This document shows, in pieces, positions 1-64,000 of a DNA stretch of 64,000 nt. The stretch covers positions 2,976,001 through 3,040,000 of the forward strand of contig NZ_CP028136.1 of NCBI RefSeq assembly GCF_003024155.1. The letters are read 5' to 3'. How positions within the stretch are numbered: position 1 is the stretch's first letter; every line of letters starts with the position of its first letter. The DNA comes from Christiangramia fulva (GTDB lineage Bacteria > Bacteroidota > Bacteroidia > Flavobacteriales > Flavobacteriaceae). The notes beneath the pieces were generated by a model that worked only from the letters and a program-made list of their open reading frames with translations, ran no database searches and had not been told where the DNA came from. Made by a program: the position numbers and the translations under genes.

Positions 1-46
1 ATCTCAGGTCTCTTCTAAACCAGAATATGTTCACCTGCTGACTCAT
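1..46 (-). CDS. Deoxyribodipyrimidine photolyase/cryptochrome, N-terminal fragment
   Basis: Only the first 15 codons lie in the window; the gene runs off the left edge on the minus strand. They read MSQQVNIFWFRRDLR, the classic N-terminus of the photolyase/cryptochrome family, in which NIFWFRRDLR opens the antenna-binding domain. The ATG shares its A with the stop codon of the upstream SDR gene (TGATG), so translation is probably coupled. SRPBCC, SDR and photolyase genes are often neighbours in Flavobacteriia, which supports the call. CPD photolyase, (6-4) photolyase and cryptochrome cannot be told apart from this fragment. Confidence 0.8.
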   Translation of the reverse strand, partial: MSQQVNIFWFRRDLR

Positions 47-741
47 CAATTCACATTCAGTGTGGAAAGACCTCCATCAATTCCTAAAACCTGTCCGGTG
101 ATCCAGCTGCTGTCTTCACTTAAAAGAAAGGCTGCCAGACTGGCGATATCTTTAGGTTTTCCTATGCGTTTTAATGGATGTCTCTGATCCATTTTTTTAA
201 TTTTTTCTTCATTTGAAAGTATTTTTTCAGCTAATGGGGTATGGGTTAGAGAAGGAGCTATCACATTCACCCTAAAAGAAGGCGCATATTCAGCCGCCAA
301 TGATTTGGCGAAACCTTCAATAGCGCCCTTGGCAGCAGCTACACTGGTATGAAAGGGCATTCCGGTTTGAACTGCGACGGTGCTGAAAAAGATCAGACTT
401 GCCTGCTCAGATTTCTTCAATTTTGGCAGAATTCCCTGGAGACATCTCACCATTCCAAAGAAATTTAAGTTCATTTCCTGTTCAAAATGCGAAGGTTTGA
501 TCATTTTAAATGGTTTGAGATCAATACTACCGGGACAGTAAACAAACCCATCAATTGTATCGGGGAGGTCCAGTTCTGCAATATCATCTTCCAGAACGTC
601 AAATTTCAGGTGCCGGATCTTGTCTGAAAGATTTTCTTTGTTCCGCGAGGCCACGATTACCGAATTTTCAGCAGCCAGAATTTCGGCGAGTTCCCTTCCT
701 ATTCCGGTGGAACCTCCAATAAGTAATATATTCTTTTTCAT
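46..741 (-). CDS. SDR-family protein lacking the catalytic tyrosine
   Basis: This 231-residue protein has a Rossmann fold of the short-chain dehydrogenase family: the nucleotide-binding motif GGSTGIG lies at residues 9-15 and the C-terminal GQVLGIDGG is typical. The active site is unusual. The expected YxxxK is V134-AAA-K138, so the catalytic Tyr is Val, and the NNAG motif is replaced by CPG at 69-71; Ser120 is in place of the catalytic Ser. It may therefore bind NAD(P)(H) without normal SDR chemistry. It sits between an SRPBCC gene and a photolyase and overlaps the latter by one base. The substrate is unknown. Confidence 0.85.
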   Translation of the reverse strand: MKKNILLIGGSTGIGRELAEILAAENSVIVASRNKENLSDKIRHLKFDVLEDDIAELDLPDTIDGFVYCPGSIDLKPFKMIKPSHFEQEMNLNFFGMVRCLQGILPKLKKSEQASLIFFSTVAVQTGMPFHTSVAAAKGAIEGFAKSLAAEYAPSFRVNVIAPSLTHTPLAEKILSNEEKIKKMDQRHPLKRIGKPKDIASLAAFLLSEDSSWITGQVLGIDGGLSTLNVN

Positions 742-808
742 TTTTTAATGTTTTCCCTCGGAAAAGTTTCGGATTACTGGTAAAAAATTTTGGTTCGTTT
801 CCTGATAA

Positions 809-1315
809 TTAATTCAAAATATCCTGTTTAAGGGTAGGTTCATTTTCCGTTTCTTTGAATTCACCGAAGATTTCAATCAATTTTTTCCTTCGATATTCAA
901 AGATTTCGGCCAGTTTGGGTTTCACCAGAAAAGGATGCGTGAATTGCCCGATTTTTCCGAAGGGAAGTTTGTAGTCTATGATATCTTCCATCTCCACGCC
1001 ACCGGGAATTGATTTGAGAAAATGTTTATGATGCCACATTTTGTAAGGGCCAAAGCGCTGCTCATCTACAAAATATTCACCTTCTTTTACATGGGTAATT
1101 TCGGTGATCCATTTTGTTTTAATGCCTCCAACAGGAGAAACAAGATACTGGATGATCTGCCCCGGGAACATTTCGCGATCACCTCCTGAAAGGATTTCAA
1201 AACCCATGTAATCTGGCGTGATTACCTTAAGGTTCTTTGGATCTGATAAAAAATTCCAGGCTTCCTCCCGGGAAATAGGCAATTTTTGAATGCTGTGTAA
1301 AGTGTAAATTTTCAT
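809..1315 (-). CDS. SRPBCC (START-like) family protein
   Basis: The product has 168 residues. Its N-terminal LPISREEAWNFLSDPKNL is typical of the SRPBCC/polyketide-cyclase-like fold, a helix-grip barrel with a hydrophobic cavity. An in-frame ATG lies 21 bases further upstream, but MKIYTLHS is preferred as the start because a TACCTTTA element resembling the -7 box (1322-1329) falls between the two. The gene is first in the minus-strand unit with the SDR and photolyase genes. In this family neighbourhood such proteins are annotated only as SRPBCC or, loosely, cell-division inhibitors. The ligand is unknown. Confidence 0.85.
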   Translation of the reverse strand: MKIYTLHSIQKLPISREEAWNFLSDPKNLKVITPDYMGFEILSGGDREMFPGQIIQYLVSPVGGIKTKWITEITHVKEGEYFVDEQRFGPYKMWHHKHFLKSIPGGVEMEDIIDYKLPFGKIGQFTHPFLVKPKLAEIFEYRRKKLIEIFGEFKETENEPTLKQDILN

Positions 1316-1457
1316 CAGATGTAAAGGTAGTAGCAAAAATGTTTAAAATAAAGTAATAAAAGTTAAACAAAAATTAAATAATAGTTGATTTTTAATTTTA
1401 TTGAGGCTAAATCTTCTTCTTTTATTAGTTATATTTATAAGACTAAACTCATTAAAA

Positions 1458-2303
1458 ATGAAAGAATTACAATTGCTTTTTTTAGTCTTGACCACAGCAG
1501 TTATGTCTGCTCAGGTTGAGGCTCCACAACCAAGTCCGCAGGGAAAGATCCAACAGAAAGTAGGTCTTACCGATGTGGCAATAGAATATTCCCGCCCCGG
1601 AATGAAGGGCAGGACCATTTTTGGTGATCTTGTTCCCTATGGGGAACTCTGGCGTACCGGAGCTAATGCCAATACCACAATTAGTTTTAGCGATGACGTT
1701 ACTATTGAGGGGAATACCCTAAAGGCAGGGAAGTACGCTATTTATACTGTTCCCAGGGAAAAAAACTGGCAGGTGATCTTTTATAAGAACACCGATAACT
1801 GGGGAGTTCCACAGGAATGGGACGAATCTAAAGTTGCCTTAAAGGCTACAGCTGAGGTTGACGAACTTCCTTTTGATGTGGAAACATTCACTATCTTTTT
1901 AAATAATCTTACCAATGATTCGGGAGTTCTTGAATTTGTTTGGGCCAATAAAATAGCCTCACTGCCTTTTCAGGTACCTACTGAAAAAAAGGCCATGGCC
2001 AGTATAGATCGTATAATGAATGGACCTACAGCTAATGATTATTTTTCGGCGGCGGCATATTATCACGATGCCGGCAAAGATCTGAATAAAGCTTATGAAT
2101 GGATCAAAAAAGCAGCCGAAATGGCTGGGGAAGATGCATACTGGGTATTCCGAAAAAAATCTTTGATTGAAGCCGATCTTGGTAAAAAACAGGAGGCTAT
2201 CGCAAGCGCGAAAAGATCTCTTGCTTCCGCTAAAAAGAATGGAAATCCCGATTATGTAAAACTTAATGAAGATTCCCTCAAAGAATGGGGCGCCATGAAA
2301 TAG
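1458..2303 (+). CDS. DUF2911 exported protein with TPR-like tail
   Basis: The product has 281 residues. It starts with MKELQLLFLVLTTAVMSAQ, a signal peptide whose cleavage likely falls after SAQ. A DUF2911 domain follows at about 25-170, recognisable from VGLTDVAIEYSRPGMKGR and the LWRTGANANTTISF segment. The C-terminal 100 residues are helical and TPR-like (YFSAAAYYHDAGKDLNKAYE). An upstream in-frame ATG at 1401 would put a second hydrophobic stretch before the signal peptide and is unlikely. DUF2911 proteins are common in Bacteroidota and of unknown function. The gene is monocistronic: a divergent gene lies upstream and a hairpin follows. Confidence 0.9.
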   Translation: MKELQLLFLVLTTAVMSAQVEAPQPSPQGKIQQKVGLTDVAIEYSRPGMKGRTIFGDLVPYGELWRTGANANTTISFSDDVTIEGNTLKAGKYAIYTVPREKNWQVIFYKNTDNWGVPQEWDESKVALKATAEVDELPFDVETFTIFLNNLTNDSGVLEFVWANKIASLPFQVPTEKKAMASIDRIMNGPTANDYFSAAAYYHDAGKDLNKAYEWIKKAAEMAGEDAYWVFRKKSLIEADLGKKQEAIASAKRSLASAKKNGNPDYVKLNEDSLKEWGAMK

Positions 2304-2316
2304 AAAAAATTAAAGA

Positions 2317-2423
2317 CTGCCTGAAATTTTTAATTTCCCAACGCTGAAACTATTATAAAATCTGCTTAGATTTTCAAAAATGGATTTTAATTTCAGGGTG
2401 CTGATTTAAAAAATTTCGGGCAG
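2317..2423. terminator. Long nested hairpin between convergent genes
   Basis: Three nested inverted repeats share one centre: an outer 15-bp stem (2317-2331 with 2409-2423, one G-U pair), a middle CTGAAA/TTTCAG stem (2344-2349 with 2391-2396) and an inner AAAATCT/AGATTTT hairpin (2357-2374). A T-run follows on the plus strand (2426-2431). It separates the DUF2911 gene from the convergent Gfo/Idh gene and is probably a bidirectional terminator, though much longer than usual. Confidence 0.6.
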
Positions 2424-2429
2424 CTCTTT

Positions 2430-3404
2430 TTACAGGTCATATTCCAGAGCGATCTCTTTTCGAATGGCATCGAGCAATCCTATAAGATCAAGGCTGGAAT
2501 TAAAACTCATTTTCTCACTTTCGGTTTTACCTTCGAGCAGCATTTGAGTTACATGCTCAGCCTCGTAAAAATAGCCGGTGGTATTTACATCAAACTCTTT
2601 AACCCATTTTTCCTCGTTCATCAGAATATTTATCGAAGAGGGTTCATGAAAGCGTGAATTAATAAAAATATTTCCTTTTTCAAGTTCTATTTCAGCTGTG
2701 GTTGGAGTCTTTTTAAGAACGGTAGATTCCAGCAGCGCAGTAGCGCCGTTTTTATAATGGAATTTTATTTCGCAGCTGCTGTCAACCCCGGTTTCAGCAA
2801 ATTTAGCTTCTGCTTCAATTTTATCGGGTTTTCCCAGTAAGGAATAAGCAAGGAAAACAGGATAAATTCCTATATCAAGAAGGCTTCCGCCACCCAGGGA
2901 TTTATTAAAAAGTCGGCCGTTTACATCAAATTCAGCAGGAAAGCCAAAATCGGCCTTTATGCTCTTTATTTTGCCCATTTTACCTGAATTGATCTCCATA
3001 AGCATAAATTCGAAGTGGGGCAGGAAGCGGGTCCACATGGCTTCCATAAGAAAAACCTTGTTTTCACGTGCAGTTTTGATCATTTCTTTAACCTCCTCGG
3101 TATTCATCGCAAAAGGTTTTTCGCAAAGTACGGCGATTCCTTTTTTCATACAGGCCACTGAAATAGAATGATGCAAAACGTGAGGCGTGGCCACGTAAAC
3201 CACATCCACCGCTTTATCTTCCATCAATTCTTCATAAGATCCATAGGCTTTCTGCGCCTGATATTCTTTTTTAAAAGCTTCTGCCTTTTCAAGATTCCTG
3301 CTTGCCACGGCATAAAGCTCCGCATTTTGAACCACAAGCAGGTCTTTCGCAAATTTATTTGCGATCTTACCAAGGCCTACGATTCCCCATTTTATCTTCT
3401 TCAT
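2430..3404 (-). CDS. Gfo/Idh/MocA family NAD(P)-dependent dehydrogenase
   Basis: The product has 324 residues. It has an N-terminal Rossmann domain with GIVGLGKIANKFA (about residues 8-20) and the family motif CEKPFAMN near residue 94, then a C-terminal alpha/beta domain with GGGSLLDIGIYPV around 171-183. Family members oxidise or reduce sugars, inositols or trans-dihydrodiols; this one resembles the dihydrodiol-dehydrogenase-like branch. It is the last gene of the PIG-L, microprotein, symporter, Gfo/Idh unit and overlaps the symporter by four bases (ATGA). A role in catabolism of the imported compound is inferred from context. Confidence 0.9.
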   Translation of the reverse strand: MKKIKWGIVGLGKIANKFAKDLLVVQNAELYAVASRNLEKAEAFKKEYQAQKAYGSYEELMEDKAVDVVYVATPHVLHHSISVACMKKGIAVLCEKPFAMNTEEVKEMIKTARENKVFLMEAMWTRFLPHFEFMLMEINSGKMGKIKSIKADFGFPAEFDVNGRLFNKSLGGGSLLDIGIYPVFLAYSLLGKPDKIEAEAKFAETGVDSSCEIKFHYKNGATALLESTVLKKTPTTAEIELEKGNIFINSRFHEPSSINILMNEEKWVKEFDVNTTGYFYEAEHVTQMLLEGKTESEKMSFNSSLDLIGLLDAIRKEIALEYDL

Positions 3405-5104
3405 GTTGTTTTAAGAGTTTTATTCTGTTTACTTCCAAATTGAATCATAAAAGAAAGAGCGATTACCAGGGAACATCCCAGCACATTAAGCCAAAGATAA
3501 GGCATGATATCAAGATTAAAAACGATGATCACCACGATCTGAGTAATTATTGCGGAAATGAATACCGCATTACTTTTGATTTTTTTAAAGAAAAACGCCA
3601 GTAGAAAGATCCCCAGTACATTCCCGTAAAAAATGCTCCCCACGATATTGACAAACTGAATGAGGTTATCAAAAAGATTAGCTATACTGGCAAAGGCAAT
3701 GGCAATTAACCCCCACATTAAAGTAAACCATTTTGTGGCTTCGAGATAATGTTCCTCACTTTCAGACTTTTTGATGCTCCTTCTATAGATATCAATCGTG
3801 GTGGTTGAGGCCAGCGCATTCAATTCAGAAGCCGTAGAAGACATTGCCGCAGAAAGAATTACCGCCAGTAAAAGTCCTATTAATCCTTTAGGAAGATTAT
3901 GAAGGATGAAATGTATAAACACATAATCTTTATCATTGCTTTCGGCATCGACATCAGAGGCATCAATAAACATGCGGGCTTCTTCACGCAAATTATTTTC
4001 ATTTTCCTGAAGTTGATTATAATTTTTTTTGAAATTGGCAATTTCAGCCTTGCTCATTGTGGATTCATTCTCGGCATAGTAAAGACTGAGCTGTTGTTTT
4101 TTCTCCTGATTATTCCTGTTTTCGACCATGAGATCCTGGTACTGTTCAGAAAATTGGGAATTAAGAACAGTCTGGGTAGCCGCGGGATTGAAGTTAAGCG
4201 GTGCCTCATGAAACTGGTAAAAAACAAAGACCATCACTCCAACCAGCAGGATGAAGAACTGAAGAGGAACTTTTAAAAGTCCGTTGAAGATCATTCCCAG
4301 CTGACTTTCCCTTACGGAGCCGCCCGAAAGATATCGTTGTACCTGGCTTTGATCGGTTCCAAAATAGGCGAGGGCGAGAAAAGTTCCGCCAATGAGTCCA
4401 CTCCAGAGGGTATATCGGTTTTCCAGGTCAAAAGAAAAATCGAGTATATCCATTTTACCACCGGTTCCGGCAATTTCAAGAGCTTTGGTAAAATTCACCG
4501 AATCTGGCAGGTAATTTAGTATGATGAAAAAAGTAACGACCATCCCCGTTAAGATCACTGCCATTTGTTGTTTGTGGGTTACACTTACCGCTTTAGTACC
4601 TCCAGAAACCGTGTAAATTATTACCAGCAATCCAATTATTACCGTAAGAGAGGTCAAATGCCAACCCAGAACCGCCGATAAAATAATAGCCGGTGCGAAA
4701 ATTGTTATTCCGGCAGCAAGTCCTCTTTGAACCAGGAATAAAAAAGCGGTGAGGGTGCGGGTTTTTCGGTCAAAACGACTTTCGAGGTATTCATAGGCTG
4801 TATACACTTTCAGCCGGTGATAAATAGGAATAAATACGATACAGATAATGATCATGGCTATTGGGAGCCCAAAATAGAACTGGACAAATCCCATCCCGTC
4901 GTGGTAGGCCTGGCCGGGTGTGGAAAGAAAGGTGATCGCACTCGCCTGAGTTGCCATTACCGATAAACCGATGGTCCACCATTTGGCATCTTTTCCGCCT
5001 CCAATAAAATCGTGCACATTTTTACTGCCGCGTGATTTGTAAACTCCATACCAAACAATGAAGGTAATCGTTCCTATGAGTATGACCCAGTCTATCAGCT
5101 GCAT
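3401..5104 (-). CDS. Sodium:solute symporter (SSS family)
   Basis: The 567-residue protein has about 13 membrane helices in the LeuT-like fold of the SSS family. Visible family segments are the N-terminal WVILIGTITFIVWYGVYKSR, the GTDQSQVQRYLSG segment and the Na+-site helix GLLLAVILSAAMSSTASELN. A hydrophilic, Glu/Gln-rich coiled-coil insertion of about 90 residues (roughly 300-390) lies just before that helix. The neighbours, a PIG-L deacetylase and a Gfo/Idh dehydrogenase, suggest an N-acylated sugar or related compound as substrate, but this is inference. A 37-residue membrane ORF ends one base before the start codon and could be a small subunit. Confidence 0.92.
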   Translation of the reverse strand: MQLIDWVILIGTITFIVWYGVYKSRGSKNVHDFIGGGKDAKWWTIGLSVMATQASAITFLSTPGQAYHDGMGFVQFYFGLPIAMIIICIVFIPIYHRLKVYTAYEYLESRFDRKTRTLTAFLFLVQRGLAAGITIFAPAIILSAVLGWHLTSLTVIIGLLVIIYTVSGGTKAVSVTHKQQMAVILTGMVVTFFIILNYLPDSVNFTKALEIAGTGGKMDILDFSFDLENRYTLWSGLIGGTFLALAYFGTDQSQVQRYLSGGSVRESQLGMIFNGLLKVPLQFFILLVGVMVFVFYQFHEAPLNFNPAATQTVLNSQFSEQYQDLMVENRNNQEKKQQLSLYYAENESTMSKAEIANFKKNYNQLQENENNLREEARMFIDASDVDAESNDKDYVFIHFILHNLPKGLIGLLLAVILSAAMSSTASELNALASTTTIDIYRRSIKKSESEEHYLEATKWFTLMWGLIAIAFASIANLFDNLIQFVNIVGSIFYGNVLGIFLLAFFFKKIKSNAVFISAIITQIVVIIVFNLDIMPYLWLNVLGCSLVIALSFMIQFGSKQNKTLKTT

Positions 5105-5105
5105 A

Positions 5106-5219
5106 TCAGGTGAAATGATTCATTATGTAATAAAAAGCAATAATGTAAATGACATTCGCAACAATGACGACGGTATAGCTGGTTTTCCACTCGTATTTTT
5201 CGGGTTGATCCTGCTCCAT
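5106..5219 (-). CDS. 37-residue single-helix membrane microprotein
   Basis: The reading frame begins at the base after the PIG-L stop codon (TAAATG) and stops one base before the symporter ATG (TGATATG), so it fills the gap exactly. The peptide has a hydrophilic N-terminus MEQDQPEKYEWKTS and one hydrophobic helix, TVVIVANVIYIIAFYYI, followed by MNHFT. The tight spacing argues for translation as part of the operon. Several SSS transporters are encoded with small membrane partners (the YjcH/ActP, YhdT/PanF and DUF4212 pairs), which makes an accessory role plausible; this peptide is far shorter than those and I do not recognise a named family. Confidence 0.7.
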   Translation of the reverse strand: MEQDQPEKYEWKTSYTVVIVANVIYIIAFYYIMNHFT

Positions 5220-7709
5220 TTATTTTCCTATAGAGATTAAATTGGCAAAAAGGCGATAAGCCCCCGGAACAGCAGCCGGGAATTGCCTGAAAAAGCTCAA
5301 GCCGGTGTAAATATAATAGCCCTGCCCATATTTTGCGACCAGCAGGCTTCCGTCTAACTGGTTTTCTCCGGTATCGTGCATGCCTAAAATGGGGATGAAT
5401 TCTTCGCTCCAGGTGTCGGGGAAATACAGGCCACGTTCCTGTACCCAATCTTGAAAATCGGCTTTGCTAAGCTTATTTGGCGAATTTAAAATTTCATGTT
5501 CAGGAGCCAGGAAGGTAACTTCAGCATCTTCTTCGGTAACCCGGTCCCGTGATATATGCAGGCTGTACGGCGAAAGATTTTCGGTAACCAAACCCCGGTT
5601 GGTATTATACTGTACGATCATCGTTCCGCCGTTTTTCACGTAATCGAACAATTCCTGTTGTTTAAATTTTAAATTTTCATCAACGTTATAAGCCCGTATT
5701 CCCACAACCACGGCATCAAAATTTTGCAGTCGCGCTGCGGTGATATCTTCCGGTTTTATTTTGGTAACCTTATAACCAATTTGTTCAAGGCTCTCGGGCA
5801 CTACTTCTCCAACACCTTCAATATAAGCGATATTCTCACCTTTTTTTGAAATTTTTAGCTTTACCAGTTTTAATCTTGCCGTAGTTACAATATTCTGATT
5901 GGGGATATGATTATAGCTTATTTTTTCAAGTTGCTTGTCGTATATTCTATCGCCGATTTTCACTTTCGGAATAAGCTGAGTTTCACTTTGTCCTTCAGGA
6001 GGTGTGATTTTGAATTTCAAATTTGCCTGTCCGCCATCCTGTAAAATGGAAAAATTTTCCTGCACGGGTTCAATTTTCCACTCCTTTCCGGCGTCTAACG
6101 AAAGTGTTCCCCTAATATCATTTTTATGCGCGGTAAGAGTGATAGTGATCTCCTGCGGTTCCTGATTGTTAAAGATGAGGACATCGTTTTTAAAACTGAT
6201 ATCCACCGGAGGTACGATCTCAAAATTTTCAAAAGTCTCTCCTTTTACATTGTCGTTATATTTGTAAACTACCGGGGTTGTAAACGAAAGTGGCGTAGCG
6301 TTTATGGAAATATGAAAAATAGCTTTTGTCTTTAAAGGTGTTTCGGGTAAACCTCTAAGCTGTTGATCTTGTACTGTGTACATTCCCACACTTCCGGGAT
6401 TTTTTAACCAGTAAGGAGTTGTATAATCTTCATCGGAAGGAATTTTAAAGTTCAGCGTATTTTCCCAGTCTTCATTATCCTGAAGGATCACATTTGGTTC
6501 AACTTTGGAATTATTTGGGGATAATTCCACAGATTCCAGTTTCATTACAGAATTGCTGCGGTTGATGGCTTCCAAATGCACGGGAATAATTTCTGAAGGT
6601 GTTATCGACGACTGATTTGCGGCAGCTTCAAGATAAAGCCCGGCGCAGGCATAGATAATATCTTTTATTTCTTCAGATTTTATCTTTCTCCAGTGATCAT
6701 TCTTTAAGTTTTGGATAAGGGAATAAGCTTGTAGGAGTTGCGGTAAACTTTTCTGCGGATGTTCAAAATCAAAATTATCTTCTACCGCGTAAAGAATTTT
6801 CCCTATCGCCTGTCCTCCTTCAATACGGCTCCAGGTGGTATCTATGCCTGCGAAAACACTTTCCGAATTTTCAGGCATTTCTCCTTTTAAAAGTTCCAGA
6901 TATTCAATTTGTTTACCGCGGCTTCCCGTGCTGCCAAATCCCTGTGATTTATGTTGACTGCGGCTTAATGCTGCGATTTCGGGATTTGAAAGTCCTTTCA
7001 TTGGGAAATAAGTTCCGGTATCAAAACTTATGAATTTTGACTTGTCGGCCTTTTCAAAAGCTTCATCGCCCCCATAAAACCAGGGAGAAGTATTAAAAAA
7101 CAAACGTTTTGGCTGATATGGATCCACATATTCCAATTGTTGCGGAAATGCCGATTTTTTTGCTGCAAGATCAAAGGCTTCGACGCTTAACATTGCCGAA
7201 GAAGTATGATGGCCATGCGTGGTGCCGGGAGTTCTGTGGTCAAATCGGTTTATGATCACATCTGGCTGAAATTTCCTTATAACCCAAATCACATCACTTA
7301 AAACTTCATTTTTATCCCAAATTTTCAGGGTTTCTGAAGGTGTTTTGGAATATCCAAAGTCATTGGCACGGGTAAAAAACTGCTGTCCATCATCTATTCT
7401 GCGTGCTCCAAGCAATTCCTCGGTACGAATCACACCCAGTTTTTCCCTGAGTTCGGGACCGATAAGATTTTGGCCACCATCTCCACGGGTCATGGAGAGA
7501 TAGGCGGTTCGTGCATGTTTAGCGTTTGAGAAATAGGATATTAAACGCGTATTCTCATCATCGGGATGGGCTCCTACATAGAGAACAGAACCTAAAAAAT
7601 TCAGTTTCTGGATATGCTCAAATATGTCTGAAGAACTCCATTTTTCGGGAGCCTGCGCTCTTATAACAGAAAGACTTAAAAGGAAAACAGCAATAAAAAG
7701 TTTTCTCAT
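5220..7709 (-). CDS. PIG-L (LmbE-like) deacetylase family, exported, multidomain
   Basis: The product has 829 residues. A signal peptide (MRKLFIAVFLLSLSVIRAQA) precedes a PIG-L/LmbE domain at about 35-290 with the zinc motif AHPDDE (H48, D50, D51). In the family this domain is a Zn-dependent N-deacetylase acting on N-acetylglucosamine-type conjugates or mycothiol precursors. The middle looks like beta-sandwich domains. The last 200 residues (DAVVVGIRAYNVDE, YVKNGGTMIVQYNTN) resemble a glutamine-amidotransferase-like fold. It heads an operon with a microprotein, an SSS symporter and a Gfo/Idh dehydrogenase, consistent with periplasmic deacylation followed by uptake. The substrate is not determined. 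Confidence 0.9.
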   Translation of the reverse strand: MRKLFIAVFLLSLSVIRAQAPEKWSSSDIFEHIQKLNFLGSVLYVGAHPDDENTRLISYFSNAKHARTAYLSMTRGDGGQNLIGPELREKLGVIRTEELLGARRIDDGQQFFTRANDFGYSKTPSETLKIWDKNEVLSDVIWVIRKFQPDVIINRFDHRTPGTTHGHHTSSAMLSVEAFDLAAKKSAFPQQLEYVDPYQPKRLFFNTSPWFYGGDEAFEKADKSKFISFDTGTYFPMKGLSNPEIAALSRSQHKSQGFGSTGSRGKQIEYLELLKGEMPENSESVFAGIDTTWSRIEGGQAIGKILYAVEDNFDFEHPQKSLPQLLQAYSLIQNLKNDHWRKIKSEEIKDIIYACAGLYLEAAANQSSITPSEIIPVHLEAINRSNSVMKLESVELSPNNSKVEPNVILQDNEDWENTLNFKIPSDEDYTTPYWLKNPGSVGMYTVQDQQLRGLPETPLKTKAIFHISINATPLSFTTPVVYKYNDNVKGETFENFEIVPPVDISFKNDVLIFNNQEPQEITITLTAHKNDIRGTLSLDAGKEWKIEPVQENFSILQDGGQANLKFKITPPEGQSETQLIPKVKIGDRIYDKQLEKISYNHIPNQNIVTTARLKLVKLKISKKGENIAYIEGVGEVVPESLEQIGYKVTKIKPEDITAARLQNFDAVVVGIRAYNVDENLKFKQQELFDYVKNGGTMIVQYNTNRGLVTENLSPYSLHISRDRVTEEDAEVTFLAPEHEILNSPNKLSKADFQDWVQERGLYFPDTWSEEFIPILGMHDTGENQLDGSLLVAKYGQGYYIYTGLSFFRQFPAAVPGAYRLFANLISIGK

Positions 7710-7776
7710 GAAGTGCTGGGTTTTACCAAATATAAAAACTTTAAGTTCGGAACAGGGAATTTTTTATCTTCTTTTA

Positions 7777-8316
7777 TTAAAGAGCATCCTTTCCTTCATC
7801 TGAATAGCCATGATGTTCTTTTAAGGAAACCGCCTTTTGTAGAAGCAGGTTGTTTGGGTAGGTGATAAGTTCGCCTTCTTTGGTTCTCAAATGTAAATGA
7901 AAGGCTTTGATGTCTTCAATGACCGCTTCAATAGGAAGATCCTTATCATGAATTTTAATGGTATCTCCAATTTTATAAGGAAATGAAAAAAACATGATGA
8001 TCCCTGAAGTGATATTGCTCAGGATAGACCAGATCGCGAAAAGTGCCACCCCAATAACGGCAAAAACCGAAGAAAATATAAGGGCTAATTGTGTGAGCTC
8101 CATTCCCCAGGCGATGGCCATTAAAAAAATAGCGATAAGGATTACCAGGATGTTGATGTATTTCAGCATCAAACGGGTGCGTGTCAAATTGATCTCACTT
8201 CTTTTTCCCACCCGATGTGCCGATTTTCGCAGGATGTATTGAATAAGGATAAGCAGGATCAAAACGACCAGGCTGTAAATAAGCTCTTGTTTATATGAAT
8301 AGAAAATTTCGTACAT
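7777..8316 (-). CDS. Small MscS-family mechanosensitive channel
   Basis: The 179-residue protein has one N-terminal helix (LIYSLVVLILLILIQYIL), two further helices (YINILVILIAIFLMAIAWGM and LALIFSSVFAVIGVALFAIW) and the MscS pore and beta-domain signature NITSGIIMFFSFPYKIGDTI. It is a minimal MscS-like channel for release of solutes under hypo-osmotic stress and lacks the larger C-terminal chamber of E. coli MscS (286 residues). Its start overlaps the stop of the lipoprotein gene by one base (TGATG), so the two are coupled. Confidence 0.9.
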   Translation of the reverse strand: MYEIFYSYKQELIYSLVVLILLILIQYILRKSAHRVGKRSEINLTRTRLMLKYINILVILIAIFLMAIAWGMELTQLALIFSSVFAVIGVALFAIWSILSNITSGIIMFFSFPYKIGDTIKIHDKDLPIEAVIEDIKAFHLHLRTKEGELITYPNNLLLQKAVSLKEHHGYSDEGKDAL

Positions 8317-9197
8317 CAGTTTAATCCTAATTTCTCGCGCAAATATAAATCTTTATTGGTGTTTCTATTCCAGTAATCTATATTTAGACGCTGTTTTTTC
8401 ACAGCTTTTGTGGTGAGTATTTTTTTGTTTTTTCCGAAACCTGAAGCCGAGGTCTCTTCCCATTTTTCTATGGAATACGGAAAATTAAGTGTTAAATAGA
8501 TCTTTAGCTTTCTTTCCAGTTCAGGATATTCAAGCGTATATACATTATAATTTTTATCAGTGTAGAATTCTCCATGTGCCGAATAAGCTTTTAGATCTTT
8601 ATGATGAAGCCTGAGGTACTCGAGGGAAGGGATCATTTTAAAATCTCCGGTTGGAACACTTTTGGGCCCAATTCTCAACTGGGTCCAGACTTCATTTTCC
8701 AGGGGAGCTTTTTCCACGTTAAAATCCTGGTCGGCTTCACCGGCAAAATAGGAATGGCTGGTTATTTCATAATTATTTCGGTTATTCAACTGAATATAAA
8801 CCTGCCCGCACCATTCCTGAACCGAAGCGGCAACTTTTAACGCATGCCCTTTTCCGTTAAGCGGATAAAAACAGCTTTGCATGATACTGTAAGGATAAAT
8901 GCCGGTATTGAATTTTTTGGTGCTGTTGAGCTTGAGAACTGAGATATTGTCATCATTCGGTTCATCTGCTTTTACCTGCTCGTCTGGCAAAAAATCTTCG
9001 GTGACATAAATAAGAACCGCATGGCCGTTACGCATTTCTCCATAGCGGGCCTGCTCCAGATCATAAGAAGTGATCTCAGCCTTCCCCGAATACCAGTAAT
9101 CTTTAAATTCCTGCGACAATTTTAAAGCGGAATCTTTTTTATTTCCGCAAGAGGAAAGGCAAAGAATGAGAAAAAGAAGATTTAGGAATCGCAACAT
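8316..9197 (-). CDS. Lipoprotein of unknown function
   Basis: The 293-residue protein has a lipoprotein signal, MLRFLNLLFLILCLSSC, with lipobox LSSC and Cys17 as acylation site, followed by GNKKDS. The mature part is about 275 residues with mixed beta content and no motif I can name; segments include WYSGKAEITSYDLEQARYGE and YFAGEADQDFNVEKAPLENE. It lies directly downstream of maf (18-base gap) and is coupled to the MscS channel gene. Position with maf may lead to misannotation as a septum-formation protein; nothing in the sequence supports that. Confidence 0.85.
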   Translation of the reverse strand: MLRFLNLLFLILCLSSCGNKKDSALKLSQEFKDYWYSGKAEITSYDLEQARYGEMRNGHAVLIYVTEDFLPDEQVKADEPNDDNISVLKLNSTKKFNTGIYPYSIMQSCFYPLNGKGHALKVAASVQEWCGQVYIQLNNRNNYEITSHSYFAGEADQDFNVEKAPLENEVWTQLRIGPKSVPTGDFKMIPSLEYLRLHHKDLKAYSAHGEFYTDKNYNVYTLEYPELERKLKIYLTLNFPYSIEKWEETSASGFGKNKKILTTKAVKKQRLNIDYWNRNTNKDLYLREKLGLN

Positions 9198-9215
9198 GTT
9201 TCAAAGTTACAATAT

Positions 9216-9806
9216 TTAAGTATCTAAAAGTTCTTTGAGAGTTTTATAGACAAGGTGCGTGGGCAATCCCACAACATTGAAATAACTGCCTTCGATCTTT
9301 TCGATCCCGATCAGCCCAATCCATTCCTGAATCGCGTAACCTCCGGCCTTATCATAAGGCTTATATTTTTTTACATAAAATTCGATCTCCTCTTGCTCAA
9401 GTTTACCGAAAAACACCCTGGTGGTATGGTTGAGTACTATTTGATTCTGGGCCGTAGTAAAACAAACAGAGGTAATTACATCGTGTTCTTTACCTGAAAG
9501 TGAGGATATCATTTCTACGGCTTCCTTAAAATCGGAAGGTTTTCCAAGTGCAATATCATTAAGGTAAACTATGGTGTCACTGGTGATCACCACCTGATTT
9601 TCCCTAATATCGCCTTTAAAGGATTCGGCTTTTAGTTTGGCCAGATAATCGGTGATCTCTGAAGCTTTTAAATTCTCAGGATAGATTTCCTCAACCGGCC
9701 TCACGTCAATTTTCACCGGAATTTCCAGCTCTTCAAAAAACTTCTGCCTGCGGGGAGAGCCTGAGGCAAGAATAATTTCATGATTTTTCAGGGAATCTTT
9801 CAGCAT
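9216..9806 (-). CDS. maf: Maf family nucleoside triphosphate pyrophosphatase
   Basis: The 196-residue product has the Maf signature ILASGSPRRQKFFEEL at residues 12-27 and further family motifs DTIVYLND and KAGGYAIQ. Maf proteins hydrolyse non-canonical or modified nucleoside triphosphates (dTTP/UTP or methylated types) to monophosphates in the cytosol and are linked to control of septum formation. The length matches the family. It sits in a minus-strand run with the UbiA and KdsC genes, four bases after the UbiA stop codon. Confidence 0.95.
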   Translation of the reverse strand: MLKDSLKNHEIILASGSPRRQKFFEELEIPVKIDVRPVEEIYPENLKASEITDYLAKLKAESFKGDIRENQVVITSDTIVYLNDIALGKPSDFKEAVEMISSLSGKEHDVITSVCFTTAQNQIVLNHTTRVFFGKLEQEEIEFYVKKYKPYDKAGGYAIQEWIGLIGIEKIEGSYFNVVGLPTHLVYKTLKELLDT

Positions 9807-9810
9807 AATA

Positions 9811-10722
9811 TCATAGTAAAATGAACTGAAGCAAACCTATGGAAATGAGTCCGAAAAACAGAATGATCTTCAAGGTCAGACTTAATCTTCCGTATTCCTT
9901 CTTTTTGCTGGCGGTCAAAATGCTCACCTGGTAGAATAGGAGTGGAGCCATAAGCAGAAATAAGCTGTATAAAACCGCTGAAATATTTTCAAAAAGATAG
10001 GTATAGGTATAATAAATAAGAAAACCCATAGGAACTAATCCAAGGCCAAAAAGCAATTTGTTGGTTCGGTTTTTTCCTAAAACAATGGGTAAGGTACGGT
10101 AACCCGAATTGTAATCTCCATCTACATCCTGCTGGTCTTTGGTGATCTCCCGCAAAAGGTTGATCAAAAAGGCAAAAATGGAATAATCGATAAGAATTGA
10201 AAAGATCACCGATTGGGTTTGCTGATTTTGCGGGGTAATGGCCGGTAAAAGATCATATAAACCCACACCAACCGGCACAAGGCCAACAATCAAGCTAACC
10301 AAAATATTTCCCACCAGCAAAGTTTGCTGAAGTTGGGAGTTGTAAAGGTAAAGAATGGCCGAGCCGAAAATGAAAAACGCTGCAAATCCAGGACGTCCAA
10401 TCATATTGGAAAGATAAAACCCCAGTCCCACGCCAAGAATATTCAGAACAAAAAAGAGCCGGTAAGCAGTTTTTTCCGAAATCTTGTTGTTTACGATTGT
10501 CCTGTCAGGCTTATTTTGAAGATCGGCCTTTACATCGTAAATATCGTTAATAATATAGCCGGAAGCTGCCACCGAAATAACCGCCAGGACCAGCAACGAA
10601 AATCCGAATAAATTTAAAGTGATAGCCACTCCAAAAGGCTCAAAAAGCCCGTATTTAATGAGAAACATGGTGAGTGCTATAAAAAAAAGATTACCCGCCC
10701 TGACAAGTTTGAAATAGTGCAT
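9811..10722 (-). CDS. UbiA-family prenyltransferase (GGGP-synthase-like)
   Basis: With the start at MHYFKLVRAGN the protein has 303 residues and about eight membrane helices. The two Asp-rich motifs of UbiA enzymes are visible: NDIYDVKADLQNKPDRTIV (first) and DQQDVDGDYNSGYRTLP (second), which bind prenyl diphosphate through Mg2+. In Flavobacteriia this family is usually labelled geranylgeranylglycerol-phosphate geranylgeranyltransferase, but the acceptor is not proven. A start 21 bases upstream (10743) is possible; 10722 is preferred because its ATG overlaps the kdsC stop by one base (TAATG), the normal coupling pattern. Confidence 0.85.
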   Translation of the reverse strand: MHYFKLVRAGNLFFIALTMFLIKYGLFEPFGVAITLNLFGFSLLVLAVISVAASGYIINDIYDVKADLQNKPDRTIVNNKISEKTAYRLFFVLNILGVGLGFYLSNMIGRPGFAAFFIFGSAILYLYNSQLQQTLLVGNILVSLIVGLVPVGVGLYDLLPAITPQNQQTQSVIFSILIDYSIFAFLINLLREITKDQQDVDGDYNSGYRTLPIVLGKNRTNKLLFGLGLVPMGFLIYYTYTYLFENISAVLYSLFLLMAPLLFYQVSILTASKKKEYGRLSLTLKIILFFGLISIGLLQFILL

Positions 10723-11237
10723 TAAGCTTCTTTTTGGATCCATTTTCCCTGCACTTTCATCACCTGTTCTATCACATCGCGAACGCAGCCTTTGCCGCCG
10801 CTTTTATGAGAAACATATAGCGAGATTTCTTTGACTTCAGGTGCGGCATCCTGCGGGCAGCAGGGAAGTCCTACCAGTTTCATGGGATAATAATCAGGAA
10901 TATCGTCGCCCATATAAAGAACCTCGTCAGGAGTGATATCATAAATATCAAAAAATTCGTCCAGTTGCTCCACCTTGTCTTCCACACCCAGGTAAATATC
11001 ATTAATTCCCAAATCGCGAAGCCGCTTTCTTACTCCTTCATTTTTACCTCCACTAATGATGCAAACGGTGTAACCCGCGTTTTTGGCCATTTTCAGGGCG
11101 TAGCCATCCTTGATGTTCATGGTGCGTAAAAGTTCACCCTGAGTGGAAATTTGAATAGATCCGTCAGTCAAAACCCCATCAACATCAAAAACGAAAGTCT
11201 TAATTTTATTAAGATGTTCCTTATAACTTTTTTCCAT
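10722..11237 (-). CDS. kdsC: 3-deoxy-D-manno-octulosonate 8-phosphate phosphatase (KdsC-like HAD)
   Basis: The 171-residue, cap-less HAD phosphatase has motif I FVFDVDGVLTDG near residues 15-26, motif II SGG near 59-61 and motif III with YMGDDIPDY near 105-113. The GGKGCVRDVIEQV tail is typical of KdsC (YrbI). KdsC removes phosphate from KDO-8-P, the step before CMP-KDO formation for the LPS inner core. It overlaps the DUF2520 gene upstream by 17 bases. The family also acts on related sialic-acid phosphates, so the exact substrate is inferred. Confidence 0.88.
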   Translation of the reverse strand: MEKSYKEHLNKIKTFVFDVDGVLTDGSIQISTQGELLRTMNIKDGYALKMAKNAGYTVCIISGGKNEGVRKRLRDLGINDIYLGVEDKVEQLDEFFDIYDITPDEVLYMGDDIPDYYPMKLVGLPCCPQDAAPEVKEISLYVSHKSGGKGCVRDVIEQVMKVQGKWIQKEA

Positions 11238-11982
11238 GTAATTTCTGAATAGATTCGGTTAAAATTGTATATATTTTTTTCTGATTTTCATCCAGCATTT
11301 CGAGATGCATCTGAATGGTTTTTTTATCATTACGCAGTGCCGGTCCGGTTTGCGCATCGATGGGATCGAGGCTTTCAATCTTGTCTACGGTTTCCCTGAT
11401 CAGCGGCCTTAAAATATCAAAAGGCAGTTCATTTTTCCTGCAGTATTCTGAAGCCATGGCAAACATATGATTGGTGAAATTATTGACAAAAACTGCCGAA
11501 AGGTGAAGTGCTTTGCGTTGTTCAGAATTCACTTCGTAGGTGTTTTCGGCGATCTTTTCAGCCAGCTTTTTCAGAAGATGGAAATTAGCTTTCGTATTGG
11601 CTTCAAGGCAAACGGGAATATTTTTAAAATCGATCTGCTTATTTTTCGAAAAAGTCTGAAGCGGATAAAAAACCCCGAAATTTTCAAATTTATTAAGAAT
11701 GTTCATTGGCTGGCTTCCGGAGGTATGCGCAAGAATTCCGTCAGTTTCCGGCATTTCTAATACAAATTCAGGAATAGCCTCATCTTTAATCGCGATTAGA
11801 TACACATCGGCATTTTCCAGATTTTGAAGATCAGAAATCCGTTTTTCCGGTTCCTTTACGAATTTAAGATGTTCGGGATTGCGATTATAAACCTGCAGTA
11901 TCGCTACGTCTTCAGTTTCTGAAAAAGTACGGTACAGGTGTGTTGCCACATTTCCGGCGCCAATAATCACCACTTTTATCAT
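11221..11982 (-). CDS. Rossmann-like/DUF2520 oxidoreductase-fold protein
   Basis: The 253-residue protein has an N-terminal dinucleotide-binding motif VVIIGAGNVATHLYR (4-18) and a C-terminal helical DUF2520 domain (KALHLSAVFVNNFTNHMFA, and PLIRETVDKI). The arrangement resembles pyrroline-5-carboxylate reductase and F420-dependent NADP reductases, with a conserved His-rich first helix in the second domain. The substrate is unknown. It is first in the minus-strand run DUF2520, kdsC, UbiA, maf, which I recall as a recurrent order in Bacteroidota. Confidence 0.88.
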   Translation of the reverse strand: MIKVVIIGAGNVATHLYRTFSETEDVAILQVYNRNPEHLKFVKEPEKRISDLQNLENADVYLIAIKDEAIPEFVLEMPETDGILAHTSGSQPMNILNKFENFGVFYPLQTFSKNKQIDFKNIPVCLEANTKANFHLLKKLAEKIAENTYEVNSEQRKALHLSAVFVNNFTNHMFAMASEYCRKNELPFDILRPLIRETVDKIESLDPIDAQTGPALRNDKKTIQMHLEMLDENQKKIYTILTESIQKLHGKKL

Positions 11983-12111
11983 ACGGCTAAATTACCAAAA
12001 AAATCCTCTGATGAAAATTAACAATTGTCATGGGGGAGATTGCTTTTGATTTAGGCAGGTTAACTGATATTAAATACTTAAATTTGCAGCCGTTAAAATA
12101 CAAGTTCTTCC

Positions 12112-15100
12112 ATGCAGAAAAAAATAGCCTCAGTCCTTTTTTCTACCCGAATCATGGCCATTTTATTCATAATTTTCGCGATCGCCATGGCCATGGGTAC
12201 CTTCATAGAAAGTTGGTACACCATAGAAACTGCGAGAATTCTCATTTACAATACCTGGTGGTTTGAGGGAATAATGTTGTTCCTCCTTATCAATTTCCTC
12301 GGAAATATTCAGCGATATCAATTATATAAAAAAGAAAAATGGAGCTCCCTGGTGCTTCACCTCGCTTTTATTTTTATCCTGATTGGTGCTTTTGTTACCA
12401 GGTATATCAGTTACGAAGGAATAATGCCCATACGGGAAGGGCAAACAACCAATAAATTTCTGTCTGACGGAACCTATCTTACTTTTTTTCTGGATGGTGA
12501 GATCAATGGGGAACCCCGCAGGCGCCGACTTCAGGAGAAAGTCCTTTTTGGTCCTGAAGTAGAAAACGACTATAAACTTAACACCGATTATAACGGGCAG
12601 CCAGTCACTTTTGAAGTGACCAATTTTATAAATGGTGCTGAAGAAACCCTTATTCCCACCGAAGACGGCGATAATTATTTAAAAGTGGTGGAAGCCGGAG
12701 GAGGCCAGCGCCATGATCATTATCTCAAGGAAGGGGAGGTGAGTAATATTCATAATATCCTGTTTTCTTTTAATAAACCTACCGAAGGAGCTATTAATAT
12801 CAGCCTTGACGAAGAGGGAGATTATCATATAGAATCTCCTTTTGAAGGAAGTTATATGAGAATGGCCGATAAAAAACAGGGCCGCCTTGTTGCCGATTCC
12901 ACACAAACTTTAATGCTGAGGTCCCTTTACAATTTGGGAGATCTGCAATTCGTTTTTCCAGATCCCGTGGTAAAAGGTGAATATGGTGTAGTGCCGAAAA
13001 AGAATCCAACCAAAGACGATCTGGATGCGGTTATGCTCAAGGTTTCTTCAGAAGGAGAATCAAAAAAAGTGACCTTGCTCGGGGGAAAAGGTACCGCTTC
13101 AGATCCTGAAAAGATCGATCTTGCCGGACTGGAAATTTTCCTGAACTATGGATCTATTGAAAGGGAGCTTCCTTTCGCGCTTAAACTCGAAGATTTTATT
13201 GCTGAAAAATATCCCGGAACAGCTGATAGGCCCACGCCCGGCTATTCTTCTTTTAAAAGTAAGGTTGAAATCATTGATGACGGACAGGCGCCGCAACCCT
13301 ACGAAATATTTATGAACCACGTGCTTGATTATGAAGGTTATCGTTTTTTCCAGAGTAGTTTTATGCCTGATGAGCAGGGAACAATTCTCTCGGTAAACCA
13401 TGATTTATGGGGGACACGTATCACCTATTTTGGATATTTTCTTCTTTATTTCGGACTTATGTGGATTTTGTTTGATAAAAATTCCCGATTCGGTCATCTA
13501 AAAGTTATGCTGGATAAAATTAAATCGAAAAAGAAAAATCTCGCCACACTCTTAATTTTTATTTCCCTGGGCTTCGGTGTGAATGCACAGGAAAATGTTC
13601 AAAAGGAACAGCCCGGGCAGAGAATGAAGGAAACTCCGGAGCAGCAGGAGCAAACCAGAGAACAGGAACATGTTCACATGGAGCTTAACCAGGCACGGGT
13701 GGATAGCTTGCTAAAAGCAAATGCAGTTAGTAAGGAACATGCCGCTAAATTTGGAAGACTTATCATTCAGGATGCGGGAGGAAGAATGAAACCTGCCAAT
13801 ACCTATTCTTCTGAATTGCTGCGAAAATTGAGCAAAAGCGATGAATACGAGGGACTAACTTCAGATCAGGTGCTGGTTTCCATGACTGAAAATCCGGTTT
13901 TATGGTATAGTACTCCCTTAATTTATGTAAAAAAACAGAATGACAGCCTGCATCATCTTTTGGGAGTTGAAGAAGGAAAAAAATATCTTTCTTTGGTCGA
14001 TTTTTTCAATGAAGACGGGACTTATAAACTTTCTCCCTATTTGGAATCGGCTTATCAGGCTTCTGTTCCCAACCAGTTTCAAAAAGATTTTATAGAAACC
14101 GATAAAAAGGTAAATCTGCTTTACCAGGCCTTACAGGGAAAGGTATTAAAGATCTTTCCAATTCCGAACGATGAGAATAACAAATGGATATCTTATCCTG
14201 AAGTTGCCGAATCGAGCCTGAAAGGAATGGATTCTGTCTATGCCAGTCAGATCCTTCCAATTTATATGAATGCGCTTCAAAAGGCGAAAGGAACGGGAGA
14301 TTATAGCAAAGCGAATGAATATCTTGAGAGTATAAAAAGTTATCAGAAGAAATTTGGTTCAGAGGTAATGCCATCAGAAAGAAAAATAAATGCCGAAATT
14401 TTCTATAACAAATACGATGTTTTCAGAAATCTTTTCTGGATGTATATGCTCGCTGGTTCGGTGATGCTGATCTTTGTGATCATACAAATCCTGAAGGACA
14501 ATAAATTCATCAGGACCTTGATAACACTTTGCGCTGTTGCCATAGTTATATTGTTCGTACTGCATACAGCCGGACTTGCGTTCAGATGGTATATTTCGGG
14601 ACACGCTCCCTGGAGTGACGCCTACGAATCGATGATCTATGTTGCCTGGGCTACGATGTTCTTCGGAGTAGCCTTCGGAAGAAAATCCAATCTCACCATG
14701 GCATCCACGGCTTTTGTCGCAGCGATAATCCTGATGATCGCTCACTGGAACTGGATGGATCCCGCAATTGCCAATTTACAGCCCGTATTGAATTCTTACT
14801 GGTTGATGATCCACGTGTCGGTCATCGTGGCAAGTTACGGTCCATTTACGCTGGGAATGATCCTGGGAGTGGTTTCAATGGTGCTGATGATTTTGACTAC
14901 CGATAAGAATAAGGAAAAAATGCATATAAATATCCAGGAGATTACTGTAATTGCTGAAATGGCTTTGACAGTTGGCCTGGTCATGCTCACCATCGGAAAT
15001 TTCCTTGGAGGCCAATGGGCCAATGAAAGCTGGGGTCGTTACTGGGGCTGGGATCCTAAGGAAACCTGGGCTTTAATCAGTATTATGATCTATGCTTTTG

Positions 15101-15345
15101 TGATTCACATGCGGCTGGTACCCGGACTTAGAAGCAGGTGGTTTTTCAGCTTTATGGCGGTGCTGGCTTATTCCAGTATTATGATGACATACTTTGGAGT
15201 GAATTTCTATCTTGCAGGATTGCATTCTTACGCTAGCGGTGATAAAGTGATCACTCCAACCTTTGTGTATTATACGCTTGCTGGAGTTGCCCTTTTAGGT
15301 GGAGTTTCCTATTGGAGATTTAAAAAACACCTTTCCAAAGAGTAA
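12112..15345 (+). CDS. ccsBA: Cytochrome c biogenesis protein CcsB-CcsA fusion (System II)
   Basis: This 1077-residue fusion joins ResB/CcsB and ResC/CcsA. The N-terminal half has membrane helices at about 13-33, 47-63 and 75-95, then a periplasmic domain and another helix near 440. A linker of about 300 soluble residues, rich in Gln/Glu near 500-530, follows. The C-terminal half has about eight helices and the haem-handling WWD motif WGRYWGWDPKETW around residue 974-986. The family exports haem and attaches it to CXXCH apocytochromes c outside the membrane. It is transcribed alone, divergently from the DUF2520 gene, and ends in a strong hairpin. Confidence 0.95.
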   Translation: MQKKIASVLFSTRIMAILFIIFAIAMAMGTFIESWYTIETARILIYNTWWFEGIMLFLLINFLGNIQRYQLYKKEKWSSLVLHLAFIFILIGAFVTRYISYEGIMPIREGQTTNKFLSDGTYLTFFLDGEINGEPRRRRLQEKVLFGPEVENDYKLNTDYNGQPVTFEVTNFINGAEETLIPTEDGDNYLKVVEAGGGQRHDHYLKEGEVSNIHNILFSFNKPTEGAINISLDEEGDYHIESPFEGSYMRMADKKQGRLVADSTQTLMLRSLYNLGDLQFVFPDPVVKGEYGVVPKKNPTKDDLDAVMLKVSSEGESKKVTLLGGKGTASDPEKIDLAGLEIFLNYGSIERELPFALKLEDFIAEKYPGTADRPTPGYSSFKSKVEIIDDGQAPQPYEIFMNHVLDYEGYRFFQSSFMPDEQGTILSVNHDLWGTRITYFGYFLLYFGLMWILFDKNSRFGHLKVMLDKIKSKKKNLATLLIFISLGFGVNAQENVQKEQPGQRMKETPEQQEQTREQEHVHMELNQARVDSLLKANAVSKEHAAKFGRLIIQDAGGRMKPANTYSSELLRKLSKSDEYEGLTSDQVLVSMTENPVLWYSTPLIYVKKQNDSLHHLLGVEEGKKYLSLVDFFNEDGTYKLSPYLESAYQASVPNQFQKDFIETDKKVNLLYQALQGKVLKIFPIPNDENNKWISYPEVAESSLKGMDSVYASQILPIYMNALQKAKGTGDYSKANEYLESIKSYQKKFGSEVMPSERKINAEIFYNKYDVFRNLFWMYMLAGSVMLIFVIIQILKDNKFIRTLITLCAVAIVILFVLHTAGLAFRWYISGHAPWSDAYESMIYVAWATMFFGVAFGRKSNLTMASTAFVAAIILMIAHWNWMDPAIANLQPVLNSYWLMIHVSVIVASYGPFTLGMILGVVSMVLMILTTDKNKEKMHINIQEITVIAEMALTVGLVMLTIGNFLGGQWANESWGRYWGWDPKETWALISIMIYAFVIHMRLVPGLRSRWFFSFMAVLAYSSIMMTYFGVNFYLAGLHSYASGDKVITPTFVYYTLAGVALLGGVSYWRFKKHLSKE

Positions 15346-15365
15346 ATCCCAAAACATACATAAAT

Positions 15366-15404
15366 AAAAAGCGTCATTTCAAATTGCCTGAAATGACGCT
15401 TTTT
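15366..15404. terminator. Bidirectional terminator between ccsBA and fumC
   Basis: A perfect 16-bp inverted repeat (15366-15381 with 15389-15404) with a 7-base loop is flanked by an A-run and a T-run. It lies between convergent genes and can stop transcription from both sides. Confidence 0.93.
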
Positions 15405-15424
15405 ATTTTAGGGTAATGGGAGAA

Positions 15425-16822
15425 CTATTTAAGGTTTCCAACCATATCTTTAGGATTCACCCACTCATCAAACTGCTCTTCAGTTACATAACCAAGATTG
15501 ACAGCTTCTTCTTTTAAGGTGGTTCCGTTTTCATGTGCCTTATTGGCAATTTCGGCTGCCTTATAATACCCAATTTTGGTATTCAAAGCAGTGACCAGCA
15601 TCAATGAATTATTAACCAGTTCTTTGATCCGCTCTTTATTCGGCTCAATTCCCCTTGCGCAATGCTCTTCAAAAGAAGCACAGGCATTTCCCAGTAATTC
15701 GGCACTTTGAAGTAAAGCGTTAGCCATTACAGGTTTAAAAACGTTCAGTTCAAATTGTCCCTGCATTCCTCCCACATTTATAGTTACATCATTACCGATT
15801 ACCTGGGCACAAACCATGGTAAGCGCTTCACACTGCGTTGGGTTCACCTTTCCGGGCATTATGGAAGATCCAGGTTCGTTAGCGGGAATGATGATCTCTC
15901 CAATTCCGCTTCTTGGTCCTGACGCCAGCATTCTAATATCGTTTCCAATTTTATTAAGAGAAACGGCTAATTGTTTTAAAGCGCCATGAGTTTCCACCAG
16001 CGCATCGTGGGCTGCGAGTGCCTCAAATTTATTTTGAGCTGAAGTAAAGGGCATATCGGTGAATTTCGAAATAAACTCTGCCACCCTTTTTGAATAACCT
16101 TTTGGGGTATTGAGGCCGGTACCTACAGCTGTTCCTCCCAGAGCAAGCTCACCAAGATGGGGTAAGGTGTTTTCCAGGGCATTTATGCCATGTTCCAGCT
16201 GAGCAGCATATCCGCTGAATTCCTGGCCCAGGGTGAGGGGAGTGGCATCCATAAAATGTGTACGCCCGATCTTCACTATTTCCTTGAATTCTTCAGATTT
16301 CTTTTTTAATGTGTCACGCAGTTTCTTTACACCGGGAAGTGTGGTTTTGGTAATTTTCTTATAGGCCGCGATATGCATTCCGGTAGGAAAAGTATCGTTA
16401 GAAGATTGTGATTTATTTACATCATCATTAGGCTGAAGGGTCTTTTCTCCTTCTCCTACAGTTTTTCCGGCAATTTGATGAGCACGATTAGCGATCACCT
16501 CATTCACATTCATATTACTTTGGGTTCCACTTCCGGTTTGCCAGATCACAAGTGGAAATTGATCGTCATGTTTTCCCTCGAGAATTTCGTCACAAACCTG
16601 TGCTATAAGGTCGCGTTTATCTACCGGAAGTACACCCAGTTCACAGTTGGTATAGGCCGCGGCCTTTTTAAGGTAGGCAAACCCATAAATAATGTCAAGC
16701 GGCATAGAGGCAGGTGGCCCGATTTTAAAATTATTGCGGGAACGTTCGGTTTGGGCACCCCATAATTTGTCAGCGGGGACTTTTACTTCCCCCATGGTAT
16801 CTTTCTCTATTCTGTAGTCCAT
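15425..16822 (-). CDS. fumC: Class II fumarate hydratase
   Basis: The product has 465 residues from [13 protein letters not shown]. It carries the fumarase/aspartase signature [11 protein letters not shown] and the upstream [16 protein letters not shown] and [13 protein letters not shown] segments of the active site. It is oxygen-stable, Fe-S-free and hydrates fumarate to malate in the TCA cycle. A start 24 bases upstream (16846) is open, but a TAAATTTG -7 element (16846-16853, minus) overlaps it, so the shorter form is preferred. Length matches E. coli FumC (467). Confidence 0.96.
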
Positions 16823-16845
16823 AATAGCTATAATTGATTGTAGCA

Positions 16846-16853
16846 CAAATTTA
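16846..16853 (-). promoter_or_regulatory. Likely -7 box of the fumC promoter
   Basis: The minus strand reads TAAATTTG, matching the Bacteroidota TAnnTTTG element, 23 bases before the preferred fumC ATG. No clear TTTG -33 box is seen. Confidence 0.45.
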
Positions 16854-16956
16854 CATCTTAGAGAAGTTTTAAGCTTTAAAATTGCGTGAAATTTGGAAAT
16901 TAAAATTGGCGAGGTTATAAGATTTTGAAGTATGTTTCATATTTAATTAAGAATTT

Positions 16957-16989
16957 TTTGTGATAAGCGCCCGAGAGTTTATATCTTTG
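16957..16989 (+). promoter_or_regulatory. Bacteroidota-type promoter of the 60-residue membrane protein
   Basis: TTTG (16957-16960), a 21-base spacer and TATCTTTG (16982-16989) match the TTTG-N19-21-TAnnTTTG consensus. The start codon follows 26 bases after the -7 box. Confidence 0.75.
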
Positions 16990-17015
16990 ACCAGACTCTG
17001 AAATACTTTACAGTT

Positions 17016-17198
17016 ATGTTCGAATTCGATCAATATCTCGGTTTTTTAGCATTTTTGATCATCCTTACCATGGGATTTTGGTTAATGATCTTTCTGATAG
17101 GTTTCGTAGTACCATACTGGTTAGGAGGTTCTATCGGAGAAATGATCAAAGAAAAGCGTGAGGCTAGAAGAAAAGCCAAAGAAGAAAAATTACAATAA
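17016..17198 (+). CDS. Small membrane protein, 60 residues
   Basis: The peptide has one or two closely spaced hydrophobic helices (FLAFLIILTMGFWLMIFLIG and GFVVPYWLGG) and a highly charged C-terminus (KEKREARRKAKEEK). I do not recognise a named family. It is a real gene by context: a consensus promoter upstream, an ATG 26 bases after the -7 box and a strong hairpin right after the stop. It is transcribed alone, convergent with the TonB-type receptor gene. Confidence 0.8.
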   Translation: MFEFDQYLGFLAFLIILTMGFWLMIFLIGFVVPYWLGGSIGEMIKEKREARRKAKEEKLQ

Positions 17199-17228
17199 AA
17201 AAAGGGACTTTTTAAGGTCCCTTTTTTT
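17197..17228. terminator. Bidirectional terminator
   Basis: The stem AAAGGGAC/GTCCCTTT (17201-17208 with 17217-17224) is flanked by an A-run and a T-run. It sits between the convergent 60-residue gene and the TonB-type receptor gene. Confidence 0.92.
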
Positions 17229-17245
17229 GTGCTTTTTTCTTTCTG

Positions 17246-19750
17246 TTACTTAAACTGTCCTTCGTTCATCATATCATCACCACCTTCATTGCGCCGTTCC
17301 TGTCTTTTCTTCTGCTGATTGAACCTATAGATAAATGACAGGTTAAAAGACTGGCCTCTTCTCCATTGAAATTCACTGTATCTCTCAATTTCATCGGTAA
17401 TTGTATATCCTGAATATTTCCTCGAATTAAAAAGGTCTCTTACATTTAGGGAAAGAGTGGCATTATCATTAAGAATGTCTTTGCTGAAAGCCAGGTCAAG
17501 AGAGAATATTCCATCCCGGGTACCCTGTACGTCTTGTGCAGCCCCACGGTAAGAGGCATTTGTTTGCCAGTCTATCTTCGCAGGAAGCGTCACTTTTGAG
17601 CTAAAACGTGCAAACCAGCTGTTGTTTTTCGCATAATAACTTTTTCCCGCAAATTCTCCCTGGGTTTCAAACTGGAAAAAATTGAAGCTTCCGTTCATTC
17701 TTAACCATTTCGCAGGATTGTACAGAAGTCCCAATTCACCTCCAAAACGGTCCTGGGTGGAAAGGTTTACAGGAATGGTTCTAATAATATTTGTTCCTTC
17801 CACATTTTCCTGAATTCGTTCAAAAGAATTTGTTTCATGCTGGTAGTAAACCGAAGATGAAAAAGTCAACTTTTCCCAGTCTTTAAGATATCCCAGATCA
17901 AAAGCATTAGAATAGGAAGGTCTTAAATTAGGGTTCCCCTGGAAAATATTATTATTACTGCTTCTGGAAGGGAATGGATTGATAAACCAGCCGCGGGGCC
18001 TATTTATCCTTCTATTATATCCTAAAGTGATATTTTCATTTTCAGCAAGTTCATAAATAAAATTGACGGTAGGGAAAAGACCGAGGTAGTTATTGTCAAA
18101 ATCGGTATCGATTGGAAATCCAAATACCTGTTCCAGCTGATCGGCAGGAATTTCTGAATTGATCTTTCCTTTTAACTGTGTATTTTCAAGTCTGAGTCCT
18201 AACAGGAAAGAGAAATCACCAAATTTGCTTCCGTATTGGGTATAAAAAGCATTGACATTTTCAGTATAATCAAAAACATTGGTAAGTTCAGTATTTAATT
18301 CCAGATTACCATTCTCATTTTCCTGGTACAATTTGTAATCGGTGACCGTGTTTTCCCAGTTTCCTCTGTAACCCGCTTCAAATTGGGAATCTTCGCCAAA
18401 GGGAAGCACATAGTCGGCCTGGAGCAAATATTCCGTTTGATCTTCATCATTAGTGATACGCTCGTCAAATAAGCGGCCGTCGTAATTGATATTATTATAA
18501 TTCTCTACTTCGTTTATTCGGGAAATCTGATTCTCCTTTCCGGTTTCATACTGAAAATCTGCAGTAAGTTTTTGTCCATTGTCATCAAGCTTATTCACAT
18601 AATTCAAGGCAAACTGATAATCTTTTTCATCCTGATTTTCCCTCTCGATACGCGTTGAACCAAAGGCTTTTTCGCTGTTCATGAAATAATCTGAAACATT
18701 GGTGGTCTTATCACGGTCTTCGCCGGCGCGATAGAAAAAACTACCTGTAAGAGAAGAACGATCAGTAAGATAATATTCCATTCCCAGATTAAAATTGAAG
18801 TTTCGATTTAAACGCTGCATATCGCGATCTTCAATAATCCTGTCGAATTCATTGTTAGCCGCGTTTTTATATTTAGTATCGAAATATCCGTTTCCGGGTG
18901 CTTCAAAATATCTGTAACCGGTTGTATTGAAAATATTGAAATTCTTATTACGGTAATTAACATTTCCCGAAACTCCCGCATTTGCAGGAATACCGGCGTT
19001 AAGAGACAGGGAACCGTTAAATCCGAGAGTTTTATCCTTACGCAGGATAATATTAAGGATACCTGCCGTTCCTTCTGCTCCATATCTTGCAGAGGGCGAA
19101 GTGATCACCTCCACCTTTTCAATAGCATCGGCCGGTAATTGCTGCAGTACGTCGGTAGATCCGTAGCCAGCTATGGCAGAAGGTTTTCCATTAATAAGAA
19201 TTCTCACATTCTCATTACCACGCAGGCTTATAGTTCCGTCAATATCCACAGTTACCGAAGGCACATTGTTCAAAGCGTCGCTTACGGTTCCCCCGGCGGT
19301 GGTAAGGTCTTTCCCGATTGTATAAATTTTCTTATCCAGGCGGATATCTACCTGGGTGGTTTCAGCTCGTACGACCACCTCATCAAGATTTTCCGAACCC
19401 AGACCAAGTTTTATGGTTCCAAGGTTCAGATCATCATTAATGGGCACGTTGTTAAAGGTCTTACTTTCATAGGAAATAAATTCTACTATGATATTATAGG
19501 TTCCTTCGGGCACATCTACAGAAAATTCGCCCATTGCATTTGTTACATCTCCAGTTATCTTCTTGGGATCGTTAACATCTACAATTGAAATGGTAGCATA
19601 CTCAAGAGGTACATTTAATGCATCATCTATGACTTTACCGGTAACGGTATATTTTTTATCAGATGTTGGCTCTTTTGCCTGAGCATTTTGGAAAGTAGCG
19701 AGAAATAGACTTACTAATAGGCTTACAACGAAAATTTTTCTGTTGGTCAT
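17246..19750 (-). CDS. TonB-dependent receptor-like outer-membrane barrel protein
   Basis: The 834-residue protein has a signal peptide (MTNRKIFVVSLLVSLFLATF...AQA), a carboxypeptidase-regulatory-like beta-sandwich domain at about 33-125 (YTVTGKVIDDALNVPLEYAT), a plug domain at about 130-240 (LNNVPSVTVDIDGTISLRGN) and an OMP_b-brl_3 type barrel to the C-terminus. Such proteins are part of the TonB-dependent receptor superfamily; there is no SusD partner, so it is not a classical glycan-uptake pair. The ligand is unknown. The tail after the last strand is Gln/Arg/Glu-rich (NQQKKRQERRNEGGDD). A 17-bp palindrome lies 61 bases upstream of the start. Confidence 0.92.
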   Translation of the reverse strand: MTNRKIFVVSLLVSLFLATFQNAQAKEPTSDKKYTVTGKVIDDALNVPLEYATISIVDVNDPKKITGDVTNAMGEFSVDVPEGTYNIIVEFISYESKTFNNVPINDDLNLGTIKLGLGSENLDEVVVRAETTQVDIRLDKKIYTIGKDLTTAGGTVSDALNNVPSVTVDIDGTISLRGNENVRILINGKPSAIAGYGSTDVLQQLPADAIEKVEVITSPSARYGAEGTAGILNIILRKDKTLGFNGSLSLNAGIPANAGVSGNVNYRNKNFNIFNTTGYRYFEAPGNGYFDTKYKNAANNEFDRIIEDRDMQRLNRNFNFNLGMEYYLTDRSSLTGSFFYRAGEDRDKTTNVSDYFMNSEKAFGSTRIERENQDEKDYQFALNYVNKLDDNGQKLTADFQYETGKENQISRINEVENYNNINYDGRLFDERITNDEDQTEYLLQADYVLPFGEDSQFEAGYRGNWENTVTDYKLYQENENGNLELNTELTNVFDYTENVNAFYTQYGSKFGDFSFLLGLRLENTQLKGKINSEIPADQLEQVFGFPIDTDFDNNYLGLFPTVNFIYELAENENITLGYNRRINRPRGWFINPFPSRSSNNNIFQGNPNLRPSYSNAFDLGYLKDWEKLTFSSSVYYQHETNSFERIQENVEGTNIIRTIPVNLSTQDRFGGELGLLYNPAKWLRMNGSFNFFQFETQGEFAGKSYYAKNNSWFARFSSKVTLPAKIDWQTNASYRGAAQDVQGTRDGIFSLDLAFSKDILNDNATLSLNVRDLFNSRKYSGYTITDEIERYSEFQWRRGQSFNLSFIYRFNQQKKRQERRNEGGDDMMNEGQFK

Positions 19751-19810
19751 TGATCAAATTTTGTCTTTTGACCAATAGAAATCCGATTAGTTTAATCAAC
19801 AGGGGTTAAT

Positions 19811-19827
19811 TTTCCGTTAAACGGAAA
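19811..19827. promoter_or_regulatory. 17-bp palindrome upstream of the receptor gene, candidate operator
   Basis: TTTCCGTT-A-AACGGAAA has perfect 8-bp arms and a single-base centre, too tight to fold as an RNA hairpin, which favours a dimeric DNA-binding protein site. It lies in the 113-base gap between the 124-residue protein gene and the receptor gene. Confidence 0.45.
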
Positions 19828-19863
19828 CTAAAAATGTTAAAACAACTTCTAATAATTTGTAAA

Positions 19864-20238
19864 TCAGCTTTTGCGGGTGAGCTGTTTATTTAAAGAAATA
19901 TAATTCTCAAACTGGTCTTCATCTAAAAACCTCTTTAAAGAATTGTATTCACTACGCTGGATGGCCTGAAGTTTCCTAACCTGCTGATTGGTTCCAAGAC
20001 TGGAATTAATTACTTCATTCTTTTTGATGGTATATTCAATGATCGCATCCTGAAGCATCAAAGTTTGTGCTTCAGTTAGATCGAGCTGTTCTTTCCAGGT
20101 CAACGCCAGTTCTTCAGCAATTTCCTTTATCTCATGGCGATTTTTCTCATGTATATAAATTTGAGAATAAACGAAACCGGCAACTGCCGCTGCAGCCACA
20201 CTTATTAATGCTATTCTATGTTGAAGTTTCATTTCCAC
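19864..20238 (-). CDS. Small membrane-anchored helical periplasmic protein
   Basis: The protein has 124 residues (or 122 from the second Met). One N-terminal anchor helix (IALISVAAAAVAGFVYSQIY) is followed by an all-helical charged domain. LDLTEAQTLMLQ resembles the LTxxQ motif of Spy/CpxP-type periplasmic proteins, and the later KLQAIQRSEYNSLKRFLDEDQF also fits that fold. A chaperone or stress-sensor role is only a suggestion. It follows the ArsC-like gene by 12 bases and precedes the TonB-type receptor gene. Confidence 0.75.
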   Translation of the reverse strand: MEMKLQHRIALISVAAAAVAGFVYSQIYIHEKNRHEIKEIAEELALTWKEQLDLTEAQTLMLQDAIIEYTIKKNEVINSSLGTNQQVRKLQAIQRSEYNSLKRFLDEDQFENYISLNKQLTRKS

Positions 20239-20250
20239 CTTACAATTTTT

Positions 20251-20592
20251 TTAAATCAGTTTTTCAATTCTTTCCGGAGGCCTTCCAATTACTGCCTCTT
20301 TGTCTGTCACTACGATAGGTCTTTCAATTAGCCTGGGATTATTTACCAGGATACGAACAAGTTCATCATCGCTAAGATCTTTTTCTTTATATTCTTCTTT
20401 CCAGACCTTTTCATTTTTTCGAACCAGTTCAATGGGTGCGATTTTGAGTTTTTCTATTATTTCTTTAAGTTTTTCTTCACTCAAAGGTTCTTTCAGATAT
20501 TCAACAATTTCAAAATCTTTCCCTGAACTTTTTAATATTTCCAGGCCTTCCCTGGATTTTCTACACCTTGGGTTATGGTATATTTTCAGCAT
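20251..20592 (-). CDS. ArsC family (glutaredoxin-type arsenate reductase-like) protein
   Basis: The 113-residue thioredoxin-fold protein has the ArsC N-terminal motif YHNPRCRKSREGLEIL, with Cys10 at the catalytic position, and the C-terminal RPIVVTDKEAVIGRPPERI that is diagnostic of the ArsC/Spx/YffB superfamily. Glutaredoxin-dependent arsenate reductases have this fold. There is no ars operon nearby (no arsB, arsR or acr3), so an arsenic role is not supported by context. The gene lies 66 bases after prfB. Confidence 0.9.
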   Translation of the reverse strand: MLKIYHNPRCRKSREGLEILKSSGKDFEIVEYLKEPLSEEKLKEIIEKLKIAPIELVRKNEKVWKEEYKEKDLSDDELVRILVNNPRLIERPIVVTDKEAVIGRPPERIEKLI

Positions 20593-20658
20593 TCGAATTT
20601 TTTATTTCTCCTTTTAAAATAAATAAATATTTTAATTTTAAAAAGCTGTTTTAATTTT

Positions 20659-21757
20659 TTATTCCTCTTTTCGCTGTCCCATCATCATAAGATAGGCTTT
20701 CAGAAAGTCATCAAGTTCACCATTCATTACATCATCTACATTCCCTGTTTCTTCGCCTGTACGAACATCTTTTACCAGTTTATAGGGGTGCATCACGTAA
20801 TTTCGAATTTGCGATCCCCATTCGATCTTCATTTTCGAATCTTCAATTTCCCTTCGCGCTTCCTGGCGTTTCTGCAACTCAATTTCGAATAACTGACTCT
20901 TCAGTAATTGCATCGCCTTGTTCTTATTTTCAAGTTGCGACCTGGTTTCAGAATTCTCAATAACGATGCCAGTTGGGGCGTGGCGTAATCGCACCGCGGT
21001 TTCTACCTTGTTCACATTCTGCCCTCCGGCACCCGATGATCTCATGGTCTCCCAGCTGAGATCGGCCGGATTAATATCTATTTCAATGCTTTCATCCACC
21101 AAAGGATACACATACACCGAAGCAAAGGAGGTATGGCGTTTGGCATTTGAGTCGAATGGAGAAATTCTCACCAGCCTGTGTACTCCATTCTCACCCTTTA
21201 GCCAGCCGAAAGCATATTCACCTTCGATTTCCATCGTTACAGTTTTAATTCCTGCAACATCACCGCCCTGGTAGTTGAGTTCCCTCACTTTGTAGTTTCG
21301 ATTCTCTGCCCACATCAAATACATTCGCATAAGCATCTGGGCCCAGTCGCAACTTTCGGTTCCTCCAGCTCCTGCGGTGATCTGAAGTACGGCACTCATA
21401 TCATCACCTTCTTCTGAAAGCATATTTTTAAACTCCAGGTCTTCTATAAGATCAAGAGCTTTTTTCTCTCTTTCGGCTACATCTTCAGCGGTGGCTTCAT
21501 CTTCCTTATAAAATTCATAGATCACTTCAAGGTCGTCAACAAAGGTTTCGGCTTTTTCGTAATCTTCCACCCATTTCTTTTCCGCATTAACCTCTTTCAT
21601 GATGAGCTCAGCTTTTTTAGGATCATCCCAAAAATCAGGAGCGAAGGTTTTTTCTTCTTTATTGGTTATTTCAATCTTTTTGGCATCAATGTCAAAGATA
21701 CCTCCTTAACGCAACCAGGCGCTCCTTAAGATCCTTAATGTTTTCTGTGGTTATCAT
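20659..21757 (-). CDS. prfB: Peptide chain release factor 2 (programmed +1 frameshift)
   Basis: The complete 365-residue RF2 is read as join(21757..21695, 21693..20659) on the minus strand. The first frame encodes 21 residues ([21 protein letters not shown]) and meets an in-frame UGA; skipping one base gives [17 protein letters not shown] and continues to the end. The second frame holds the GGQ motif in [22 protein letters not shown], which triggers peptide release at UAA/UGA. The stop codon inside RF2 mRNA gives autoregulation: low RF2 favours the frameshift. A reading frame starting at 21600 alone would lack the N-terminal domain. Confidence 0.96.
21691..21706 (-). promoter_or_regulatory. 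prfB +1 programmed frameshift site
   Basis: The minus strand reads AGGAGG TAT CTT TGA C. The Shine-Dalgarno-like AGGAGG sits 3 bases before the slippery CTT-TGA with a C after the stop, the same layout as in E. coli prfB. The A/G-rich element is notable because ordinary Bacteroidota mRNAs rarely use Shine-Dalgarno pairing. Confidence 0.95.
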
Positions 21758-21854
21758 GTATTGTCGATTTGAGGTAAAAATAGAATTTAGGGTAGTTTCC
21801 GAAAAGTATTTAACGATTATTTTATAGTTTTAGCTGGTTCAAAAAAATTGATGC

Positions 21855-24245
21855 ATGCGCAAAATTACTCTTATCCTTCTGGCTTTCAGTATTTCATTCT
21901 CTGTAAGCTCCCAATTCCTCGAAAAGAAAGAAAATTTAAAAGCTTATAAAGGTTATTTCAATTTTCATTATAACGGAAAAGACGATGAGATCTATTTGGA
22001 AGTCGATTCCCTGGATCACGAATTTCTCTACACTCACTTTCTTACAACCGGCGTGGGCTCTAACGATATTGGTCTGGATCGCGGACAGCTGGGCGACGAG
22101 GCGATCGTGAAATTTGTAAAAGCCGGGAATAAATTATTGCTGGTAGAACCCAATCAGCGTTACCGTGCGATCACCGAAAATCAAGCTGAAAAGGAAAGCG
22201 TGGAAGAGGCCTTTGCACAATCGGTCATTTTCGGATTCGAAATTAAAGAGGAAAAAGATGGTAAATATATCATTGATCTTACTCCCTTTCTTATGCAGGA
22301 CGTGCACGGCGTTGCAGACAGGTTGAAAAGCGGCAATTACGGAAGCTATAAACTCGATAAATCAAAGAGCGCGCTCGCTTTGGAACGCACCAAAGCCTTC
22401 CCTGAAAATGTCGAATTTGAAGCGCTGTTAACCTTTGAGGGTGAACCCAAAGGCAAGACGGTACGCTCTGTTGTTCCCGACCCTAAGAATATTACGGTGG
22501 CCGAGCATCATTCTTTTGTAAAGTTACCCGATGATAATTATGAAAAACGAATTTTTGATCCCCGTAGCGGCTCGATCTATATTTCTTACTACGATTATGC
22601 TTCACCGGTTTATGAACCTATTGAAAAACGCTATTCCATCAGGCATCGGTTAAAAAAGAAAAATTCGCAGGCTGAAGTAAGCGAAGCGGTGGAACCGATT
22701 ATTTACTACCTCGATCCCGGAACTCCTGAGCCGGTTCGTTCAGCCTTGCTGGAAGGCGCAAGCTGGTGGGATCAGGCTTTTGAAAATATAGGTTATAAAA
22801 ATGCTTTTCAGGTGAAAATGTTACCTGAAGGAGCCGACCCTCTGGATGTGCGCTATAATGTGATACAATGGGTGCATCGTTCCACGCGTGGCTGGAGTTA
22901 TGGCGCCAGTGTGGTCGATCCCAGAACAGGAGAGATCATTAAAGGCCATGTAAGCCTGGGAAGTTTAAGGATCCGTCAGGATTTTCTAATCGCCCAGGCG
23001 ATGATGGACCATCCTTTTAGAAACAGCGATGATAATCACGACCCAATGATGGAACTGGCTTTGGCAAGAATCAGGCAACTTGCAGCTCATGAAGTTGGGC
23101 ATACACTCGGATTTGCTCATAATTTCGCTGCCAGCGCGGCCGACCGTGCTTCGGTAATGGACTATCCGCATCCTCAATTCGAGATGAAAAATGGCAAGAT
23201 CACTTTCTCAAATGCCTATGATACCGGAATAGGAGAATGGGATAAAGTTGCCGTTAATTATAGCTATGGCGATACACCGAAAGGCAAGACGCAGCGGGAA
23301 TATCTCAATACAATTCTTGATACCGCCCGTATTCAGGGACTTACTTTTATTACAGATTCTGATGCCCGTGCTGCCGGAGGTGCTCATGCTTTTGCACATT
23401 TATGGGATAATGGAAAGAATGCAGCCGATGAACTCGACAGGGTGCTTGAAATTCGGAAAAAAGCGATCAGTAATTTTTCAAAAGATAATATCCGCACCAA
23501 CGAGCCTTATTCTGTTTTGGAAGATGTGTTCGTGCCGCTTTATTTTTTCCACCGATATCAAACCGAAGCCGCTTCAAAGATGATCGGCGGATTGAGATAT
23601 ACCTATGCCGTTAAAGGCGATGGAAATGATATTGTAGAGCATTTAGATGCGAAAGCTCAAAAAGAGGCTTTAAAGAGTATTTTAAAAACCCTTTCTGCGG
23701 AAGAGCTCGCCATTCCAAAAGAAAAACTGGAACTTTTTCCGCCTCGGGCCTATGGTTTTGATCGTGATCGCGAATCTTTCAAAAGTAATACTGATGTGGC
23801 TTTTGATGTGCTTGGTGCTCCGGCTACCGCAGCTGAAATGACCCTGTCATTCCTGTTCCATCCGGCAAGGGCAGAAAGACTGGTGCAACAACATGCGCTT
23901 GATCCAAAACTTCCCGGTCTTTCTGAAATGCTGAAGGAGACTATTTCAAAAACCATTAAAAATGAACCTAAAGATGAATATTTGAAAAGTGTTCAGAATA
24001 CGATCAATTTTGTGGTGCTGAAGCATTTGCTGGCATTAGCGATAAATGACAATGCAACTCCAATGGTAAAGGCAGAAACAAATCAGCAAATCGATGAGCT
24101 GGCAAACTGGTTGAGAGGCAGAAATGATGCCGTATCTAAGGAAATGTATAGAAATATCAAACTATTCCGCGAAAAGCCGGAAGAATTCAAGATGGAAATC
24201 AATGTTCCAAAAATTCCTGATGGTTCGCCAATAGGGGGGAATTAA
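21855..24245 (+). CDS. Exported zinc-dependent metalloprotease (DUF5117/DUF5118 type)
   Basis: The 796-residue protein has a signal peptide (MRKITLILLAFSISFSVSSQ), an N-terminal beta-rich region (DUF5118/DUF5117) and a zincin domain with HEVGHTLGFAH from H412; the HExxHxxGxxH pattern marks a metzincin-like active site. VMDYPHPQ about 15 residues later fits a Met-turn-like segment. The C-terminus is helical. Such proteins are widespread in Bacteroidota, presumably periplasmic; substrates are not known. The neighbouring threonine aldolase gene follows after 52 bases. Confidence 0.92.
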   Translation: MRKITLILLAFSISFSVSSQFLEKKENLKAYKGYFNFHYNGKDDEIYLEVDSLDHEFLYTHFLTTGVGSNDIGLDRGQLGDEAIVKFVKAGNKLLLVEPNQRYRAITENQAEKESVEEAFAQSVIFGFEIKEEKDGKYIIDLTPFLMQDVHGVADRLKSGNYGSYKLDKSKSALALERTKAFPENVEFEALLTFEGEPKGKTVRSVVPDPKNITVAEHHSFVKLPDDNYEKRIFDPRSGSIYISYYDYASPVYEPIEKRYSIRHRLKKKNSQAEVSEAVEPIIYYLDPGTPEPVRSALLEGASWWDQAFENIGYKNAFQVKMLPEGADPLDVRYNVIQWVHRSTRGWSYGASVVDPRTGEIIKGHVSLGSLRIRQDFLIAQAMMDHPFRNSDDNHDPMMELALARIRQLAAHEVGHTLGFAHNFAASAADRASVMDYPHPQFEMKNGKITFSNAYDTGIGEWDKVAVNYSYGDTPKGKTQREYLNTILDTARIQGLTFITDSDARAAGGAHAFAHLWDNGKNAADELDRVLEIRKKAISNFSKDNIRTNEPYSVLEDVFVPLYFFHRYQTEAASKMIGGLRYTYAVKGDGNDIVEHLDAKAQKEALKSILKTLSAEELAIPKEKLELFPPRAYGFDRDRESFKSNTDVAFDVLGAPATAAEMTLSFLFHPARAERLVQQHALDPKLPGLSEMLKETISKTIKNEPKDEYLKSVQNTINFVVLKHLLALAINDNATPMVKAETNQQIDELANWLRGRNDAVSKEMYRNIKLFREKPEEFKMEINVPKIPDGSPIGGN

Positions 24246-24297
24246 GATTGGAAAAAGGCTGCTTTAAACCTAAATTTGAGCAAAAGTTTAAAAAAAG

Positions 24298-25326
24298 ATG
24301 AAAGAAATAGATTTAAGAAGTGATACCGTTACACGTCCAACCAAAGGAATGCTTCAGGCAATTATGACCGCTGAAGTGGGGGATGATGTTTATAAAGAAG
24401 ATCCAACCATCAATAAACTGGAAAAAAAATTGGCGGATATGTTCGGGATGGACGATGCTTTATTTTTTCCTACTGGCAGTATGGCCAATCAGGCAGCCAT
24501 AAAATTGCATACACAACCGGCAGAACAGTTAATTTGCGATAAATGGGCGCACGTTTATAATTACGAGGGTGGTGGAGTTTCGTTTAATAGTGGCGTTTCC
24601 TGTAAACTTGTGGATGGAGATCGTGGAATGATCACTGCTGAACAGGTAAAGGAAAATATCAATCCGCCGGACTTTTACCATAGTCCCCTGACTTCCCTGG
24701 TTTGCCTGGAAAATACCACCAATAAAGGTGGCGGCGCCTGTTATGATCTTGAAGAAATAAAAAAGATCAAAAAAGTATGTGATAAACATGGTTTGGGCCT
24801 TCACCTTGACGGCGCCCGACTTTTTAATGCATTAGTAAAAAAAGGTGAAGATCCCAAAGATTACGGAAAGATCTTCGATACTATTTCAGTTTGTCTTTCA
24901 AAAGGATTGGGAACACCAATGGGCTCGGTTTTAATCGGTAAGAAGAAACTGATGAAAAACGCCATTCGCGTTCGTAAAGTTCTGGGCGGCGGAATGCGTC
25001 AGGTTGGTTTTATGGCCGCGGCGGGAATTTACGCTTTAGATAATCATGTGGAAAGGCTTGCAAAAGACCACGAAAGAGCACAGGAAATAGGAGAAACTTT
25101 GGCAGCGCAAAATTATATCGGTAAAGTGGAGCCTGTAGAAACTAACATCATCATTTTCTATCTGGCCGATGCTTCAAAAGAAGAGACTTTTATGAAATAT
25201 CTTCATAAAAATGATATCCAGATCAGTAATATGGGGCAGGGAAAACTGCGAATTGTGACCCATCTTGACTACACCGAGGAAATGCACAATCGATTTCTGG
25301 AAAGTCTTAGTAGCTTTAAGCCCTAA
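24298..25326 (+). CDS. Low-specificity L-threonine aldolase-type enzyme
   Basis: The 342-residue PLP enzyme of the beta-eliminating lyase/threonine aldolase family starts with EIDLRSDTVTRPTKGML, typical of the family. LHLDGARLFNA gives the PLP-interacting Asp, and SVCLSKGLGTPMGSVLIG carries the PLP lysine (near residue 201). The reaction cleaves L-threonine or L-allo-threonine to glycine and acetaldehyde. Length matches LtaE (333). It may be cotranscribed with the metalloprotease; no terminator is visible between them. Confidence 0.93.
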   Translation: MKEIDLRSDTVTRPTKGMLQAIMTAEVGDDVYKEDPTINKLEKKLADMFGMDDALFFPTGSMANQAAIKLHTQPAEQLICDKWAHVYNYEGGGVSFNSGVSCKLVDGDRGMITAEQVKENINPPDFYHSPLTSLVCLENTTNKGGGACYDLEEIKKIKKVCDKHGLGLHLDGARLFNALVKKGEDPKDYGKIFDTISVCLSKGLGTPMGSVLIGKKKLMKNAIRVRKVLGGGMRQVGFMAAAGIYALDNHVERLAKDHERAQEIGETLAAQNYIGKVEPVETNIIIFYLADASKEETFMKYLHKNDIQISNMGQGKLRIVTHLDYTEEMHNRFLESLSSFKP

Positions 25327-25332
25327 GTAATC

Positions 25333-25502
25333 AGCTATAAGTTTTTTAATGGAATTTATCTGAAAAGCAATCTCATTTAAAAGAATCTAAGCCTTAAGCT
25401 TATATAAATATTAGTAGAAATTGACCCTGTTCAAAATTCATAATGTTGAAGATCTTTCTCCTTAATTTCGTAAATCGTACTTAAGGCTTAAAACTTATAG
25501 CT
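25333..25502. repeat. Two nested inverted repeats between convergent genes
   Basis: A 13-bp arm AGCTATAAGTTTT (25333-25345) matches AAAACTTATAGCT (25490-25502), and an 11-bp arm TAAGCCTTAAG (25388-25398) matches CTTAAGGCTTA (25480-25490). Both are perfect and nested. They occupy the gap between the threonine aldolase and the convergent ybaB gene and may act as a bidirectional terminator or be a mobile intergenic repeat relic. Confidence 0.6.
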
Positions 25503-25520
25503 TAGAACTTATCGCTTACT
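25479..25520. repeat. Three-copy 14-bp tandem repeat
   Basis: Three consecutive 14-base units are seen: ACTTAAGGCTTAAA, ACTTATAGCTTAGA and ACTTATCGCTTACT (consensus ACTTAtaGCTTAga). The last copy includes the stop codon of ybaB. The array supplies the right arms of the inverted repeats across this gap. Confidence 0.6.
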
Positions 25521-25842
25521 TCATCATATCAGTAAGTCCCGGGATATCGGGCATTCCCCCTTTGGCGGCTGCGGCGATTTCTTTTTCGTTGATATCTGAA
25601 GCTTTTTCAATGGCTTTATTCAGCGTAAGCACAAGGTAATCTTCCAGCTGCTCTTTATCTTCAAGTAATTCATCAGCTACGCTTATATTTTTAACCTCAC
25701 GATTTGCGGTAACGGTAACTTTCAATAGTCCATCGCTGGATTCTTCATCGATAAGAACGGTGTTCAGTCGTTTTTTGGTCGCTTCAACATTTTCCTGGGC
25801 TTCTTTCAGTTTATTCATCATGCCCATCATATCTCCAAACAT
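25516..25842 (-). CDS. YbaB/EbfC family nucleoid-associated protein
   Basis: The 108-residue protein fits the YbaB/EbfC family in length and in pattern: an N-terminal helix ([20 protein letters not shown]), a beta-sheet with [21 protein letters not shown] and a C-terminal helix leading to [14 protein letters not shown]. Family members form tweezer-like dimers that bind DNA and shape the nucleoid. Many species encode ybaB beside dnaX and recR; that is not the case here. Confidence 0.9.
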
Positions 25843-25914
25843 AGTTTCAGTTTTAAAATTATCAGCTTCAAAGTTACTAAATCGGTATTTAAATCTGTCA
25901 AAATGAAAAGGCTA

Positions 25915-25945
25915 TTCGTTTTTCTGTCAGGATAAATTACCTTTG
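25915..25945 (+). promoter_or_regulatory. Promoter of the S9 peptidase gene
   Basis: TTCG (25915-25918), a 19-base spacer and TACCTTTG (25938-25945) are one mismatch from the Bacteroidota consensus. The TTG start codon is 26 bases downstream. Confidence 0.6.
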
Positions 25946-25970
25946 CAACCGCCCAAAACAAAAATAAATT

Positions 25971-28031
25971 TTGAGAAAAGATATTAAAGCCCCTGTAGCG
26001 AAGAAAATTCCGAAGAAACTGGAGAAGCATGGCGATGTGCGCATCGATAATTATTTCTGGATGAATCAACGTGAAGATCCGGGTGTGATCGAATATCTGA
26101 ATTCTGAAAATGACTATAACGAAGCGGTGACTGCACATACTAAAGAATTTCAGCAGCAATTGTTTGCGGAAATGAAGGCGCGAATCAAGGAAGATGACGA
26201 ATCTGTGCCCTATAAATTGCACGGTTACTGGTACATAACCCGTTATGAGAAGGGCGGTGATTATCCCATTTACTCCCGGAAAAAAGAATCACCCGATGCT
26301 CCTGAAGAGGTGATGTTCAATGTAAATGAAATGGCGAAAGGTTTTGATTATTATAGCCTTGGCGGACTTAATGTTAGTACCAATAACCAACTCGTAGCTT
26401 TCGGGACCGATACTGTGAGCCGCAGGAAATATACTATCAGGATCAAAAATCTGGAAACCGGCGAAATTTATCCTGAAGAGATCAAAAATACCACCGGAGG
26501 TTCTACCTGGGCAAATGATAATAAAACGCTTTATTATACGAAGAAGGATCCCCAAACGCTGAGATCTTTTCAAATTTACAGGCATATCCTGGGAACCGAT
26601 CCTAAGAAAGATACGCTTATTTATGAGGAAAAAGACGAGACCTTCAGCGCGTATGTTTATAAATCGAAATCCCACCAGTTTATAATTATTGGTTCACACA
26701 GCACACTTACAACCGAATATCGTTTTCTAAATGCCAATCATCCCGAAGGTGATTTTCGTGTTTTTCAGCCACGGGTTCGGGGCCTGGAATATAGCATTTC
26801 ACATTTTGAAGATCATTTTTATGTAATGACCAATAAAGACGGTGCTACGAATTTCAAGCTAATGAAAACGCTGGTTGGAGAAACCGAAATGGAAAATTGG
26901 GTGGATGTAATTCCACACAGGGAAGATTTTCTTTTGGAAGATATTGATATTTTCAGGGATTACCTGGTTGTGAGTGAGCGGAACAACGGCCTGAATAAGA
27001 TTCGAATCGTTCGCTGGGAAGACGATTCTGAATATTATATTCCTTTCGATAATGAAACCTATACGGCCTACACCAGTATTAATCCTGATTTCGACACGGA
27101 AGTGCTGAGGTATAATTACAATAGCATGACTACACCTACTTCGGTAGTTGAATTCAATATGAAGACAAAGGAGAAAACGGTTCTGAAAGAACACGAAGTG
27201 CTGGGTGGAAAATTCGATAAAAATAATTATGCTGCCGAGCGGATCTGGGCTACGGCAGATGACGGTACAAAAATTCCGGTTTCCCTCGTTTACCGCAAAG
27301 GAACTAAAATGGACGGCAGCAATCCGTTGCTTCAGTATGCCTATGGCTCTTATGGTTCAACCATCGATCCTTATTTTTCTTCGGTAAGACTTAGTTTGCT
27401 GGATCGCGGATTCATCTACGCGATCGCTCATGTAAGGGGTGGCGAATATCTGGGCCGAAACTGGTACGAGGAAGGCCGACTTTTCAAAAAGACCAATACG
27501 TTTGATGATTTTATAGCCGTTTCAGAATATCTGATTGATAAAAAATATACTTCTGCAGCGCATTTATATGCCATGGGCGGTTCTGCCGGCGGATTGCTGA
27601 TGGGAGCAGTGATCAATCGCGCTCCACAGCTTTATAATGGGGTAATTGCTGCTGTACCTTTTGTTGATGTGGTTACCACGATGCTTGACGAAAGTATTCC
27701 GCTCACCACCGGGGAATATGATGAATGGGGAAATCCCGATAACCGGGAATATTATGAATATATGAAATCTTATTCGCCTTACGATAATATTAAAAGGCAG
27801 GATTATCCGAATATGCTTGTAACCACTGGGCTTCATGATTCCCAGGTGCAATACTGGGAACCGGCAAAATGGGTGGCGAAGCTACGCGAGTATAAAACCG
27901 ATTCTAATGTGTTGCTTCTTCATACGAACATGGAGGCCGGCCACGGAGGGCCTTCTGGACGGTTCGAAGCCCTTAGGGAAGTGGCCGAAGAATATGCATT
28001 TCTGTTGGATTTGGAAGGAATCGGGCAATAA
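25971..28031 (+). CDS. S9 family prolyl oligopeptidase (oligopeptidase B-like)
   Basis: The 686-residue protein begins with APVAKKIPKKLEKHGDVRIDNYFWM, the oligopeptidase B N-terminus, with a beta-propeller to about residue 400 and an alpha/beta-hydrolase domain after it. The nucleophile is Ser538 in GGSAGG; the catalytic His lies in the terminal EAGHGGPSGRFE segment. It cleaves short peptides, in oligopeptidase B after basic residues, in the cytosol or periplasm; no signal peptide is seen. The start is TTG: a stop codon lies just upstream in frame and the first ATG would remove 30 conserved residues. Confidence 0.93.
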   Translation: MRKDIKAPVAKKIPKKLEKHGDVRIDNYFWMNQREDPGVIEYLNSENDYNEAVTAHTKEFQQQLFAEMKARIKEDDESVPYKLHGYWYITRYEKGGDYPIYSRKKESPDAPEEVMFNVNEMAKGFDYYSLGGLNVSTNNQLVAFGTDTVSRRKYTIRIKNLETGEIYPEEIKNTTGGSTWANDNKTLYYTKKDPQTLRSFQIYRHILGTDPKKDTLIYEEKDETFSAYVYKSKSHQFIIIGSHSTLTTEYRFLNANHPEGDFRVFQPRVRGLEYSISHFEDHFYVMTNKDGATNFKLMKTLVGETEMENWVDVIPHREDFLLEDIDIFRDYLVVSERNNGLNKIRIVRWEDDSEYYIPFDNETYTAYTSINPDFDTEVLRYNYNSMTTPTSVVEFNMKTKEKTVLKEHEVLGGKFDKNNYAAERIWATADDGTKIPVSLVYRKGTKMDGSNPLLQYAYGSYGSTIDPYFSSVRLSLLDRGFIYAIAHVRGGEYLGRNWYEEGRLFKKTNTFDDFIAVSEYLIDKKYTSAAHLYAMGGSAGGLLMGAVINRAPQLYNGVIAAVPFVDVVTTMLDESIPLTTGEYDEWGNPDNREYYEYMKSYSPYDNIKRQDYPNMLVTTGLHDSQVQYWEPAKWVAKLREYKTDSNVLLLHTNMEAGHGGPSGRFEALREVAEEYAFLLDLEGIGQ

Positions 28032-28109
28032 TTAAAAAATTTGCCTTAAATTTGACCGGTTTTGGGCTTCTGCAGTTCTTAACCTTTTTTCAAAAAAAGA
28101 CCTCTATTT

Positions 28110-29150
28110 ATGAAAGAAGACTTGCAGGTTTACGATAATATATTGCAACTTATAGGCAATACCCCGTTAATTCACCTAAATAAAATTACCAACGGATTTA
28201 AAGGAAACTTCTTCGCCAAAGTAGAAGGTTTTAATCCCGGCCATTCTTCGAAAGACCGCATTGCTTTGTATATTATTGAAGAGGCGGAAAAAAACGGAAT
28301 TCTCAAACCAGGTAGCACCATTATAGAAACGACATCCGGGAATACCGGTTTTAGCATCGCGATGGTTAGCATTATCAAAGGATATGAATGTATTCTTGCA
28401 GTAAGCTCCAAATCTTCGAAAGACAAAATTGATATGCTCAGGACGATGGGCGCCAAAGTTTATGTGTGTCCGGCTAACGTTCCCGCTGATGATCCACGAT
28501 CTTACTACCAGGTTGCCAGGCGTTTACATGAGGAAATTAAAGGTTCGGTTTATATCAACCAGTATTTCAATGAATTAAATATTGACGCGCATTTCAATAC
28601 AACCGGACCTGAAATCTGGAAGCAAACCGAAGGAAAATTAACCCATCTTGTAGCCTGTAGTGGTACGGGTGGAACAATTTCTGGTACAGCGCGTTTTTTG
28701 AAATCGAAGAATCCTGATATAAAAATTATAGGTATTGATGCTTTTGGCTCGGTACTGAAAAAATATCACGAAACCCGTGAATTTGATGAAGAGGAAATTT
28801 ATCCTTACCGAATAGAAGGTTTGGGTAAAAATCTTATTCCAACGGCCACCGATTTTGATGTTATTGACAAATTCGTAAAGGTAACCGATGAAGAAGCGGC
28901 GCATACTGCACGTGAACTGGCAAGAACTGAAGGCCTTTTTGTGGGGTATACCAGTGGTGCAGCCACTCAGGGTCTGAAACAACTTGCTGAAGAAGGAGAG
29001 TTCGATAAAGATTCTGAAGTGATAGTTATTTTTCCAGATCATGGTTCCCGTTATATGAGCAAGATCTACAGCGATGACTGGATGACTGAACAGGGCTTTT
29101 TCGATACCAAAAACGAAGCCGCATCTCAACCTATTGAGATCATTAAGTAA
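28110..29150 (+). CDS. Cysteine synthase/CBS-like PLP enzyme, possible cysteate synthase
   Basis: The 346-residue fold-type II PLP enzyme has K48 in NPGHSSKDR as the Schiff-base lysine, ETTSGNTG (73-80) for the substrate carboxylate, [11 protein letters not shown] for the PLP phosphate and [18 protein letters not shown] near the end, which resembles the catalytic core of cystathionine beta-synthase. The usual NPGGSVKDR and EPTSGNTG are altered to NPGHSSKDR and ETTSGNTG. Housekeeping cysteine synthase or CBS is the cautious reading. The following gene, an alpha-oxoamine synthase, raises the possibility of cysteate synthesis for sulfonolipids; this is inference. Confidence 0.85.
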
Positions 29151-29172
29151 GATAAAATATTAACATTTATTA

Positions 29173-29207
29173 ACAAAAGCATCCTATTTTTTGTAGGATG
29201 CTTTTGT
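29173..29207 (+). terminator. Terminator after the cysteine-synthase-like gene
   Basis: A perfect 14-bp stem (29173-29186 with 29194-29207) is followed by TTTT. It implies that the next gene, which has its own promoter, is a separate transcript. Confidence 0.9.
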
Positions 29208-29238
29208 TTTTAGTAGTTTGCCATGTTGAAAAAATTAC

Positions 29239-29271
29239 TTTGTAGAATTGGGCCAATTTTACATACTTTTG
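29239..29271 (+). promoter_or_regulatory. Promoter of the alpha-oxoamine synthase gene
   Basis: TTTG (29239-29242), a 21-base spacer and TACTTTTG (29264-29271) match the Bacteroidota consensus exactly; the ATG is 22 bases further on. Confidence 0.78.
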
Positions 29272-29293
29272 CGGCTCGTCTAAATTATGACCG

Positions 29294-30556
29294 ATGAAGG
29301 ATTTATTTGATAAAATTTATAAAGATAAAGGTCCGCTGGGCAAATGGGCTGAACAGGCTGAAGGTTACTTCGTTTTTCCAAAACTTGAAGGGCCAATATC
29401 TAACCGAATGAAGTTTCGGGGTAAAGAGGTGATTACCTGGAGTATTAATGATTACCTGGGACTTGCCAACCATCCCGAAGTTCGAAAAGTAGATGCCGAA
29501 GCTGCAGCCGAATATGGTTCTGCTTACCCAATGGGTGCCCGCATGATGAGTGGTCATACCAGCTTACATGAAAGACTGCAGGATGAACTTGCTTCTTTTG
29601 TACATAAACAGGCCGCTTACCTTCTTAATTTTGGTTACCAGGGTATGGTTTCTACCATTGACGCTCTTGTTTCCAAACAGGATGTCATCGTTTATGATGT
29701 AGATGCGCATGCCTGTATCATTGATGGGGTAAGATTGCATTTAGGCCAGCGATTTACCTATAAGCATAACGACATGGAGAGTATCGAAAAGAATCTCCAG
29801 CGTGCTACCAAAATTGCAGAACAAACCGGTGGTGGGATCCTTCTTATTTCTGAAGGTGTATTTGGTATGCGAGGTGAGCAGGGTAAACTGAAGGAAATCG
29901 TTGAGCTTAAGAAAAAATATAATTTCAGGCTTTTTGTTGATGACGCACATGGTTTCGGAACGCTTGGTAAAACAGGTGCCGGAGCAGGAGAGGAGCAGGG
30001 AGTTCAGGATGAAATCGATGTGTATTTCGCCACTTTCGCTAAATCTATGGCCAGTACCGGTGCATTTATCGCAGCCGACAAAGAGATCATCGATTACCTT
30101 AAATATAACCTTCGATCACAAATGTTCGCGAAATCACTGCAGATGCAGCTGGTTGTGGGAGCTTTAAAACGTTTGGAAATGCTTCGCAGCATGCCTGAAC
30201 TTCGAGAGAAGCTTTGGGAAAATGTGAATGCGCTTCAGAATGGATTGAAGAATAAAGGCTTCGATATTGGAACGACACAAAGTTGTGTGACTCCGGTTTA
30301 TTTAAAAGGAAGTATCCCAGAGGCAATGGCGCTTGTAAAAGACCTTAGGGAGAACCACGGCGTTTTCTGCTCGATTGTTGTTTATCCTGTGATTCCAAAA
30401 GGATTGATCCTTCTAAGAATGATCCCAACCGCAAGTCATACTCTTCAGGATGTGGAGGAAACACTTGTAGCATTTTCAGCGATACGTGAAAGACTTGAAA
30501 ATGGAACATATAAAAGACTTTCCGCTTCAGTAGAAGCTGCGATGGCCAATAAATAA
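29294..30556 (+). CDS. Alpha-oxoamine synthase family enzyme (KBL/AONS/SPT-like)
   Basis: The 420-residue fold-type I PLP enzyme has H89-type GHTS segment, FVDDAHGFGTLG (214-225) with the PLP-nitrogen Asp and His, and the PLP lysine K250 in TFAKSMASTGAF. The family condenses an amino acid with an acyl-CoA or acyl-ACP and releases CO2: glycine C-acetyltransferase, 8-amino-7-oxononanoate synthase, serine palmitoyltransferase and cysteate acyltransferase. There are no bio genes or threonine dehydrogenase nearby, so a lipid role (sphingolipid or sulfonolipid) is more likely than biotin. Which one cannot be read from the sequence. Confidence 0.88.
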   Translation: MKDLFDKIYKDKGPLGKWAEQAEGYFVFPKLEGPISNRMKFRGKEVITWSINDYLGLANHPEVRKVDAEAAAEYGSAYPMGARMMSGHTSLHERLQDELASFVHKQAAYLLNFGYQGMVSTIDALVSKQDVIVYDVDAHACIIDGVRLHLGQRFTYKHNDMESIEKNLQRATKIAEQTGGGILLISEGVFGMRGEQGKLKEIVELKKKYNFRLFVDDAHGFGTLGKTGAGAGEEQGVQDEIDVYFATFAKSMASTGAFIAADKEIIDYLKYNLRSQMFAKSLQMQLVVGALKRLEMLRSMPELREKLWENVNALQNGLKNKGFDIGTTQSCVTPVYLKGSIPEAMALVKDLRENHGVFCSIVVYPVIPKGLILLRMIPTASHTLQDVEETLVAFSAIRERLENGTYKRLSASVEAAMANK

Positions 30557-30579
30557 GAATATTATAATATTTGAAATGT

Positions 30580-30605
30580 AAAGCCCTGTCATTGCAGGGC
30601 TTTTT
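30580..30605. terminator. Terminator between convergent genes
   Basis: AAAGCCCTG/CAGGGCTTT (30580-30588 with 30595-30603) is followed by a T-run. It ends the oxoamine synthase gene; the A-rich left arm may also serve the convergent gene. Confidence 0.9.
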
Positions 30606-30626
30606 CACTTTTAAATAGTGCCAAAT

Positions 30627-31613
30627 TTAAAGGCCACCGTTGCCATTTTCATTTTCCTCTTCAGCTTTTTTCTGCTTTCGGCCAAATCTTTTTTCACTCC
30701 TTGCCCTGCGCTGATTTCCTTCATTTGATTCTTCAAGGAACTCATCCAGCTCATGCAAATCGAATCTGTACGAAATTCCTCCGGCAATCTGCCAGCGTGA
30801 AGGTGTTTCTTTTATATTGAAAAGCCCGGATAGGTCTACCTGGAAATTTTTTCCGAAAAGGTAAGCGGCTCCGCCGCGAAAGATATCATCGGCATAAATA
30901 TCACTGGAGATCCACTGGTATTCGCCAAATATTGCCAGATGTTGCGTCAAGGTATGTGTAACGGTAATAATGCCGGTATAAGTGGGAAATTCCTCTCCAA
31001 GGCGGTCGCCGATGAAATTAAGCACCAACACCGTATTCCCCCAGTTATTCTGAGTTATTAAAGCTGCTTTAGGGCTGAATTTCGCCTCGCCTTCATATAA
31101 ATAGGGATTGTCTCCAAATGAGAAATTCGCACCAGCATAAACCGATACCGCCGGAATCAGGGTTTTCCATTTAAAACGATGATTCGCCTTCCAGCTGTAA
31201 AGATTGGGTTTGTCTTTCTCTAAAGTCTTATACGGATCGAAAATGAGGTATTTCGCACCAATTGTATTGGCCCTGAAATTGGCAACCTTATAATTAGAAG
31301 AATTTCCGAGAAAATTGCGTGTTACATCCTGAGATTCGAAAGCTCCAGTCAGGTTCAGTTCAAGATTTTCAAAAAAGACTCCGTACCGAAGCTGGTAATC
31401 AATTCCCCAAAGATCAGTATCGCTTCCCAGTGCTCTGTAGTGATCATTCCCAAAATATCCCCCCGTTTCCAGCTGGATCACTCCCGTTCCCACCGCAAAA
31501 GCTCCCTGCGATTGTCCGGGACGGTTGGAATTAATGGTTTCGGTATATTGAGCCTGGAGCTGAAGTGAAAAAAGGGAAAATAGCAGCAGGCTTAGAATGC
31601 TTGTTTTTTGCAT
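30627..31613 (-). CDS. Outer-membrane beta-barrel protein, transporter-like (MetA-pathway phenol type)
   Basis: The 328-residue protein has a signal peptide (MQKTSILSLLLFSLFSLQLQAQ) and then TINSNRPGQSQGAFAVGTGVIQLETGGYF, the N-terminal pattern of the putative MetA-pathway phenol-degradation transporter family. Alternating aromatic beta strands fill the rest. The C-terminal 35 residues are charged (RRARSEKRFGRKQKKAEEEN) and would extend beyond the barrel. The natural substrate is unknown, and the family name does not imply phenol use here. Confidence 0.85.
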   Translation of the reverse strand: MQKTSILSLLLFSLFSLQLQAQYTETINSNRPGQSQGAFAVGTGVIQLETGGYFGNDHYRALGSDTDLWGIDYQLRYGVFFENLELNLTGAFESQDVTRNFLGNSSNYKVANFRANTIGAKYLIFDPYKTLEKDKPNLYSWKANHRFKWKTLIPAVSVYAGANFSFGDNPYLYEGEAKFSPKAALITQNNWGNTVLVLNFIGDRLGEEFPTYTGIITVTHTLTQHLAIFGEYQWISSDIYADDIFRGGAAYLFGKNFQVDLSGLFNIKETPSRWQIAGGISYRFDLHELDEFLEESNEGNQRRARSEKRFGRKQKKAEEENENGNGGL

Positions 31614-31717
31614 GAGTTTTGGCTTGGTTCTCTCAAAGATAGAAAGTTTATTATAATTTTATGCTCGTCTTTCCGGCCATTCTAACCTCATCTTTTTATT
31701 TTTGCAAAAAGCAAAAA

Positions 31718-31999
31718 ATGTTGGAAGCATCATTCACCGGAGTAATAAGAACGATACTTATCATCCTTCTGGTATACTTCGGCCTTAAAATACTACTTCG
31801 CTATTTCGGCCCCATGATCTTGAGGTATTTTATGAAGAAAATGGGAAAGAAATTTGAACAGCAGTTCAATCAGTTTGGCGGATTTCAGGAATCTCAAAAA
31901 GAAAAGGAAGGGAAAGTAAGCATTGATAAAAAGCCCCGATCCAATAGAAATAATGATAAAAAGGTAGGTGAATACATCGATTACGAAGAAATTGATTAA
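31718..31999 (+). CDS. DUF4834-type small membrane protein
   Basis: The 93-residue protein has one membrane helix (IRTILIILLVYFGLKILLRYF) and a basic, then acidic, soluble tail ending EYIDYEEID, the DUF4834 pattern of Bacteroidota. The start at MLEASFTGV is preferred over one 57 bases upstream, because a TATTTTTG -7-like element (31697-31704) lies between them. It precedes the YfhO gene by 72 bases. Function unknown. Confidence 0.85.
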   Translation: MLEASFTGVIRTILIILLVYFGLKILLRYFGPMILRYFMKKMGKKFEQQFNQFGGFQESQKEKEGKVSIDKKPRSNRNNDKKVGEYIDYEEID

Positions 32000-32071
32000 T
32001 TTCGGATTTTAACACAGAGGGAGTTTTTTCCTTCTTATTCGATTCTTTTTAGCTAACAAAAGTCCGGTTTA

Positions 32072-34486
32072 ATGGCCAAAATCAAGCAATTTCTGCCTCA
32101 TCTTTTCGTACTGGCAGGATTCGTAATACTATCACTTTTTTATTTCAGCCCTGTTTTAAAAGGAAAGGAGATCTTTCAAAGCGATATCGTTCAATACATC
32201 GGGATGTCGAAACAGCAGAATGATTTTCGAGAGCAAAACGGGGAAGAGACCTATTGGACCGATGCCGCTTTTGGCGGAATGCCCACCTACCAGCTGGGCG
32301 CTCATTATCCTCATAATTACATTAAGGAACTGGATCACTTAATCCGCTTCCTTCCCAGACCTGCAGATTATTTGTTCCTGTATTTCATAGGATTTTACAT
32401 TTTACTGCTCTGCCTGAAACTTGACTACAGGCTCGCCGCCCTGGGTGCCATTGCTTTTGGTTTTTCAACTTATTTGATCATCATACTCGGTGTGGGGCAT
32501 AACGCAAAAGCGCATGCGATCGCTTATATGCCATTGGTGCTTGCCGGTATCATTGCTATTTTCCGAAAACGGAATATCTGGACCTTTTTATTATTAACTA
32601 TCGGAATGGCTCTGGAAATCGTCGCAAATCACTTCCAGATGACCTATTATTTGCTTCTGCTGGTGATTGTTCTTGGAGTTGTTTACCTCGTCGATGCTTT
32701 TAAAAAAGGTCTTATGCCCGATTATTTTAAATCGCTGGGAGTAATGGTGGGTGCCGTTATTCTCGCCATCGCCCTGAATGCCACTTCTTTGATGGCCACC
32801 GGCGAATATGCCGATTTTAGCACTCGTGGCAAATCGGAATTAACGATTACTCCTAACGGAAATAAAGATAAAAAACACGGACTTGGCTACGAATATATTA
32901 CCGAGTACAGCTATGGAATTTTAGAAACACTGGACCTTTTCGTGCCTCGATTTATGGGTGGGGGAAGTTCAGAGAATATTGGTACCGATAGCAATCTTTA
33001 TAAACAAATGCAGGAGATGGGCGTGCCCCTAGATCAGGCGCGACAGATCGTCCAGGGAGCACCAACCTACTGGGGGGACCAAACCTATGTGAAAGCACCT
33101 GCCTATATTGGTGCGACAGTAATTTTTCTTTTTGTATTTGCGCTTTATCTTGTTCGCGGACGCCTTAAATGGTGGATTGTTGGCGGGAGTATTCTCGCCC
33201 TTCTATTAAGCTGGGGCCGAAATTTCGAATTCCTTACGCGCTTTTTTATAGACGTGGTGCCGCTTTATGACAAATTTCGGGCGGTTTCATCAATCCAGGT
33301 GATCATTGAGCTTTGTGTACCGGCAATGGGAGTTGTAGGGGTTTGTAAACTGCTTTCTAATTCGGTTACCAAAGAAGCGAAACTTCATGCCTTAAATTGG
33401 AGTTCCATTATTTGCGGGGGTCTATTGCTGATCTTTCTGCTTTTCAAATCGGTTTTTCTGGATTTTTCAGGCGGAAGCGATGCGGCTCTCTCACAACAGT
33501 TTGGAATGGATCTGATGCGAGCTTTAAAAGAAGATCGAAAAGCGATTTTTACTGCCGATGTCATTCGTTCCCTGATTCTTATTGCCCTTGTCGCGGCACT
33601 GATCTTCGGTTTTCTGAAGGATAAATTAAAGCCAAATCTGGTTATTGGCGGAATTGCTATTTTGTTCCTGATCGATTTGATCGGGGTGGATTTCAGGTAT
33701 GTAAATGAAGATGATTTTGTGAATACCAGTGAGATGGAAAGGCCTTTTCAGCCCTTGCAAGCCGATGCCGCCATTTTAAAAGACACATCTCATTACAGGG
33801 TTTTCGATATTACCGGTAGTCCTTTTAATACTGGCCGTACTTCCTATTTTCATAATGCTTTAGGCGGATACCATGCCGCAAAACCGGGAAGGATCCAGGA
33901 TCTGTATGATTTCTATATTTCCCAGAACAATATGGAAATCCTGAATATGCTGAATGTAAAATATTTTATTATTCCTGATAAGCAAGGCCAGGCACAGGCG
34001 CAACAGAATCCCGAAGCATTTGGAAATGCCTGGTACGTTAAGGGGATAAAATGGGTTGATTCGGCTGATGAAGCGATTCTTGCCCTAAAAGACACCGATC
34101 TTCAGGATACCGCGGTAGTTAGGCAAAAATTCAAACGGGAGATAAGAGATTTTCAATTCGATTCCACCGCGACCATAAATCTGACTTACGATCAGCCAGA
34201 CCACCTCAAATACGAGACTGCTTCTACTTCTCCGCAGTTCGCGGTCTTTTCAGAAACCTATTATCAGCCTGGCTGGAATTCTTATATAGACGGTCAAAAA
34301 GCAGATCATATAAGAGCAAATTATGTGCTGAGGGCGATGAATATTCCTGCCGGAAAACATACTGTTGAATTTAAATTCGAACCACAGGTGGTAAAAACGG
34401 GAAGTACGATTACTCTGGTAAGTTCCATACTTGTGGCACTTATAATTATAGGCGGAGCAGGATTCGAGTGGAAAAAACGAAATTAA
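32072..34486 (+). CDS. YfhO family multipass membrane protein
   Basis: The 804-residue protein has about 12 membrane helices in the first two thirds, a soluble domain (about 540-760) and a final helix, the layout of the YfhO/GT-C-like family. The first loop carries QSDIVQYIGMSKQQNDF with an Asp that fits the GT-C sugar-transfer motif. YfhO proteins in Gram-positive bacteria decorate lipoteichoic acid; in Bacteroidota the acceptor is unknown. It is followed after 11 bases by a glycosyltransferase and then a flippase, so an envelope polysaccharide or glycolipid role is likely. Confidence 0.88.
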   Translation: MAKIKQFLPHLFVLAGFVILSLFYFSPVLKGKEIFQSDIVQYIGMSKQQNDFREQNGEETYWTDAAFGGMPTYQLGAHYPHNYIKELDHLIRFLPRPADYLFLYFIGFYILLLCLKLDYRLAALGAIAFGFSTYLIIILGVGHNAKAHAIAYMPLVLAGIIAIFRKRNIWTFLLLTIGMALEIVANHFQMTYYLLLLVIVLGVVYLVDAFKKGLMPDYFKSLGVMVGAVILAIALNATSLMATGEYADFSTRGKSELTITPNGNKDKKHGLGYEYITEYSYGILETLDLFVPRFMGGGSSENIGTDSNLYKQMQEMGVPLDQARQIVQGAPTYWGDQTYVKAPAYIGATVIFLFVFALYLVRGRLKWWIVGGSILALLLSWGRNFEFLTRFFIDVVPLYDKFRAVSSIQVIIELCVPAMGVVGVCKLLSNSVTKEAKLHALNWSSIICGGLLLIFLLFKSVFLDFSGGSDAALSQQFGMDLMRALKEDRKAIFTADVIRSLILIALVAALIFGFLKDKLKPNLVIGGIAILFLIDLIGVDFRYVNEDDFVNTSEMERPFQPLQADAAILKDTSHYRVFDITGSPFNTGRTSYFHNALGGYHAAKPGRIQDLYDFYISQNNMEILNMLNVKYFIIPDKQGQAQAQQNPEAFGNAWYVKGIKWVDSADEAILALKDTDLQDTAVVRQKFKREIRDFQFDSTATINLTYDQPDHLKYETASTSPQFAVFSETYYQPGWNSYIDGQKADHIRANYVLRAMNIPAGKHTVEFKFEPQVVKTGSTITLVSSILVALIIIGGAGFEWKKRN

Positions 34487-34497
34487 TCGGACTCTTG

Positions 34498-35781
34498 ATG
34501 AAAAAGGTCCTGATCATAACCTATTACTGGCCTCCTGCAGGCGGCCCCGGCGTACAACGCTGGCTTAAATTCGTAAAATATCTTCGGGATTTTCAAATTG
34601 AACCTGTAGTTTATATTCCGGAAAATCCAGGTTATCCCATAATAGATGGAAGCCTACAAGATGAAGTTCCTGAAGGAATAAAGATTTTGCGGCAACCTAT
34701 ACGTGAGCCCTACAAACTAGCAGGAATTTTTTCAAAAAAGGAGACGGAAAAGATCAGTTCCGGGATAATTGCCGAAGAAAAAAAACAGAGCTTTCTTGAG
34801 AAAATGATGCTTTTTATAAGGGGAAATTTCTTTATTCCAGATGCCAGGGTGCTGTGGGTAAAACCTTCAGTTAAATACCTTTCGGCTTTCCTAAAGGAAG
34901 AAAAAATAGAAACTCTTATCACTACCGGACCGCCTCATAGTTTGCATCTTATAGGTTTAAATTTAAAGAAGCACTTTAATGTTAAATGGATTGCTGATTT
35001 TCGTGATCCCTGGACGCAGATAGGCTATCACGAGAAATTGAAGCTTACCAGGAGTTCCCGGGAAAAACATGAAAACCTTGAAAAAGAAGTTTTGCAAACT
35101 GCCGATAAGATTATCGCTACCAGTTTTTCCACCAGGGAAGAATTTCAGCAAAAAACTTCAAAAGAGATCTGCCTTATTACTAATGGTTTCGATATAGAAG
35201 AAAACAACCGGCCATATTCGAATGATAAATTCATCATCTCTCATGTTGGTTCTTTATTATCAGGCAGAAATCCGATAAATCTATGGAAGGCTTTATCGGA
35301 ATTGATCAAAGAAAATCCAAAATTCGAGAAGGATCTACAGCTTTCTTTCGCCGGAAGGATTAGTGAAGAGGTGGTTTCTTCTATGAAAGATTTTGGTCTC
35401 TCTTCATTTCTTGAATTAAAAGGTTATGTTGGCCATGGAAAAGCTGTTAAGCTTCAGCGGGAAAGCGCATTATTACTTCTTTTAGAGATAGATTCTGAAA
35501 TTACGAGGGGAATTATTCCGGGAAAACTTTTCGAATATCTGGCTTCCAAAAGACCAATTCTTGCCATTGGCCCTCACAACTGGGATGTTGGAAAGATCCT
35601 TTCCGATGCTGGTGCGGGCCAGGTTTTTCAGTATGGTGATAAGGAAACAATTAAAAATTTTATATTTTCAGAATATCAGAAATTCAAAAATGGCGAAGAA
35701 TTGCTCCTGGCATCTGAAGTTTCCAAATACCACCGCCGGGAAACCACGAAAAAACTAGCCGAATTAATCAAAAATCTGTAA
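34498..35781 (+). CDS. Glycosyltransferase family 4-like protein
   Basis: The 427-residue GT-B fold protein begins with MKKVLIITYYWPPAGGPGVQRW, the typical GT4 N-terminus, and has a C-terminal Rossmann domain with HVGSLLSGRNP and IIPGKLFEYLASKRPILAIG, where the Glu of KLFEYLA contacts the sugar nucleotide. A start 30 bases upstream (34468) would overlap yfhO and adds MEKTKLIGLL; it is less likely. The stop overlaps the flippase start by one base (TAATG). The donor and acceptor sugars are unknown. Confidence 0.9.
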   Translation: MKKVLIITYYWPPAGGPGVQRWLKFVKYLRDFQIEPVVYIPENPGYPIIDGSLQDEVPEGIKILRQPIREPYKLAGIFSKKETEKISSGIIAEEKKQSFLEKMMLFIRGNFFIPDARVLWVKPSVKYLSAFLKEEKIETLITTGPPHSLHLIGLNLKKHFNVKWIADFRDPWTQIGYHEKLKLTRSSREKHENLEKEVLQTADKIIATSFSTREEFQQKTSKEICLITNGFDIEENNRPYSNDKFIISHVGSLLSGRNPINLWKALSELIKENPKFEKDLQLSFAGRISEEVVSSMKDFGLSSFLELKGYVGHGKAVKLQRESALLLLLEIDSEITRGIIPGKLFEYLASKRPILAIGPHNWDVGKILSDAGAGQVFQYGDKETIKNFIFSEYQKFKNGEELLLASEVSKYHRRETTKKLAELIKNL

Positions 35782-37238
35782 TGGGGATCATCATTAATCA
35801 GTCATTCAAGAATATGGTGACCACCTATATCGGGTTTGGGATAGGGGCGGTAAACACCCTTTTTCTATTTACTTATTTTCTGGAAAAAGAGTATTACGGA
35901 CTGGTAAGCTTCCTTTTATCAGCTTCCAACCTTATCTGGCCTTTCCTTGTTTTTGGCGTGCACAGTACTTTAATTAAATTTTTCACCGCTTATAAAACCA
36001 GAGGAAACCAGGATCGTTTGCTAAGTTTTGTTCTTTATACCCCAACGATTGCAGGTTTTGTTTTGGGAATATTAGGACTCGTTTTTTACGATTTTCTTCT
36101 GAACTATTTCGAAAACGGTAATGAGCTTGTACAGCCCTATATCTGGTTGATCTTCGTGATCGCTCTTGCCACGGCTTATTTTGAAGTATTTTTTTCCTGG
36201 TCAAAACTTTATTATAAGAGCGTCTTTGGCAATATGATGAAGGAGGTTTTCCATCGGCTTTGCATAAGTATTTTGCTTTTCGCGGTATTTTATAAATGGA
36301 TAACTCTCAATACTTTCATTTATGCCATGGCCGGCATTTACGTTTTCAGGATGTTCGTGATGGCCGCTTATGCTTTTTCGCTACACAGGCCAACTTTCCG
36401 GCTTAAGTTTCCGAAAAACCTTTCTTCAGTGATAAAATATTCTGCTTTAATCCTGCTGGCCGCCTCTGTAGCAACTGTTCTTCTGGATCTGGATAAAGTG
36501 ATGATCGAGCATTATCTGCCAATCGAGAACGTTGCTGTTTACGGTATCGCGGTGTATATCGCGACCGTGATTTCGGTTCCGCAGAAAGCGATGCATCAAA
36601 TTACCAACCCTATGACTGCTGCGATGCTCAACAAAAAAGATAAGGTTGGCCTCAAAGATCTCTATGAAAGAAGCTCGCTGAATTTGCTTATTGTAAGTGC
36701 GCTGATCTTTATCTGGATCATTACAAACGTTAATGAGCTGTATGAGCTTATTCCGCCTGAATATGATATCAGTATTTCTATAGTTTTGCTTATTTCACTG
36801 GTGAAGCTCTATGACAATCTTCTGGGAAACAACAATAGTATTCTTTTCAATTCTGATTACTACCGCATCACACTTGGAGTGGGTGTGGTACTGGTAATCG
36901 TGGCTTTCCTTTTAAATCTTCTTTTGATCCCGGAGTTTGGTATAGAAGGCGCGGCTATCGCCAGTTTTATTGCATTCGCATTATATAATACCTCAAAAAT
37001 TTATATAGTACTCAAAAAATTTAAAATTCATCCGTTTAGCAGAAATACCTGGATCCTTTTAGGAATCACCTTTTTATTTACTATCGGATTTTATTTCTGG
37101 GATTTTAATTTCCATCCGCTATTAAATATTGCCTTAAAAGCAATTATCACCGGCGCTATGTATATTTTTCTTATTTACAGGCTTAGAATTTCGGCTGAAG
37201 TCAATGAGATTATCGCCCGGATTATGAAACTCTCATAA
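35781..37238 (+). CDS. Polysaccharide flippase (Wzx-like, MOP superfamily)
   Basis: The 485-residue protein has about 14 membrane helices and the MOP/Wzx pattern, with LFLFTYFLEKEYYGLVSFLLSA near the N-terminus and LLLAASVATVLLDLDKVMIEHYL mid-protein. Such proteins flip lipid-linked oligosaccharides across the inner membrane. It is translationally coupled to the upstream glycosyltransferase. There is no Wzy polymerase or undecaprenyl glycosyltransferase in view, so the linked pathway is probably completed elsewhere. Confidence 0.9.
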   Translation: MGIIINQSFKNMVTTYIGFGIGAVNTLFLFTYFLEKEYYGLVSFLLSASNLIWPFLVFGVHSTLIKFFTAYKTRGNQDRLLSFVLYTPTIAGFVLGILGLVFYDFLLNYFENGNELVQPYIWLIFVIALATAYFEVFFSWSKLYYKSVFGNMMKEVFHRLCISILLFAVFYKWITLNTFIYAMAGIYVFRMFVMAAYAFSLHRPTFRLKFPKNLSSVIKYSALILLAASVATVLLDLDKVMIEHYLPIENVAVYGIAVYIATVISVPQKAMHQITNPMTAAMLNKKDKVGLKDLYERSSLNLLIVSALIFIWIITNVNELYELIPPEYDISISIVLLISLVKLYDNLLGNNNSILFNSDYYRITLGVGVVLVIVAFLLNLLLIPEFGIEGAAIASFIAFALYNTSKIYIVLKKFKIHPFSRNTWILLGITFLFTIGFYFWDFNFHPLLNIALKAIITGAMYIFLIYRLRISAEVNEIIARIMKLS

Positions 37239-37242
37239 ACGA

Positions 37243-37279
37243 GAAAACCCCATCTGCCGGGGAGGCTTCAGGGGTTTTC
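37243..37279 (+). terminator. Hairpin after the flippase gene
   Basis: GAAAACCCC/GGGGTTTTC (37243-37251 with 37271-37279) starts 5 bases after the stop codon. No strong T-run follows on the plus strand, so termination strength is uncertain. Confidence 0.6.
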
Positions 37280-37376
37280 CAACTAACCAACCAAAAAATT
37301 AAATTATGAACTATTTTCTTTTATTTAGTATTCATATTCCGTGCCGAACTTTTATTTTCTAATATTTTTTTTGTTC

Positions 37377-38654
37377 TTATTGATCGGAATTTGATCTTAT
37401 TGACCTTGATCTGTTAACAGAACTACTTCGCATTGTTGGTCGTGAAATTGTTCTATTCTTTTCAACATGAGAGCGCGAACTCCTGGCAGAACTCTTTCTA
37501 TGAATAGTAGCAGGCTTGCGTTGCACCCTTGATTGACTTCTGGAATGCACCTGCGGTTTTACTGTATGAGAACTCCTGGTAGCACTCCGTTGAGTTGTTG
37601 CAGGTTTTCTCTCTATTCTCGAGTGAGACCCTGACTGAACATCTGGTTTTCTTTCTGAACGGGACGTACGGCTTTGCGTATTCCTGTTTCTTATTACTTC
37701 ACTTCTTTTCGCAGGTGAAGTTCTGCTATAAACTCCCTTTCTGTTTTGCGGAATATTTCTTTCTACAGAACGGCCTCTGGAATTTGTACTTCGTTCATTA
37801 CGACCACTATAAATTTGAGATTGGGAGCGGTCTTTTTGAGAACGTCCTGAATAATCAGAATTTCTTGTTGTTCTTTTGTTCCTTTCTGCCGCTTGTCTTG
37901 AAGCACTTTGCCTGGATTGAGCAATGCGGTCATTTGTACGGTGAACACTTCTAATTTCCCTTTTACTTTGGGTTCTTTCGCCATAATGGTAACTCGCTAC
38001 CCGATCATTTGGACGGTAAAAATTCCGACGACCGTTATGATTTGAATAGTAGGTATTATAAACTGTTACATAACGGTTATAAGAGATCCTTTGGGGCTGA
38101 TAATAAGCACGGTATGGCTGATTAAAAACTATGCTTACATTCACAGATGGACGACGATAATAATCGTGCCATGGGCGGTAACCATAATGACGGTTATATA
38201 TATTTACAAAACCTGAGCAATGTGTAAAGTGGTGGAAATTATTATAATGCATATACATATTACCAATGCTGGCCACCATGCCAAATGAATTATAATTGAT
38301 TACCACATTACCTGCCTGAACGATCCTTCCGTAATAATCGTAATAAACGGGCACGGTTTCAATTTGAATTACGGCTCCATAATCGTCGTACTGTACGTAA
38401 GGTTCATAATTATAACCGGAATTATAGCTAATATTTACGTTAGGTGTCGCAACATGGAATGAACTTCCTCTCCTGAAATCAGGATTAAAGTAAAAATCAA
38501 ATTCTCCGTTAGGATAAACAGCGAATTCAACGCCATCTTCAACAAAAATAAAAGGCTCGTCGTAAAAATTTATTGAAACGGATTTCGCCATCTCCGCTGC
38601 TGTCGCTGACCATCCAATGAACAGGAAAGCAAAAATATAGGTCAGGTTTTTCAT
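37377..38654 (-). CDS. Exported protein with Arg/Ser-rich repetitive tail
   Basis: The product has 425 residues from MKNLTYIFAFLFIGWSATA, a signal peptide; a start 27 bases upstream is possible. Residues 20-190 are Tyr/Asn/Phe-rich with FAVYPNGEFDFYFNPDF and VPVYYDYYGRIVQAGNVVIN. The second half (about 190-425) is a basic, low-complexity region rich in Arg and Ser, with imperfect repeats such as SRSERKPDVQS, SHSRIERKPATTQR and SQSRVQRKPATIHR. I recognise no domain; a nucleic-acid- or polyanion-binding role of the tail would fit its charge but is speculation. Confidence 0.8.
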   Translation of the reverse strand: MKNLTYIFAFLFIGWSATAAEMAKSVSINFYDEPFIFVEDGVEFAVYPNGEFDFYFNPDFRRGSSFHVATPNVNISYNSGYNYEPYVQYDDYGAVIQIETVPVYYDYYGRIVQAGNVVINYNSFGMVASIGNMYMHYNNFHHFTHCSGFVNIYNRHYGYRPWHDYYRRPSVNVSIVFNQPYRAYYQPQRISYNRYVTVYNTYYSNHNGRRNFYRPNDRVASYHYGERTQSKREIRSVHRTNDRIAQSRQSASRQAAERNKRTTRNSDYSGRSQKDRSQSQIYSGRNERSTNSRGRSVERNIPQNRKGVYSRTSPAKRSEVIRNRNTQSRTSRSERKPDVQSGSHSRIERKPATTQRSATRSSHTVKPQVHSRSQSRVQRKPATIHRKSSARSSRSHVEKNRTISRPTMRSSSVNRSRSIRSNSDQ

Positions 38655-38783
38655 TTTAGTAATGTATTTATTTAAGAACATTTTGTCTTGTTAAATACAA
38701 AGCACGTGCCAAAGTCCGAAAAGACTCATTATAGCCGTGATTGAGCGATAAAGGAGTTCGGTAAAACTTTTAAAAACAGAAGG

Positions 38784-41579
38784 TTATGGCCATTTTAATT
38801 TTTGTTTAAGGTACTGAGCCGTATAAGAATCTTTTACTTTGCTCAATTCTTCGGGAGTACCTGTTGCGACAACATAGCCTCCTTTTTCACCACCTTCGGG
38901 ACCAAGATCAATGATATAATCGGCGCATTTTACCAAATCCATATTATGTTCGATCACGACTACAGTATGCCCCTTGGCAATTAAAGCGTTAAAAGATTTC
39001 AGAAGCTTTTTAATATCGTGAAAATGAAGGCCGGTGGTAGGTTCATCAAAAATAAAAAGAGCCTTTTGGTTCGAATTTCCTTTGATGAGGAAAGAAGCGA
39101 GTTTGATGCGTTGTGCCTCACCACCTGAAAGAGTTGACGAGCTTTGGCCAAGCTGAACATAACCGAGTCCCACATCTCTTAAAGGTTTTAATTTTTTTGC
39201 AATTTTATCCTGCCCGTGATCCTTGAAGAAATCGGTGGCATCATCAATGGTCATATTCAGAATATCATCGATATTTTTATCCTGAAAAGTCACCTCGAGA
39301 ACTTCCTTTTTAAACCGCTTACCATTGCAAACCTCGCATTCCAGGTGGACATCGGCCATAAATTGCATTTCAATAGTCACTTCGCCTTCCCCTTTACAGG
39401 TTTCACAACGACCGCCTTCTACATTGAAAGAAAAATGTTTGGCTTTAAAACCGCGCAATTTGGAAAGCCGCTGATCGGCAAATAAATTCCTGATGTCATC
39501 ATAAGCCTTGATATAAGTCACCGGATTTGATCGTGAAGACCGGCCGATTGGGTTTTGATCAACAAATTCGATAGTTCCAAGGTTCTTGAAATTACCTTCA
39601 ATAGAACTGAATTGCCCGGCTTTTTCTCCGTATCCTCCAATTTCTTTTTGAACAGCAGGGTATAAGATCCTTCTCACCAGCGTACTTTTTCCGCTTCCCG
39701 AAACTCCGGTGATCGCTGTAAAAACTCCAAGAGGGATTTCAACATCTATATTTTTTAAATTGTTTTCCCTTGCTCCTTTGATTTTTATAGAATTTTTTGA
39801 AGTTCTTCTTTTTTCGGGTACTTCAATTTGTAGTTTTCCGTTAAGGTATCCGGCGGTAAGGGAATCAGACTTCAGAATATCCTGCATGGTTCCGGTTGCA
39901 GCTACATGGCCACCGTTTGTTCCCGCTTCGGGACCGATATCGATGATCTCATCAGCGGCATTCATAATTTCTTCATCATGCTCAACTACGATTACGGTAT
40001 TCCCGAGATCTCTCAGGTTTTTAAGTACGCCAATCAATTTTTCGGTATCCCTGGGATGTAAGCCAATGGAAGGTTCATCCAGAATATACATAGAGCCTAC
40101 CAGGCTGCTTCCGAGGGAAGTCGCAAGATTGATCCGTTGTGATTCCCCGCCTGAAAGCGTATTCGATTTACGGTTGAGTGTAAGATAATCGAGACCAACA
40201 TTTGAAAGAAATTCCAGCCGATTTTGAATTTCGGTTAAAAGACGCTTTGCGATTTGTTGATCATATTCATTTAATTCCAGATTTTTGAAGATCTCTCTGA
40301 CTTTATCAAGCGGTTTTTCCACGAGGTCGGTAATGCTATAACCGTTGATTTTTACATATTCAGCTTCTTTTCTAAGTCTTTTTCCTTTGCATAAAGAGCA
40401 TCGGGTTTTTCCGCGGTATCTAGAGAGCATTACCCTGTTCTGAATTTTATAGGCCTTGCTTTCCAGGAACTGAAAGAATTCATTGATCCCGTCAAAATAT
40501 TGATTGCCGTTCCAAACAAGATCCTTCTGCTCATCGGTAAGCTCAAAATAAGGTTTATGAATAGGAAAATCGAATTTATGGGAGTTATTGACCAGCTGGT
40601 CGCGATACCAGCTCATACTTTCCCCACGCCACGGAAAAATGGCATTTTCATAAATAGAAAGAGCTGTATTGGGAATTACGAGATCTTCATCTATCCCGAT
40701 CACATCACCATAACCTTCGCATTTGGGGCAGGCCCCGTAAGGATTATTAAAACTGAAGAGATGAACATTCGGCTCAATGAAGGTCATTCCGTCGAGCTCA
40801 AATTTGTTGCTGAAATGTCTTTCGCTGTGATCGGAAAGTTTTTCAACACAAAGTTCTCCTTTACCTTCAAAAAAAGCGGCTTCAGCAGCATCGGCAAGGC
40901 GGTTATAGAAATCCTCATCGTCTTTGGTAATGATTCTATCTATCACCAGGCTGGTATTGTCCTGATTGGTTTTACTGAAATCAGCTTCATCGATACGCAC
41001 AACATCTTTATCAATTTTTATACGGCTGTAACCCTGTTGCGCGAGGATCTTGATTTTCTTTTCAAGGGAACGGCCTTCCTCCACGTGAATAGGGGCAAGA
41101 AGAAGCAATTTTTCCCTTTCGGGAAATTGTTTAATATAGTTGATCACATCGGTGACAGTATCTTTTTTGACTTCATTTCCGGAAACAGGAGAAAAAGTTT
41201 TTCCAATCCGCGCGAAAAGCAGCTTTAGATAATCATAAATTTCAGTAGAAGTTCCAACCGTTGATCGCGGATTGGTAGAATTTACCTTTTGCTCGATCGC
41301 GATGGCGGGAGCGATTCCTTTTATATAATCCACTTTCGGTTTATCCAGACGGCCAAGAAATTGCCTGGCGTAGGAGCTAAGACTTTCCACATAACGACGC
41401 TGTCCCTCGGCATAAAGCGTATCAAAAGCCAGACTGGATTTTCCCGAACCAGACAAACCTGTGATCACTACCAGCTTGTTGCGGGGGATGACGGCATTGA
41501 TATTTTTAAGATTGTGCAGTTTAGCACCTTTAATAATAATGTTTTTCTTTGGATCTACTTTGCTTATATCTGCGACCAT
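38784..41579 (-). CDS. uvrA: Excinuclease ABC subunit A
   Basis: The 931-residue protein has two ABC ATPase modules. The first Walker [10 protein letters not shown] is at 41-49, followed by [23 protein letters not shown]; the second is GVSGSGKST near residue 630. Zinc-binding Cys pairs are seen in CSLCKGKRL and in [10 protein letters not shown] with CEVCNGK. ABC signatures LSGGESQRI and LSGGEAQRI are both intact. UvrA loads UvrB at bulky DNA lesions for nucleotide excision repair. Length is normal (E. coli 940). Confidence 0.98.
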
Positions 41580-41597
41580 ATTTTAATTGTAAGGCTG

Positions 41598-41605
41598 CAA
41601 AGTTA
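41598..41605 (-). promoter_or_regulatory. -7 box of the uvrA promoter
   Basis: The minus strand reads TAACTTTG, followed by CAGCC, 18 bases before the uvrA ATG. This fits the TAnnTTTG element; a -33 box is not clear. Confidence 0.55.
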
Positions 41606-41670
41606 CTCAATATGAGGCGGGAAAGAAAGCTGGGAAAAACCTATAGTAATGTTAAATATTTAAGGTTTTA

Positions 41671-41703
41671 TTTGTATTTCTCGATTTTATGTTGCTATAT
41701 TTG
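41671..41703 (+). promoter_or_regulatory. Promoter of the ECF sigma factor operon
   Basis: TTTG (41671-41674), a 21-base spacer and TATATTTG (41696-41703) match the consensus. It gives a 5' leader of about 100 bases. Confidence 0.75.
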
Positions 41704-41738
41704 AAGCATAACAATCCGAAATTTATTGCCTATTGCAT

Positions 41739-41810
41739 ACAGTTACTTTTTAAAACCCTAAATAACCTAACCCTCAGGAAGCCCTAAGTCCTGAACATTA
41801 AAGTAACTGT
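41739..41810 (+). promoter_or_regulatory. Structured leader sequestering the sigma factor start codon
   Basis: A perfect 11-bp inverted repeat (ACAGTTACTTT at 41739-41749, AAAGTAACTGT at 41800-41810) closes a loop that holds a second hairpin, TCAGGA/TCCTGA (41774-41779 with 41789-41794). The outer stem ends one base before the ATG at 41812, so the folded RNA would hide the translation start region. Confidence 0.6.
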
Positions 41811-41811
41811 T

Positions 41812-42396
41812 ATGAATAACACCAAGCTTTCTGATGCTTTACTGGTAAAGCATTATCTGGATGGAAGTGAAGATGCTCTGGCCGCTCTCATCAATCGTCA
41901 TCAACACCGTATTTACAGTTTTATTTTTTCCAAAGTTTTTGATAAGGATATTGCAGAAGATATCTTTCAGGATACTTTTATTAAAGTGATCCGAACCCTG
42001 AAACGCGGAAAATATAATGAAGAAGGAAAATTTCTTCCCTGGGTAATGCGGATCGCCCATAACCTGGTTATTGATCATTTCAGAAAAAACAAGCGAATGC
42101 CCAAATTCGACAATAGCGGGGATTTTAATATTTTCTCTGTTTTGAGCGATAATTCTTTGAATGCTGAAAAACAATTGATCAAAGACCAGATTGAGTCTGA
42201 TGTGCAGGAATTAATAAAAGAACTTCCGCCAGATCAGCTGGAAGTGCTTACCATGAGAATTTATAAGGATATGAGTTTCAAGGAAATTTCTGAACGCACC
42301 GGAGTAAGTATTAATACTGCCCTGGGCCGCATGAGATATGCACTTATTAATCTGAGGAAAATCATCGAAAAACGTAACTTAATTTTAACGAATTAA
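41812..42396 (+). CDS. ECF-type RNA polymerase sigma factor
   Basis: The 194-residue protein has sigma region 2 at about 20-95 (DIAEDIFQDTFIKVIRTLKRG and WVMRIAHNLVIDHFRKNKR) and region 4 at about 130-185 (LPPDQLEVLTMRIYKDMSFK, ERTGVSINTALGRMRYALI). Its type is common in Bacteroidota; some members connect to PorX/PorY control of secretion, and PorX is encoded 4.6 kb away, but no link is shown. There is no classical transmembrane anti-sigma factor next door; instead a 49-residue protein follows. Regulation may be through the structured leader. Confidence 0.93.
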   Translation: MNNTKLSDALLVKHYLDGSEDALAALINRHQHRIYSFIFSKVFDKDIAEDIFQDTFIKVIRTLKRGKYNEEGKFLPWVMRIAHNLVIDHFRKNKRMPKFDNSGDFNIFSVLSDNSLNAEKQLIKDQIESDVQELIKELPPDQLEVLTMRIYKDMSFKEISERTGVSINTALGRMRYALINLRKIIEKRNLILTN

Positions 42397-42406
42397 AGAA
42401 ACAATA

Positions 42407-42464
42407 TTCCCCTTAATGTTGCGTTATTCATTAAAACCAACATTAAATTTTACCAAATGGGGAA
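42407..42464 (+). promoter_or_regulatory. Hairpin overlapping the start codon of the 49-residue gene
   Basis: TTAATGTTG (42413-42421) pairs with CAACATTAA (42438-42446), and the adjacent TTCCCC (42407-42412) pairs with GGGGAA (42459-42464), which is part of the ATGGGGAAA start. The 12-base bulge holds the presumed ribosome-binding region. Confidence 0.55.
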
Positions 42465-42606
42465 ACTTTACTTTAAAAATTCTTCGAAAGAAGAAAAAAT
42501 TAATCAAAAACCATCAAAAGAAACAGTTCAGTTTCTTTTAAGTTATTCTCAAGCACTGAGTGTGATTGAATGCCAGAAGATGAAGTTTGAAATGCTTCTG
42601 AATTAG
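42457..42606 (+). CDS. 49-residue soluble microprotein downstream of the sigma factor
   Basis: The ORF starts at ATGGGGAAA and reads MGKLYFKNSSKEEKINQKPS, then KETVQFLLSYSQALSVIE and ends EMLLN. It is charged, with no signal peptide or membrane helix, and predicted to be mostly helical in its second half. It lies 60 bases after the sigma factor gene in the same direction and is closed by a strong terminator at +4, which supports it as a real gene. I recognise no family. A regulator of the sigma factor is a reasonable hypothesis from position only. Confidence 0.75.
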   Translation: MGKLYFKNSSKEEKINQKPSKETVQFLLSYSQALSVIECQKMKFEMLLN

Positions 42607-42609
42607 TTA

Positions 42610-42643
42610 AAAAAAGACCTGTAATTAGCCGCAGGTCTTTTTT
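42610..42643. terminator. Bidirectional terminator
   Basis: A 12-bp perfect stem AAAAAAGACCTG/CAGGTCTTTTTT (42610-42621 with 42632-42643) lies between the 49-residue gene and the convergent nth gene. Confidence 0.93.
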
Positions 42644-42654
42644 ATTTCTCTAAC

Positions 42655-43311
42655 TCACTTCTGTTTTTTCAAATATTCATTAATCACGCTTTTTCTTCCA
42701 ATTTTTTTGGTGATTATATCTTTATCCAGATCCCAGCCACGGGCAGGAGAATACTGGCGACCATACCAGATAATTTGAAGATGTAACTTATTCCACAAAT
42801 CTTTAGGAAAAAGTCGTTTCGCGTCTTTTTCAGTTTGAACTACATTTTTGCCATTACTGAGGTTCCAGCGGTACATGAGGCGATTAATATGAGTATCAAC
42901 GGGGAAAGCGGGAATGTTAAAAGCCTGTGACATCACCACACTTGCGGTTTTATGTCCCACGGCGGGAAGCTCTTCAAGCGCTTCGAAATCTGCAGGAACC
43001 TCTCCGTTATATTTTTCAATAAGGATTTTTGAAAGTCCGTGAATACCTTTTGATTTCATAGGAGAAAGTCCTACCGGTTTAATTATTTCCCGAATTTCTT
43101 CCACCGAAAGTTTTACCATTTTAAAAGGAGTATCGGCAATTTCGAAAAGTTTTGGGGTAATCTGGTTGACCCTTAAATCGGTGCTTTGCGCTGAAAGAAG
43201 TACGGCTATTAAAAGGGTATACGGGTCTTTGTGATCCAGCGGAATGGGGATTTCAGGATAAATATGGTTTAATGTGTCTATTACGAACTGAACTTTTTCT
43301 TTTTTAGTCAT
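42655..43311 (-). CDS. nth: Endonuclease III-family DNA glycosylase without Fe-S cysteines
   Basis: The product has 218 residues from MTKKEKVQFV; 30 further in-frame bases upstream are less likely to be coding. The helix-hairpin-helix LPAVGHKTASVVMSQAF carries the catalytic Lys, and FPVDTHINRL the catalytic Asp. The enzyme removes oxidised pyrimidines in base-excision repair. The C-terminal segment that normally holds the four-Cys [4Fe-4S] loop reads WYGRQYSPARGWDLDKDII with no Cys; the whole protein has none. Confidence 0.93.
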   Translation of the reverse strand: MTKKEKVQFVIDTLNHIYPEIPIPLDHKDPYTLLIAVLLSAQSTDLRVNQITPKLFEIADTPFKMVKLSVEEIREIIKPVGLSPMKSKGIHGLSKILIEKYNGEVPADFEALEELPAVGHKTASVVMSQAFNIPAFPVDTHINRLMYRWNLSNGKNVVQTEKDAKRLFPKDLWNKLHLQIIWYGRQYSPARGWDLDKDIITKKIGRKSVINEYLKKQK

Positions 43312-43343
43312 AAAAGCTTTAATTTTGGGTAAAAATAGCAATT

Positions 43344-43796
43344 ATGACAACATTGAAAGCAGGGGACAAGGCTCCCGATTTTAAAGCTGAAGATCAGGAT
43401 GGAAATGAAATCAAACTTTCTGACTATAAAGGCAGGAAACTGGTTTTGTTCTTTTATCCAAAAGCAAGTACTCCTGGCTGTACAGCAGAAGCCTGCAACT
43501 TGAATGAGAATTATGATAAATTGAAGGAGGAAGGTTATGAAATTCTGGGAGTAAGTGCCGATTCAAAAAAGAAGCAGCAAAATTTCAAGGAAAAATACGA
43601 TTTTCAGTATCCGCTTTTAGCCGATGAGGATAAAAAGTTGATCAATGCGTATGGCGTTTGGGGACCGAAAAAGTTTATGGGAAAGGAATACGAGGGTATC
43701 CATCGCACCACTTTTCTTATTGATGAAAATGGAAAAATTGAAGAAGTTATCTCAAACGTAAAAACTAAAGAGCATACTGATCAAATTCTTAAATAA
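43344..43796 (+). CDS. bcp: Thioredoxin-dependent thiol peroxidase (Bcp/PrxQ)
   Basis: The 150-residue peroxiredoxin has the motif YPKASTPGCTAEACNL with peroxidatic Cys46 and resolving Cys51, the PrxQ pattern with four intervening residues. It reduces hydrogen and organic peroxides in the cytosol. The gene is divergent from nth with a short shared upstream region that contains TAATTTTG (43320-43327), a -7-like box. Length and motif are normal for the family. Confidence 0.95.
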   Translation: MTTLKAGDKAPDFKAEDQDGNEIKLSDYKGRKLVLFFYPKASTPGCTAEACNLNENYDKLKEEGYEILGVSADSKKKQQNFKEKYDFQYPLLADEDKKLINAYGVWGPKKFMGKEYEGIHRTTFLIDENGKIEEVISNVKTKEHTDQILK

Positions 43797-43821
43797 TTAC
43801 TGAGAAATAAATTTTTATAGG

Positions 43822-43848
43822 AAAAAGGCGAATTTTATTCGTCTTTTT
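43822..43848 (+). terminator. Terminator after bcp
   Basis: AAAAAGGCGAAT/ATTCGTCTTTTT (43822-43833 with 43837-43848, one G-T pair) is followed by a T-run. Its right arm overlaps the stop of the convergent DUF4258-like gene. Confidence 0.85.
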
Positions 43849-44215
43849 TTATGCTCGCCTTTTCGATGGTCGCAATACTATCACAATTTACGACCTTTAG
43901 TTCAATAGTTTCGTTAGCGGGTTTACCTGAAACATAGTAAATATTACAGGGCTTTTTATGCACTTCACTCTTTCCGAAGTCAACATCTCCATTTTTAAAT
44001 ATTCTCGCTACCACCGAAGTATCTATTTGCTGAGATTTGAAAAATTGAAGGGATTCTTCAGAAAAAACCCGGTCTTTAGAGCGCAGCTGAAGCAATACCC
44101 TTCCGTTTGGTCCATAGCTGCAGGAAGCTCTTTTTCCGCCTAAAAAAAATAAGACAATTACAATTCCAAAGAAAAATCCCAGGCCATAATACCCGAAACG
44201 ATGAAGCATTCGCAT
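43835..44215 (-). CDS. DUF4258-like membrane-anchored protein
   Basis: The 126-residue protein has one N-terminal helix (YYGLGFFFGIVIVLFFLG) followed by GGKRASCSYGPNGRVLLQLRSK and a small soluble domain with DTSVVARIFKNGDVDFGKSE; I associate this layout with DUF4258-annotated flavobacterial proteins, at moderate confidence. It lies two bases after the alanine dehydrogenase stop, so the two are probably cotranscribed. Function unknown. Confidence 0.8.
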   Translation of the reverse strand: MRMLHRFGYYGLGFFFGIVIVLFFLGGKRASCSYGPNGRVLLQLRSKDRVFSEESLQFFKSQQIDTSVVARIFKNGDVDFGKSEVHKKPCNIYYVSGKPANETIELKVVNCDSIATIEKASIKKDE

Positions 44216-44217
44216 AA

Positions 44218-45420
44218 TTAGAAAATCAAGAGATTGATGTCACGGTATGAAAGATTGAACCAGTCGGCAATCGATTTATTGGTTAAAATTCCGTGGTAAA
44301 AATACAAACCATTCCGTAGACCGCGGTCAAATCTCAAGGTATTTTCGAGTCCGCCTTCTTCACCAATATGTAAAAGGTAGGGAGTGAAGATATTGCTGAT
44401 TGATAGCGAAGAGGTTTTGGCGTAACGGGATGGAATATTGGGGACACAGTAATGAATCACATCGTGTTTGGTGAAAATGGGGTCGTCATGAGAGGTGATT
44501 TCGCTGGTTTCCACGCAGCCCCCCATATCAATGCTAACATCAATAACAACAGCGCCTCTTTTCATAGACCTTACCATATCTTCGGTTATCAAAACAGGAG
44601 ATCGATCTTTACCTCTAACGGCTCCAATTACCACATCACATCTTTTCAGGGCTTTGCTGAGATTTTTAGGTTGAATGGTGCTTGTATAAAATTTTGCTCC
44701 CACACTGGCCTGTATATACCGAAGTTTAGTTAGGGAACTATCAAAAACTTTTACATTGGCCCCTAATCCCAAAGCCGATCGTGTAGCAAATTCACCTACG
44801 GTTCCGGCGCCTATAATAACAACTTCAATGGGCGGAACACCGCTGATATTTCCGAACATTAAACCATTCCCATCAACATGATTGCTCATAATTTCTGAGG
44901 CTATTAGCACCGAAGCGGTACCGGCAATCTCACTCAATGCTTTTACAATAGGATAACTTCCATCTTCATCTCTTATAAATTCAAATCCAAGTGCCGTGAT
45001 TCTTTTTTCTGCAAGTTTCTGAAAATACTCTTTGCATTGCGTTTTTATTTGCAACGCGGAAATGAGGATTGTTTGCGGATTGATATAAGCCAGTTCTTCA
45101 AAAGACGGTGGTTCTATTTTTAGAATGATAGGGCAGGAGAATACTTTTTGTGTGTCTTTGGTGATCTCAGCGCCAGCATCAGAGTAATCCTTATCACTGA
45201 ACCGCGCCCATTTTCCCGCACCGGCTTCGATCATGACTCTGTGTCCATGGGCTGTTATAGCCGCGACTGCATCTGGACTTAGGCAAATACGTTTTTCCTG
45301 GTAAGAGGTCTCTTTAGGGATGCCTATAAATAGATCTCCACGTTTTTTATATATTTCCAGGGTTTCTTCCTGAGGGATCAGTTGTTCTTTGGTAAAAGGA
45401 GATACCTGCTGCTTCGCCAT
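44218..45420 (-). CDS. ald: Alanine dehydrogenase
   Basis: The 400-residue protein of the alanine dehydrogenase/PNT family has GIPKETSYQEKRICLSP near residues 33-49, the substrate-binding segment HRVMIEAGAGKWARFSD, and the NAD-binding VVIIGAGTVGEFATRSALGLGANV at about 205-228. DVIGAVRGKDRSPVLITEDM and CVETSEITSHDDPIF also fit. It interconverts alanine and pyruvate with NAD+. This longer form (400 rather than 370) with an N-terminal extension is the usual one in Bacteroidota. Confidence 0.93.
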   Translation of the reverse strand: MAKQQVSPFTKEQLIPQEETLEIYKKRGDLFIGIPKETSYQEKRICLSPDAVAAITAHGHRVMIEAGAGKWARFSDKDYSDAGAEITKDTQKVFSCPIILKIEPPSFEELAYINPQTILISALQIKTQCKEYFQKLAEKRITALGFEFIRDEDGSYPIVKALSEIAGTASVLIASEIMSNHVDGNGLMFGNISGVPPIEVVIIGAGTVGEFATRSALGLGANVKVFDSSLTKLRYIQASVGAKFYTSTIQPKNLSKALKRCDVVIGAVRGKDRSPVLITEDMVRSMKRGAVVIDVSIDMGGCVETSEITSHDDPIFTKHDVIHYCVPNIPSRYAKTSSLSISNIFTPYLLHIGEEGGLENTLRFDRGLRNGLYFYHGILTNKSIADWFNLSYRDINLLIF

Positions 45421-45475
45421 GTTTAAGGTGTTAAAGCAGTTAAATTACAACTTAATTTAGAAAATATAAACAGAA

Positions 45476-46099
45476 TTACAGTTTACGGTAATAGTCTTCC
45501 AGGATCATATTGGAATCATCATATTGTTCATCTTCCTCATCCTGGAAATTTTTTATATCTTTCATGTCTTTATCAGAAATAGGAGAAAAGACTGAAACAT
45601 GGGTTTCATTTAACTCTGATAGATCAATACCGTATATTCTATCAAAAATTTTAATTCGAACTAAATATACTATAGAAAGGATTATTATGAAGAATGGTGC
45701 TAAATATATTAATCCATTAGTATCCATAATATAGGCTTCATTCCCGTAAAAATCAGAATAAAATGTAACAATTATTTGGTAAAAATACATAGATGTAGGT
45801 ATCAAAATAACATGATACCACCAATGTTTACAAGTAAAGAACCATAAAAGAAGAAGAAGAAAAGGTACTAATTTACCTAAATAGGTCCATGCTGCAGTTA
45901 ATACATCTTGATAATATTTACTCTCGTAAGTAAAAAATGAAGTTTCCCAAACAGGATTGCTTGGGAAAATTTCATATAAATAAAATAAATAAGGTGAAAA
46001 CGCTATTGCTAGCGCTATGATACTACCCAGCAGGAGGTACTCTGATGAGCCTTTTATCGACAGCTTGTTTTTTGATTGGATCTTTTTGAACATTGTCAT
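45476..46099 (-). CDS. Multipass membrane protein of unknown function
   Basis: The 207-residue protein (205 from the second Met) has about four membrane helices (SIIALAIAFSPYLFYLYEIF; LVPFLLLLLWFFTC; WYHVILIPTSMYFYQIIVTF; LIYLAPFFIIILSIVYLVRI) and an acidic cytoplasmic tail (FQDEEDEQYDDSN). CKHWWYH between helices is distinctive. I recognise no named family. Its first 26 codons overlap, in another frame, the 3' end of the 48-residue exported peptide gene upstream. The DNA here is clearly AT-richer than the neighbours. Confidence 0.75.
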   Translation of the reverse strand: MTMFKKIQSKNKLSIKGSSEYLLLGSIIALAIAFSPYLFYLYEIFPSNPVWETSFFTYESKYYQDVLTAAWTYLGKLVPFLLLLLWFFTCKHWWYHVILIPTSMYFYQIIVTFYSDFYGNEAYIMDTNGLIYLAPFFIIILSIVYLVRIKIFDRIYGIDLSELNETHVSVFSPISDKDMKDIKNFQDEEDEQYDDSNMILEDYYRKL

Positions 46100-46169
46100 T
46101 AGATGTTGAAGTTACATAGAAACTTGCTCCAAATATAGCGGCTGCGAAAAGTAATGCTTTTAATTTCAT
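46023..46169 (-). CDS. 48-residue exported microprotein
   Basis: The peptide starts MKLKALLFAAAIFGASFY, a good signal peptide, and leaves a short mature part of roughly 25 residues ending KKQAVDKRLIRVPPAG. A start further upstream (46214) is open but adds no signal-like sequence, and a TATGTTTG -7 box (46212-46219) overlaps it. The 3' end overlaps the start of the 207-residue membrane protein by 77 bases in a different frame. No family is recognised. A secreted or periplasmic peptide is the plain reading. Confidence 0.65.
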   Translation of the reverse strand: MKLKALLFAAAIFGASFYVTSTSNDNVQKDPIKKQAVDKRLIRVPPAG

Positions 46170-46211
46170 AACTAGAGGATTTAAATTGGTAATTCGTTTT
46201 GTTTTCAAGAA

Positions 46212-46219
46212 CAAACATA
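46212..46219 (-). promoter_or_regulatory. -7 box for the 48-residue peptide gene
   Basis: The minus strand reads TATGTTTG, matching TAnnTTTG, 43 bases before the ATG at 46169. No clear -33 box. Confidence 0.4.
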
Positions 46220-46256
46220 TAACAACTTAAATTCCTATAAATTAAAACATTAGTCG

Positions 46257-46264
46257 TATCTTTG
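46257..46264 (+). promoter_or_regulatory. Orphan plus-strand -7 box with no gene downstream
   Basis: TATCTTTG is followed by CAGCC, the most typical Bacteroidota form. The plus strand has no coding gene for more than 2 kb downstream. The -33 region is weak. It could drive a small RNA or an antisense transcript into tsaE. Confidence 0.4.
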
Positions 46265-46354
46265 CAGCCTTTTTCAGGCCAAAAACAGGCCTAAAAACCA
46301 CACTTTTTTCTTTAGTTATGTTAGTTTAAATTTAATTATAAATCGATTATTGAA

Positions 46355-46368
46355 TTGATTTATATCAA
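46355..46368. promoter_or_regulatory. Perfect FNR/CRP-family-like box
   Basis: TTGATTTATATCAA is an exact TTGAT-N4-ATCAA palindrome, the FNR consensus. It lies in the 235-280 base gap between tsaE and the 48-residue peptide gene. It may also fold as a weak hairpin before a T-rich stretch on the plus strand. Confidence 0.4.
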
Positions 46369-46449
46369 TCCACTTTTTATTTTGTTTTTAAAAGTAATAA
46401 AATTCTTACAAATTATTTTTCGCCTTAATTTGACGTAAAATCATTTTCT

Positions 46450-46854
46450 TTAACAAAACTTTAACTTTCTGGTATTCTCAGAATCGACCTCTATAAGCAG
46501 TTTTTGCGGGTTATCCCCCAATAAATTAGCTACTTTTTCCGGCCATTCTATCAAATTCCAGGCATCAGATTCGAGATAATCTTCCAATCCAATATCCAGA
46601 GCCTCTGTTTCATCTTCAATTCGATAAAAATCGAAATGATAAACAGATCCCTCGTCTGATTCGTAATGGTTAACTAATGAAAACGTCGGACTGGATGCCA
46701 CATCATGTACACCGAGTGCTTTTACCAGCTCCTTTATAAGAGTGGTCTTTCCAGCACCCATTTCACCGTAAAAAAGCAGTGTTTTGCTTTTTGTATTACT
46801 AAGAATGTAATCTACGGCTACATCCAGTTCTTGAAGTTTATAGGTTAACTCCAT
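46450..46854 (-). CDS. tsaE: tRNA threonylcarbamoyladenosine biosynthesis ATPase
   Basis: The 134-residue P-loop ATPase has Walker A GEMGAGKT at 30-37 and the family's SPTFSLVNHYE and DFYRIE segments. TsaE works with TsaB and TsaD in t6A37 formation on ANN-decoding tRNAs. It follows the alanine dehydrogenase region and lies downstream of porX on the same strand, an order (porX then tsaE) common in flavobacteria. Confidence 0.95.
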   Translation of the reverse strand: MELTYKLQELDVAVDYILSNTKSKTLLFYGEMGAGKTTLIKELVKALGVHDVASSPTFSLVNHYESDEGSVYHFDFYRIEDETEALDIGLEDYLESDAWNLIEWPEKVANLLGDNPQKLLIEVDSENTRKLKFC

Positions 46855-46982
46855 AGTTCAATATGTCAGATTTGGGATAGTAAAGATATGTAAAATATCC
46901 TTTAAATGCTACACTTTATTGGTAATCAGTTAGATATATTTTTAAAAAATGCATTACAACGAAAAAAAATGCACTTCATCGA

Positions 46983-48536
46983 TTATTTAGGGTTTAAGAC
47001 TACAAATGGGATTACAATTTCTTCTAAAGAAACCCCTCCATGCTGGTAGGTATTCTTGTAGTAACTCACATAATGATTGTAGTTATTGGGGTAAGCGAAG
47101 AACAGATCTTCTTTGGCAAAAATGTAAGAACTGCTCATATTTAATGTTGGCAGGTGTACGCTTTTTGGTTCTTCAATAGCCAATACTTCTTTATCTTCAT
47201 AGGTAAGACTTTTTCCTGTTTTGTACCTCAAATTCAAACTCGTATTCTTATCCCCTATAACCTTAGAAGGATTTTTCACATTGATGGTCCCATGATCAGT
47301 TGTAATGATAAGTTTAAATCCAGATTGCTGTGCCTTCTGGATAATCTCCAGCAGGGGCGAATTTTTAAACCAGCTTTGAGTAAGGCTGCGATAAGATTTA
47401 TCGTTTGAAGCAAGCTCTTTTATCACTTCCATTTCAGTTTTGGAATGAGATAGCATATCCACGAAATTGTAAACTACAACAGTAAGATCATTGGTTTTTT
47501 GAGTTTTAAAGCTGTCTACCAGTTTTTTTCCGGCCTTTAAACTACTTATTTTATGATATTCAAATTTCAGATCGCTTTTTCCAAGTCTTTTTAATTGCTC
47601 CTCCAGGAATTCTGCTTCATATTGATTCTTTCCGCCTTCGTCGGTGTCATTTTTCCAGTATCTTGGAAAAAGTTTTTCCATATCACTGGGCATCAAACCA
47701 GAGAAAATCGCGTTTCTTGCATATTGAGTAGCTGTGGGAAGTATACTGTAATAAGGAACTTCCTTTTCTTTTTTATAATAATTAGAGACAATGGGTTCAA
47801 GTGTTTTCCATTGGTCATACCTTAAATTATCAACGACTATTAAAAGAGTGGGCTGGTCTTGTTTTATTTCCGGAAGTACATATTTTCTGAATAGCGTATG
47901 CGACATTACAGGTGGTTCCCCATCTTTTTCAAACCAGCGCTGGTAATTTTTGGAAATAAATTTGAAGAACTGGTTATTAGCTTCCAGTTTTTGGGACTCG
48001 AGGATCTCAAACATACTGGAATCATCTATGTTTTCAAGCTGCAGCTCCCAATAGATCAATTTCTGATAAAGTTCGGCCCACTCTTCATGAGAATTCACCT
48101 GAGACATTTCCATGGCAATTTTCCTGAATTCCTGCTGGTAGTTAGAAGTTGTTTTTTCGGAAATAAGTCTTGAATGGTCCAGGTTTTTTTTTATACTTAA
48201 AAGGATCTGGTTAGGATTGACGGGTTTTATAAGGTAATCGGCAATTTTTGAGCCTATTGCCTCTTCCATAATATATTCCTCTTCACTTTTTGTGATCATT
48301 ACGATTGGAATAGTTTCCCGTTTTTCCTTTATTTCTGAAAGTGTTTCGAGGCCGGTGAGTCCAGGCATATTTTCATCGAGGAAAACAATATCAAAATTTT
48401 CTTCTTCAATCTTTTCAAGGGCTTCCGTACCACTTTTACAGGTTTCTACCTCATAATTCCTCGATTCGAGGAACATGATATGTGGTTTTAGTAAATCAAT
48501 TTCATCGTCTACCCAAAGTATTTTGATATTGCTCAT
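46983..48536 (-). CDS. porX: T9SS response regulator PorX (REC-PglZ)
   Basis: The 517-residue protein has an N-terminal receiver domain with acidic D10-D11, phosphoacceptor D54 in VFLDENMPG and Lys in LIKPVNP, then a helical linker and a PglZ/alkaline-phosphatase-superfamily domain from about 205, with LLIVVDNLRYDQW, ITTDHGT and YQHGGVSLEE for metal binding. PorX partners histidine kinase PorY and controls type IX secretion genes; its PglZ domain is reported as a zinc phosphodiesterase on cyclic or linear oligonucleotides. No porY or por/gld genes are in the window. Confidence 0.95.
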   Translation of the reverse strand: MSNIKILWVDDEIDLLKPHIMFLESRNYEVETCKSGTEALEKIEEENFDIVFLDENMPGLTGLETLSEIKEKRETIPIVMITKSEEEYIMEEAIGSKIADYLIKPVNPNQILLSIKKNLDHSRLISEKTTSNYQQEFRKIAMEMSQVNSHEEWAELYQKLIYWELQLENIDDSSMFEILESQKLEANNQFFKFISKNYQRWFEKDGEPPVMSHTLFRKYVLPEIKQDQPTLLIVVDNLRYDQWKTLEPIVSNYYKKEKEVPYYSILPTATQYARNAIFSGLMPSDMEKLFPRYWKNDTDEGGKNQYEAEFLEEQLKRLGKSDLKFEYHKISSLKAGKKLVDSFKTQKTNDLTVVVYNFVDMLSHSKTEMEVIKELASNDKSYRSLTQSWFKNSPLLEIIQKAQQSGFKLIITTDHGTINVKNPSKVIGDKNTSLNLRYKTGKSLTYEDKEVLAIEEPKSVHLPTLNMSSSYIFAKEDLFFAYPNNYNHYVSYYKNTYQHGGVSLEEIVIPFVVLNPK

Positions 48537-48636
48537 TTGTTGTTTTGAATTTTTATTTCTGAAATTAGAAATAATCTTATAATGTGAGATTATCCTCGTA
48601 TTTAGTTCTTCAAGGCTGGTATTTCTAACTTCGCCT

Positions 48637-48644
48637 TATCTTTG
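48637..48644 (+). promoter_or_regulatory. -7 box for the HD-domain gene
   Basis: TATCTTTG lies 25 bases before the TTG start codon. Two inverted repeats sit just upstream in the shared porX/HD spacer: ATAATCT/AGATTAT (48571-48593) and TTAGAAATA/TATTTCTAA (48565-48573 with 48620-48628). Confidence 0.55.
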
Positions 48645-48668
48645 TTTTTCAATTCATAAAATTAAGGC

Positions 48669-49898
48669 TTGGCGTCGCAAACTAAACTTAAAATATTAAA
48701 CGATCCAATTTACGGATTTATTACCATCCCGAGCGAGCGGATCTTTCGCATTATTGAACATTCTTACTTTCAAAGATTACGCCGAATTTCCCAAATGGGG
48801 CTTTCTTATTTGGTCTATCCCGGTGCTCATCATACCCGATTTCATCATGCCCTGGGTTGTATACATTTAATGCAAAAAGCAGTGCGGGTGCTTCGCTATA
48901 AAGGTGTTGCCATTTCTGAAAAAGAAGAAGAGGCATTACAAATTGCCATTTTGATGCATGATATTGGTCATGGCCCGTTTAGTCACGCCATGGAAAACAG
49001 CCTCGTGGAAGGGGTGGATCACGAGAGCATTTCTCTTCTTTTTATGGAAGAAATGAACTCGAACTTTAACCAAAGTTTAACGCTGGCCATAGATATCTTC
49101 AAAGGCTCTTATGAGCGCAAGTTTATGAATCAGCTTATTTCGAGTCAGCTGGATATGGATCGCCTGGATTATTTGAAAAGGGATAGTTTTTATACCGGCG
49201 CCGTTGAAGGTAACATCAATAGCGAGCGTATCATTACCATGCTCAATGTCGTTGATGATCAGCTGGTCATTGAAGAAAAAGGAATTTATTCGGTAGAAAA
49301 ATTTCTTGTAGGTCGGCGGCTTATGTACTGGCAGGTTTATTTACATAAAACCAGCCTTGTTGCCGAACAACTTTTGATAAGAGTCCTTAAAAGGGCAAAG
49401 GAGCTTATTGATAACGGCACCGAACTTCATGCCAGCACGCCTTTAATGTTTTTTCTGAAAAACAAAATAACCAGGGAAAATTTTGATTCGAAAGTTCTTA
49501 AAATGTTTGCCAGGCTTGATGATAATGATGTTCTTTCAGCCATGAAAGAATGGATGCATTGCGATGATTTTGTACTTAAAAATCTGTGTGCGATGATCAT
49601 AAACAGGGATCTTCTTAAGGTGAAGATCAAAAAGAAAAAACCTTCCGTAGAAAAACTGAAAAAAAGATCAGAAGCACTTCAGAAGAAATACAATATTTCC
49701 GAAGAGGAAGCTGCATATTTTGTTTTTGATGGCGAAATTGCCAACCTTGCCTATCAACAGGAAAACGATAACATCAATATCCTGCATAAAAACGGGAAAA
49801 TAAGCGATGTGGTAAAGGTTTCTGATCAGTTCAATTTGAAAGCACTGACGCATACGGTGACCAAATACTATATGTGTTATCCTAAAGTTAAAGATTAG
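48669..49898 (+). CDS. HD-domain phosphohydrolase (dNTPase/SAMHD1-like)
   Basis: The 409-residue protein has the HD motif set HTRFHHALGC (first His), LMHDIGHGPFSHAMEN (HD pair) and LDMDRLDYLKRDSFYTG (final Asp), as in bacterial SAMHD1/dGTPase-like proteins. It begins LKILNDPIYGFITIP. The start is TTG, since a stop lies three codons upstream in frame and no ATG precedes the conserved segment. dNTP hydrolysis is the family activity; the true substrate is unknown. It lies 24 bases before lpxD. Confidence 0.9.
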   Translation: MASQTKLKILNDPIYGFITIPSERIFRIIEHSYFQRLRRISQMGLSYLVYPGAHHTRFHHALGCIHLMQKAVRVLRYKGVAISEKEEEALQIAILMHDIGHGPFSHAMENSLVEGVDHESISLLFMEEMNSNFNQSLTLAIDIFKGSYERKFMNQLISSQLDMDRLDYLKRDSFYTGAVEGNINSERIITMLNVVDDQLVIEEKGIYSVEKFLVGRRLMYWQVYLHKTSLVAEQLLIRVLKRAKELIDNGTELHASTPLMFFLKNKITRENFDSKVLKMFARLDDNDVLSAMKEWMHCDDFVLKNLCAMIINRDLLKVKIKKKKPSVEKLKKRSEALQKKYNISEEEAAYFVFDGEIANLAYQQENDNINILHKNGKISDVVKVSDQFNLKALTHTVTKYYMCYPKVKD

Positions 49899-49909
49899 CA
49901 CATTTTTTT

Positions 49910-49917
49910 TACTTTTG
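49910..49917 (+). promoter_or_regulatory. -7 box of the lpxD-lpxC-lpxA operon
   Basis: TACTTTTG ends 5 bases before the lpxD ATG, so a transcript started here would be nearly leaderless. No clear TTTG is seen at -33. Confidence 0.45.
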
Positions 49918-49922
49918 CCAGA

Positions 49923-50951
49923 ATGAAGTTTACAGCAGCACAAATAGCCGAAATACTTGAAGGGGAAGTTGAAGGAAATCCTGAGGCTGAAGTTTCGGAA
50001 TTAGCTAAAATCGAAGAGGGTTCTAAAGGTTCCCTTACTTTTTTAAGTAATCCTAAATACACCTCTTTTTTATATAAAACCAACGCTTCCATCACTATTG
50101 TAAATCGTGATTTTGAGGTCGAACATCCTGTCAATACCACTTTGATCAAGGTAAAGGATGCGTATAAAGCCTTTTCGACGCTCCTTGAATATTACAATCA
50201 GGTAAAGCTTAATAAATCTGGGATTGAACAGCCAACATTTATTTCTGATTCCGCTAAATATGGCGGCGGACTTTATCTTGGCGCTTTCGCCTATGTTGGA
50301 GAAAAGGTCGTTTTGGGTGAAAATGTAAAAATTTACCCCAATGTATATATAGGTGATAATGTTCAAATTGGTGATAATGTTACTATTTTCGCCGGAGTGA
50401 AGATTTATTCTGAAAGTATTATCGGTAATAATTGTACAATTCACAGTGGTGCCGTAATTGGTGCTGATGGTTTCGGATTTAGCCCCGATGATTCGGGGCA
50501 GTATTCAAAAGTGCCTCAAATAGGAAATGTGATCATCGAAGACAATGTTGATATTGGCGCGGTAACCACTATAGATAGAGCTACTCTCGGTTCCACAATT
50601 ATCAGAAAAGGAGTGAAGCTGGACAACCATATCCAGATCGCCCATAATGTTGAAATTGGAGAAAATACGGCTATTGCCGCCCAAACCGGAATAGCTGGTT
50701 CTACAAAAATCGGCAAAAATTGCCTGATTGGCGGCCAGGTTGGAATAGCCGGTCACCTGAGTATTGGTAACAGGGTGAAGATCCAGGCGCAATCTGGAAT
50801 AGGAAGGGATATCAAAGATGATGAGATGCTCCAGGGCTCTCCGGCATTATCTTATAGTAATTATAATAAATCTTATATACATTTTAAGAATTTGCCGCAA
50901 ACAATGAATAAACTTAACCAACTGGAAAAAAAGATTAACAAAGATGGCTGA
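49923..50951 (+). CDS. lpxD: UDP-3-O-acylglucosamine N-acyltransferase
   Basis: The 342-residue protein has an N-terminal uridine-binding domain (1-100; GSLTFLSNPKYTSFL) and a left-handed beta-helix of hexapeptide repeats from about 105 to 310. The catalytic His is H241 in DNHIQIAHNVEIG, and GADGFGFSPD is also family-specific. It adds the second (N-linked) 3-hydroxyacyl chain in lipid A synthesis. It overlaps lpxC by 8 bases. Confidence 0.95.
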   Translation: MKFTAAQIAEILEGEVEGNPEAEVSELAKIEEGSKGSLTFLSNPKYTSFLYKTNASITIVNRDFEVEHPVNTTLIKVKDAYKAFSTLLEYYNQVKLNKSGIEQPTFISDSAKYGGGLYLGAFAYVGEKVVLGENVKIYPNVYIGDNVQIGDNVTIFAGVKIYSESIIGNNCTIHSGAVIGADGFGFSPDDSGQYSKVPQIGNVIIEDNVDIGAVTTIDRATLGSTIIRKGVKLDNHIQIAHNVEIGENTAIAAQTGIAGSTKIGKNCLIGGQVGIAGHLSIGNRVKIQAQSGIGRDIKDDEMLQGSPALSYSNYNKSYIHFKNLPQTMNKLNQLEKKINKDG

Positions 50952-52344
50952 TAAAGTTTCAAAACAACAAACCATTGAGAGAGAAGTTTCTCTGGAGGGT
51001 GTTGGCCTGCATACGGGAAAAGAAGTAAAACTTACTTTTAAACCTGCCCCTGAGAACACCGGATATGTTTTTAGAAGAATCGATCTTGAAGGTACACCGC
51101 AAGTTGAAGCGGATGTTTCGTATGTCGTTAATACACGCCGGGGAACCAATCTGGAGAAGAATGGAGTGATGATCCAGACTTCTGAACATGTTCTTGCCGC
51201 CTGTGTTGGGCTTGAGATCGATAATATTTTTATTGAGCTGAATGCTTCAGAACCTCCAATAATGGATGGCTCTTCCAAATTTTTTGTGGAAGCCCTTGAA
51301 AAAGCGGGTATTCAAGAGCAGGATGCAGAAAGGGAGGAATTTGAAATTACTGACATTATTGCTTACCGGGACCAGGAAACAGGAAGTGAGATCATCGCGA
51401 TGCCTGCCGATGAATACCAGGTAACAGCCATGGTCGATTTCGGTACTAAAGTCCTGGGAACCCAGAATGCTTCTATCGAGCACCTTTCTGAATTTAAAAC
51501 CGAAATAGCCGATTCCCGAACCTTTAGTTTTCTTCATGAACTTGAAGCCTTGTTGGAACATGGGCTTATAAAAGGCGGTGACCTTAATAATGCCATTGTC
51601 TATGTAGATAAGGAAATAGGGGAGGAAACCCTGAAAAAGCTGAGAGTAGCCTTTAAAAAAGACAACATTTCAGTAAAACCGAATGGGATCCTCGATAATC
51701 TTACACTTCATCATCCAAATGAAGCGGCAAGACATAAATTGCTGGATGTTTTGGGCGATCTGGCTCTTGTGGGAACACGTATAAAAGGAAAGATTATTGC
51801 CAACAAGCCCGGCCATCATGTAAATACCGAGTTTGCCAAAAAACTGGCCAGAGTGATCAAAGCCGAAAAAAGAAATAATGTTCCAAAAGTAGATCTCAGC
51901 CAGCCACCTTTGATGGATGTGATCGATATTATGAACACGCTTCCCCACCGATCACCTTTCCTGCTCGTTGACAAAATATATGAATTAACCGATACGCATG
52001 TAATTGGGGTGAAAAACGTCACTATGAATGAGCCTTTTTTCGTGGGACATTTTCCAGGAAAACCTGTAATGCCAGGTGTTCTTCAGGTGGAGGCGATGGC
52101 CCAGACTGGCGGAATTTTGGCCCTGAAATCGGTTCCCGACCCTGAAAATTATCTTACTTATTTCATGAAGATCGATAATGTAAGATTTAAGCAGCAGGTG
52201 GTTCCCGGCGACACACTTATTTTTAAACTCGACCTTCTTGCGCCAATCAGGCGTGGGATTTGCCAGATGCAGGGATATGCCTATGTGAATGGCAAACTGG
52301 CCACAGAAGCAATTCTCATGGCTCAAATTGTAAAATCAAAATAA
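50944..52344 (+). CDS. lpxC/fabZ: Bifunctional LpxC deacetylase / FabZ dehydratase
   Basis: The 466-residue fusion has LpxC in residues 1-310, with SLEGVGLHTGKEV and Zn ligand H82 in TSEHVLAACVG plus the H/D pair in RHKLLDVLGDLALVG. FabZ follows from about 318 (DVIDIMNTLPHRSPFLLVD) with the catalytic His in PHRSPFLLVD and the Glu in PGVLQVEAMAQTGG. LpxC commits to lipid A synthesis and FabZ dehydrates 3-hydroxyacyl-ACP, so both compete for the same acyl pool. This fusion is common in Bacteroidota. Confidence 0.97.
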   Translation: MADKVSKQQTIEREVSLEGVGLHTGKEVKLTFKPAPENTGYVFRRIDLEGTPQVEADVSYVVNTRRGTNLEKNGVMIQTSEHVLAACVGLEIDNIFIELNASEPPIMDGSSKFFVEALEKAGIQEQDAEREEFEITDIIAYRDQETGSEIIAMPADEYQVTAMVDFGTKVLGTQNASIEHLSEFKTEIADSRTFSFLHELEALLEHGLIKGGDLNNAIVYVDKEIGEETLKKLRVAFKKDNISVKPNGILDNLTLHHPNEAARHKLLDVLGDLALVGTRIKGKIIANKPGHHVNTEFAKKLARVIKAEKRNNVPKVDLSQPPLMDVIDIMNTLPHRSPFLLVDKIYELTDTHVIGVKNVTMNEPFFVGHFPGKPVMPGVLQVEAMAQTGGILALKSVPDPENYLTYFMKIDNVRFKQQVVPGDTLIFKLDLLAPIRRGICQMQGYAYVNGKLATEAILMAQIVKSK

Positions 52345-52350
52345 ATAATA

Positions 52351-53136
52351 ATGAACCAACCTTTAGCATATGTGCATCCCGGTGCCAAAATTGCAAAAAA
52401 TGTTGTGATTGAGCCTTTCGCGACCATTCACAACAATGTAGTGATTGGAGAAGGTACCTGGATTGGTTCCAATGTGACTATAATGGAAGGCGCACGAATA
52501 GGGAAGAATTGCAGCATTTTTCCCGGAGCCGTGATTTCTGCCGTTCCTCAGGATAAAAAATTTAACGACGAAGATACTCTTACCATCATCGGTGATAATA
52601 CCACCATTAGAGAATGTGTGACCATTAACAGGGGAACCACCGATCGTATGAAAACAGTGGTTGGAAACAACTGCTGGATCATGGCTTACTGCCATATTGC
52701 CCATGACTGCATCGTGGGCGATAATTGTATTTTTTCGAATAACAGTACGCTTGCAGGCCACATCAATGTTGGTGAATATGTGGTGTTGGCCGGAATGGCA
52801 GCTATCCAGCAGTTTTGTAGTATCGGTAAACACGCGTTTGTTACCGGTGGTTCCCTGGTGAGAAAAGATGTTCCTCCTTTTGTCAAAGCTGGCCGAGAGC
52901 CACTGAGTTATGTAGGAATTAATTCTATAGGTCTTCGCCGTAGAGGTTTTTCTACTGAAAAAATCAGGGAAGTACAGGATATCTATCGAATTCTTTATCA
53001 GAAAAATTATAATAATTCCCAGGCAGTTGCTATTATTGAAGCTGAAATGCAGGCCACTGCCGAAAGGGATGAAATTTTGGAATTTATTAAAAACTCACAA
53101 CGAGGTATCATGAAAGGATACTTCAGTTCAAATTAA
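52351..53136 (+). CDS. lpxA: UDP-N-acetylglucosamine acyltransferase
   Basis: The 261-residue hexapeptide-repeat trimer begins HPGAKIAKNVVIEPFATI, has the LpxA active-site region WIMAYCHIAHDCIVGDN (catalytic His near 115-118) and a helical C-terminus (GLRRRGFSTEKIREVQDIYR). It transfers 3-hydroxyacyl from ACP to UDP-GlcNAc, the first step of lipid A synthesis. Six bases separate it from the lpxC-fabZ stop. Confidence 0.97.
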   Translation: MNQPLAYVHPGAKIAKNVVIEPFATIHNNVVIGEGTWIGSNVTIMEGARIGKNCSIFPGAVISAVPQDKKFNDEDTLTIIGDNTTIRECVTINRGTTDRMKTVVGNNCWIMAYCHIAHDCIVGDNCIFSNNSTLAGHINVGEYVVLAGMAAIQQFCSIGKHAFVTGGSLVRKDVPPFVKAGREPLSYVGINSIGLRRRGFSTEKIREVQDIYRILYQKNYNNSQAVAIIEAEMQATAERDEILEFIKNSQRGIMKGYFSSN

Positions 53137-53145
53137 AATATAAAA

Positions 53146-53712
53146 ATGGCTACTACCAGCGATATTAGAAACGGACTTTGTATCCGCTATAACCACGACA
53201 TTTATAAAATTGTTGAGTTCCTTCATGTGAAGCCAGGAAAGGGTCCGGCTTTCGTAAGAACAAAACTTAAAAGTGTAACCACCGGGAAAGTCCTGGAAAA
53301 TACTTTTTCCGCAGGGCATAAAATTGAAGATATTAGGGTAGAAACCCATAAATTTCAGTTCCTTTATGAAGACGGAGAATTCTATCACTTTATGAATGTG
53401 GAAGATTACACCCAAATCAGGCTTACTGAAAATGCCCTTGATATGCCAAAATTGCTAAAAGAAGGGGAAGTGGTAACTATTCTTATAAATACTGAAGACA
53501 ATATGCCGCTCTCAGTTGAGATGCCTGCCAGCGTTGTTCTGGAAGTAACTCATACCGAACCGGGCGTAAAAGGCAATACGGCTACCAATGCCACGAAACC
53601 TGCAACTGTTGAAACTGGTTTTGAGGTGAATGTGCCTCTTTTCATTAACGAGGGCGATAAGATCAAGATCGAAACAGAAAAAGGGACCTATAAAGAAAGA
53701 ATCAAGGAATAA
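53146..53712 (+). CDS. efp: Elongation factor P
   Basis: The 188-residue EF-P has KOW-like domain I with FLHVKPGKGPAFVRTKLK, containing the position normally modified (Lys in KPGKG), and two OB domains; the C-terminus VPLFINEGDKIKIETEKGTY is the family signature. It rescues ribosomes stalled at polyproline. That need is visible nearby: the M56 protein at 55.5 kb holds runs of six or more prolines. It starts 10 bases after lpxA and ends at the base before the second lpxD. Confidence 0.97.
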   Translation: MATTSDIRNGLCIRYNHDIYKIVEFLHVKPGKGPAFVRTKLKSVTTGKVLENTFSAGHKIEDIRVETHKFQFLYEDGEFYHFMNVEDYTQIRLTENALDMPKLLKEGEVVTILINTEDNMPLSVEMPASVVLEVTHTEPGVKGNTATNATKPATVETGFEVNVPLFINEGDKIKIETEKGTYKERIKE

Positions 53713-54642
53713 ATGAAATTTCCACGCCAATATGGTCTGAAGGAGATTGCCGGGATCATCAAATGTGAGTACATTGGTGATGACGATTTTCCGGTACAGG
53801 GAATGAATGAAATCCATGTTGTTACGCCCGGCGATATTGTTTTTGTAGATCATCCAAAATATTACGATAAAGCCCTGAAATCGGCAGCGACCATTGTTTT
53901 GATCAATAAAAAGGTAGAGTGTCCCGAAGGAAAGGCCTTATTGATTTCAGATGACCCTTTCAGGGATTTCAATAAGCTAACAAGTCATTTTAAGCCTTTC
54001 GAAGCATCGAACAAAATGATTGCTGAAGATGCTGAAATCGGTGAAAATACCATTCTTCAGCCTAATGTGGTGCTTGGATCTAATGTGAAAATTGGCAAAA
54101 ACTGTCTTATTCATTCCAGTGTGAATGTAGGGAAGGATTGCGTGATTGGTGATAATGTGATCATTCACAGTGGGACCGTTCTCGGTGGTGACGCATTCTA
54201 TTATAAAAAAAGAGCCGAGGGTTTTGATAAACTTTTATCTGGTGGGAGAGTAGTTGTCAAAGATAATGTTGAGATTGGAGCAAATTGTACCATAGACAGG
54301 GGTGTTACCGGTGACACCATTATTGGTGAAGGATCAAAACTTGATAATTTGATACAAATCGGACATGATACCGTAATTGGAAAAAAATGTCTTATTGCTT
54401 CTCAGGTTGGAATTGCCGGTGCCGTGAGAGTTGAAGATGAGGTAACCATTTGGGGGCAGGTCGGAATTCGCAGTGATGTGACCATAGCCAAAGGAACTGT
54501 GCTCATGGCCCAGTGTGGAGTTTCAAAAGATACGGAGCCAAATACAACCTATTGGGGCACACCATTCGGGGAAGTTCGTACAAAACTGAAGGAATATGCG
54601 GCAATAAAGAAATTGCCGGAAATTGTAAAAACATTCAAATAG
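53713..54642 (+). CDS. Second LpxD-like acyltransferase
   Basis: The 309-residue hexapeptide-repeat protein resembles LpxD but is 33 residues shorter. An N-terminal domain (about 1-90; [21 protein letters not shown]) precedes the beta-helix (about 95-285). The His matching the LpxD catalytic residue is kept as H218 in [14 protein letters not shown], and [19 protein letters not shown] replaces the usual DGFGF. It follows efp with no gap (TAA then ATG). It may be a functional paralogue using another sugar or acyl donor, or act with LpxD. Confidence 0.88.
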
Positions 54643-54650
54643 TTTATACC

Positions 54651-55043
54651 ATGAGTATTAAAGCGACCGAAGTTGTTCAAAAATTTTACCAGACTAATAT
54701 CAGTGAGGATGAGAGTGTAAGAGGTTTTCTTCATCCGGAGGTTGAACTTACCTGGTATGCTACAACGGGGGTTAAAAAACTGAACCTGGAAGGAATTCAG
54801 AAAATAAGCAAAGAACTCGCGTCTTCTTTCGATTCACTGAGAGCTGAAGTAGAGAAGGTATTCGCTAAAAGGGAAAATGTAGCCATTCACTTTACCTATT
54901 ATGTTCGCACTATTGAAAATCCCGATGAGGAAATGCCTTTGGCTCATTTTGTCGCTATTTGGGAATTAAAGGACAAAAAATTGTACCGGGGCGTCCAGAT
55001 AAGTCAGTTGGGCGAAGAAATCGAGAAAAGCCCCTGGGCTTAA
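54651..55043 (+). CDS. NTF2-like (SnoaL-type) fold protein
   Basis: The 130-residue protein reads MSIKATEVVQKFYQTNISED at the start; the rest has the alpha+beta cone pattern of NTF2-like proteins (FLHPEVELTWYATTG, FAKRENVAIHFTYYVRTI, HFVAIWELKDKKLYRGVQI). A longer open frame starting at 54513 runs antiparallel to no gene but overlaps the second lpxD; this start 9 bases after its stop is preferred. Function is unknown. It is last in the lipid A operon, with a terminator 7 bases after the stop. Confidence 0.85.
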   Translation: MSIKATEVVQKFYQTNISEDESVRGFLHPEVELTWYATTGVKKLNLEGIQKISKELASSFDSLRAEVEKVFAKRENVAIHFTYYVRTIENPDEEMPLAHFVAIWELKDKKLYRGVQISQLGEEIEKSPWA

Positions 55044-55049
55044 AAAATC

Positions 55050-55077
55050 AGTCTGCTTCTTTAAGCGGACTTTTTTT
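55050..55077 (+). terminator. Terminator of the lpx-efp operon
   Basis: AGTCTGCTT/AAGCGGACT (55050-55058 with 55063-55071, one G-T pair) is followed by TTTTTT. Confidence 0.92.
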
Positions 55078-55088
55078 ATAACTTTTAC

Positions 55089-55106
55089 ATTCTACATTTG
55101 TAGAAT
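55089..55106. promoter_or_regulatory. BlaI-type operator 1
   Basis: ATTCTACA-TT-TGTAGAAT is a perfect 8-bp inverted repeat; the TACA...TGTA core is the known BlaI/MecI recognition pattern. It contains the TTTG -33 box of the promoter. Confidence 0.78.
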
Positions 55107-55128
55107 TAAATATTTTATTCTACGTTTG
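55097..55128 (+). promoter_or_regulatory. Promoter of the BlaI/M56 operon, embedded in the operators
   Basis: TTTG (55097-55100), a 20-base spacer and TACGTTTG (55121-55128) match the consensus exactly. The -33 box lies inside operator 1 and the -7 box inside operator 2. The ATG is 20 bases downstream. Confidence 0.78.
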
Positions 55129-55134
55129 TAGAGT
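55117..55134. promoter_or_regulatory. BlaI-type operator 2
   Basis: ATTCTACG-TT-TGTAGAGT is the same dyad as operator 1 with two mismatched pairs; the half-site TGTAGA is intact. The centres of the two operators are 28 bp apart. It covers the -7 box. Confidence 0.75.
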
Positions 55135-55147
55135 AATTATTGGCAAT

Positions 55148-55513
55148 ATGGATTTATCTAATGCAGAAGAGCAATTAATGCAACTTCTCTGGAAGCAGGA
55201 AAAAGCGATCATGAAAGAGCTAATCGAAGCTTACCCCGATCCAAAACCGGCTGTAACTACCGTGGCTACCTTGCTGAAGAGAATGCAGGATAAAGGTTTT
55301 GTTGGTTATACCCAGTTAGGAAGATCCAGGGAATACTTTCCAAAGGTGTCGAAAAAATCTTACTTCTCACGGCAGGTTAACGGCATGATCAAGAATTTCT
55401 TTAATGATTCGGCTTCCCAATTCGCTTCTTTTTTTACGCAGGAAACCGATCTTTCGGAAGAGGAATTGAAAGAGATTAGAAAACTCATAGATGAACGCAT
55501 AAAAAAGAATTGA
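55148..55513 (+). CDS. BlaI/MecI/CopY family transcriptional repressor
   Basis: The 121-residue winged-helix protein begins LSNAEEQLMQLLWKQEKAIM and continues with KPAVTTVATLLKRMQDKGFV, the BlaI/Penicillinase_R DNA-binding domain, and a helical dimerisation tail. BlaI-type dimers bind TACA/TGTA dyads; two occur just upstream, so the gene is probably self-repressed. It is coupled to a membrane M56 peptidase gene that starts one base after its stop and likely cleaves it on a signal. There is no beta-lactamase gene nearby. Confidence 0.94.
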   Translation: MDLSNAEEQLMQLLWKQEKAIMKELIEAYPDPKPAVTTVATLLKRMQDKGFVGYTQLGRSREYFPKVSKKSYFSRQVNGMIKNFFNDSASQFASFFTQETDLSEEELKEIRKLIDERIKKN

Positions 55514-55514
55514 G

Positions 55515-57170
55515 ATGTTGGAGTATGTTATCAAATCGGGCCTTTGTATGCTAATTCTTTTCGGCTTCTACAGGTTTCTGCTGGAAGATGAAAACATGCC
55601 GGTTTTTAAAAGATTTTACTTGCTGGCAACAGTAATAATTTCACTTATTCTGCCTTTTGTCACCATAACATATACTATTGAAGCAGCACCCGAGACCGCA
55701 AATACTCTGTTATTTCCAGTTGATAATTCTGTGACGAGTGCAGCGATACCTTCTGCTACAAATTGGCACAAAATAGCCGGGTTCACTGGCTTCGGAATAT
55801 ACCTTTGCGGAGTTCTTTTCTTTTCTTTTCGGTTTATCAGAAATCTTTTTACTATCAGTCGCGAAATAAGTGAAAACGAGAAAAAATCAGAATTTCCCTA
55901 TATTTTTGTGCTTCTTAGGCGAAATCTTATTCCTCACAGTTTCCTGCGCTATATTTTCCTTGGAAAATCTGATTTCGAAAACAACAATATATCCCACGCA
56001 GTTCTGGAACATGAAAAAGCCCATGTAGATCAAAAGCATTCCTGGGATCTTCTCCTTATTGAACTTTTACAGGTCATTTTCTGGTTCAACCCCGTATTTT
56101 TTGAACTTAAAAAATCGATCAGACTCAACCATGAATTTTTGGCTGATCGAAAAGTGCTTGCCGGTGCGGTGAATCCGGTAGAATATTCACAATTACTTTT
56201 CAGCTATACTTCGGCGACTCATCACAACAGCCTTTATAGCCCCTTCAATAATTCATTAATCAAAAAACGAATTCTTATGATTTCTAAAAACTTTTCATCA
56301 AGACGATTTCTGACCCGCCTGGGATTTCTTATTCCCGTTTTAGCATTGTGTATTTTCCTTTTTAACAATGATATCGTCGCAAAACCGGTGCATTCTAATG
56401 AAAATAGTACTGATCTTCCGCTAAATCTTTTTCAGCAGCCCTCCAAAATTCATATAATGATCGAAGGAGAGTCAATTAGTTTAAATGGAAAAGAAATAAA
56501 GCTGAAGAATTTTGGTAAAGAACTCGATAAAATTACCAACGGACTTTCTGCGGAAGAAATAAGTGAAATAGATTTTAACGTGCAAACCCGTGATACCAAA
56601 GATGGTCTTATTGATAAGTTGGAAGAAGAATTTCAAAACACCCGTTTTGCCAAAATTACCGGCATGACCCTTTTGCCACCGCCACCGCCGCCGGCACCGA
56701 AAATAGGGGATATGCCACCTCCACCACCACCGGCTTCCGCTCATGAGCATATGCCACCGCCACCACCGCCACCAGCCGAACATGGAGGTGAAGTTCCTCC
56801 CGCACCGCCAGCTCCTGCGCATCCGCAACATCCTCCAATGCCACCAGCCCGACATGATTCTTTAAGAAAAATGGCGATGAAGGAGCAACGCATGGCCGAA
56901 AGGGAACAGGAGAGAATGCGTGATCTTGAAGAAAGATATGCTGATAATCCCGAACTCCTGGAAGAAAAAAAGCAGGAATTTAAAGAGAGAATACAGGAGC
57001 GTCGCCAGGAAATTCAGGAGCGAATGGCTGAGATGCAGCGACATAGGCAGCAAATGATGGAAGAGCGCCAGGCCATGATGCGTGAAAGACAAAGAATGAT
57101 CCAGGAACACCGGCGGGAAATTTTGGAAAAGAGAGATTCTATCAGAAATAATAATTATTCTGATCAATAA
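55515..57170 (+). CDS. BlaR1-type M56 metallopeptidase with Pro-rich and coiled-coil tail
   Basis: The 551-residue protein has four N-terminal membrane helices and the M56 domain with H166-E167-K-A-H170 and NHEFLADRKV (about 205-214) as zinc ligands. FNNSLIKKRILMIS and a final helix (FLIPVLALCIFLFN, about 270-290) complete the BlaR/MecR-like core. Instead of a penicillin-binding sensor it carries about 70 residues dominated by Pro (about 380-450, several runs of six) and an Arg/Glu/Gln/Met-rich helix of about 90 residues. The signal sensed is unknown. No TonB C-terminal domain is visible. Confidence 0.9.
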   Translation: MLEYVIKSGLCMLILFGFYRFLLEDENMPVFKRFYLLATVIISLILPFVTITYTIEAAPETANTLLFPVDNSVTSAAIPSATNWHKIAGFTGFGIYLCGVLFFSFRFIRNLFTISREISENEKKSEFPYIFVLLRRNLIPHSFLRYIFLGKSDFENNNISHAVLEHEKAHVDQKHSWDLLLIELLQVIFWFNPVFFELKKSIRLNHEFLADRKVLAGAVNPVEYSQLLFSYTSATHHNSLYSPFNNSLIKKRILMISKNFSSRRFLTRLGFLIPVLALCIFLFNNDIVAKPVHSNENSTDLPLNLFQQPSKIHIMIEGESISLNGKEIKLKNFGKELDKITNGLSAEEISEIDFNVQTRDTKDGLIDKLEEEFQNTRFAKITGMTLLPPPPPPAPKIGDMPPPPPPASAHEHMPPPPPPPAEHGGEVPPAPPAPAHPQHPPMPPARHDSLRKMAMKEQRMAEREQERMRDLEERYADNPELLEEKKQEFKERIQERRQEIQERMAEMQRHRQQMMEERQAMMRERQRMIQEHRREILEKRDSIRNNNYSDQ

Positions 57171-57235
57171 AGCCCTAATTTTTTCAAACTCCCTGTTTTT
57201 TATGGGAATTTTAGGAATTATGACCTGAATAAACG

Positions 57236-57260
57236 AATAAAAGCCTTTAGGTTTTATTTT
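57236..57260 (+). terminator. Terminator after the M56 gene
   Basis: AATAAAA(G)CC pairs with GGTTTTATT around a TTTA loop, followed by TTT. It is AT-rich and only moderately strong. Confidence 0.55.
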
Positions 57261-57268
57261 TAAAAACC

Positions 57269-57276
57269 TACTTTTG
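57269..57276 (+). promoter_or_regulatory. -7 box of the sucD promoter
   Basis: TACTTTTG lies 25 bases before the sucD ATG. The -33 position falls inside the preceding hairpin and has only TTTA. Confidence 0.5.
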
Positions 57277-57301
57277 TACTCCTAAAATTCAATGAACACT
57301 T

Positions 57302-58177
57302 ATGAGCGTTTTAGTCAATAAAAATTCTAAAGTCATCGTGCAGGGATTTACCGGAAGTGAAGGTACTTTTCATGCCGAGCAAATGATAGAATATGGTACC
57401 AATGTAGTTGGTGGCGTTACCCCAGGAAAAGGAGGTCAAAAACACCTTAACAAGCCCGTTTTCAATACAGTTTCTCAAGCTGTTAAAGAGACAGGAGCCG
57501 ATGTTTCCATTATTTTTGTACCGCCTGCTTTTGCAGCCGATGCGATTATGGAAGCTGCCGACGCAGGTATAAAAGTCATTATCACTATAACTGAAGGAAT
57601 TCCTGTTGCCGATATGGTGAAGGCTTCAGATTATATTAAAGACCGCGATTGCCGTTTGATAGGGCCTAACTGTCCGGGAGTTATCACTCCGGGTGAAGCC
57701 AAGGTTGGGATCATGCCCGGTTTCGTTTTCAAAAAAGGAAAAGTGGGAATTGTTTCCAAATCTGGTACCTTAACTTATGAAGCAGCAGATCAGGTTGTGA
57801 AGCAGGGTCTGGGAATCACTACTGCGATTGGTATTGGAGGTGATCCTATTATCGGGACTACTACTAAAGAGGCGGTGGAGCTATTGATGAACGACGACGA
57901 AACAGAGTGTATCGTAATGATCGGTGAAATTGGCGGACAACTGGAAGCCGATGCTGCAAAATGGGTAAAAGAAAACGGTAATAAAAAACCTGTTATAGGT
58001 TTTATCGCCGGAGAAACAGCGCCTGCAGGACGTACTATGGGTCATGCGGGAGCAATTGTTGGCGGAAGTGAAGATACCGCTCAGGCTAAAAAGAAAATCC
58101 TAAGAGAAAATGGAATTTATGTTGTTGATTCCCCAGCCGAAATAGGAAAGAAAGTTTCTGAAGTTCTCAACGGCTAA
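57302..58177 (+). CDS. sucD: Succinyl-CoA synthetase alpha subunit
   Basis: The 291-residue protein has [24 protein letters not shown] (CoA-binding Rossmann domain), [20 protein letters not shown] and the phospho-His H248 in [15 protein letters not shown]. With SucC it converts succinyl-CoA to succinate with ATP or GTP formation. sucC is not adjacent, as often in Bacteroidota. Length is normal. Confidence 0.97.
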
Positions 58178-58197
58178 AATTTTCATATAAATTTTAT

Positions 58198-58249
58198 AAA
58201 TCCTTCTGAAACCCGCTTCTATCCGGGACCATTTTCAGAAGGATTTTTT
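58198..58249 (+). terminator. Terminator after sucD
   Basis: A 14-bp perfect stem (58198-58211 with 58233-58246), with an inner CCCG/CGGG hairpin, is followed by a T-run. Confidence 0.92.
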
Positions 58250-58309
58250 ATTAGAAGCCTTTTTGCTTTTGTTATATTTGGAAAAAGACAATTAACCAAG
58301 ATCCATAAT

Positions 58310-59056
58310 ATGAAATTATTAGAAGGAAAAAATGCCATAATTACAGGTGGAAGCCGTGGAATAGGTAAAGGAATTGCACAGGTTTTCGCTCAACATGGAG
58401 CCAATGTGGCTTTTACGTATAATTCTTCGGCAGAATCAGCGGAAGCGCTGGCTAAGGAACTGTCAGGAATGGGAGTGAAGGCCAAAGCATATAAATCGAA
58501 TGCTGCAAGTTTTTCTGAAGCTCAGGAACTCGTTGATGAAGTGGTGAAAGAATTCGGTTCTATCGATATTCTGGTGAATAATGCCGGTATCACCAAAGAC
58601 AATCTGCTAATGCGAATGAGCGAGGAAGATTTTGACCGTGTGATCGAAGTAAACCTGAAATCGATTTTTAATATGACCAAAGCCGCTCAGCGCACTTTTC
58701 TTAAACAGCGCAGCGGAAGCATTATCAATATGAGCTCTGTGGTAGGAGTTACCGGAAATGCTGGTCAGGCGAATTATGCGGCCTCTAAGGCTGGAATTAT
58801 CGGATTTTCCAAGTCTATGGCCCAGGAGCTCGGTTCAAGAAATATCCGCACCAATGTGATCGCTCCCGGCTTCATCGAAACCGAAATGACCGAAAAGCTT
58901 GACGAAAAAACCGTGCAGGGCTGGAGAGATGCGATTCCTTTGAAGCGTGGAGGTTCTCCTGAAGATATCGCCAATGCCTGCGTATTTTTGGGAAGTGATC
59001 TGAGTTCATATATCACCGGCCAGATTATACATGTGGATGGCGGAATGCACACCTAG
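58310..59056 (+). CDS. fabG: 3-oxoacyl-ACP reductase
   Basis: The 248-residue SDR has [11 protein letters not shown] for NADPH binding, NNAG at [16 protein letters not shown], the catalytic Ser in INMSSVVG and the Tyr-Lys pair in [22 protein letters not shown] is a FabG-specific segment. It reduces 3-oxoacyl-ACP in fatty-acid elongation. It stands alone here, not in a fab cluster, between sucD and the VWA-type gene. Confidence 0.93.
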
Positions 59057-59153
59057 AAATCAGATTTTAGAAGTAAGAAGTTAGAATTAAGCTTTTCGTT
59101 GAAGATTTTATTTAAATTGGAGAGCTGAGCGACAAGCATAACTTCAAATTTTC

Positions 59154-61187
59154 ATGGCGATAAATACAATTTTATTAATCACCCTGGCGCTTTTAGTAGC
59201 GCTGGGGTTCGCTTTTTACCAGTATTTATTCAAAAAGCCTGTAAGGGTAAAAAAAGACTATATTTTTTTCGCACTGCGGTTTTTGGCTGTTTTTATCATT
59301 CTTCTTTTATTGATCAACCCCAAAATTACCCGGACCAAATACACTGTTGAAAAACCTTCCTTGTATATTCTTGCTGATAATTCAGAGTCGATAAAATTTT
59401 TAAATAGTAAGGACACTTTAAAAGAGCTTCAAAACCTCCTTTTAAATGATAAAGCCCTGCAGGATCGTTTTGAAATTGCGAGGTTTTCTTTCGGAAAAAA
59501 TCTTCTAAATAGCGACAGCCTTGATTTTTCTTCTACCGGAAGCGATCTTTTCCAGGCTCTTTCTGAAGTTTCAGAGATTTCAAAGAACAGAAATTCAGCG
59601 ATCATTTTTCTTTCTGACGCGAATCAAACTTCCGGACGTGATTTTCGGTATTTTAAAAAATCCGGTGATGAAGAACTTTTTCCTGTGATCATAGGGGATA
59701 CCGCAAACTATAGTGATCTTTCCATTTCCCGAATCAATACGAATAGGTATGCTTTTCTCAATAATAATTTTCCTGTAGAGATTTTTGTGAATTACAATGG
59801 GGATAAGGAAGTCACTTCTGAATTACAAATTCTTCAAAATGGAAAAGTTCTTTTTTCAAAAGACCTGAGCTTTGATCAACAAAATGGTTCCGCGGTGATT
59901 AACACGAATATTCCTGTAAAATCCCTTGGAGTAAAATCTTATAAGGCGGTAATAAAAGCCTTGCCAAACGAGAAAAATATTACCAATAACGGGAAAAATT
60001 TTGCAGTTCAGGTTATTGATGAGCGAACTAAAGTACTGCTGCTTTCTTCTATTGAGCATCCCGATTTGGGTGCTATAAAAAAATCAATCGAAAGTAATTC
60101 GCAGCGCTCTCTTGATCTAATTATAGGAAATATTAAAAAACCGCAATTTAAAGATTATCAGTTAATTATAATTTATCAGCCAAACAATCAATTTATATCT
60201 ATTTCATCTCAAATTGAGTCTGATGAAAATAATTTTCTATTAATTACAGGTACCGAAACTGATTGGGATTTTATTAATTCGCTTGATCTGGGTGTAAATA
60301 AAAAATCGGCCGGGCCACCTCAGGAAATTTTCCCTGTTTATAACAAAAACTTTAGTGCTTTCCAGTTTGAAGATATCGGTTTTGATGATCTTCCACCTCT
60401 GAGCGTTAAATTTGGAAAAGTTGAATATGATCAGGGCGCTTTTGATGTAATGCTTTTTCAGAAAATGCAGGGTGTCACAACCGACGAGCCTTTATTAGCT
60501 GTTTCAAAAAATTCGCCTAAAAAAGGATTTTTGCTGGGAGAAGGTATCTGGCGTTGGAGGGCGAAATCTTTCAGGGAAACACAATCTTTTCGCGAATTTG
60601 ATGATTTTTTCAGCAAGATCATTCAGAATCTTTCTGCTTCCCGGAAAAGAGAAAGGTTGAGCCTTGACTACAATAATTTTTATTACGGAAATGAAGAAGT
60701 GATCATAAGCGCTCAGTATTATGATCAAAATTACCAGTTGGATCTTAATGGCAATCTCCAGATCCATTTAAAAGATTCTATTGAAAATAAAGAGATCACC
60801 TCTGATTTTATGGTCAGGGATAATTTCTATCAGTTCAATGCCGGCGATCTTCCTGCCGGAACTTATAGTTTTACAGTTTCTGAAAAAGGTTCTGGTATAA
60901 AGGCATCCGGTAGTTTTGAAGTGATATCTTATAATATTGAAAAACAATTTTCTTCAGCAAATTTAAATGCCATGGAGGATTTTGCTGAAAATAATAATAC
61001 TGAAGTTTTTTTTCCAGATCGGATAGATTCCCTCAAATCGGCTTTGCTAAACAGTTCTTCCTTAAAACCGGTACAGAAAAGCCAACTTAAATCCGTACCT
61101 TTGATCGACTGGTATTACCTGCTGTTTTTACTGATTTCTGTTCTTACCGTTGAATGGTTCTACCGAAAATACTTAGGATTAATCTAA
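59154..61187 (+). CDS. VWA-type membrane protein of unknown function
   Basis: The 677-residue protein has two N-terminal helices (LLITLALLVALGFAFYQYLF and FFALRFLAVFIILLLLINP), a von Willebrand A-like domain at about 70-190 with the MIDAS-type LADNSESIKF (DxSxS kept) and SAIIFLSDANQTSG, beta-rich repeats, and a C-terminal helix (WYYLLFLLISVLTVEWFYRKYL). The layout matches the Bacteroidota proteins annotated as membrane proteins or VWA-domain proteins near Bat genes. It is followed 15 bases later by the prohibitin gene. Confidence 0.85.
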   Translation: MAINTILLITLALLVALGFAFYQYLFKKPVRVKKDYIFFALRFLAVFIILLLLINPKITRTKYTVEKPSLYILADNSESIKFLNSKDTLKELQNLLLNDKALQDRFEIARFSFGKNLLNSDSLDFSSTGSDLFQALSEVSEISKNRNSAIIFLSDANQTSGRDFRYFKKSGDEELFPVIIGDTANYSDLSISRINTNRYAFLNNNFPVEIFVNYNGDKEVTSELQILQNGKVLFSKDLSFDQQNGSAVINTNIPVKSLGVKSYKAVIKALPNEKNITNNGKNFAVQVIDERTKVLLLSSIEHPDLGAIKKSIESNSQRSLDLIIGNIKKPQFKDYQLIIIYQPNNQFISISSQIESDENNFLLITGTETDWDFINSLDLGVNKKSAGPPQEIFPVYNKNFSAFQFEDIGFDDLPPLSVKFGKVEYDQGAFDVMLFQKMQGVTTDEPLLAVSKNSPKKGFLLGEGIWRWRAKSFRETQSFREFDDFFSKIIQNLSASRKRERLSLDYNNFYYGNEEVIISAQYYDQNYQLDLNGNLQIHLKDSIENKEITSDFMVRDNFYQFNAGDLPAGTYSFTVSEKGSGIKASGSFEVISYNIEKQFSSANLNAMEDFAENNNTEVFFPDRIDSLKSALLNSSSLKPVQKSQLKSVPLIDWYYLLFLLISVLTVEWFYRKYLGLI

Positions 61188-61202
61188 ACTCAATACACTT
61201 TT

Positions 61203-62018
61203 ATGGAAAGACTACCCAAACTTACTATACCCATTATCATAGGTATAGTCATTTTAATAATATTCGTTGCTAACTCAACTATGACCATTGGTTCTGGTGA
61301 GGCTGGCGTATTATATAAAACATTTGGAGGCGGTGTGGTTACCGATGAACCTCCTCTTTCAGAAGGTTTTCACATCGTAGCTCCCTGGAATAAGGTTTTT
61401 GTTTATGAAGTCAGGCAGCAGTCTATTGAAGAACAAATGAATGTTCTTTCTTCTAACGGTCTGGAGATCGAATTGGATGCTTCTGTTTGGTTTCAGCCTG
61501 CCTATGATGAATTAGGAAAACTTCACCGGGAAAAAGGAGAGAATTATATTCAAAGATTGCTTCAACCGGCAGTAAGATCGGCGGCTCGTGCGGTTGTGGG
61601 GAGATATAATCCCGAGCAACTCTATTCTACCAAACGGGAAGCTATTCAACAGGAGATATTTGAAGAAACTCAGCTTCTCCTTGAAGATCAATATGTCCAG
61701 GTGAATCAGGTGCTGGTAAGAGACGTTTCACTACCTCCAACTATTAAGGAAGCAATAGAACGCAAGCTCAAACAGGAACAGGAATCCCTGGAATATGAGT
61801 ACCGTTTGACCAAAGCAGAACAGGAAGCCAAAAGACAGCGTATTGATGCAGAAGGGAAGGCGAGGGCTAACGAGATACTTAATGCATCTTTAACTGATAA
61901 AATTTTGCAGGAGAAAGGAATTCAGGCAACTTTAGAACTTGCTAAATCACCAAATGCCAAAACAGTGGTTATTGGTTCCGGTAAGGAAGGTCTACCTTTA
62001 ATTCTTGGAAACAATTAA
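61203..62018 (+). CDS. Prohibitin/SPFH-domain membrane protein
   Basis: The 271-residue protein has one N-terminal anchor helix (IPIIIGIVILIIFVANSTMT), an SPFH/Band 7 domain at about 28-200 (GEAGVLYKTFGGGVVTDEPP, EGFHIVAPWNKVFVYEVRQQ) and a C-terminal coiled coil (KQEQESLEYEYRLTKAEQEAKRQR). SPFH proteins form large ring assemblies that organise membrane proteins and proteases such as FtsH. Its partner in this genome is not visible. It may be cotranscribed with the VWA-type protein. Confidence 0.93.
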   Translation: MERLPKLTIPIIIGIVILIIFVANSTMTIGSGEAGVLYKTFGGGVVTDEPPLSEGFHIVAPWNKVFVYEVRQQSIEEQMNVLSSNGLEIELDASVWFQPAYDELGKLHREKGENYIQRLLQPAVRSAARAVVGRYNPEQLYSTKREAIQQEIFEETQLLLEDQYVQVNQVLVRDVSLPPTIKEAIERKLKQEQESLEYEYRLTKAEQEAKRQRIDAEGKARANEILNASLTDKILQEKGIQATLELAKSPNAKTVVIGSGKEGLPLILGNN

Positions 62019-62047
62019 TAAAATAATCGAAATTTTAAAGATTATTG

Positions 62048-62077
62048 TTTGCAGTTAAAAATTTATCTTTAGTTTTG
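62048..62077 (+). promoter_or_regulatory. Promoter of the his operon
   Basis: TTTG (62048-62051), an 18-base spacer and TAGTTTTG (62070-62077) are close to the consensus; the leader peptide ATG follows 8 bases later, implying a very short 5' end. Confidence 0.5.
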
Positions 62078-62085
62078 TGATCACA

Positions 62086-62148
62086 ATGAGAACAAATTTT
62101 GTACATCATCATCATTTTATCCTCCGCGCTCAGGCGAGGTTATTTTGA
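62086..62148 (+). CDS. hisL: Histidine operon leader peptide
   Basis: This is a 20-residue ORF that begins MRTNFVHHHHF and contains four consecutive CAT codons. Low charged tRNA-His would stall the ribosome there. It sits between the prohibitin gene and hisG, 30 bases before a terminator-like hairpin. A leader peptide with a His run before an attenuator is the established arrangement of his operons in other bacteria. Confidence 0.85.
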   Translation: MRTNFVHHHHFILRAQARLF

Positions 62149-62177
62149 TATGCTGTAAAAACAACTAATATATCATG

Positions 62178-62207
62178 ACCCGTTTGAGTAATCAAACGGG
62201 TTTTTTT
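62178..62207 (+). terminator. his operon attenuator
   Basis: ACCCGTTTG/CAAACGGGT (62178-62186 with 62193-62201) is a perfect 9-bp stem followed by TTTTTTT, 15 bases before the hisG ATG. Upstream alternatives are visible: CCTC(C)GC/GCGAGG (62121-62139) beside the His codons, and TGATAT/ATATCA (62146-62151 with 62170-62175). Confidence 0.8.
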
Positions 62208-62222
62208 ATTTTAATTTTAAAG

Positions 62223-63086
62223 ATGAAAAAGGAAAAATTAAGGATTGCAGTTCAAAAATCAGGGAGACTCTTTGAAGATTCACTGAAGATTTTAAAAGAT
62301 GCCGGGATTTCTATAGATAATGGCAAGGAGCAGTTGAAGGCTTCTTCCGGAAATTTCCCCCTGGAGGTGATGTACCTACGTAATGGCGATATTCCGCAAT
62401 ACCTCAGGGACGGGGTGGTTGATGTCGCGATAATTGGAGAAAATATTCTGGTAGAAAAAGGGCAGGACATCATTCGCGGTGAAAAACTCGGATTTTCAAA
62501 ATGCCGTGTTTCTCTTGCCGTTCCCAAGACTTTCAAATATTCGGGAATCAAAGATCTCGACGGACTCAAGATCGCAACTTCTTATCCCAATACGCTGAAT
62601 AATTATTTAGAGGAAAATGGGATTTCCGCGGAGCTTCATATCATTAATGGTTCTGTTGAAATTGCGCCAAATATCGGACTTGCCGATGCGATTTGTGATA
62701 TAGTTTCCAGTGGTAGCACCTTGTTTAAGAATAACCTGAAGGAAGTTGAAGTCATGCTAAAAAGCGAAGCGGTTCTAGCGATCTCTCCGGAAATAAGCGA
62801 CAGCCGAAAAGAGATCCTTGAAAAACTCCAGTTCAGGCTGAAATCGGTGCTTAACGCACGAACTTCGAAATATATTTTGCTGAATGCTCCCAACGATAAA
62901 CTGCCTGAAATTTTTAAATTATTACCCGGGATGCGCAGTCCCACAGTTTTGCCGCTTGCTGAAGAAGGCTGGAGTTCGGTACATACCGTGATCAATGAAG
63001 AGCGATTCTGGGAGGTGATCGACGAGCTGAAACAAAATGGAGCAGAAGGAATTCTTGTCGCACCCATCGAAAAAATGGTAATATAA
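62223..63086 (+). CDS. hisG: ATP phosphoribosyltransferase, long form
   Basis: The 287-residue protein starts MKKEKLRIAVQKSGRLFEDS; the frame is open from 62175, but that would translate through the attenuator hairpin. Two periplasmic-binding-like domains are followed by a C-terminal regulatory domain of about 75 residues (GMRSPTVLPLAEEGWSSVHTV), as in the long HisG_L form that is feedback-inhibited by histidine. It catalyses the first step, ATP + PRPP to phosphoribosyl-ATP. hisD follows after 20 bases. Confidence 0.96.
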   Translation: MKKEKLRIAVQKSGRLFEDSLKILKDAGISIDNGKEQLKASSGNFPLEVMYLRNGDIPQYLRDGVVDVAIIGENILVEKGQDIIRGEKLGFSKCRVSLAVPKTFKYSGIKDLDGLKIATSYPNTLNNYLEENGISAELHIINGSVEIAPNIGLADAICDIVSSGSTLFKNNLKEVEVMLKSEAVLAISPEISDSRKEILEKLQFRLKSVLNARTSKYILLNAPNDKLPEIFKLLPGMRSPTVLPLAEEGWSSVHTVINEERFWEVIDELKQNGAEGILVAPIEKMVI

Positions 63087-63106
63087 TAACTGCTGATATT
63101 AAGATT

Positions 63107-64000
63107 ATGAAAAAGATTGTCAATCCCGATAGAGCTGAATGGGCGGAAATTCTGAAAAGGCCTACGCAGTCGGTTGCCGATATTGAAGAAACCGTGAATC
63201 AGATCTTTGATGAGATAAGAAGCAAGGGGAATCTGGCTATTTCAAAGTACACCGAGCTTTTTGACGGTATTAAACTGGATGAGCTGAAAGTGAGTGATAC
63301 CGAGATCCGGGAAGCAAGTACTTCAATTTCTGAAGAGCTTAAAGAAGCTATAGACCTCGCTAAAAAGAATATTGAAAAATTCCATGCCGCGCAGAAAACC
63401 GAAAAATTCAAAGTGGAAACCATGCCTGGCGTGGAATGCTGGCAGGAGAAAAAACCAATTCAAAAAGTCGGACTTTATATTCCCGGAGGTACAGCTCCGC
63501 TATTTTCATCTATTTTAATGTTGGCGATTCCCGCGAATCTTGCCGGTTGCAAAGAAATTGTTCTTTGCTCTCCACCTGATAAAAACGGAAATATCAATCC
63601 TGCGATTCTTTATACTGCGAAGCTTTGTGGCGTAACGAAAATTTTTAAGGTAGGCGGAATTCAGGCAATTGGAGCCATGACCTTTGGAACCGAGGATATT
63701 CCGCAGGTCTATAAGATCTTTGGCCCCGGCAATCAGTTTGTGACCGTTGCCAAGCAGCTGGCCACAAAATATCAGGTAGCCATCGATATGCCCGCCGGCC
63801 CTTCGGAATTACTGGTGTATGCTGATGATTCTGCCAATCCGGCATTTGTGGCTTCCGATCTTTTGAGCCAGGCCGAACACGGGAAAGACAGTCAGGTAAT
63901 CCTTGTGACTACTTCTGAAGCGATGGCGGTTAAGGTTTCCGAAGAAATAGAAGAACAGCTGGAACAGCTTCCGCGCAAAGCGATCGCTGAAAAAGCCATA
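63107..64000 (+). CDS. hisD: Histidinol dehydrogenase, 3' truncated by the window edge
   Basis: The first 298 codons are present. The reading contains GLYIPGGTAPLFSSILM, GIQAIGAMTFGTE, FGPGNQFVTVAKQ and AEHGKDSQV; the family motifs GPGN and the zinc and catalytic His region AEHG are in place. HisD oxidises histidinol to histidine in two NAD+-dependent steps. It is second in the his operon, and the order hisG-hisD is the usual one. Confidence 0.96.
   Translation, partial: MKKIVNPDRAEWAEILKRPTQSVADIEETVNQIFDEIRSKGNLAISKYTELFDGIKLDELKVSDTEIREASTSISEELKEAIDLAKKNIEKFHAAQKTEKFKVETMPGVECWQEKKPIQKVGLYIPGGTAPLFSSILMLAIPANLAGCKEIVLCSPPDKNGNINPAILYTAKLCGVTKIFKVGGIQAIGAMTFGTEDIPQVYKIFGPGNQFVTVAKQLATKYQVAIDMPAGPSELLVYADDSANPAFVASDLLSQAEHGKDSQVILVTTSEAMAVKVSEEIEEQLEQLPRKAIAEKAI

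Follow-up and report, generated by a model that had tools for sequence, protein, structure and literature searches.

The synthesis of sulfonolipids by way of capnine has already been published as a pathway of three enzymes, CapA, CapB (also SulA or CFAT) and CapC. In this scheme CapA would replace the phosphate of O-phosphoserine by sulfite to give L-cysteate, CapB/SulA would combine cysteate with acyl-ACP to give 3-ketocapnine with loss of CO2, a short-chain reductase of the CapC type, encoded elsewhere, would convert 3-ketocapnine to capnine, and an N-acyltransferase may act after capnine formation. The characterised CapA (Liu et al., 2022, as cited in the available part of the review PMC10191378) has O-phosphoserine as its substrate, and an archaeal cysteate synthase homologue in Alistipes and Odoribacter is described in the same part of that review. 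According to the accessible portion of PMC9304779, SulA does not use serine, and a lysine at SulA position 281 may tell SulA from Spt. The available text of PMC11211663 reports that the CFATs of six bacteria were tested and that the reductase genes did not adjoin cfat and Cys, and links sulfonolipids to gliding motility, choanoflagellate development and inflammation. Homologues of capA and capB often bear misleading database names (cystathionine beta-synthase, glycine C-acetyltransferase), so that a firm assignment of the two genes is useful.

The window, which is the whole 64,000-nucleotide stretch of DNA analysed here (C1:2976001-3040000), forms part of the 4.38-Mb single-contig genome of Christiangramia fulva. 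It contains two neighbouring genes, capA and capB, which on sequence comparison very probably encode the first and second enzymes of sulfonolipid (capnine) synthesis. The pair agrees with the described systems in orthology, active-site residues, clade membership and conserved neighbourhood. The substrates and products given below, and the lipids of this organism, are those that would be expected by analogy with characterised relatives. Since both enzymes are known from related bacteria, the pair is an ordinary one, although its comparison with relatives offers a lead on a later step that has yet to be assigned. The original prediction of a cysteate synthase followed by a cysteate fatty-acyltransferase is supported by the CapA model and clade, by the CapB structure matches and by the SulA lysine. 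The features of the locus are as follows.

28110..29150, plus strand: capA, putative cysteate synthase of the PALP fold, 346 residues (NCBIfam CapA model, PDB match, tree clade); predicted reaction, from characterised relatives, O-phospho-L-serine + sulfite -> L-cysteate.
29172..29208, plus strand: stem-loop between capA and capB, probable capA terminator (fold energy against shuffles).
29239..29271, plus strand: Bacteroidota-type promoter motif TTTG-N21-TACTTTTG before capB (pattern match).
29294..30556, plus strand: capB/sulA, putative cysteate fatty-acyl transferase, an alpha-oxoamine synthase, 420 residues (PDB matches, active-site residues); predicted reaction, from characterised relatives, cysteate + acyl-ACP -> 3-ketocapnine.
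30580..30603, plus strand: terminator-like stem-loop after capB (10 pairs in the stem, then a T-rich tail).

Both reading frames are intact at these coordinates among the open reading frames of the window. The capA product belongs to the PLP-dependent enzymes with the cysteine synthase/cystathionine beta-synthase (CBS) fold and matches the NCBIfam model CysteaSynCapA (NF053679.1) with 654.2 bits (cut-off 600) over nearly the whole profile (positions 2-329 of 329); this equivalog cut-off is passed, and no difference from CapA was found. The NCBIfam models for CBS (TIGR01137, 394 bits, cut-off 510), CysK (274 bits, cut-off 351) and CysM (250 bits, cut-off 394) all remain under their cut-offs, and a Pfam scan finds the PALP domain only, the C-terminal CBS domains being absent. 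The nearest solved structure is PDB entry 9k2p (533 bits), which is named only as a 'Pyridoxal-5'-phosphate-dependent protein beta subunit', and the next, a CBS, scores 276 bits. The original prediction of a CBS-like PLP enzyme with altered active-site motifs is borne out, both motifs being present (NPGHSSKDR and ETTSGNTG) and unlike the versions found at the same sites in the CBS-like paralogue of this genome (NPGNSVKDR/EGTSGNTG) and in its CysM (NPGGSVKDR/EATSGNTG). The closest named CapA homologues among the matches listed come from Christiangramia/Gramella (91%), and the homologue in Gramella jeungdoensis stands at 90% among the best 80 of 577 loci.

A tree was computed from 49 proteins, comprising 18 CapA rows (one per CapA genome), 30 CBS-group rows (a fetched subset of those found, 'CBS group' being a label given in the present analysis) and one CysM. 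The 18 CapA rows, including the window protein, form a single branch with support 100/100, and the paralogue of this genome, located at C1:2473157-2474140 and 55% identical to the window CapA, falls inside the CBS group. Grouping with true CBS or O-acetylserine sulfhydrylases had been put forward as a test of the first gene; its product groups with neither the CBS group nor CysM. A CBS or cysteine synthase identity for this protein was rejected on the models under cut-off and the separate tree clade. A branch with support 99/95 unites CapA with 17 CBS-group rows, so that CapA, which looks like a CBS duplicate lacking the C-terminal CBS domains, probably came from a Bacteroidota CBS; the tree is rooted on CysM, whose branch is very long and is the sole outgroup, and thus the root is unsure.

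CapA and CBS share their fold, and the tree puts CapA beside Bacteroidota CBS-group proteins; the two differ in the CBS domains, which are carried by all four long CBS-group proteins scanned, and in 12 alignment columns at which CapA and CBS-group proteins carry different letters. The window protein has the CapA letter in all 12 of these columns and the paralogue has the CBS letter in 11, a count that is descriptive only, since membership of each group had been decided from BLAST scores against the window protein. Two CBS-group proteins with CBS domains narrowly miss TIGR01137 (491.6 and 503.2 against 510.25 bits), and three of the 18 CapA-clade proteins (G012, G037 and G095) score under the CapA cut-off. 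The paralogue itself lies under both cut-offs (CapA, 464.6 of 600 bits; CBS, 411 of 510 bits). It is a CBS-group protein without CBS domains (L008; also L012:10164-11144, plus strand), of which a longer form of about 453 residues is kept in some relatives of the same family. The CysM of this genome is a separate gene whose product is over its NCBIfam cut-off.

The best PDB match of the capB product is a full-length match to 28eh, 'Cysteate-C-fatty acyltransferase' (722 bits). Entry 7u7h, named '7-keto-8-aminopelargonate synthetase-like enzyme' in the PDB, scores 580 bits, and we infer from the available part of PMC9304779 that it is the Alistipes finegoldii SulA of that paper; serine palmitoyltransferase (SPT) structures score 238 bits and AONS/KBL structures up to 201 bits. 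These structure matches confirm that the second gene encodes an alpha-oxoamine synthase, as had been predicted. With the SulA numbering transferred through the PDB-search alignment, Asn52, His139, Lys250, Lys280 and Arg375 of CapB correspond to the SulA active-site residues Asn53, His140, Lys251, Lys281 and Arg376. The window CapB has in common with CapB/SulA/CFAT (28eh and 7u7h; PMC9304779, in the part available) a full-length match, the active-site Asn/His/Lys/Arg set and the proposed diagnostic lysine, and the differences are in sequence only. The SulA lysine and the other active-site residues are present in all 41 CapB-group rows checked. These rows represent 40 of the 54 CapB genomes of the survey described below; the other 14 genomes all belong to family f21, of which four were covered, and a truncated duplicate row was excluded. 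The residue at the position of the SulA lysine is Asn in the KBL of this genome and Thr in its BioF-like protein. The closest named CapB homologue among the matches listed is from Leeuwenhoekiella (93%).

Six alpha-oxoamine synthase-like matches were found in the genome (E <= 0.001), of which only CapB lies inside the window; the KBL is encoded at C1:1135689 and the BioF-like protein at C1:891545. The earlier statement that no bio or threonine-dehydrogenase genes lie nearby holds in so far as the window contains no other alpha-oxoamine synthase-like match, the search having covered that family only. Three long frames (L004, L005 and L006; 802-848 residues) show a distant alpha-oxoamine synthase-like match at 21-24% identity.

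The pair could alternatively be read as a CBS or cysteine synthase gene and a glycine C-acetyltransferase/AONS gene that are neighbours by chance, as is suggested by the Pfam domains that CapA and CapB have in common with these enzymes and by the database names of close homologues ('cystathionine beta-synthase', 'glycine C-acetyltransferase' and '8-amino-7-oxononanoate synthase'). This is very improbable, given that the CBS, CysK and CysM models are under cut-off for CapA and the KBL/bioF models are under cut-off for CapB (285 of 460, 242 of 493 and 277 of 426 bits), that the tree parts CapA from the CBS group and that CapB has the SulA lysine. Other members of these families are encoded elsewhere in the genome: in scans of the matched stretches, KBL and CysM were over their cut-offs, and the CBS-like and BioF-like proteins were under theirs (the latter with 339 of 426 bits for bioF).

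A second alternative, in which CapB is an SPT and the pair would act in making sphingolipids instead of sulfonolipids, draws on membership of the same alpha-oxoamine synthase family and on the NCBIfam search, in which CapB passes no model, all matches being under cut-off and none naming CapB, and in which the top-scoring model is one for SPT (296 bits). That score is, however, far below its cut-off of 640, the other two SPT equivalog models are likewise under cut-off (275 of 500 and 204 of 670 bits), and CapB scores 722 and 580 bits with the cysteate acyltransferase structures against 238 with SPT. Together with the lysine at the SulA-specific position and the published finding that SulA does not use serine (PMC9304779, in the part available), this leaves an SPT function for CapB highly unlikely. 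No SPT was found in this genome at E <= 1e-120. Grouping with AONS or KBL had been proposed as a test of the second gene, and its product proved to resemble the cysteate acyltransferases more than it does AONS, KBL or SPT. The assignments SPT, KBL and AONS for the 29294-30556 protein were rejected on the PDB scores, the NCBIfam cut-offs and the SulA lysine, and CapA and CapB remain the preferred assignments.

The hairpin at 29172-29208 has a 16-bp stem and a folding energy of -23.5 kcal/mol (z = -9.57), and none of 200 shuffled sequences was equally stable; a simple terminator scan did not list it. The motif TTTG-N21-TACTTTTG, which we take to be the Bacteroidota-type promoter consensus, ends 22 nt upstream of the capB start. 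The window holds 11 copies of this motif where 4.2 would be expected, which means that any one of them, including that before capB, may be due to chance. Terminator-like sites such as that at 30580-30603 number four in the scanned stretch against 2.6 expected. As the hairpin and the promoter motif both lie between the two genes, an operon of capA and capB was rejected, and it is reasonable to regard them as neighbours with their own signals and not as a tight operon. This agrees with the separate transcription signals noted in the original prediction and with its reading of the pair as clustering and not an operon.

The distribution of the two genes was surveyed in 148 genomes drawn from the phylum and 14 control genomes. 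CapB is present in 54 of the 148 phylum genomes (E <= 1e-100) and CapA in 18 (E <= 1e-150; 15 over the cut-off), all of them within the 54 with CapB, and none of the 14 control genomes matches the CapA model. The two genes are adjacent in 11 of the 18 CapA genomes, apart in six, all of genus g2, and on different contigs in one. A search for the pair in relatives, as suggested with the original prediction, was made among named loci, taken as the best 80 of 577 and hence biased to close relatives. In 55 of these 80 the capA match is followed downstream by capB at a distance of 130-404 bp; the adjacency is lost in the other 25, all Flavobacterium and including F. johnsoniae, which have no capB in the available flank (up to 5 kb).

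Neither CapA (E <= 1e-150) nor the archaeal-type cysteate synthase TIGR03844 (E <= 1e-60), which has the same product by family name and belongs to a different family from CapA, was found in 36 of the 54 CapB genomes. TIGR03844 matched one of the 148 phylum genomes (E <= 1e-60), which has no CapB match, and among the 14 controls Methanosarcina acetivorans only. Given the homologue described for Alistipes and Odoribacter in the available part of PMC10191378, this threshold may have been too strict to reveal a more distant archaeal-type homologue. Clustering of 10 CapA-less capB loci gave no neighbour that might supply cysteate, the families in common besides capB being lineage-local genes and small reading-frame overlaps.

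The gene order in family f1, found whole or in part, is beta-eliminating lyase, YbaB, S9 peptidase, capA, capB, (GNAT), MetA_deg-like, DUF4834, YfhO and glycosyltransferase. The GNAT-family gene encodes about 373 residues and is convergent to capB in many Flavobacteriaceae (for example L074:9400-10521, minus strand). All six fetched loci in which that downstream side is visible have it in the interval from capB to the MetA_deg-like gene. It is missing from its place in the window (30557-30626). Among the 55 adjacent named loci, from the best 80 of 577, the flank contains GNAT in 24, the MetA_deg-like gene but no GNAT in 15 and neither gene in 16. No GNAT match was obtained in this genome at E <= 1, an empty answer that alone shows little, and the same query matches 138 of the 148 phylum genomes (E <= 1e-15). 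GNAT is likewise absent (E <= 1e-60) from all 24 genomes of the genus examined, the present one included, two of which are only 67% and 73% complete. Leaving out the present genome, 22 of the 23 have CapB, and the one without a match is the 67% complete genome. GNAT is present in 10 of 12 genomes from other genera of the family, being missing in G172, which also lacks a CapB match, and in G177.

For 21 of the 54 CapB places the distance to GNAT was compared, and eight of them have GNAT within 1 kb; four of the 54 CapB genomes (G000, G053, G041 and G064) have no member of the family at E <= 1e-15. Among the matches listed, a member of the family stands no more than 1 kb from an SPT-like gene in 59 of the 107 genomes that have such a gene, and in none of 28 in family f15; 'SPT-like' here denotes a match, and only four genomes pass an SPT cut-off. 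A search of GNAT against the PDB gave one match only (E = 0.026), which is not useful.

By association only, the GNAT beside capB is a candidate N-acyltransferase. The same family beside SPT-like genes across the phylum would make it a counterpart of ceramide synthase, and its loss with retention of capA and capB would leave the genus of the window making free capnine or using an unrelated acyltransferase. That GNAT turns capnine or 3-ketocapnine into sulfonolipid in this manner is possible though doubtful, and its occurrence in 138 of 148 genomes, not being specific to CapB, counts against the role. This genome yielded no identified enzyme for the N-acylation step, and no assignment of a capnine N-acyltransferase was found in the available parts of the open-licence papers PMC9304779, PMC10191378 and PMC12927429. 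A pathway that stops at free capnine for want of GNAT is compatible with the assignment of capA and capB. In its favour, GNAT, which is widespread elsewhere and in relatives separates capB from the next conserved gene, was not found in this genome (E <= 1) or in its genus (E <= 1e-60). It is nevertheless unlikely, as GNAT is only a candidate for the acylation of capnine, another N-acyltransferase may act, and two of the 24 genomes are incomplete.

For the reduction step, the genome has 29 adh_short matches, 25 of them over the cut-off. No CapC by name was found among the 10 of 29 SDR-type matches scanned against NCBIfam (E <= 1e-55), and one SDR candidate gave only general SDR matches in the PDB. 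The lack of a CapC candidate beside the window pair fits the location of reductase genes away from cfat and Cys in the available text of PMC11211663. The best SDR resembling 3-ketosphinganine reductase (L127) scores 271 bits, under the cut-off of 400. Another SDR (L118) passes the cut-off for the flexirubin biosynthesis protein FlxB (400 bits, cut-off 340), which suggests that a locus for a flexirubin-type pigment lies in another part of the genome.
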